Of a stretch of DNA of 64,000 bases, positions 1 to 64,000 are shown one piece after another. This DNA comes from Phymorhynchus buccinoides (Eukaryota > Mollusca > Gastropoda > Neogastropoda > Raphitomidae). Numbering within the stretch: position 1 is the first letter of the stretch; each line of letters begins with the position of its first letter. Location of the stretch: contig CM065699.1 of assembly GCA_017654935.2 (NCBI GenBank), positions 11,259,966 to 11,323,965 of the forward strand, read 5' to 3'. The notes beneath the pieces are model-generated. The model was not told the DNA's origin. It ran no database searches and saw nothing but the letters and a program-made list of their open reading frames with translations. The position numbers and the translations under genes are program-made.

Positions 1-560
1 AAGAACGAGAACCACTCCAAGACGCCGAAGAATGGGACGTTCAGCAGGACGGCGTGCTCTTCGTTACAGACGTCCCAGGAGTGACCAGTAAGGGAGACCA
101 GCCGGATCACACTCTCAGGTCTCTGACACTGGAGATGCTGCATGAGTGCTACAACACATCGGAGTGGACCCATGTCTACACTGATGGATCCGCTGACGCA
201 GCTGTCAAGAACGGAGGCAGTGGGATCTTCATCCGCCACCCAGATGGACACACACTGTCAAGATCCCTGCCTGCTGGTCGGCGGTCTTCAAACTACCGAG
301 CTGAACTCACTGCTCTATGAGAGGCTGCCAGACTCGGTGGTGCAGAAGAACTCCCACACACACACGTCGTCTTCCTGACAGATTGCAGATCTGCCATAGT
401 CTGCAGTCGCCCAGTGAGCAGCTGGAAAGAGACACACAGCACCTGCTAAGTGACCTCTCACGAAGACCACTATATTCCAACTAAGGACTGGTCACTGCCG
501 ACTGCGAGCCCACATGTACCACCTTGGGATGTCACACATACCTGACTGCCCGTGTGAGTA
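1..560 (+). mobile_element. LINE 3' fragment: RNase H domain and C-terminal tail, broken
   Basis: The frame from about 54 reads as a retrotransposon RNase H domain: a YTDGSA motif near 178-195 carries the first catalytic Asp, followed by an NYRAELTAL motif. A stop at 318-320 interrupts it. The same protein continues beyond the break as FLTDCRSAI (about 370-400), which carries another catalytic Asp. A shifted frame then reads RTGHCRLRAHMYHLG...CPC (about 486-555), the Arg-rich, Cys-containing tail usual after RNase H in non-LTR elements. Stops and frameshifts show a dead copy. The 5' part lies outside the window. Confidence 0.75.
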
Positions 561-774
561 ATGGGGGTTTAGCTGCTTTGTGGCTGCTTCATGACTATGC
601 ATGATTGAAGAGATCTACATTCTAAAAAACATATAAGAATATAATTTTTTTGGCAAAATAAGTTTGTTTTGTGTGTATGGGTGTATTTCGAATAGAAAAC
701 AGCAAAAGTTCCAAACAAATTACGTTAATAAGCTAACAACCCCCACCCCACCCCTCTTAACCTTATATGACACA

Positions 775-2095
775 GTCCTGTCATGTGTCACACAATTACT
801 TGTAACAATAAATGATTGGATGTCCTCACTGGATGATGGTGCACCAGTTGATGCTGTTTATTTAGACTTTCGCAAGGCCTTCGACACTGTTTCACATGCA
901 AGATTGATTCATAAACTAAGAGGATATGGTGTTACTGGTAATATGTTGTCTTGGATTGAGGACTTTTTAAGAGGGCGTATCCAATATGTAAACGTAAATG
1001 GCTCTTGCTCAGACAACATACAGGTTACCAGCGGTGTTCCACAGGGGAGTGTCTTGGGCCCTAAACTATTTATCTACTTCATTAACGATTTGCCTGACAA
1101 TATGGAATGTGATGTTAAAATTTTTGCTGACACAAAAGCCTATTCCACTGTTGATGAAAACCTGTTATCTAAAGAGAAGATTCAGAGGTGTATTGATTCT
1201 TTAGTCACTTGGTCTGACACTTGGTTAATGAGTTTTAACAGTCAAAAGTATAAAGTTTTACTTTGGGTAAAAACAATCCTATGCATAGTTACTACATGAA
1301 TGATGGTGATGTCAAAAAGTACTGAAAAACACGTATCCAGAAAAAGACCTTGGTGTAACTAGATCCATCCCTGTCTTTCGAACCTCACATAAATGGAGTC
1401 GTCAAGAAAGCTAATCGTATTGCAGGTCTCCTTATTAGGCCAATAGCTAATAAATCAAAACTGATTATGGTGCCTTTGTTTAAAGCCTTAGTTCGCCCTA
1501 TTTTAGAGTACGGTAACTCTGTTTGGTGCCCATATCTTAGAAAACATATTGAACATATTGAGGGTGTCCCAAGGAAATTTACAAAGAAAATTGTTGGTGC
1601 GAGTCATATGGACTACGAAGAGAGACTGAAATATTTGAAATTGCCAAGTTTAGAGCATAGACGTTTAAGAGGTGACTATCGAGGTTTATAAAATTCTACA
1701 CAACCTTTATGATGCTAGCACCACTAAAACCTTATCGATAGAACTCGAGGGCATAATTTCAAACTTACAAAGAAAATAAACAATACTCATTCCACTCAAA
1801 ACATTTTCATGAATAGAATTACAACTGCATGGAATAACCTTTCAAATGAGACTGTTAATGCATCGTCACTGAACGTATTCAAAAACAATATTGACCAAAA
1901 ATATAAAAGTGTGATGTACTCCTCACATCAGAGGAACTTTATTAGGATTCAAATCAATACACAAAAGCCTATTAGTTCACGGGTAAAAAAAAGTATACGA
2001 TATCACTTGAAACGATATCTAGAGGGCAAAAGGCTTAAAAAATAAGCCTATAGAGTATAGTGCCAAATTGCTATGCTATGCTTGTCGGGTTAAAA
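775..2095 (+). mobile_element. Non-LTR retrotransposon (LINE family 1) 3' half, degenerate
   Basis: The 775-1299 frame carries reverse-transcriptase blocks: VTQLLVTINDW, YLDFRKAFDTV (first catalytic Asp), a GVPQGSVLGP turn, and FADTKAY where FADD is expected, so the second catalytic Asp has become Thr. After frameshifts, RT-thumb and C-terminal text continues at 1467-1691 (VPLFKALVRPILEYG) and 1809-2045. The 3' end has the phrase 'agagggcaaaaggct' and a TGCTATGC-type tail. The same 3' end recurs at 23015-23085 and 51670-51893, which defines the family. A jockey/CR1-like affiliation is inference. The copy is inactive. Confidence 0.85.
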
Positions 2096-2108
2096 TTCCT
2101 AGCTCGCT

Positions 2109-2295
2109 ATGGCTTGTACCCACGTGTCGTCATATCCGGCCACAAGGAGCGTGCCATATTATGGGAGACCGCCATCTTAGTCAATAACTTTGTTTGAAAA
2201 ATGCCAGATCGATGCTGTTTACACACAAATCTGACTAAGATGGCGACACTTCCGTTGGAAGGGTCGAGATGCGCACGCAGGTGGGGGGGAGCCAT
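2109..2295. mobile_element. Short deleted copy of a THAP-type DNA element
   Basis: This segment is closely similar to 57913-58196, but an internal stretch is missing between 'gatcgatgct' and 'gtttacacac'. Both copies begin near GCTATGGCT/CCATGGCT and end in ...GGGGGAGCCATA, giving short imperfect inverted ends. It looks like an internal-deletion derivative of a DNA transposon and lies directly after the LINE tail. Confidence 0.6.
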
Positions 2296-2299
2296 ACTA

Positions 2300-2445
2300 T
2301 AAGACCGACTATTTGCGGCATTTTGCGGCATTGAGCATGAACGACAAATTTCACTTTTTTTCTAGGGTTAGGGATAGGGTTAGGTAAATGGTTCAAGTAA
2401 CGAAAAAGTGAAATTTGTGGTTGTCGCAAATATATAGTCACTCTC
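2300..2445. mobile_element. Inverted-repeat element with TTAGGG-like core
   Basis: The arms ACAAATTTCACTTTTT (2344-2359) and AAAAAGTGAAATTTGT (2403-2418) are inverted copies. Outer arms starting GACTATTTGCGGCA and ending ...TGTCGCAAATATATAGTC extend the pairing. The loop contains degenerate telomere-like TTAGGG/TAGGGA units. It is probably a fold-back MITE rather than telomere. Confidence 0.55.
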
Positions 2446-3423
2446 ATAGTAGCGAGCTGGGAATTTTAACGAGCTAGGAATGCTAACCCTACAATGCTAT
2501 GCTATAATAATATTAATATTACACTGTCAAGTTCAGCCTTGCATGCTAGTAAGAACTGTACAATAAACTTTCTGTGGACCCACAATGGAGCGTTATTGTG
2601 TGCCCAAGAAAGACAGGGAAACGGGTTAATTAGTTTTAAACCAAACATGTATCTTTAGATTTGAACTGGAAAAACAAAAATAGAATTATTCTATTTTCTA
2701 GATCCAGGAAATGAGACAAGCCACAAGGCCCTACTTATATCGAATTGTTTGAAGCAATTCAACGATTTAAACCGCTTCTAACCATTCAAAATATACAAGT
2801 TCATTTTTTGGTTAATTGAAAATGGACCCTTCAAACTAAAACTTACTTTCACAAAAATACATAGCGATATTTTCTTCTCCAAATCGAATCGTGAGTAATG
2901 GCGCTTTCAAGATCACGTGATCAGCTGGCGTCCGCACCGCCCTCTGTGTACCATGCGCAGGCGCGCGCGCCCGTGTGTGTGTGTGTGTTATTTCTCCAGA
3001 AAACAAAACGGGGTTTTCCGCAGAAAACAAAACTTTAAAATGTCCCTTTCAAGTCCAAGACTCTGATTATAAGGACCGCCTAAAGAAAAGAAAAAGAAAG
3101 AAAATTAAAAAAATGAAAAGAAAATGAAAGAAAAAAAATAAAGGAGGAGTGTGGTGGAGGGATAAAAAAAAAAAAGCACGTTTATCCCTATTCTATCCCT
3201 GTGAATCAGTGAGCAAGATAGCTGCATGAGAAAGATACATAGGGTCTAGAACATAACGTTCTATTCGTGTGAATGTAAATTTCTATTTCCTGTTTTAATT
3301 CATAATTCTGATTTTTATTTTGATGTACTGTTTTATCTTATTTTACACAGTGGAAGACAAATTTCCATGTGCGTTTGTACAATGGACAATAAAGAAACGT
3401 ATGACTTATGACTCGATAGGACT

Positions 3424-4365
3424 TTGTCTGAAGAAATAAAAAGCTATTGTAAAATGTTTGCAGATGATACGAAAATGTATAATATAACGAAAAATCACGA
3501 TGTATTACAAAAAGACTTAGATTCATTGGTTAGGTGGTCAGAAAATGTAAAAGCATGCATTTGGGAAAAAGTAATCCATGCAAAGACTACAAAATGCATA
3601 ACAATGGTGTGGAAAGCGTCATTATGAAATGCTCTGAGGAAAAAGACTTGGGAGTAATATTTTATGATAAACTGAAATTTGATGAACACATTCACAGTGC
3701 TGTAAGTAAAGCTAATCAGAAAATTGGTATAATTAAACGAACGTTTTCTTTCTTGGACAAGGACACTTTTCTATGCTTGTACAAAGGGTTAGTAAGACCT
3801 CATTTAGAATATGGAAATTGCATTTGGTATCCAGGTTTAAAGAGACAGTCAGCTTTGATAGAAAAAGTACAGAGACGAGCAACTAAGTTAGTACAAGGTC
3901 TTCAAAATGTTTCTTATTCTGACAGGTTGAAAGAACTAAATTTACCTACATTAAAGGCAAGGAGAATTAGGGGCGACCTAATTCAAACTTATAAAATATT
4001 AATAGTGTAGGTGACCTAAATGTACATGACTTATTCACAATATCAGATTATGACAAAACAAGGAAAATATTTATTCAATATTACAGGACTAATAATAGAA
4101 AATTTTATTTTACTAACAGAGTTGCACCTGTGTGGAATAAATTAACACCTAACATGAAAAGAGCACAAAATACTAACATTTTTAAAAACCTTCTCGACAA
4201 ATGGAATGACTATAAGGCAGTTATGTATAATTACGATGAATAATATTATCTAAAACTGAGTGTGCGACAGACCGAGACAAATAATTAAGCAAAATGAAAG
4301 ATGGGACAGGAAAGCCTTACGGCTATGTTTTGAGTCCCAAAATCCTAATCCTAATCCTAATCCTA
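3424..4365 (+). mobile_element. Non-LTR retrotransposon (LINE family 2) 3' fragment
   Basis: The start reads KMFADDTKMY, the intact YADD-type catalytic box of reverse transcriptase. After a frameshift near 3540-3600 it continues as EKDLGVIFYDKLKFDEHI, LVRPHLEYGNCIW and RRATKLVQGL, the usual thumb/C-terminal LINE text, to about 4010, then as broken frame to about 4240. The 3' end is an (AATCCT)n tail at about 4337-4362. A second copy of the family lies at 49770-50310. Truncated 5' and dead. Confidence 0.85.
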
Positions 4366-6209
4366 TGGGTTATGAAACATTTGTTATTATGTGCATTGTA
4401 GTAACAAAAAAATCCACTGTGAACATTTGTAATTAAATGTGTCGCATACACACAGGCCTACAGACACAAACATATAAGCCAGCAAAGCAAAAAAACATAG
4501 CAGAAAGCTTAGATACAGTGTCTTTGAATGTAGGAAAGAAAATCTTTTCATGCGCCTATGATGAAAAAAAAGGAAGGAAGGGGAGCTACTCTCGAAAGCT
4601 GCTGCTAAATGGGGATGATGGATTGAACCAGTTGATGTGATGCAGTGATGGATTAGGCCGTTAGTGGTTGGTATACTTAGTAAGTTTTATTTTAGTTCAC
4701 ATGCAGGGAGTGCTTACCCAAACGTTTTCAAAGCTTGATGTTTCAAGTTCTTGTTTTGTTAACCAAACTTGCTTAGTAAACTATTTTTTATGGCTTTTGA
4801 CAGTCTTTTTATAGTTTTAACAAAACTGTGAGTGACAAACTTGTGGCACTCTTCTTCATATTCTACATCAACATGAACTAACAGTGTTCATATTCATCAT
4901 TTTGGGGCACTACACAGTAGAACTGGAGGCACAGGTCTTTAAGCCGTGCAGCAAGCACTGGTAACTGGTATGGACATAATGGACTGGCCTGAGGATCAAG
5001 GGTTCGCTTGAAGAAGCCTTTGAGTAGGGTGGTTATAAAATTTTAAAAAAATATTTACTTTTTGTCAAATCCCAATGAAATTTATGTCATTGGAAAGAGC
5101 CCGACAAGACCTTTAAAATGATACCCAAATTATCAAAATCGGTCGAAAATTGAGAAAGTTACGACGTTTTAAAATGTTAGCTTTTTTTACATGAGCTATA
5201 TAAGAAAAAGTTGATCAAGATTACCGGCCCTTACCGTATCAAGGTTTGGATGAATAAAACAGCCATAACTTTTTCTTTTTTTTACCAATAAACAAAACAT
5301 TGGTACCAAAATAAAGCTTATTCAAAGGGGCAACATCAACCCCAACCATTAGACAGATTAGGCCTAAGCTTTTTGTGCGACTCACAAGATCGCAACATCA
5401 ACATGCGCGTGACAGAAAACATGTCCGACAGTCTTCGACGTAACACCTCCCGACTTGTGGAGACCTTGAGCAGCATTGAGATTTATTCTAGATGCACCAA
5501 ATTTGGTGTACTTGTAGAAAAATAATTAAATGTAACTGCGCATTTGTTTTAAAGAATTATATAATTACCGTTCAGAAATGATAAACGAATGAATTGGACC
5601 CAAATATTGGATCGCTTGTCTCTCGCGGTCGGCCGTCTTAGCGTAAAAAAAGATCGTTCCCGAATGACCGAGTAGGTGTCTGCTTCCCGAAAGAAAGAAA
5701 CTCGGATGGTCAGCGCCAAGAATAACCACCAATAAAAACAAGCAAAGGAAGTGACCGTTTGGCACATAGCCAAAATCGCGGTTCGGATTTTCAACGAGAA
5801 AAATCGCTGCGGCTTGACCTAATTCCGTCGTTCCTACTTTGAGGAACAGTGGGGCTCATCCTGGTCTATACTCTGGCTAGGACACACCTCGTAAACAAAG
5901 CACTGAATCTCCTGGCTCTTTGCCTGTGCTAGATGCTTTTTTGATTGCTCTGCAAGATTAGAACATATGTGCTGTCTTGATCATAATTAATAATTATCTT
6001 CATCTTCTTCTTCTTTTTCTTCTTCCATCAACCATCCGCCTTCATCGATTTGAAGATTCTGATTATATAAAACTGAGAAGGGTTCTGCGCATGTTAAGAT
6101 ATAGTCAATCAGGTTTCAGTGTCACTTCTAGGGTATGATGAGTCATTTTCAGTTTGGTAGGGGTGTGGGGGGGGGGGGCACTGGAGTGTGTGTGTGTGTG
6201 GGGGGGGGG
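4366..6209. other. Intergenic, no gene recognised
   Basis: AT-rich sequence without a convincing reading frame. It contains a CTT-rich stretch near 6000-6028, and (G)n and (TG)n runs just inside the following LINE near 6163-6215. Nothing can be assigned. Confidence 0.5.
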
Positions 6210-7575
6210 ACTGGGAGTTGAAGGGGAGGAGGATGGAGGGGGATTTAGATTCTTGAAGGCTTCCACCGTGGCTGATGAAACTGCCACCGGTGGAAGTGCG
6301 TTCACTCACACTCAGCAATGGTGCGAGGGAAGAAAGACTGCTGGCGGTACAGAGTCCTGCATGCCGGTAGCTGGTAAGACTCAGCATGCAGGGAGGTGTT
6401 GATCTTGTTGGGGGGTTGGGGGTTGGCTTCCTGGTGGAGTTGATCACCAACTCTCCACGATGGATCTTAAAGAAGTTGGTGAGGCGGGCCTTCCTTCTAC
6501 GATGGGAGAGTGGGGACCAGTTTAGCTGCTGCAGTGTTCCCCATGCTTCCAAATTTTTAAGGGTCATCATGACCCTTTGCCCCCAAATTTTAAGAGTCAT
6601 TTGAAAATTTTGGAGGGTCAAAATAAAAGCCATAATAAATGGACAATATGCTCTAAAATAAAGACAAATCTTGTAAACTTAAAACTTCAGAGTCTTTGGA
6701 AGAACTTCGGGTCGAAGTTTTCGCAATCCAGGGAAGCAGCGCCATCTTTTTGCTTCCAAGAAACATGCGGGCTAGGCTTGGCAGCAGTGCACGTGCAAGC
6801 AGCATGGGTGGTGAGAAACAAAGGGAAATTACTCTGTGGTTCATGATAGTTTTTGTCGTCTGCTTCAAGCATGGTAGAGCAGTGAAAGAATAGGCCCAGT
6901 ATATTTTGTTGATCGTTTCCCGCAAGCCGAAATGGCTTTGACATTCTGATCGCGGCGAACACGTTTGAGGAAGCAATCAGCTGAGAGAAAAACTGTACGT
7001 CACAATGACGTATTGACTGAAAAATGTATACGTCAAACTTGAAACTTTGTACATAATTTACGTACAGATCTGCGTAATCGGGAACACTGTGCTGATACAT
7101 AGTCTCCACGCTGGATGTGTTTCGATGGCGGTTGACCACCCAGCGTGCTGCCCTCCGTTGAACAGCTTCGATTTTGTTCACATTTTTGCTGGTGTAGGGG
7201 TCCCATATGCTGCAAGCGTATTCAAGTGATGGTCGTACGAGGGCGAAGAATGCTCTTTCCTTAGTCTTGATGCTCCAGACTTTCAGTGTTCGTCTTATGA
7301 AGCCGAGCGTCTTGTTGGCTTTGTTGATGATGTTAGTGATGTGGGAGTCCCAGCGCAGATATTTTGACATGGTGACTCCCAGATACTTTATCTCGTCAGC
7401 ATTGGACAAGGTGTGGCCATGAAGTTGGTATTGGCTCATGATGGTGTTTCTTTTCCTTGTGAAATGGATGGACTCACTGGCATTTGTCAGGGTGGAAATT
7501 CATGAGCCATTTTGACTCCCTGTCTGCAAGCTTGTCAAGGTCATGCTGGAGATCCTGTTGGTCAGTGGGAGTTGG
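6210..7575 (-). mobile_element. LINE (family 3) 3' fragment on minus strand, interrupted
   Basis: On the minus strand, 7560 down to 7090 encodes LINE RT C-terminal text: DKLADRESKWLMNF, then IKYLGVTMSKYLRWDSHI, LVRPSLEYACSIWDP and RRAARWVVNRH. It resumes at 6531 down to about 6210 with LQQLNWSPLSHRRRKARL and a C-terminal tail. The gap is occupied by a small DNA element (6532-7089). Related fragments lie at 51450-51660 and 51895-52085. Truncated and non-functional. Confidence 0.8.
6532..7089. mobile_element. hAT-like non-autonomous element inside a LINE
   Basis: Termini CAGTGTTCCC and GGGAACACTG form a perfect 10-bp inverted repeat. The flanks share TGCTG (6527-6531 and 7090-7094), a candidate target-site duplication. 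The element splits a LINE frame. CAGTG termini with the internal 'agggtcatcatgaccctttg' text resemble hAT-type MITEs. An 8-bp duplication would be expected for hAT and only 5 bp are clear, so the class is tentative. Confidence 0.65.
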
Positions 7576-8478
7576 TCAGTTGATCTTCATTGTACTGATT
7601 CAGTGATTGTAGTTGTAGTTGAAAGAACGTTAAAACCACACTGTGAGTGCGAGTGTGGCATTACATCAATGAAAACTCCCACCCACCCATCCTGTGACCA
7701 TCACCTCCTGTCTAATTATTTAACCCTCTGGGCACGACGGTAAAAGTTAAAAACGTAAAAATGAAGACTGCAGAAACGTCAACCGGTACTTCTTATTTTC
7801 ACTTTTCATCTCTCATACAAACATTTGACTGGGAAACCTATACACGTTTAGAAAGAAGAAAGCTTGAATTTTGCAATGAAAGTAAAGAAAACAACTTGCC
7901 TTGAATATGGTGACAGCAGTAATCCAGTATTTTTAAAGCACTTTCACTGTGGCTGCAGCTAACCCCACCCCCACCCCATCCGACGATGATCTGTCACTGC
8001 TACTCGTGTCAGACATCACAAAACCACGCAGTCGAACCCTTTCCCTTCACTTTGCAACACGAATACAAGCCTAATTACCTTCCTACTAATCTGCATCAGA
8101 GTAGCTATCAATCAGCAACATACTCATCCTCATCCTCACAATCACTACTTTCATCACTCATTTTCACACAAACAAACTATGCAAAATGGTTAGATTCAGA
8201 CAGCAGGAAGTCGTACGAGTGATACAAGCTTTCTGATTGGTTAGCTGTATTCGCTTATTGAATTGGCCAAAGTTCAGCGCAAAATATGAACTGAGCCCCG
8301 AGTATCATGTGCGTTTTTCTTGCGCATAGCTGTTGTATCAAGAAGACTGACATAACAATTAATGCAGCCATACAACTACGTTGCAAAAGACAAATCAATT
8401 GATTTTTATTTTCAGAAACTTGTGAGCTGTACGGTGCAATGTTGATGGTCAGCGCAGGACGCAGGCAGTGTTTACAGA
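7576..8478. other. Upstream region of the NKIRAS gene
   Basis: No coding frame, repeat or clear core promoter is recognised. It contains the 5' flank and probably the 5' UTR of the kappaB-Ras gene starting at 8479. Confidence 0.4.
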
Positions 8479-8577
8479 ATGGGGAAGATTAGCAAGATTC
8501 TGATCTGTGGCCACACAGGTGTGGGTAAGAGTGCCATCATCGAACAACTGCTGTACGGGAACCATGTGGTGGAAAGT
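8479..8577 (+). CDS. NKIRAS: NKIRAS exon 1
   Basis: 33 codons, from [11 protein letters not shown] through the P-loop to NHVVES. Donor GTAAGA follows in phase 0. Confidence 0.92.
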
Positions 8578-8958
8578 GTAAGAACCCCCCCCCCCCCCCA
8601 TCTCTCTCTCTCTCTCTCTGCATGTTATAATTCTAGTAAATGCGCATGTCTGTAGCTTATGCTCCTATTATCTGATATTGTAAAATTGTCAATTGATTAC
8701 TTGTCTAACTATGATTTATGTGTGTGAAAGGAATTGTGAGAACGTTGATTTATATTTCATGTTGTCCTTGTTCTTTGGATTTGTTACATTTGATTGTTAC
8801 ATTGTTTACTTTTGAACCATTTGAGTTTGTTTTGTAATTTATTATTTATTTATTCACTTCATATGTCATTATTTTAGAGGACCTGATGAAAATAAATTGC
8901 TATTTCTGCTTACTCAGTTTATCCTCATTAAAAATTTCGAGTTCGAGTTCTCTCTCTC

Positions 8959-9055
<97 letters not shown>

Positions 9056-12000
9056 CTCTCTATCTCTGTCTCCTCTCTCTCTTTCTCTCTCTCTATCTGA
9101 TAGTGATAGTGGGGGACTGGCTCATATTGTCATAAGCCTAGTCCTCGTGGCCTCTCAAGAGCTCGCTCCCTCTCTCTCTAGCTACCTCTGCCATTCTTGG
9201 CATATCAGTTCAGATTCATTATTCTTATCATAATAAAAATAACAAGGCTACAAGTAACATGGAGTTTAATCACAATTGTTTTGTGATGAACATCATGAAG
9301 GGAGCATTGAGACTACCAGGTTTGAAAGAAAGCGGGGCTTACATGTATTATACTGTTTATTTGTACTTGTCATTTTGTATGTAAAATTGTTCACTTCGTT
9401 CATTGTCTCTGATTATGTTGTGTTTTCATCGTTGTCTTTTTGTGTTACATTTTGTTATAAATGAACTCTATATATGAATCCACAATGTGCTGTGCAGCCT
9501 AGTCATTCTACAATCGAAGACATCTACACCGCTGTGATAGAGACGGACAGAGGAGTGAAGGAGAAGGTGCGGATATTTGACACTGGAGCAGCTGCCATGG
9601 TGAGCTTAAGGGCTTCGTACACTAGCGTCAAATCTCGAGATTTTTTTGCTAAGGCGCAGTTTGATGCGCCGCTTGCGTGTGAGAGATTCGGCATTATGCG
9701 TAGCTGCGCGATTTTTTGTTCTCGAGAATAGCCCTCTAATTTTGATGCTCAAGATCGCAGAGATCGTGAAACTAGCCAATCACAACGGACGGAAGGACCA
9801 TAACTCTGATTGAAGAAAAAAAATGGCAGACTTGCTCGAACCCGAAATGTGTGCTGTGATGCAGGCGTCAGCACGTCAAGGTGTTGCTCTGAGAAACAAT
9901 TGATGCCTGATGCTAGTGTGCGAAGGCCTTTGCAATCAAACTAATTTTTTATATGCAGTAGTTTTCGGTTTGTTCCCGAGGCCCATGCGCCTGATAATAT
10001 GACAAATAAATAGCAAGAAAATATAATAACAAAATCTGATTTTTGTGTAATATTTGGGTGGTGCGCCTTATAATAAGGTGCGCCTCATAGTCCGTATAAT
10101 AATTAATATGGTAAATGATCAGTCCTTATGCTTAATAGTAGCAGTACAGCATGGTTTCTTTTATTCTAGAACATATCGTCGGTGAAATTAAAAAACCTTG
10201 TATCTCAATTTTGGTAGTTTTGAGAAAAATGAAAAAAAACTTAAAAAAATTAAACGCGTAGATCACAATTGATTAACTATGATGAATTATGTTGTTAAAG
10301 ACATTGCGAGTTTAGTCCTGCATTTTGTTAAAATTACTTCTTTTTTTTTTTAATACTTGAAAAGCATGAAGAAACGAGGTTTTTGTCCTTAACTCGTCCT
10401 AATTTGGGACTTACGAGGTTTTTTTCTATCTATTTACACAACCTCATTTACCCCAGATAGAAAGTCGTTAGAGATACGAGCTTTTGGTGGAAGGTGGTGG
10501 GAAAAATTAGAGAGCTGACTATGTATCTAACTAAAAACCCCCCAAAATCGAGATACAAGGTTTTTGAATTTCACCGACAACATTCAGTGCTACAGGCATG
10601 TGCAAGAAATGGCGTTTTGTTTTTGTCCAGGGTGTGGCTGTATGGGCCGCATCAGCCTGTCAGTTTCAATTTCCGTTTTTTTAAATCATGTGTTGTACTA
10701 AATACTACTACATGTAGTACTATCCTTTCATTTTTTTCAGTGATCATGCTAAGAATTTTTAAAACCGAATTCCATCAGCAACAAAGCCCCTCCAACGGCT
10801 GGTGTCGTTGTTGTTGTTCACTTACCCTGGCTAAAAGACTCCAGGGATCATCACAACAGCGGAAGCACTTGAACACTATGGTGCAAGTGCATCAGCTACA
10901 GATGAGAACAGTACGTGTGTGACCGTTTTTGATTACCCCGCCACGTGGGCAGCCACACTCCATCTTCGGGGGGAACAGCTGGTGTCAAAACCAGGGAAAC
11001 AAAAAAACAGTGAAAGCCACACTATCAAAACCTCTTTATCAGTCATAGTAAAAATGTATCAGTCCCTGGGACTGACTTGTCACTTCCTCTAATCTGTCAC
11101 TATTTTGGTTTTGCAATCAGTATTTTTACTGATAATTACTAGTTACGCGATCACTGTTTCAGTAAAAAGAATGATAGACTCACTTCGTTGACATGAATGA
11201 GCCAAAAAATCTGAAATTTATTAGGGAGAATGAGAGGTAGGGTGTTGAAAAGGAAAGGGTGGGGAAGAAGAAGAGAAAACCTGTTAAAACAATTTACAGA
11301 CTATAAGGCGATACTTTTTTCCCTGGGACTGACAGACCCCTGCGTTTTCATAATGTGTTTTGATAATCAGTATTAGTAAGATAAATAGAGTTACGCGAAA
11401 CTGTTTCAGTAAATTTTGTGATAGAAATTTGGGGAATGAGCCAAATAATCAGAAATTTATTGTAGAATGTAGGTGGAATGTTGAAAAGGAATTATTTGCT
11501 GAGTGACACTATTTTACTGACTATAAGTTTGTTGGCGATACTTTTTTCCTAGACTGACTCCCTGGATCATCCCAATGTGACTAATATTACAGTATGCGCA
11601 GCCACACTCCGAACTTTGGAAAATTTTGGAGACTGATGATGTTATAATAGATGAGCTTGTCATGGTATAATACGGAGTCGCCCCCCCGCTGTAACTATGG
11701 TCACTGGAGCAAACACAGCTAACTTTGATGGATGCCTTGGTGTGTCTAGACCCCCCACATTCCCAATTGGCTAGGAAGTTTTCTTAAGATTTCTTACCAG
11801 CCTTAAGCCAAGAAAACGTGTTCTTGACACGTTCTGTGGACAATGGTTGTTTACATGAGATGATTGTTTGGCTATTTTGTGTGTATTGTTTGTTTTGTTT
11901 CCATTTTTTCCCAGGAAGGTGCAGATGCAGATTTGCCCAAACACTACTTGAACTTTCCAGATGTAAGACTTTTTGGTTTTATTTTTGTGTTATGCTTGTA

Positions 12001-15000
12001 TGTGTCTGGCTTTAGTGTGTGTGTGTGCGTGTGCATGTGCATTTTGTGTAGCCTTGGTGTTCTAGCCGTGCAATTGGTCTGACACAGCCTTATGCCAATG
12101 CAATGTATATGATTGTTCTGTGGACAATGGTTGTTTACATGAGATGATTGTTTGCACTTGCTATTTATGTGTGTATTGTGTTGTTTTGTTTCCATTTTTT
12201 CCAAGGAAGGTGCACTTTGATGCAGATTTGCCCAAACACTACTTGAACTTTCCAGATGTAAGCACTTTTTGGTTTTATTTTTGTGTATATAAATCGATGT
12301 GTCTCTTTAGTGTGTGTGTGTGCGTGCCGTGTCTTTGCAAATGTGTATTTTAAAAGCGTATAAAATAATTTGTGTCTGTGTAATACAGACACTACAACAG
12401 ACACGACGAGTATGCACTTGCTTCTTTGTGCTATGAGTATAAGTAGGATACATAGTTTTGTTTTCCAATGTGATGTGTGTAAAAAGTTACAAAATGGTGC
12501 AGAGTAACATTCTAAAATACAGGCTGCTCTCCCTAGGAGAACGTTAGCCAAGGGCAGTGACTCATGATTGGAGTGGTTTTTTTAGACCGCGTGGGGCAAA
12601 CTAGGGTGATTTCGCGCTTGTGTAGGCATGTCTTGTATAACCTAGCTATCAATTTGGCCATACCAGGCAGCGGGATTCCTCCCTGCTCTTACCAACTTTC
12701 AACTGCCGTAGGATTTTTACGTACGTAAAGTGCACAGGTCAGACTAGCTTTAAGTCCCCATCCGAAGGACTGAACATTCAGTTCGATTTTCCTGTCAAAC
12801 TAGAAAGAAAGGACGAGGCCGGGATTCAAACCCAGGTCACTCACGCTGCAGTCATGCATTACATTTGGCAGGCGAACGTCTTAGGCACTCTGCCACATTT
12901 CTCCCTTAAAGATGATTTAGTAATGAAGTGTACATTTTGCAGGGGTTTGTGTTGGTCTATGATATCACCAACTGGGAATCGTTCCGACGCCTTGACAGAC
13001 TGAAGAAAGACATCGACAAGCACAGGGATAAACGAGAGGTATGGGTTAGAAACTCTGTGTGTGTCTGTGTGTGTGTGTGCATGTGTGAGTGAGTTAGTGC
13101 ATGGGAATGCATTTGAATGGGGGGGTGTGATTAGGGCTGTGTGTGTGTGTGTGTGAGGGAAGGTTTGTTTGTGTGAGAGACTCAAGACAACTTTATTATC
13201 TCATACACAAGAAATTACTTTAGAGGGAGAACTTGTGTGTGTCTGTGTATATTTGTGTGTGCTTATGTGTGTATCTGTCTGTCTGTCTACTTGTGTGTGC
13301 CTGCGAGCATAATGTATGTGTGTGTGTGTACGCGTGCATGTATGCTTCAGGTTTATAATGCTCATGTATGTGCATGTTTGTGCGTGTGTCTTCAGGTGCA
13401 CATGATCGTGCTGGGCAACAAGAGCGAACAGACAGAGAGGAGACAGGTTCAGTTTGACACTGCTCAAGCCTGGGCTGCAAAAGAAAAATGTACGTCTCTT
13501 TTCAGACGTTCTTTTGTGATGGTAAAGTGCACAGACCTTAATTTGAGACCAAGAAAAGGCACAATAGTGTCCAAATTTGTCTATACATCTGTGAAATGTC
13601 AGAGACCTTGTCTTTAACCAATTCTTGACCACAAATTCAATTTGAATTATTAGTACCTAAAAAAAATATTTCACAAAGGAAGAATGTTTTTCACACTTGT
13701 TTGTGTGTGTGCTGTGGTAATAGAATTCCATTTAAATGAAACATCTTGGTGCTAAAAACAACAACCCCAAAAAGTTTCTCTGTGTGTGTGTGCATGCTGT
13801 TTTATGTTGTTTTTGTGTGTGTATGTGTGCTGTTTCAACACGTGTGCTCCTTGTGTTTTATTGTGTGTTACTTTCATGCTAATGCTTCTCATTGTGGGTT
13901 TTATTGTGTGTTGTTTCGACGCAGTGCGCCACTGGGACGTGTCAGTTGCCAACAGAAAATCCTTGGTGGATCCGTTTGTGTGGATCACGTCCAAAATCAC
14001 CCAGCCCCCAAGTGAGTGCAGTGTTGTCTTTTGTATTGTTGCTTTATTTTACTGTCAAGGCATCAGAATTGTCAGAGGATTTGCAAATTTCAGAGGATTA
14101 CAAATTTCTGACAGGGTTGGCTTCTACTGTCAGAGGTTTAGCCTTTTCATTCTTCTTCTTCGATCGCTCAGTTTCCTGTCAATTATGAGCGCAGATGCGT
14201 CATGCTGCCGTTATGAGCCTAACTAAAAAATAATTAGGCCCAGCATGTCCGACTTCGGCTGGAGGAGTCTTTTTGAAAGCGTTTCTTGAAGAAAGGCAGG
14301 AGAATGGTCAGGAAAGGCAGAAAGATAGTAAATGACAAGTAAGCAAAGGGAAAAGGCAGAGTCAAAGAGAGTGACAGATTAGAGGAAGTTACAAGCACAT
14401 AACTTCCAGAAGGTGGGTGAACTATTTATGCAAAAGACCCCCCGGTATCCCCACGGGGGGAGTTTTGTCGTCTCACCCGAAAGACTTGGCATTCAGACCA
14501 TAAGGTCTAGTGGAGGTTGAGCAGAAAAATGTCTGCTGCGGCTGGAAGATGAACTTGGGTTTGTTGTTAACGAGGCAAACGTATTAGTTCAGAGCCACCC
14601 CACTACTTTACTTCTGCTGAGGAAATTATGATTTGGTCTTCTATCTGTTTGCCTCTGCCTTTCTGACAGCAAGGAACACTGGATAAAAGATATGATCAGA
14701 ATAGGGGAATTCAATACAAATTTGTTGGAGGGGTCGATTTGTCAAATGTTGGATTTCATTTGGAATGTCATTTGGGTACAAGAATTGCTTCTTCTTTTTC
14801 TTCTTTGCGGTACATAGCCACAATCAATGCTTTGATTATTTCACCACAGAACCGGGGAGGGTTCTAGACCACTTTGTTTGGTTATTTAGGTTACTTTGAA
14901 GCATTTAAAATTTTTTTAAAGCTGCTAACAGATTTTAATAAAAATTTAGCTTTCAGTTTGGCTGTAAACTAGCAGTAAAGTGTGGTCGTTGATGTTTGTA

Positions 15001-15237
15001 AGCAACAATCTGTAACTGTTGTGCCCCTTTCCTTGCCTATGCTGTGTTCCTCCTTCTTTTCATTTTTTTCCTATATTCAAGTACGTTTCCGTTTTGTAAA
15101 TCGCTCTATGTAGGTTTACGGAAGTAACCGAAATTTTAACATGTTGTGTTGTACTGCCATGTGTTTCAGGCAAAACCAACTTTTTACCGGGGAGGAAGAC
15201 CAAATCTGCCAGCAGCAACAATTTGGACACCAGCTAA
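8479..15237 (+). CDS. NKIRAS: NF-kappaB inhibitor-interacting Ras-like protein (kappaB-Ras), complete, 7 coding exons
   Basis: Atypical small GTPase of 197 aa; the human relatives are 191-192 aa. In vertebrates the family binds IkappaB and Ral regulators and dampens NF-kappaB and Ral signalling in the cytoplasm; a similar role here is inferred. Exons: 8479-8577, 9498-9599, 11915-11962, 12943-13038, 13396-13489, 13925-14011, 15170-15237. All have AG/GT borders and phases 0,0,0,0,1,1 that join. Seen: P-loop GHTGVGKS (residues 11-18), SIEDIY-like effector region [14 protein letters not shown] (37-50), LGNKSE (121-126) and [10 protein letters not shown] near the G5 position. Oddities shared with kappaB-Ras rather than Ras: the DTAGQ box is DTGAAAM (61-67), so the catalytic Gln is absent; NKxD reads NKSE; there is no C-terminal CaaX box. 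The start is the first ATG before the P-loop and gives the family's MGK beginning. A broken duplicate of exon 3 lies in intron 3. Confidence 0.93.
8590..9100 (+). repeat. (TC)n microsatellites in NKIRAS intron 1
   Basis: A poly-C/(TC) run at about 8587-8619 and a longer (TC)n tract at 8949-9100 sit in intron 1. Serine/leucine-rich frames across the latter are artefacts of the dinucleotide repeat. Confidence 0.9.
9498..9599 (+). CDS. NKIRAS: NKIRAS exon 2
   Basis: 34 codons (residues 34-67) covering switch I and the degenerate switch II start DTGAAAM. Acceptor GTGCAG, donor GTGAGC, phase 0. Confidence 0.92.
10176..10580. mobile_element. MITE with ~35-bp terminal inverted repeats (GTCGGTGAAATT family)
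   Basis: The left end TCGTCGGTGAAATT...AACCTTGTATCTC is mirrored by the right end ...GAGATACAAGG...AATTTCACCGACAA, about 405 bp in all. A reversed, truncated relative lies at 32985-33305 in GPT intron 5. It has no coding capacity and lies in NKIRAS intron 2. Confidence 0.7.
10790..10980 (+). repeat. Dispersed repeat shared with GPT intron 9
   Basis: The segment with 'taccctggctaaaagactcc' and 'tgattaccccgccacgtggg' is closely repeated at 38815-38957; a weak trace lies at 11540-11620. Class unknown. Confidence 0.65.
11108..11555 (+). repeat. Diverged tandem duplication, about 230 bp x 2
   Basis: Two successive blocks (about 11108-11335 and 11343-11555) share the order 'cagtattTT', 'gttacgcga', 'ctgtttcagtaaa', 'aatgagccaaa', 'gaaatttatt', 'gttgaaaagga' and end with a 'gactataag' phrase. 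That end motif also occurs in the 54-bp array at 21942-22757. Confidence 0.6.
11915..11962 (+). CDS. NKIRAS: NKIRAS exon 3
   Basis: A short exon of 16 codons ([16 protein letters not shown], residues 68-83). It has a polypyrimidine acceptor TTTTTTCCCAG and donor GTAAGA, phase 0. It matches the '..GAELPRH..' part of the family. Confidence 0.9.
12113..12345 (+). pseudogene. Decayed tandem duplicate of NKIRAS exon 3 and its flanks
   Basis: About 230 bp repeat 11830-12045 nearly base for base: 'ctgtggacaatggttgttta', the polypyrimidine tract, the exon and the donor. The exon copy (about 12207-12258) has a 4-nt insertion (CTTT) after GAAGGTGCA, which creates an in-frame TGA. The acceptor is altered from CCCAG to CCAAG. 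It cannot replace exon 3 in frame, so it is called a pseudo-exon. Confidence 0.85.
12630..12898 (-). mobile_element. tRNA-derived SINE (minus strand), type 2
   Basis: Read on the minus strand it begins GTGGCAGAGTGCCTAAGACG (A-box-like) and has GGGTTTGAATCCC (B-box-like) about 50 bp later, followed by a non-tRNA body with 'ccttcggatggggacttaaa'. This order of pol III boxes then an unrelated body is characteristic of tRNA-derived SINEs. It ends 45 bp before NKIRAS exon 4. Confidence 0.75.
12943..13038 (+). CDS. NKIRAS: NKIRAS exon 4
   Basis: 32 codons (residues 84-115), beginning [14 protein letters not shown], the beta-4 strand region of the G domain. Acceptor TTTGCAG, donor GTATGG, phase 0. 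Confidence 0.92.
13396..13489 (+). CDS. NKIRAS: NKIRAS exon 5
   Basis: 94 nt encoding [16 protein letters not shown]...AAKEK. It holds the modified G4 box NKSE. Donor GTACGT, phase 1. Confidence 0.92.
13925..14011 (+). CDS. NKIRAS: NKIRAS exon 6
   Basis: 87 nt encoding [18 protein letters not shown] and a helix ending TQPP. It matches the EVSVADRRSL region of the family. Acceptor GACGCAG, donor GTGAGT, phase 1. Confidence 0.92.
14150..14462 (+). mobile_element. Dispersed repeat family A copy
   Basis: It shares the order 'gatcgctcag', 'tgagcgcagatgcgtcatgc', 'ttaggccCAGCATGTccgac', 'aaaaggcagagtcaaagaga', 'cttccagaaggtggg' and 'ccccccggtatccccac' with copies at 16640-16860 (reverse), 33860-34192 and 34193-34440. 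It has no coding frame and the class is unknown. Confidence 0.7.
14465..14606 (-). mobile_element. Degenerate tRNA-derived SINE head (type 1)
   Basis: This resembles the head of the SINE at 31295-31730: 'tcgtctcacccgaaagactt', 'cagaccataaggtctagtg' and a degraded box region. It is fused to family A at its left, so some family A copies may be SINE composites. Confidence 0.55.
15170..15237 (+). CDS. NKIRAS: NKIRAS exon 7 (terminal)
   Basis: Completes the split Ser codon and encodes [22 protein letters not shown] and a TAA at 15235-15237. The basic, Ser-rich tail parallels the human C-terminus; no prenylation cysteine is present. Acceptor TGTTTCAG. Confidence 0.88.
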
Positions 15238-15774
15238 GGCTCCCAGAGATCAATGGAGAGCGGAGATTTCTCCGATGATTTGTCTTTTTTTGGGGGTTGT
15301 TTTTTTTGGGTTGGTTGGTATGAACACATTTTGTGGCTCTTCGGTCTCATGTGGAAATCCAAGAACAACTAGAGTAGAAAGGGGGGTTGCGCACCCCTTA
15401 AGGCATTATCGTAATATGACGTCAATTTGTGGATCTCCAGTTCGATATTAGAAAAGATTTAGATCACCAGCGTCTGTTAAAATGTTTCTGCTTCCACTGT
15501 ATCAATGCTCTGCTTTGTAACTGAAACCGTTTTGTAGAAGCAAACGGATTTCTGAAGACTGTGACAAATTGGTCATTGCGTACCGGTACGGGTCAGTGCG
15601 CACCCTACATACGGGTGTTGCATTTTTATCTATGTACACTTATATGTAACCATAGCAACTTTCACCCCACACAAAGTGAGGAAGGAAACCTTAACGTATA
15701 GTGAGTAGATTTAGATTTTAACTTCTAATTCCATGAAAGTTTGTTTCTTTCGTTTAAAAATGGAATCTGGAAGA

Positions 15775-15780
15775 AATAAA
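15775..15780 (+). terminator. Possible polyadenylation signal of NKIRAS
   Basis: The first AATAAA downstream of the stop codon, 538 bp after it. No cleavage site can be confirmed from sequence. Confidence 0.4.
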
Positions 15781-15885
15781 CGTCCTTGTATTAAATCACG
15801 CAATCATGACGCGATTTCTTTACAATCTATACGATTTTAAGGGGGGGTACACACTCACCCAGCCAATGCATAGACTCGCACATAC

Positions 15886-15940
15886 TCTAAATAATTGTTG
15901 GCGCACGGAGTTCTAAATAATTGTTGGCGCACGGAGAACG
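15886..15940 (+). repeat. 25-bp direct duplication
   Basis: 'ctaaataattgttggcgcac' plus 'ggag' occurs twice in immediate succession. Confidence 0.8.
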
Positions 15941-16097
15941 CGATTACGTCTTTCTATTCTAGTTTTGTTTGTTTGTTGTTTAGATGTTTTTTGTAATCTT
16001 TTGTTTGTTTGTTTCTGTCCTTTGTTGTTGTTTATTTTTATGTATTGAAGCATGGTGCAATATGTATTGATTGAATCATTTGTAGACTTGTTGTATA

Positions 16098-16293
16098 TAC
16101 AGTGGAACCTCCATTATAAGACCTCCCATTATAAGACTCCCTCCCACATAAGACCTACTTCTCTGAGACATTGGCCTTCTTTTTAAGTGTTAAAATTACC
16201 TCCCTTATAAGACCCCTCCCTTATAAGACCCCTCCCTTATAAGACTTCATTTGGGATGATTTTTGAAGGTCTTATAAGGGAGGTTCCACTGTA
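16098..16293. mobile_element. TA-flanked MITE (CAGTGGAACCTCC family), copy 1
   Basis: 196 bp, bounded by TA-CAGTGGAACCTCC and GGAGGTTCCACTG-TA. The interior is built of repeated CTTATAAGACC/GGTCTTATAAG palindromic pieces and 'tctctgagacattg'. TA target duplication and CAGT termini fit a Tc1/mariner-type non-autonomous element. Other copies are at 21615, 30361, 30710 and 37844. Confidence 0.85.
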
Positions 16294-16599
16294 TTGTTTT
16301 GCCTAACCATACAAACATGTTCATACTTATGCATGCGCTCACTCACACGCGTATGTGCATATTCATATGTACATACACCCACATATAACAGACGGCCTTC
16401 TCTTTCACTCACAAAAATGTGATTTTGTCATAACGAAATTTACTTGTGCATCCACCTTTTTTCCTGTTGTGTATCTATGTCAGTTGCAAACTATGACGTG
16501 TTAACATTTTCTCGGCAACATTAAGCCACTGCACAGTCACACTAGCTGAATGTTGTTAGTGATTGTCAAATTGTGTATCCAGGCATGGGGCCGTGGGTG

Positions 16600-16980
16600 G
16601 ATGCCTTGTGCCTCCATATGGGGAGCTGGACGACCCCGCCTCCTCCACGAGTCTCTCCCCATGGGGATACCGGGGGGTCTTTCATAAAAATAGTTCCCCC
16701 ACCTTCTGGAAGTTCTGTGCTTGTAACTTCCTCTAATCTGCCACTCTCTTTGTCTCTGCCTTTTCCCTTAGCTTTCTATCATCTACTATCTTTCTGACTT
16801 ATTGGCCCATTCTCCTGCCTTTAAAAAAATCTTCCAAGTTTTCTCCTTTGAGCTCCTCCGAAATCAGAATGTGTCGGCTGTACGCAACGGGGAGACCAGT
16901 GAAAGCTGATAAACGGACACATATGTACCTTACCCATTATGGCCATATGGCCTAGGAACGCAGAAGAAGAAGAAGAAGAA
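16600..16980 (-). mobile_element. Family A repeat, reverse copy, with (GAA)n tail
   Basis: The reverse complement of family A text runs from 'ccccatggggataccggggg' through 'cttctggaagttctgtgctt' to 'ctcctgcctttaaaaaaatc'. It is followed by 'ggccatatggcctaggaacg' and (GAA)6-like repeats. The latter may be the tail of an adjoining retroposon. Confidence 0.65.
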
Positions 16981-18903
16981 GAAGTATCCAACCATATGTT
17001 TGAGAGTTCAGGAACTATGAACAGTTTAAACCAGCAGATAGTTTTGTGTTTTTTAAATTTGTTTTCTTCGCAAGATAATATTTTCATTTTGTTGACAGTT
17101 GCTGTCAGTTTGCAATGTTTGCTTTATGCACTTAGAAAAGGTTGACACTTTTTAATATTATATCTCAAACATAACATTTTGAATCTTTTTTTTATCAGAA
17201 CAACCAAGTACACATCCTTGATGACTTCTTTTAGGTCATTTTGTGAGCTTGTTTTCTTCAAGTGCTAGAGCAACAAAACTTTGATGGTTGATGCAGTCTT
17301 CAAGTCATATCAATGTTAGCTCACGGTAAGAGAGTATCAAAACCTTCTGGCATAATATTTCTTCCTCGCGTTAGAACAAACAGTGTTGGGGGCAACTGCA
17401 ATGAACAGGCACTCGGGGTGATCTCGAGTATTAGAAGGGAAATAAAAACAGAACAAAGCGATTGATATTATATTGATTGTAAACTGTGTGTACACATTTG
17501 TCCATTTGCTTTCGTGAATGGGTTTTTTTTCTGTTTGGTTTACCAAAAGAATTGGTCATAGGGTTGGTTTGACTAAGTATGTTGTAAGAAACTTTCGGTA
17601 TATTTTTTTATATTTAGATAGTAAGGCAGATTGTGTCTGTATTTCTTATAATTAACCTTTAACCCGAGTCTATGAAGTATGATATTTTATGAAGCATTAC
17701 AATAACCTGGTCCCCAAATCCTGATGTGTGGCTAAGGCTCAGCGCACACATCGGAAATTCGGTTATAGTTGACCACCAACATTGATATTGGATCATTCAC
17801 GGAAAAGGTCGATTTTCTATGTTGGGCAATACCCTGTCTAAGTTACCTGGTGTTGCGCCAATCAGATTTGAACAACTAAAGTGCAGTCAATTCCCTTGAC
17901 TTCTCCAAAGTGACTTCCCTTTAAGTTAATGTAACAAGCTGCACATGCATACAGAAAGGTGAAAGGTTGAGGTACTAAAAATACTCACTTCTACATATGT
18001 CTTATGTCCACATGTGTGGACAAAGTGGATGGACATACAGGTGAGAAAGCTTGACACACTGTTGCCGCTACTGTCGTGTGCGCCGGGCCTGAATGTTGTC
18101 GTTGTTTGGAGGTGGGTGGAACAGAAAGTGCAGTTTTTTTGTCTCACATCTGTGGCTGCTGACAGTTGTTGCTGTGGTTTGCGATGCACATTGCGGAGGA
18201 GGCTTGGAAAGCATCAAGGTCCTTCTCAAGTTTTTGCAGTTGTGCTGTCCAACTATCGGAGGCTGACGTTTGCATTCTGCAGGTGGTGGGTAGGACCTCT
18301 ATTCCGTCTCTCGGCCATTTGGTCAGGGGCGGGTTGGAGGGGTTGTGGGTGATGTATGGAATACATAAGGCAGTGTTGGGTTTGTTTTGAACTATAAAAC
18401 TTCACTTCTTGGGATTACTTTGAGTTTGTTGATGGTCCTGTAGACAAGGGCTTTGGGGGAAATGATGTCAATTTGTACACTTTGGTTGGTGTAGTCGTAC
18501 AAAGTACAGGCATTTTTATTCACTGTGATTTCTGTGTGAACAACTTTTTTGTAATACGTGTAAATCTTGCAGTTTGTTTTTATGCAGTTTATATCTGTTT
18601 TATATGTGTAAAGCAGTGTGTGCATTATATTCTAGTCAACCAATATCTTATTCGAATGCAGTTTGTATGAGAATACTATCTTGGGTAGTCTATTGAAACT
18701 TTGCAACATACTATCACCACACAAAACAACATAATGCTGAATTACTTTTTCGTTATTTATTCCTATAAAATAAATCCTACTACTTGTATTCTGATACTGT
18801 ATATAAGAAAATTACAAGGGAGAAAAACCCTTGACATTAATACCTATCAAGGTACCGTTTTGACTTTTTCTGTGCTTTTTTTGTCCTTATTGTGTGTGTC
18901 TGT
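16981..18903. other. Intergenic AT-rich DNA
   Basis: No gene or known repeat is recognised. Short frames here have no recognisable family and no splice context. Confidence 0.45.
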
Positions 18904-19605
18904 TTAAAGGGAACATTAAGTCCAAAGACGAGTCAGCCTTAAATTAATGTTTATGCGCAATAAACAATCACTGTACATTTATTTCTATTCAAGTCTTTCA
19001 AATAAAAATAAATAAACTTTAAAGTGCAGAAATGTCGGCCCCAAGGGCGTCGCCATGTTGCCACTGTTAAGAGTAGATGCCCCCTGAATATGATGTCACA
19101 CACTCAGTTTACCTACTATGACTAGTGCTTGGGCAGCAAGCCTAAAAGGGACATGCATAGCATGCATGTGCACGCGTGCGTGCATGTGTGTGTTTGTGTA
19201 TGTGTGTGAATCAGGTCAGAGAGAGAAAGAGAGAGTGTCTGTGTGTTCTTTGTTGACTGAGATTAGCACCAGACTCAAGTGAATTAATTAAGAGGTTCTC
19301 ATCCTCCCTTCCTTCTTGTCTTTAGCTGCTCAGTGTGTAGCAGGTCAGTGTTGTTTTAGTTGAATGAAGTAACTTTGTTCTGGTTTTATCTTAATAGACT
19401 ATGAGAAGTCTACAGGAAACTGAGTCTGTGACATCACAAACTAGCACAAAATGGTGGCCTCCATAAACCTTCAATCTGGCACTTTCCAATGGCGTTTTTA
19501 CGCTGATCTTAACTAAAATCGAATTTTTATTTGCAGATACAAGCTTATTTACATATTATCTTGCAATAGAGATCAGTTTCTATTTGGAGTTTATGTCCCC
19601 TTTAA
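18904..19605. mobile_element. TTAA-bounded element (AGGGGACAT termini)
   Basis: TTAA-AGGGAACATTAAGTCC at the left is mirrored by GGAGTTTATGTCCCCT-TTAA at the right. The interior includes 'gatgtcacacactcagttt' and its partial inverse 'aaactgagtctgtgacatca', so pairing extends inward. About 702 bp, non-coding. Short imperfect ends make the boundaries tentative. Confidence 0.55.
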
Positions 19606-21614
19606 TATAACAACTGTCATATTGTGGGGTACATCACAGACAAAGCCTGTAAAGTAATTTGAGCACTTTGTGCCGTTTTCTTTATTACCTACAATCAAAG
19701 ACACTGAAAAGAAAAGACTAACATCCGATCCCTTTTCCATATATGAGTAGTGAGGACAGAAACACTGGTTATGTCCCTTTTAAACATGACACATTTAGGT
19801 TAAAAACACGTCGATAGGCCAGTTGAATTCTCCGTTCAAATTCCAATCTGAGTCTTTGAATAGCCGCCACTGTGAATGGGTGTAACTACCCCACTAACGA
19901 TAACTCTATCAGCCTGGCTCGCCGTAACTCTTAAGTAGTCCATCTTACCCTTTTAGAGTCTTTGCTACAATACAGGGCGTGAAATATATACAGCCAAAGT
20001 TTTTGTAATAAATTCTCTTTTATTGTGAAATATTCATGACAGTGTCAGAAAAACAAACTTAAGTTGCACATTATATTGAGCTAAAAAAAATAAAACAATA
20101 AAAAGTCACTAAAATCTAAAATTTCTGATTAAGGCCTATACAGTTTTTACACATTCTACACTCATCTAACAACTGCTTTTATTTGCCATAAAGCGCTTGC
20201 CACAAACACTGGAACATGATTCATGCCCTTGATGACATCACAATCTGCTATATTTCTGTTTTATCATTGAAGTCCTTACAGCTGTAGAGTGAGATTGCTC
20301 ATATGTAGTATTGCTCTGCTTTGGTATGGAACTGCATGAACTGAGTGCATGCATGCCAGCATTTTTCTTTTTTTTACCTTATAGATTTTGTTTTCAGGAG
20401 TGAATCCATTTTTTTGAGTCAACAAAGGACTTATCCTTAAAATGAAGTGAAGGGTTTTACTATCTCCCCCATTTAGACTTGTACACAGGAAGTCCATTTA
20501 GTGAGATAAAAATCACTTTTTTTTGAAAGTTTGTCATTTGTGTGTGCGCTTGTGACCATCAGTATTATTAGAAATGTGTGTCTAGCATGTTTGCATGATT
20601 TTTTCTTTGTTAGTTATGCTAACAATTTTGCATATATTAAGTTAAACAGTATTTTGTTTTTAAGACTAGCTAAAGAACAGCAGGTGCTGAAAGTAAATCG
20701 GTTCTATTGTAACCATTTTCTTGATGTAATGGAATATGCTATTTCTGTTTGTTGTTTGCACATGATTTAATTGAAATTGTTCATTAAACATTTTGGTGTT
20801 CATTATATTTTCGTCTTTGTTTGCTTCTTGTATGTGTGCTTATAAATGCAGATATATAGGAAACTGAATTCTGTATTTTGGAATTGGATCTTCAGAATGT
20901 ACCACACACACACACACACACACACACATGAAAAAACCCACAAGCTCTAATCTTCTTATGATTTCAAGCTCAATGGGATTATGAGTAAAGATACAACCCA
21001 TCAAATTGTTTCCAGTTGAAACTGCTTCTTTACAAAAAGGATGCAAATTTTGTTTGAAAGTGTTGGTGACTGTGCTGGAGAAAACATTACATAAAATGCT
21101 GCTGCACAGTGCAGTTTTGAGAAAAGGAGAAGTAAACAGTCCTAAGATTATGACATTTCTGTGTCACTCAGGCACATTTATAATGTATTCTACAACATCG
21201 AAAATATTAACTTCAAGATTTGAAAAACAAAAACAAAACACCAAGATTTGAATGGTGTATTATTGTTTAAAATATGGGAACATTTAGAACATTTTTGTTG
21301 TATTGTGTTTTCTGCAGAATGGTGTATCAAACTTCAAATGGATACAATATCAAAATTAGCAATAATATTCTAATTCGGTCTTCTGCATATCTGTCGGGAA
21401 TGTTAGTTGAATCATAAAAAAGTAAAACTTTAAATTTGACCCAAGATCAGGTTTTCTCATGAACTGTCGCATTTTTTCTGACATTTTCATCAAGCGTTGT
21501 AAACCATTTCTCAATTTCATCACACACAAAACACCAGAAACATTTAATTTCTTTCCACATGGAAACATATGTGTAAATAATATCAATATGTTTGAACAAA
21601 CCAGTACATTGCAT
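19606..21614. other. Intergenic AT-rich DNA
   Basis: No supported gene. A (CA)n microsatellite lies at about 20904-20929. The rest is unassigned. Confidence 0.45.
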
Positions 21615-21774
21615 TACAGTGGAACCTCCCTTATAAGACCTTCAAAAATAATCCAAAATGAGGTCTTATAAGGGAGGGGTCTTAAAGGGAGGTAATTTTA
21701 ATACTTACAAAGAAGGGCAATGTCTCAGAAAAGTAGGTCTTATATGGAATGGAGTCTTATAAGGGAGGTTCCTA
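21615..21774. mobile_element. TA-flanked MITE, copy 2, right end damaged
   Basis: Begins TACAGTGGAACCTCCCTTAT and follows the family order in reverse orientation to 30710-30883. The right terminus stops at GGAGGTTCCT without the final ACTGTA. Confidence 0.8.
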
Positions 21775-21941
21775 ATAAATGGCGCCCATTCATTTTGACA
21801 TCTTTTAGATTGCAACAAAGGGATACTGAATTGTTTGAAGCTGTCTCAAATCTTACCCCTCAAATATCAACTTTTACGCATACAGCGATGTATTGTTTAT
21901 GCTTCAATTTTTGTGCTAGTCTATATATTTCTGTATTTTTC

Positions 21942-22757
21942 GGACTATAAGGCGATACTTTTCCCCCAGACTGAGACCCCATGTACCTTATAATATGACT
22001 ATAAGGCGATACTTTTCCCCCAGACTGAGACCCCATGTGCCTTATTTATGACTATAAGGCGATGCTTTTCCCCCAGACTGAGACCCCATGTGCCTTATAA
22101 TATGACTATAAGGCGATGCTTTTCCCCCAGACTGAGACCCCATGTGCCTTATAATATGACTATAAGGCGATGCTTTTCCCCCAGACTGAGACCCCATGTG
22201 CCTTATAATATGACTATAAGGCGATGCTTTTTCCCCCAGACTGAGACCCCATGTACCTTATAATATGACTATAAGGCGATGCTTTTCCCCCAGACTGAGA
22301 CCCCATGTGCCTTATAATATGGGACTATAAGGCGATGCTTTTCCCCCAGACTGAGACCCCATGTACCTTATAATATGACTATAAGGCGATGCTTTTCCCC
22401 CAGACTGAGACCCCATGACCTTATAATATGACTATAAGGCGATGCTTTTCCCCCAGACTGAGACCCCACACACCTTATAATATGACTATAAGGCGATGCT
22501 TTTCCCCCAGACTGAGACCCCATGTGCCTTATAATATGACTATAAGGCGATGCTTTTCCCCCAGACTGAGACCCCATGTGCCTTATAATATGACTATAAG
22601 GCGATGACTTTTCCCCCAGACTGAGACCCCATGTGCCTTTATAATATGACTATAAGGCGATGCTTTTCCCCCAGACTGAGACCCCATGTACCTTATAATA
22701 TGACTATAAGGCTATGCTTTTCCCCCAGACTGAGACCCCATGTGCCTTATAATATGA
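21942..22757 (+). repeat. 54-bp tandem array, about 15 units
   Basis: The unit begins TGACTATAAGGCGATGC, runs through a TCCCCCAGACTGAGACCCCA core and ends GTGCCTTATAATA. Single-base and short indel variants occur. Each unit starts ACTATAAGGC and ends GCCTTATAAT, so every monomer has its own inverted ends. The unit is preceded by ATTTTTCGGACTATAAGG, the terminus of a dispersed MITE also seen at 37830, 57591 and 58350. Open frames across it are artefacts because 54 is divisible by 3. Confidence 0.92.
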
Positions 22758-23585
22758 CCACTAAAATAGTAAGAAACCAGTATTTTGCCTCCATACATGG
22801 CATCGTTAGATATGCTACATGTCATGTCATTTTTTTAAATTTGCCTCCTTTAAACACATTAGAGCCTGGCGTTTGGCACAATTAGTAAAGCATACCAGTA
22901 AATGATCTATCAATAACAAAATGTATTCAGTTAATATACAGATTTAAAGGAATAAAACACAGATGCCTTAGTAGTCATCAGTGAATGAAGCCAAACCAAA
23001 TAAAAATCAAAAACATATTTAGAGGGCAAAAGGCTAAACAAAATAGCCTGTAGTGCCATTTATGCTATGCTATGCTATGCTAATACAGTCAGCGACAGCT
23101 TGTTCTTCATGGGTTTAGATATGCTACATGTCATGTCATTTTTTTAAAATCAGCTCGTACTATGGCCTATGCAAACATTGGATATTTTTGTTTATTTTTT
23201 GACATGCATACATACATGTAAATACAAATACCTAGGCCGTCGTAAATTGCACACCATAAAATTCCTGAGATCCTGGCCTACTGCATTTGTCGGTTTGATG
23301 ATTTCCTACATTCCGAATCTGTGGCACTGGGCCAACGAGCACTGTCGCCAAGGTCAACAACCTTCAACTCCAGTGACCTCACTGCAAATGGCTGACTTGC
23401 CCTCTTGCTATCAGTAAATACGATACACGTAACCTTTAGGTGTTTGTGACGGCCGCATAAACAGCATCTGAAGGTGACACTACGCTTTAAAAAAAACAAC
23501 CTTGTGTCGTAGTTGTGACTGCCAGCTGACAACAGTCGCGTACCCAGTCGGACTTTAACGTAATTGGAAGAAGAAGAAAAAGAAC
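22758..23585. other. Upstream region of the GPT gene
   Basis: Contains a LINE family 1 tail remnant at 23015-23085 ('agagggcaaaaggct' then GCTATGCTATGC), and two copies of 'gttagatatgctacatgtca' (about 22806 and 23115). The final 200 bp probably hold the promoter and 5' UTR; no core motif is certain. Confidence 0.45.
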
Positions 23586-42779
<19,194 letters not shown>

Positions 42780-44860
42780 ATGGTGGGTCCAGAACCCCCC
42801 TGAGATGCGCATTTTTATGTTCACAACTGTCACATAAAGTTAAGGGTCACTGGCTGTTTCATTCATGCACTTTAGTTTGATTAGGCAAGCATTGCTAGCG
42901 TATTTGTCTTCCTTCGTTCTTTTCTAAATCTGTCAATTAGTCAAAGCAGTAAAATTTATATGCACGTTGTAAATTTCTGAAAGGGTGAAACGTTAGTGAG
43001 TGAACTCGGGAAAGAAACTTTCTTTACAGTATCCGTGAACACTAAATGAAATATAAAACTGATAAAACCAACCAAAAGTGTCAAAGAATGTTAGTTTAAA
43101 CAAAAAAGTGGTTTAAATTTATTTATATCGTTGCTTTATTTGACAGCCATAAAATATAGAATGACTTCAGTTTTTGTGGCTAGTTTACCTCAGAACAGAA
43201 AAATGTTGGATTCTAGTTGTGTGTATTCCAAGGCATCAAGGATGTGCTCTAATACAGAATGGAATAATTTTGTGTAATTTTTTCTTTTATTTTGCTGATT
43301 AGTACCTTCATAAGTGTCAAGAGGCAAAAGGTTAAGAAAACACAGTCCCCCCCCCCCCTCCTCTAATGTGATAGCTTTTTGCTTGTCCGTTTCATTCTTA
43401 ATTGCCAAGTATTATTTTCATTTATGTACATATCACTGAGAATAGTATTGTTTATGTGCTGTGATTGCCAGAATGAATGAGATTATGACATTGACTTGAT
43501 GTTATTCTTTTTCTAAAAATATTTGAAAGGAGAAAATATATTTCTTGAATTTGTGGGGTGTTTTTCGGTCGTCATCTGAAGTGCAGTAAATGAGCTGAGA
43601 AAAAAGATATTGTTGATTATATATAAACTTGAACTAATTGTACATCTATCACACTCTCATTCTTCTTGCCCACATACAGATATTTTGACATTTCTATTAG
43701 GGATTTGTGTGTAGGTTATGTTTTCCATAAGATTTACAAGGCATTTTTGTTTGTTTGTTTTTTGCTTTCACATTTTTTCTTTATACGATTTATAACTCAC
43801 CGATTTGTACTGATTTTGTTTTTATAAAAAAAAATCACATTGACATATATTTTTGGTTGTAATGGGGTGGGGTGGGGGAGTATGGAAAGGTTAGATATTA
43901 ATCAAATCGAAACTTGCTGAATGCAGAAATAGATTAGTTATTGTGATTCTGTGTAAGTAGCTTTTGTCAGTCTGCATAATTATGTTACCTTCAATGGTAC
44001 ATGTGTCAATGTCTGACCTCGTCAAAAGAAAATGACAGTTACAGTTAGGTGGGGGTAGCTTTTGAGTTTCAATTTCATTGTAAGTGTTGTCCTAAAGAAA
44101 ATTCTTATTGCTTTTCGGTGGAGGGGTGGGGCAGACTACATCAGTTGTTGTCTGACCACAATTCTGCAATGGATAATTATATATCATGATTTTTGTTAAT
44201 ACATTGCTATTGTTTTAGCTTTTCTCTGGACTCATGTTTTTTCTTTATTTCTTGCTTTCTTTTCCTTTGACTACTTTGTAATTTTTTCTAATAGTTTGCT
44301 TCTTTGATTTTATTATAAAGATAGTATTTTGTTTCAGCAGCTTTGTTAGGGTTTATTGAAAAGGTATTCTTTGTACCTTCAGGGTTCTTTTCATTGTTGT
44401 TTTGTTATTGATTGTCCATCTTTTCTACAGCTTCAAAGAATTAAAGCCGCCTCACACTATCCAACCTCTTTACTTGGAAGAAAAGTCAGTTGTGAACTCT
44501 ATTCAACTGTGCTTATTTGTGGCCATGTGCCCTCTTCGCTATCAGCAAGCATTAGCTGTATTCCCAGAACTGCCTGAGTGAGTTGGAAGTAAATAGTGCA
44601 GTCGCCAATTCCTTCTGACCTGGTTGGAAGGGTTTAATCCGACCAAAGTTTGCTTTTGTGATTTCTTGTCAAAAGAAAGGAAAACTGTTAAAATGTCACA
44701 CCATTTTCATCCAACTTGGTTGGATATTGTGAGGCGGCTTTTAGAAAGATGTTATGGGGCCAATGTAAGGCACTCGTGGGAATGGCAAGTTGTATAGTGT
44801 ACATGCCTTGCATCACAACTGCGTATACATTTTTTTATGTCCAAATAAAAATAATTTGTA
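42780..44860 (+). other. Probable long 3' UTR of GPT
   Basis: About 2 kb free of recognisable transposons, unlike every intron of the gene. It ends shortly after the first AATAAA (44844-44849). Transcription of this stretch is inferred. Confidence 0.45.
44844..44849 (+). terminator. Possible polyadenylation signal of GPT
   Basis: AATAAA, the first canonical hexamer downstream of the stop codon. Confidence 0.45.
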
Positions 44861-47080
44861 TTTTTTCTTAGGTTAATGTGCAAATAACCTTGAAATGTAT
44901 GGTTGGGCATGGATTTTGTGCACACTTTCTACAGGAATTATGAGAATTTTCATGTATCTTTTTTATTTAAAAAAATGAGAATACTTTAATATACAGGTTA
45001 TTTTGGGGGGATTGGGTTGGTATACTACATTTACTTTCACCAATCTTACATTGATCTCTTGGTGTGCTCAAGTTCTTGGGCAAGCCAGTTTCTGCATTTA
45101 CTTGCCTCTTCAATACTCTTGATTTTTTTTATATTGTTGATTGGAAGTGAACTCAAATCTTTTTCATGTTGGCGACAGTGATTTGCAATACATCTTTTAC
45201 AGTATCAATGGTGGACATTATCGTTTTTTAGTTTTTTAATTAAAGGCTTGCCAGTAGTTTTGTACTTTGTCTTCCTAAGGATTGGAGAGAGAAAACATTG
45301 TTTGAGATACATTGTACAACAAAACAAGAACAAAAGAAGAAAGAAAGTGTTTAAAAAAAAAAAAAAAGGCCCAAAAGCTTAAACGTTTCCATTGTTTTAT
45401 GGCACTTAAATTTTGTATGTGTTTATTATAACATTTTCTTTTTGCCACATTTGTTTGGATTTTAATGCTTTAATTGTTTTGGTTGGTATGTTTAGCATGC
45501 AACGTTTGTTGGTGTGTAGAATTAGTCTGCAGTGCTTCAAAATTAGTCTTACTGTAGTGGAAAACTTAGCTGTAAACTGACTTCCTGATGCATGTAAACA
45601 TAGATTGACTGTTAGTGTTGGCCTGCAGAATCAGTTTGCTTCAAAACTAAGCTTTGATAAAATAAAAATTAAATTAGCAGTTAAGCCATTTTCTTAGTCA
45701 CACAGAGAGCATCTAAAATCATAGTAGGCTTGTATCGTGAAAAGAATGGAACCTGGTATTGCTTGTAGGTTGATGCAGAGCTTATCACATTCTTTTTTAA
45801 ATGCATCAATGCATTTAGTATCTTATTGCATCTAATGTGTTTGTTGGTTCTGTATATTTTGCTTAGAATGTTTATTGCACATGAGTCAGAAGTCAGAAGA
45901 AAAAAAGAAGAAAATATGTCATATAATTCTGCAGGGATTTTAATTGAATAATAAGAGATGAGATGATGAGATAATATATATATAATATCAAACATCAGTG
46001 TAGTCTATAAATCCTAATTTCATAAGCAGAGTGAATTATGTTATAATTTCATTTTGAACTAGAACATAAAAACTGACAGGGCTTTATACTGAAAATTCTC
46101 TGCCCCTGACTCGTGTACTGAATTGCACGCGCCACATACATAAAATTATCCCCCTTGTGTGTCATAAGAAAGCAGTATTCTCTGCCCCTGATCATCACCA
46201 GGTTGCACGCTGAAATCATTACATGAAATTATTACCCTTGTGTGTTGCCAAGAAGTAGTATAAAGCCCCATTGATATTTACCGTGGTCATTAGAAAAGGC
46301 CAAGTTGGACTGAATCTAAGGTACCCAGACCACTTAGTACCCAGACCACCAAAATTGAATGTCAAACCTGATTGTATAGTCTGCTTTATGAATCATGCCA
46401 ATCTGATGATGACTGAACATTTTCGTTTTGTTTTCCAGTACTTACCATAGTGTGACTTTTTCAGAATAATGGAAAATAAACAACAGAAATTTGAAGTTGC
46501 CTTGGTGAAGGTTAACATTATCCATGTTTTTCAACATTTTATTTTCTTGTTTTCTTTTCCTTTTTACTTTGAATGCTGTGCATGTTCAAATTAGTAACAA
46601 ACTATAGAAGTTTTGAACTTTATTCTGTAATGTGCTTCAAGTCATTGCTGCAGTTGTGTTGTGTTCATTTATATTAAACATTAACCCTTATGATCAGAAA
46701 CAAGAGTTTTAATACTTTCACTTCCACTCATGTTTGTGACATATTTGTTACTGGAGAAAATTAAAGCGAATGGAATCTCAGCATTCAAGCTGTTTTTTCC
46801 CCCTTTCTTTGTGAGTTGTTTGTGCTTGTGTGTATCATTGACAGAAAATGATATAGCGATAAGTTGCATTGGTCGTCACAGTATTCAGATGTTTGATCTT
46901 TACAATATTGTCTGGTAATGTTACTCTTTTTTCTTCCTTTTTTTGGGGTGGTGGTGGTAGTATTTATAATCACAGAGACTTATCTCTGTGAAATTTGAGC
47001 CACTCCTACCTGGAGAGGGCGTTGTCGCAAGCGCAGCACCCACCCGTTTTGCATACAGCTATTAGAAGAAACAGTGATCT
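44861..47080. other. Intergenic AT-rich DNA
   Basis: No gene recognised. 46050-46270 holds a diverged two-copy duplication ('attctctgcccctga' ... 'cccttgtgtgt'). 46960-47060 is a SINE type 1 3' fragment (minus strand). Confidence 0.5.
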
Positions 47081-47223
47081 GGGCCTGTATTCATGTTGCT
47101 TGTTAGCATGATGCTAACTTAGAAGCTCTTCCAATGTCCTATAGGATTTAATAGGACTTTTGGAAGAGCTTCTAAGTTAGCATGATGCTAAGTCTCATGC
47201 TATCTCAACGTGAATACAGGCCC
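47081..47223. mobile_element. Near-perfect palindromic MITE
   Basis: GGGCCTGTATTCA at the left and TGAATACAGGCCC at the right. Pairing continues inward through TTAGCATGATGCTAACTTAG and AGAAGCTCTTCC, so almost the whole 143 bp folds into one hairpin. Confidence 0.85.
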
Positions 47224-47358
47224 TGAGCACCAATTCCAGATTGTAAAAGTCAACGGACAGAGTTGCTGTCAAGATGCTAGTCACTGCTAATAGGGTAAGA
47301 CGGGGTAAAAAGCCCATGGGCGGGTAAGAATCCCATGCCAATTATCTCATGAAATGAA

Positions 47359-47441
47359 GCAAATTTCAGTCAAATTTTGCCCGTGAGGCGAACGCTAGAC
47401 ATTGACACACGTCTCATGGGCAAAATTTGACTGAAATTTGC
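47359..47441. repeat. 29-bp inverted repeat
   Basis: GCAAATTTCAGTCAAATTTT plus GCCCGTGAG (47359-47387) is complementary to 47413-47441 with one mismatch. Surrounding 'gggtaaaaagccc' text may be part of a larger element. Confidence 0.8.
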
Positions 47442-47769
47442 AGCCATATTAATGATAGCAATAGCAATAAAAAATAATAACAACGACAGTAAATTAAGAT
47501 AACAGAAATGATAACAGCAAAAAATAATAGCAAAAGCAGGCACAATACCCATAATAACATTGACAATACCCACTGTCCCCACCACCACCATTAATCATCA
47601 GCCACAGTGAGTAAACAACATCACTAATGATAATGATAACTAATTAATCCATAAATTACTAGGAATGCACATTAACTAGATCAAAAAGTTTGGTTTTTTT
47701 TATTTTTATTAAGTAATTAAGAGAGGGAATAAATATGTACAAAATGCTTTAAATAGTAACAATGTTGTA

Positions 47770-48020
47770 CCTACTGCAGACACTAAATGAACAATATTTT
47801 TGATAACATCGATTGGAAATGTGTCTTTTCACACTGTTTTAAGACTTCAGCTGATGTCCAACTAAGATGGTTTCAAACTAGACTCTTAGTCTTACATAGA
47901 TTGCTCCCAACCCAAAGATATTTGTTTCTACATAAAATTATTGATTCTCCAAAATTAATTGCAATTTTTGCAATCAGGAAGAGCAAACAATTCCTCATGT
48001 TATATGACTGTTGATATAAA
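47770..48020 (+). mobile_element. LINE C-terminal (zf-RVT-like) fragment
   Basis: The 47787-48014 frame reads FDNIDWKCVFSHCFKTSADV, then LRWFQTRLLVLHRLLPTQRYL. This is the C-terminal text found after RT in L1/Tx1-like LINEs. A final Cys/His cluster is broken. Confidence 0.6.
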
Positions 48021-48462
48021 AAAAACCACCCAAGAAATGCAGGGGGGGGGGGGCACATCTTGACCTGTACCCATACATTTTATTGTTTTTTAATGCCTAT
48101 TTCATGTACAATTCAGTCTTGGTAAAGATGTTTGTGTGTGCATGTGAGAGAGAGTATACAGTGTGTGTGTTTAGTCAACCTTTGGTTGTTGTTGACAATG
48201 AGAGACAGAGAGAGACAGCAAAGGGGGGAGAGAACTAACAAGATAGTCAATGAAAAAAAGGAAAGAAAACAGTCAAGAGACTAAGACAGGCTGAGAGAGG
48301 GAGAAAGCAAGACAGAGACAAAAGCAGATGAATACATTGAGAAAGAGACTAAGAGCAGAGAGTGACAGAGAGAAAGCACAAACTAAAAGAGATAGTGTGT
48401 GAGAAAGACAATGAAAGAGTAAGGCAGAAACGGGGAGAAAAAAATGAAACAAAGACAGACAG

Positions 48463-48503
<41 letters not shown>

Positions 48504-48778
48504 CAACAACACTGTTATTGTACATGTTTTGGCTCATGTTCATCTTTGACCGTCAACTGATTGTGTTGTCTGCTAAAGAGTGACCCTGCTTCCATGGCTC
48601 AGCACCACAGCACACAGTTCTTCTTCTTCTTCCACCGTTGAGTATCCACAATCATCAGTTTGATTTTATAATTCTATAAGCGGTCGAGGTCCAAAGTCAG
48701 GCATCAAAAAGAGAAACAAATAAAACAAAAACCTACTCTACGAAGATGACCCAGCCAGTCGGGTCTCGCGGACACACA

Positions 48779-48816
<38 letters not shown>

Positions 48817-49769
48817 CACTCTACTTCTAGATGTTTTGGTCCTCTGCTAGGCTAATGCATATTCATGAGGCTCTCAAGGGTTGTGCGCGTCGCACGCTCA
48901 GTGAAAAGGGGGAGGGGGGCAACTTCAAGGGGGACTATATATATATATCTCCATCTGAATCTGAATCTGAACAACAAAGCACCAAACAGGCATTAACAAA
49001 AAGAGACAGGGTCCCTATTATGCTACTTTTTGTTTTTACTTAGGTTTTTTCTTGCCTATATTAATGTTGCCCTGATTCGGCCCATACTTGTGGGAGCCTA
49101 GTCGAGAGGGCTAACAGTTCTTTTAAAACTAAGTTTAGGGACCTTCACTCTATAAACATTAAACTTCTTTTGTATTTGAAGAAATAACAAAATTCACCCG
49201 TAAACATCAACAAACAGATATAGTATAAGATTTTAAATATAATAATGCTTTTAGCATACTAACAGTCGGATTTTAAAACTTTTAACCTTTTTTGGTAAAT
49301 AAAAGAAAACTTTGTATATATTGTAATATCTAATGACCTTTTTTGAGTTTTAAACATTTGTTGAGTTTTAAAAAAAAAGTGGTCCTGGAAATGTTAATAA
49401 GATTGCTCAGCCAGCAAGGAAGGCGTTTTTTAAACAAACATTTTAAATCAAATATTATATTTATCGCAGTCCTGGTGCGGGCCATGGCAATAAGGTTTTT
49501 GACCTTAAATCAAAAACAAAATAATATGAATCTGAAAGTTTTAGATAATATAGAACTATATAAATAAAATTATAACTTTATTAAAACAATTTTTTTTTAA
49601 AAATAACTTTATTAAAGCAAAACTTTTTCCCCTTCTTCTAACTAAAAATTAATAGTAATGTCCCATATGGCTTAGGCCGGGAGGACGTAAAACAAACTTT
49701 TCTTCTTCATCTGAATCTGACTGGTAACGCTGAGCTATCCAACTGGATCATTATACCGGATCATCATAT
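48021..49769. other. Microsatellite-rich and AT-rich intergenic DNA
   Basis: GA-rich tracts lie at 48140-48500 and 48783-48812. CTGAAT/TCTGAA-type retroposon tails lie near 48950-48970. No gene recognised. Confidence 0.5.
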
Positions 49770-50315
49770 CTTAAGAGACAATCATTACCAATTGAGAAAG
49801 TTCAAAGGAGAGCAACAAAATTAGTAAAATGTTGTAAAGATTTAACGTACAGTGATAGATTAAAGCTGTTGAACTTACATTCACTAAAGGGTAGGCGGAT
49901 AAGAGGTGACCTCATTCAAATGTACAACATTTTTCACAACTTAGTTGATATCAGTTTTGAATCTCTCTTCTCACCATCCTTGTCTGACACAACTAGAAAC
50001 CAAGAGGGGAAAGTACAAGTTCAACGGTTTAATACTAACAAACGAAAGCATTGTTTTAGTAACAGAGTTGCTAACTCCTGGAACTCACTGCCACCTGATC
50101 TAAAAAATGCACCATCTACTAACGCCTTCAAAAATCTACTTGACAAAAATGAAAATTTTAGTGAAATGTTTTATAATTATGATGATTGATATTGCAATCA
50201 TAGTTTGATTGTTTTTGCATGTAAATGCAACTTTATTAGAGAAAATATTCTGGATGGGACATATTATAAGCCGCGAGGCTTAGGCAGAAGCCAGTCCCTC
50301 TACTACTACTACTAC
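49770..50315 (+). mobile_element. LINE family 2 3' fragment, second copy
   Basis: The frame reads IEKVQRRATKLVKCCKDL, LNLHSLKGRRIRGDLIQMY, NRVANSWNSLPPDLKNA, close to 3860-4240. The 3' UTR has 'gatgggacatattataagcc' and a (CTA)n tail at about 50299-50315. Confidence 0.85.
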
Positions 50316-50990
50316 AGTGTGGTGTGGAGCAGCAGGAAGAAAAATAAAACAAAATGAAACAAGCAACTGAAAACAAATGAACTCAAAATATAGAGATCTC
50401 CCCAGCGTTTCATGGCTCCAGTCAGGCCAATCCGGCTACCGTAGCGGCCCCCGGGGACAAACCCCGACCGGCACAGCCCCAACCTTCTTAACCACTTTTT
50501 GCTGGGGAGGGAGTGATAGATCTAGAATGAGAGGTTGTTGAGCTCCTGCTTGAAGTGTGCCCCCTCCGGCCTCTGCAGCAGACGCTGGTAGTTCCAAACG
50601 GGGGTGGTTCTAGCCTAGGAAGAAAACTGTATTTGAAGCTGTTAAACTGTATTTGAAGCATGTTTAGACTAAGAGTACCTTATCCATAAGCAGAAGTGAG
50701 GTCAAACACGCTCGGAAACCAACTGCGTGCTCATGCGATGCCGCTTCTGCGGCCTCGCAATAAAGACGCGAATTTTGTTTTGATTTAGGTAATAAGTCTC
50801 AAGGAAAACTAGTGAGTTGTGTATCACGTGGGCCATGAGGTCAAGTGACGTAAGTGGCACGTCATGTTAAGTTGTGTAGACCTATTTGCGTACGTCATTC
50901 GATTAATATCCAACAGTCGGGAAGATTTGACAGACAGAAACAGACTAACGTAACCGTAATTATTGACGTGTAAATTACATAAAAATCACA
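50316..50990. other. Upstream region of the dynein heavy chain gene
   Basis: No core promoter or consensus RFX X-box is seen by eye. The last ~100 bp before the ATG are probably 5' UTR. Confidence 0.4.
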
Positions 50991-58691
<7,701 letters not shown>

Positions 58692-59060
58692 GTACGTACT
58701 GTGGACACAGCTGCTTTTAACTTGAGCACTTCCCTTATCTGATCTCCTTTCCTTCCGCTCCGTTTGCACAGAATCCTGTGCTTGTGTGCGTGCGTTTGTT
58801 CACTATTCATGGACGCTTGCGTGAATGCACACGAGCTTGCACACACATTGTGTACCCACACGCACGCATGCACACACACACACACACATGGCACACTGTC
58901 CGGGGAGAATATTGAGTTGACGAAACCAAAATGTAAAATAAAAATAAAAGTATGTGAATCATTGGAGAAGTGACTGGCTGCAGAATGTAGTTTGTGGCCG
59001 AAGAGTCGGCGATGTCATTCGGAAAAGAGACAAAGACAAACAGTTTGAAGCTTTTTGTAA

Positions 59061-59305
59061 ACCTTGTTAAAAAGTTCAGTTGGAAGGCGAAGTAGGATGT
59101 GAAATGAGTACCTTGTTAAAAAGTTCAGTTGGAAGGCGAAGTAGGATGTGAAATGAGTACCTTGTTAAAAAGTTCAGTTGGAAGGCGAAGTAGGATGTGA
59201 AATGAGTACCTTGTTAAAAAGTTCAGTTGGAAGGCGAAGTAGGATGTGAAATGAGTACCTTGTTAAAAAGTTCAGTTGGAAGGCGAAGTAGGATGTGAAA
59301 TGAGT
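59061..59305 (+). repeat. 49-bp tandem array, five identical units
   Basis: Starts at 59061, 59110, 59159, 59208 and 59257. The unit begins ACCTTGTTAAAAAGTTCAGT and ends GATGTGAAATGAGT. No differences were seen between units. A C-run and (CA) follow. Confidence 0.95.
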
Positions 59306-59439
59306 ACTTAGCCCCCCCCCCCCCCCCCCACACACAAAAAAACTTCTGACGTTAGCTGCTGAAAATCCGGGTGGAAGGATTTCTCGGCTGAAAAAATCTC
59401 AATCTACTTTAACCATACTGTACCAACACCTGAAACAAC

Positions 59440-62400
59440 TGCATTAGCGTTAAGCGACCTGGAGCTATACCATAGCATATAGAAAAACGAAAGTAGGCAT
59501 CTGGCCTTGACCCCTAGCCGGATGTGGGGTGGGAGTGATCCCCCCTTACCGGTCTAGCAGTGGCTAGGCCAATGAGCGCCTACTTCCGCCATTTACAATT
59601 TTCCAGCGTTTCTTTGTTGACCTGGGCTGCCTGGCTTCTACCTTTTTTGGTTTACAACACTCTTAACTGGTGGGTTCGTTCCTGTTCCTCTCTATCATCA
59701 GTTTCAGTGTAATACTGAGTCTCGATTGACTCAGTTTCTATAGCCTAAGTTCTCTAGAACTTTCAAAGTTTTAGTTTTTCTGTTCGTCACACACCGTGCA
59801 CTGCTAGTAGTACTAGTAGTGCACGCGCGCGCGCGCGTCATTTGGTCTCTTCAACTCGAGTTCCTATTTATCAGTCAAGTTCTTTCGGACCCTACGGTTC
59901 GTTCTCTTTCACGATATTATTCTTACTGTTCCGATTCGGTCCTCTTGAGAAAAATTCATCCGTTCAAACTTTTTCTAAAAAGTCTAAACGGTCTAGGCCT
60001 CTACGGTCGTAGTACTCCTGCGGCCTCTTCGGTTCTCGTCTCATTCAGCCAGAAACTGGTCTTCACGGGTTGTTTATTTCGGCCCTCCTTCTGCTTCGGT
60101 TGTGCAGAAGGCCTCTAGGCCCATTTCGTCCGTGTGTTTTTCTGCCATGCCTTTCTGTTCCAGGAGGCCTCTCTTCACGGCCTCCACTTCTACACGGACG
60201 TCTGGACAAACTTCGTTGGATAAGTCGCAGCTGCGCATGTCTGTCGCTCCGAGTGGCAAGTTTGCACTCGGGGGCCCGCCTAGTCTCCCTAACCTCTCCG
60301 ACCCTGTGTTGGAGGGAGGGCGAAGGAGGTCCCCATCCGACCATTGGTCGAGGTCTTATGACTGGGGCCTCAGGCAGACATCCCGGTGTCTCGACGGGAA
60401 CTCGAGCCCGGAAGGCCGTAGGCCTCTCGACACCTCCCCGGCCGGGGAGGCCGAGGCCTACCGGCAAACACCCCCTCGTCGTCGGGGACACTCCGACGGC
60501 GTGAAGGGTGTCACTCTCGGACGCTTCGCGCGGGCCTCTGTCCGAGAGTTTCTCCCGGTGTTCGCCCCATTGGGTTAACATCGGTTGAGTGTTTTTCCCG
60601 GCCAGGAGGCCGGTCGACACGTCTACGGACGGATGAGGCCTCCCCACCGACGAGGCCTCCCGGCCTAGGCCTCTCCGGCTCCATCAGGCCTCCTGCGGAC
60701 CCGGGCCTCCCTCGGTGGGAGGCCTCAGAGGCCCCGACCTACGAGGCCGCGGCCTCCCCGGTCCTAGGCCTCTCCGGCTCCCTCGGGCCTCCTTCGTGCC
60801 CGGGGGCCGCGGCCTCCCCGGTCCTAGGCCTCTCCGGACCCGGGCCTCCCTCGGTGGGAGGCCTCGGGCGCCGTGCTCGGAGGCCGCGGCCTAGAAGGCC
60901 TCCCCGGGCTCCGTCGCCGGGCCCCCGGCGGACCCGGGCCTCCCTCGGTGGGAGGCCTCGGGCGCCGTGCGCGGAGGCCGCGGCCTCCCCGGGCCTGGGC
61001 CCTCTCCGGCTTCCTCAGGCCTCCTTCGGACCCGGGCCTCCCTCGGTGGGAGGCCTCGGCGGACCGTGTGGTCAGACGGCTACGGTGTCCGTCACCGTCC
61101 GCTACGGACCGCACGGTCCGTGGACCGGCAGTTTCGTCACCGCCCGCTACGGTCCGTGGACCGTAGCCACCGGCGGTAGCCACCGCCGTGGCCCGAGGGC
61201 ACGATGTCGGTTCCCCGTACCGTCCGTCATAAGATGGAAACGGTAGCGGTTCTTCAGCCCGTCCACCGTCACCCCCGTCAAGACGCAGCGGTCTCCCGTC
61301 TGTCCGGTGCACCGTCCGTCCGCCCTACCACACGGTCCGGCTTGGGCGTTCACCGTCCCCCTGTGGTCCCTCACCGGGATCTGCTTCAGGGTACTCGTCC
61401 TCAAAAAGCTCGGGTGGTTTCTCCTGGTTCTGACCAGACAGTCCACCCCAGAGGCTCGTAACGTCAGCGCTCTCCAGTGGATTCGGACGTGGACTTAGCT
61501 AAGTCCGTTCTTCATCCAGGCAAGGGCGTAGCAGCGTGTTCTGGCCCGGTCCGGCCACTCACCAGGGAAAGGAGTTCTGGTTCTTGCAAGCTCCTAAGCT
61601 TCTGGACCACTCCAATCGGAAAGCAGAGGCTTTCCTTTGTGCCGGGAAGATGGCAGAAGCTAACCGTTTCTCTTTAGCCTTCTAAGGCCGAAGCAGAGAA
61701 GCTCCTTTGCGACAGGAATCTTGCCCCGACCAAGATTAAGTCTTCCAACTTTTTGGAGGAATCTTTGTCAAAGCCCTCAAGGACTGTGGCTTTGCGGCTT
61801 CGTTGGTTCGGCCCATCACAGAGAATTTGGGGAAATTTTTTCTCCTACGAATTCTCCTGTGGTTTTCAGGCTCTTTGAGTCCGTGAATGAACCAGCCGTT
61901 TTCTATCGGTTTTTGGTTCATCGTCGGGCTCTTCAAGGGTTTTCTCACAAGAAGAGTTCTCTTGTACCATCTAATCATCTGGTTAGATCTACTTCGATCT
62001 GCTGGTCTCGAGCTCTTGTGCTTCTGATCGATCGCTTTCACCGATCCATTTTACCGGGTTGGGCAACGGACCGTCGGGTTCCGTTCCGGTTCTTCAAGAA
62101 CCTCATGATGATTCTGACCTCCCGTTTGTCACGGTGGCTTTTGGGAATGATCCATCGTTTTTTCTTTGTTTCATTCATGTCTGTTGCAACAGCTCCTGTG
62201 GTCCATTTCTTCAATTCTGACGAGCATGGGTTTTCTTGCTCTATTCAGTTTCATGCTTTTCTGGTTACAACAAGGGTTGTTCAACCTGATTACTCATTCA
62301 ACCGGTCCTGCCAACCGTTCTATCAACTTTTCCGGCCTTTTTCGGCCCAGCCTGTCAGGCCTTGTTTTTCTTACTTGGGTTACTCGTTACAAGTCATGGC

Positions 62401-64000
62401 CGTTTAATTAAACGGTTATTTTTGTTCCTCAATCCTCTACCGTTTCTTTCAGTCAGTACCGTTCAATTGGGGTTTTTTCCATGGTTATCCTGACGTCACT
62501 TGGATACTCTGTTATGCTTCTCGCAGTAACTAACCGTTTCTCCTTGGGCAGGTCTACCTGGCCCAAGGAAGATTCAGTTCCCATGGGCTTTTTTGTTGAT
62601 TCATCCGTTCAAGTCGGTGCTAGGTGTCCATGGGACTACCTCCCGTTTCCCTCTTTCTCCAAGCCTTCTAAGGCTGTAGCGAAGAAACTCCATTGTGACA
62701 AGAGTCTTGCCCGGTCAAGTTTTTTCCTTCCAACGTAATACAGTTGGAAGCATCTTTGTCCAAAGCCCTCAAGGGCTGTGCTTTTGTGACGTCGTTGATT
62801 CGGTTCATTGCTGTACTTTGAACAAAACCTCTCTTGCGGTTTTCAGGCTCTTTGAGTCCGTGATTGAACCAACCTTTGGAGTGGCTCTAGCTTCTCTTGG
62901 TGATTCTTCTGGCCAGAGACTCTTTTTGGGGCACTTTAAAGACTGTCTGGAGATGGGTTCGACACGGTCGGATTCACAGTCTCAGCCTCGGAGGACACTG
63001 TCCTCGTTTTCTCTGTTGGTGTCCGTCCTCTCAGTACGAAGTCGGTCACACTTTTCCGTCTCCTCAGACTTCTTAGTCTGATGGAGTCAGTTTCGGAGCT
63101 CCTTCCTCCTGCCAAGGTATACTAAGGCCAATGCAGAGAGAAGTCGGAGCGTGCGCTCCTTCTTTCACGGTTGCAACCGAGAGTGGTTCAACCGTACCCT
63201 TGTTGCCTTCCTTCTGAACGGCCCCGGCTTCGCCGTTCTTTCGAATGATGTCTGTTCTGGCAGGCATGGTTTTTACTTGCTCTTTTTCAGACCCTCGTTT
63301 CCTCTCATTACAACCATGAGTTGTTCATCCAGTGGACTCGTTCACTCGTTCCAGTCATCCTTTTCGGTCTGGTTCCGTCCCGATCGGACTCATCTGTCCA
63401 GCTAACATGATCTTCTATGCCCAGCTGTCAGATCACTAAACGTCAGTTTTCAACTTAAGTTGTTCGACTGGGTGTTTTGGGGCCTTCCTTCAGGCCCCCC
63501 ACCCCCATTTTGAGTCAGTGCCGTTGAAATGGGTTAAGTCGAGGTGTGTTTACGTCACGTTTGCACACTGTTCCGCTTTTGTCTACATGTTTCCTTTTCG
63601 GTGGGGACATTTCCGCGTCATCTGGTTTGATTTGACGTCATGCGATAGCAACTATGTTGCTGTTTCGGTCTGTCCCTACGTCAGAGGCAGTTTTTATTTT
63701 GCCTTCCTACGGTCTTAGCATGTAGAGTTGGTTACGAAGTGCAGTTGCACATTCGTTCCTTGGCTTCTCAGTTTGCTAGTTTAGAGGTTGAATCTGCTGT
63801 TTTGCGGATTCTCATCTTAATCTTTTAGTACTAACTGTTTCTTCCCGTCGTCTGTCCTTTGCTTGCCCGTCATTCTGAACAAGTCTTGTCCAAATGTGGG
63901 CCAATTTGTTTTTGACTCAGTCTCGCCACTTCGATCGATATTTTTCCGGTCGAAAGGGCGTAGCAGCGTGTGGTGGCCCGGTCCGGCCACTCATAGTCCG
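59440..64000. mobile_element. Degenerate, internally duplicated repeat of unknown class (possible retroelement gag region)
   Basis: This region is much richer in GC and CpG than the rest. 60640-61070 is made of GGCCTCC/GGAGGCC and CCTCGGTGGGAGGCCTCGG pieces. 61526-61560 (GGCGTAGCAGCGTGT...GGCCCGGTCCGGCCACTCA) recurs at 63957-63994. 61635-61890 recurs, diverged, at 62640-62870 ('ccttctaaggc', 'gtcttgccc', 'aagccctcaaggRctgtg', 'caggctctttgagtccgtga'). Broken frames read EFWFLQAPKLLDHSNRKAEA, EKLLCDRNLAPTKIKSSNFL and KALKDCGFAASLVRPITEN, helical gag-like text, but no protease, RT or integrase motif is visible. A 29-nt near-palindrome with GCTAGTAGTACTAGTAG lies at 59796-59824. Confidence 0.4.

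Follow-up and report, generated by a model that had tools for sequence, protein, structure and literature searches.

Why should exons of a snail gene be accompanied, in the adjoining intron, by partial copies of their own edges, and are exon borders favoured sites for such copies? The question is raised by a 64,000-nucleotide stretch of contig CM065699.1 (the window) from the assembly of Phymorhynchus buccinoides (2.12 Gb in total), in which a first-pass annotation had described 'echoes' at six of the 19 exons of two genes, an echo being a tandem copy that includes one exon edge, its splice site and adjacent intron. The evidence below argues that the snail echoes are mirages, that is, minisatellites founded by a local tandem duplication of ~50-200 bp straddling one splice junction, a reading to which a probability of roughly 0.8 is given.

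Gene structures and echoed exons

Reconstruction of all 19 exons of the two genes (Table 1) gave canonical AG/GT sites and open frames throughout. The first gene is presumably kappaB-Ras (NKIRAS); the reading frame of its exon 5 has a weak Pfam Ras match, below the curated cut-off. The second encodes a protein 83% identical to that of Littorina saxatilis, which is among the relatives annotated as alanine aminotransferase (ALT), and 78% identical to a Nucella lapillus protein. An automatic scan for local duplications (40-mers, match of at least 30/40, lag of 26-2000 bases) flagged exactly six exons, NKIRAS exon 3 and ALT exons 2, 6, 8, 10 and 11, which bears out the number described. The description of an echo as one exon edge with its splice site and intron fits the five ALT exons and does not fit NKIRAS exon 3, which is copied whole. 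The echoed edge is the acceptor in ALT exons 2 and 11 and the donor in exons 6, 8 and 10, and clear arrays are seen at exons 2, 8 and 11 (self-comparison, TRF and lag scan). Ordinary intronic minisatellites, whose presence had also been reported, are abundant in the same introns, with unit sizes similar to those of the echo arrays.

Table 1. Positions of genes, exons, echoes and inserted elements in the window
Feature	Position	Strand	Evidence or remark
NKIRAS (kappaB-Ras)-like gene	8479..15237	+	frame closes over 7 exons, canonical sites
NKIRAS-like coding exons	8479-8577, 9498-9599, 11915-11962, 12943-13038, 13396-13489, 13925-14011, 15170-15237	+	
NKIRAS exon 3 whole-exon duplication	11831-12031 vs 12115-12326	+	blastn, 90% identity
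Alanine aminotransferase (ALT/GPT) gene	23586..42779	+	complete 510-aa frame, 12 exons, canonical sites
ALT exons 1-6	23586-23792, 28733-28822, 30596-30704, 31804-31934, 32840-32956, 33706-33835	+	
ALT exons 7-12	35014-35093, 36262-36395, 38562-38736, 39542-39697, 41949-42061, 42689-42779	+	
ALT exon 2 acceptor-edge echoes, about four, ~135-bp array	28126..28732	+	TRF, blastn
ALT exon 6 donor-edge echoes, two	34444-34483 (27/40), 34861-34900 (30/40)	+	300 shuffles, maximum 25/40
ALT exon 8 donor-edge array	36396..37807	+	TRF, blastn, families
844-bp insertion, 14-bp exact inverted ends, TGTAC target duplication	36425..37268	.	between unit 1 and later ALT exon 8 units
ALT exon 10 donor-edge echoes, two	40059-40123 (40/65), 40207-40271 (43/65)	+	300 shuffles, maximum 34/65
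471-bp TTAA-flanked element, 12-bp exact inverted ends	41137..41607	.	ALT intron 10, exon 10 echo region
ALT exon 11 acceptor-edge echoes, 98-bp unit, two copies before true exon	41761..41948	+	TRF, blastn

The copies of the ALT exon 2 edge extend 31 nt into the exon and continue thereafter with AAGTAATTACTC; GATGTGATCA recurs at 28173, 28311, 28484 and 28619, the true one lying at 28754. The two exon-proximal echoes retain AG and the whole exon start, and the other two are damaged there. At 28463-28630, the two better echoes are followed by AAA/GTAATT, which creates a potential in-frame mini-exon of 33 nt (11 residues), and some echoes may be used as such predicted mini-exons. Unit 1 of the ALT exon 8 array contains the exon end itself (similarity from ~36364 to 36424); the later units, at 37269-37807, form about nine copies of 59-63 bp, several of which lack four bases at the donor. 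The copies of ALT exons 6 and 10 are real though diverged, since their matches exceed the best of 300 shuffles; those of exon 6 lie several hundred bases 3' of the exon, and a third, shorter echo of exon 10 was read, by eye only, near 41612. Copy 2 of NKIRAS exon 3 has the acceptor AAG in place of CAG and four additional bases that cause a frameshift, the closed frame coming from copy 1. As a whole copy it resembles tandem exon duplication, whereas in the other cases in the window a single edge is copied without the exon's second splice site.

Certain echoes no longer adjoin their exon. The ALT exon 8 array is divided by the 844-bp element; once this is removed and one TGTAC dropped, the flanks match the array unit at 45 of 45 positions at 37322, 37385 and 37448, and the array was therefore once contiguous, with the exon edge as its unit 1. 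The arrays terminate in the functional exon edge, the copies lie in the adjoining intron with GT/AG kept in most of them, and later transposon insertions can displace copies. Tandem arrays are known assembly traps, and the echoes could in principle be an artefact of this kind; however, many copies differ by 5-30%, with indels, a transposon with its target duplication interrupts one array, and the pattern recurs on many contigs, which makes such an origin extremely improbable.

Other repeats lie in the window. A dispersed element with CTTATAAGGGAGG inverted repeats is found at 16091-16290, 30361-30540, 30711-30880 and 37850-38095. Plain minisatellites outside both genes occupy 21943-22758 (54-bp unit, 15 copies) and 59061-59307 (49-bp unit, five copies, 100% identical). 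Open-frame fragments at 637-2045, 3534-4010, 6687-7499(-), 49734-50189 and 52882-53736(-) are taken, from their motif, to resemble pieces of non-LTR reverse transcriptase, and 56363-56716 is a possible coding exon (QRLREEREQKRAQLDSRHHYIIRVVADFCGLEKNEVEDSLLEGNQ) of another gene.

Echoes at myosin loci

A second sample from the same genome comprised 20 stretches of 10 kb (200 kb, 12 loci), picked by Pfam myosin-head matches prior to any inspection for echoes. Searched with exon translations, these stretches yielded many partial exon copies: the 3' end of exon 9242-9524 of locus L033 is copied five times, exon 3826-4021 of L034 has three partial copies on either side, and exon 2003-2294 of L043 has four partial copies upstream. 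Fifty myosin exons were curated, the longest copy being taken as the exon; the window supplied the training set for the splice score by which their borders were predicted, and the 82 of 100 scoring at least 4 were kept. At an equal threshold and a lag of at most 1 kb, echoed edges were found in 20 of 50 myosin exons and five of 19 window exons, or 25 of 69 in total. Both edges were echoed in four of the 69, and no exon of the 69 lay whole within one duplicated segment at the same threshold, NKIRAS exon 3 being uncounted because an indel breaks its segment. The echo pattern looks common in this genome, beyond the genes of the window. In the 200 kb, 25% of bases fall within local duplications (lag of at most 1 kb), a share that reaches 31-39% at up to 1 kb from exon hits and is 20% at distances of 1.5-2.5 kb; for the part of the window outside both genes it is 5.5%. 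A search of the genome with the Aldedh profile found 13 places.

Are exon borders favoured?

The claim that echoes straddle exon borders far above chance is weakly borne out in the window, where, across 20 settings, 3 to 7 exons were observed and rotation of the exon map within the genes gave means of 2.4 to 4.0 (P 0.02 to 0.6). Five of 34 window border 40-mers have a copy (3 of 29 outside low complexity), compared with 11.2% of intron 40-mers, and four of 34 borders lie within local duplications, compared with 3.8 for nearby positions. Six of 19 array families touch exons, against 3.3 under local shifts (P 0.10). By itself the window is insufficient to carry the claim of a border excess.

Counts per position show no excess at the myosin loci either. 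A first look at 29 of 30 three-kb loci gave copies at four of 23 scored borders compared with 32% of intron 40-mers, and in the larger sample 17 of 82 borders were straddled compared with 25.9 when positions were displaced at random by 0.1-1.5 kb. The comparison of border with intron 40-mers had been put forward as a check by the first-pass annotation, and its outcome goes against the claim. Likewise, copies accompany 16 of 34 real exons and 16.0 of 34 pseudo-exons, with no overall excess; when only exons whose centre is free of copies are considered, their edges score 0.25-0.30 compared with 0.14-0.19 for pseudo-exons, a weak excess (P 0.02-0.25). An ORF comparison between stretches was dominated by dispersed repeats and was dropped. 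That borders are not richer in copies than nearby intron is consistent with an absence of any preference, whereby dense random tandem duplication in introns would be combined with a similarity that outlasts where one copy is a conserved exon.

Per-position counts were judged blind to copy number, because an array fills the intron repeatedly but covers the exon edge once. When array families are counted, 25 of 100 in the myosin sample touch exons, against 15.5 under local shifts (P 0.007). Families had first been compared under random circular shifts over 10 kb (18 of 100 against 8.7 expected, P 0.001), a test that proved too liberal, given the clustering of arrays near exons; the local shifts took its place, followed by a founding-unit test. 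In this test, arrays were collapsed, low-complexity and dispersed repeats were excluded (the latter masked only to the extent visible in 264 kb) and exon-derived families were kept out of the control; 102 of 116 borders were usable, and confidence bounds come from a bootstrap over the 12 myosin loci and the window. An earlier run (4.5-fold), in which composite families were lumped, is superseded. Founding units lie at 16 of 102 borders (6 among the 51 acceptors and 10 among the 51 donors) compared with an intron rate of 0.035, a 4.4-fold excess (95% 2.3-7.4, P 6e-7), and it is in these units that the claimed excess stands.

Base composition was rejected as the cause, the GC-matched expectation being 4.4 founder borders compared with the 16 observed. 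The excess holds at 90% identity (11 of 102 borders, 4.9-fold) and, with the intron side detected while exons are masked, at nine of 102 borders (2.5-fold, 1.2-4.5, P 0.01). With exon-derived families out of the control, the masked ratio is 2.5-2.7 (lower bounds 1.0-1.2, P 0.01-0.03); when exon-derived copies are left in the control, in a stricter version, it is 1.6-1.9 (lower bounds 0.8-1.0, P 0.03-0.12). The fall of the excess once exons are masked again favours a lack of preference, but an age bias from conserved exons explains the excess only partly in these exon-masked runs, and the survival of the founding excess under high identity and exon masking (P 0.01-0.03) argues against an absence of preference, a reading that stands at about even odds. 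The founding excess, its persistence at high identity and the surplus of families touching exons would all be expected if borders were true birth hotspots, through chromatin, transcription or recombination, and more than bystanders. Against such hotspots stand the per-position counts, the low bounds of the stricter masked version and the nature of the founding-unit test, which was devised post hoc, after the per-position null, on few loci (12 myosin loci and the window), with predicted myosin borders and with intron positions younger than exons. Birth hotspots are possible, at somewhat less than even odds. A modest founding preference for exon borders is likely, and a strong one is unproven.

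Splice-site retention and probable tolerance of echoes

At least one copy of the junction-centred 52-mer was found for 24 of 116 borders, four of them in the window (borders with at least 60% low complexity were omitted here and in the retention counts, and copies were chosen by overall match). The G was kept in 83% and the T in 94% of 47 donor copies, and AG in 100% of 13 acceptor copies. Such retention might suggest functional decoys or spare splice sites under selection, as might the ALT exon 2 echoes that run in frame into the donor-like GTAATT. However, retention of GT/AG is about equal to that of nearby positions, as passive copies would show, copy 2 of NKIRAS exon 3 is frame-shifted and several ALT exon 8 copies have lost four donor bases, so that selection for such a function is very unlikely.

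The echoes would be spliced out of the mRNA, to judge from frames that close without them and from the ALT proteins of relatives. In six of these proteins (P0002 from Littorina, and P0003-P0007) no echo-coded residues were found. An internal-repeat scan of the best 120 of 7,993 ALT relatives flagged six proteins, of which the one examined was P0001, the Nucella lapillus ALT prediction. In P0001, at residues ~288-347, a run of 12 residues from the exon 8 edge is repeated, and the repeats are separated by 36 residues that resemble a translated, itself repetitive intron and are absent in P0002-P0007. To judge from this protein prediction, the annotation has probably taken a mirage for an exon.

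Under exon definition, the orphan edges of mirages may be ignored by the spliceosome, because each is without a second splice site to pair with at exon distance. If only one border is duplicated, the intron would thus merely lengthen and the change would be nearly neutral, unlike a duplication that falls inside an exon or takes in all of it. Slippage or unequal exchange could extend the arrays. The genome produces many genic duplications, borders included, and borders probably serve as founders somewhat more often than positions within introns. In the earlier interpretation, the strongest part was the proposal that one working site suffices for these duplications to be tolerated.

Relation to mirages and other duplications

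The snail echo unit differs from that of ordinary intronic minisatellites in containing coding sequence and a splice junction. Canestro 2002 is reportedly the founding paper on mirages. The pattern had been thought to match no named process; this is contradicted by the available excerpts of two papers on amphioxus, in which tandem repeats across exon-intron boundaries are named mirages (PMC3087553, PMC3902484). As described in these excerpts, mirages occur in Adh3, the globins BflGb6 and BflGb9 and troponin C, and PGBD5 repeats are likened to them. The units measure ~150-160 bp in the globins, 60 and 108 bp in PGBD5 and 10-72 bp in Adh3, and identity within one globin array is 81-100%. Mirages affect both boundaries, vary in copy number and have been proposed as an origin of new introns, and splicing of the globins is regular by RT-PCR (PMC3087553, PMC3902484).

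The snail repeats share three traits of mirages in these excerpts: the units span an exon-intron boundary (24 of 116 borders), 5' and 3' boundaries are both duplicated, and many though not all copies retain AG/GT. Haplotype length polymorphism and somatic instability are further features, reported for amphioxus Adh3, and the snail is known from a single assembly. The host is a mollusc instead of a cephalochordate, and whereas both papers, in the parts available, treat mirages in single lancelet genes (PMC3087553, PMC3902484), the snail adds a rate over 69 exons and the founding-unit test. No mirages outside amphioxus, molluscs included, were found among the matches listed from the open-licence literature. 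In the potato RdRp case, according to the available excerpt, an upstream intron-exon structure was copied and a new intron arose (PMC4974935); the likeness lies in a local tandem duplication with splice signals, but existing introns lengthen in the snail. Intron gain of the Rogers form (segment wholly exonic, AGGT) was not found among the counted snail units, which straddle an existing junction.

Significance for genes and gene models

Echoed edges at 25 of 69 snail exons suggest a widespread route of intron lengthening, and the echoes may readily give rise to new splice sites, exons and introns. Mirages may also account for some wrong gene models, as the Nucella lapillus ALT prediction seemingly translates one, and intron-flanking repeats mislead spliced aligners, as stated in the available part of the EASTR report (PMC10632439). 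A bolder and rather doubtful proposal is that borders are preferred birthplaces of minisatellites in this large snail genome, that edge arrays have arisen from about a third of exons and that introns grow to a considerable extent outward from exon edges; if true, series of orphan splice sites would be left in genes, and gene finders and RNA-seq aligners would have to disregard them. Should exon edges prove to be true hotspots, minisatellite birth could be tested at known positions.
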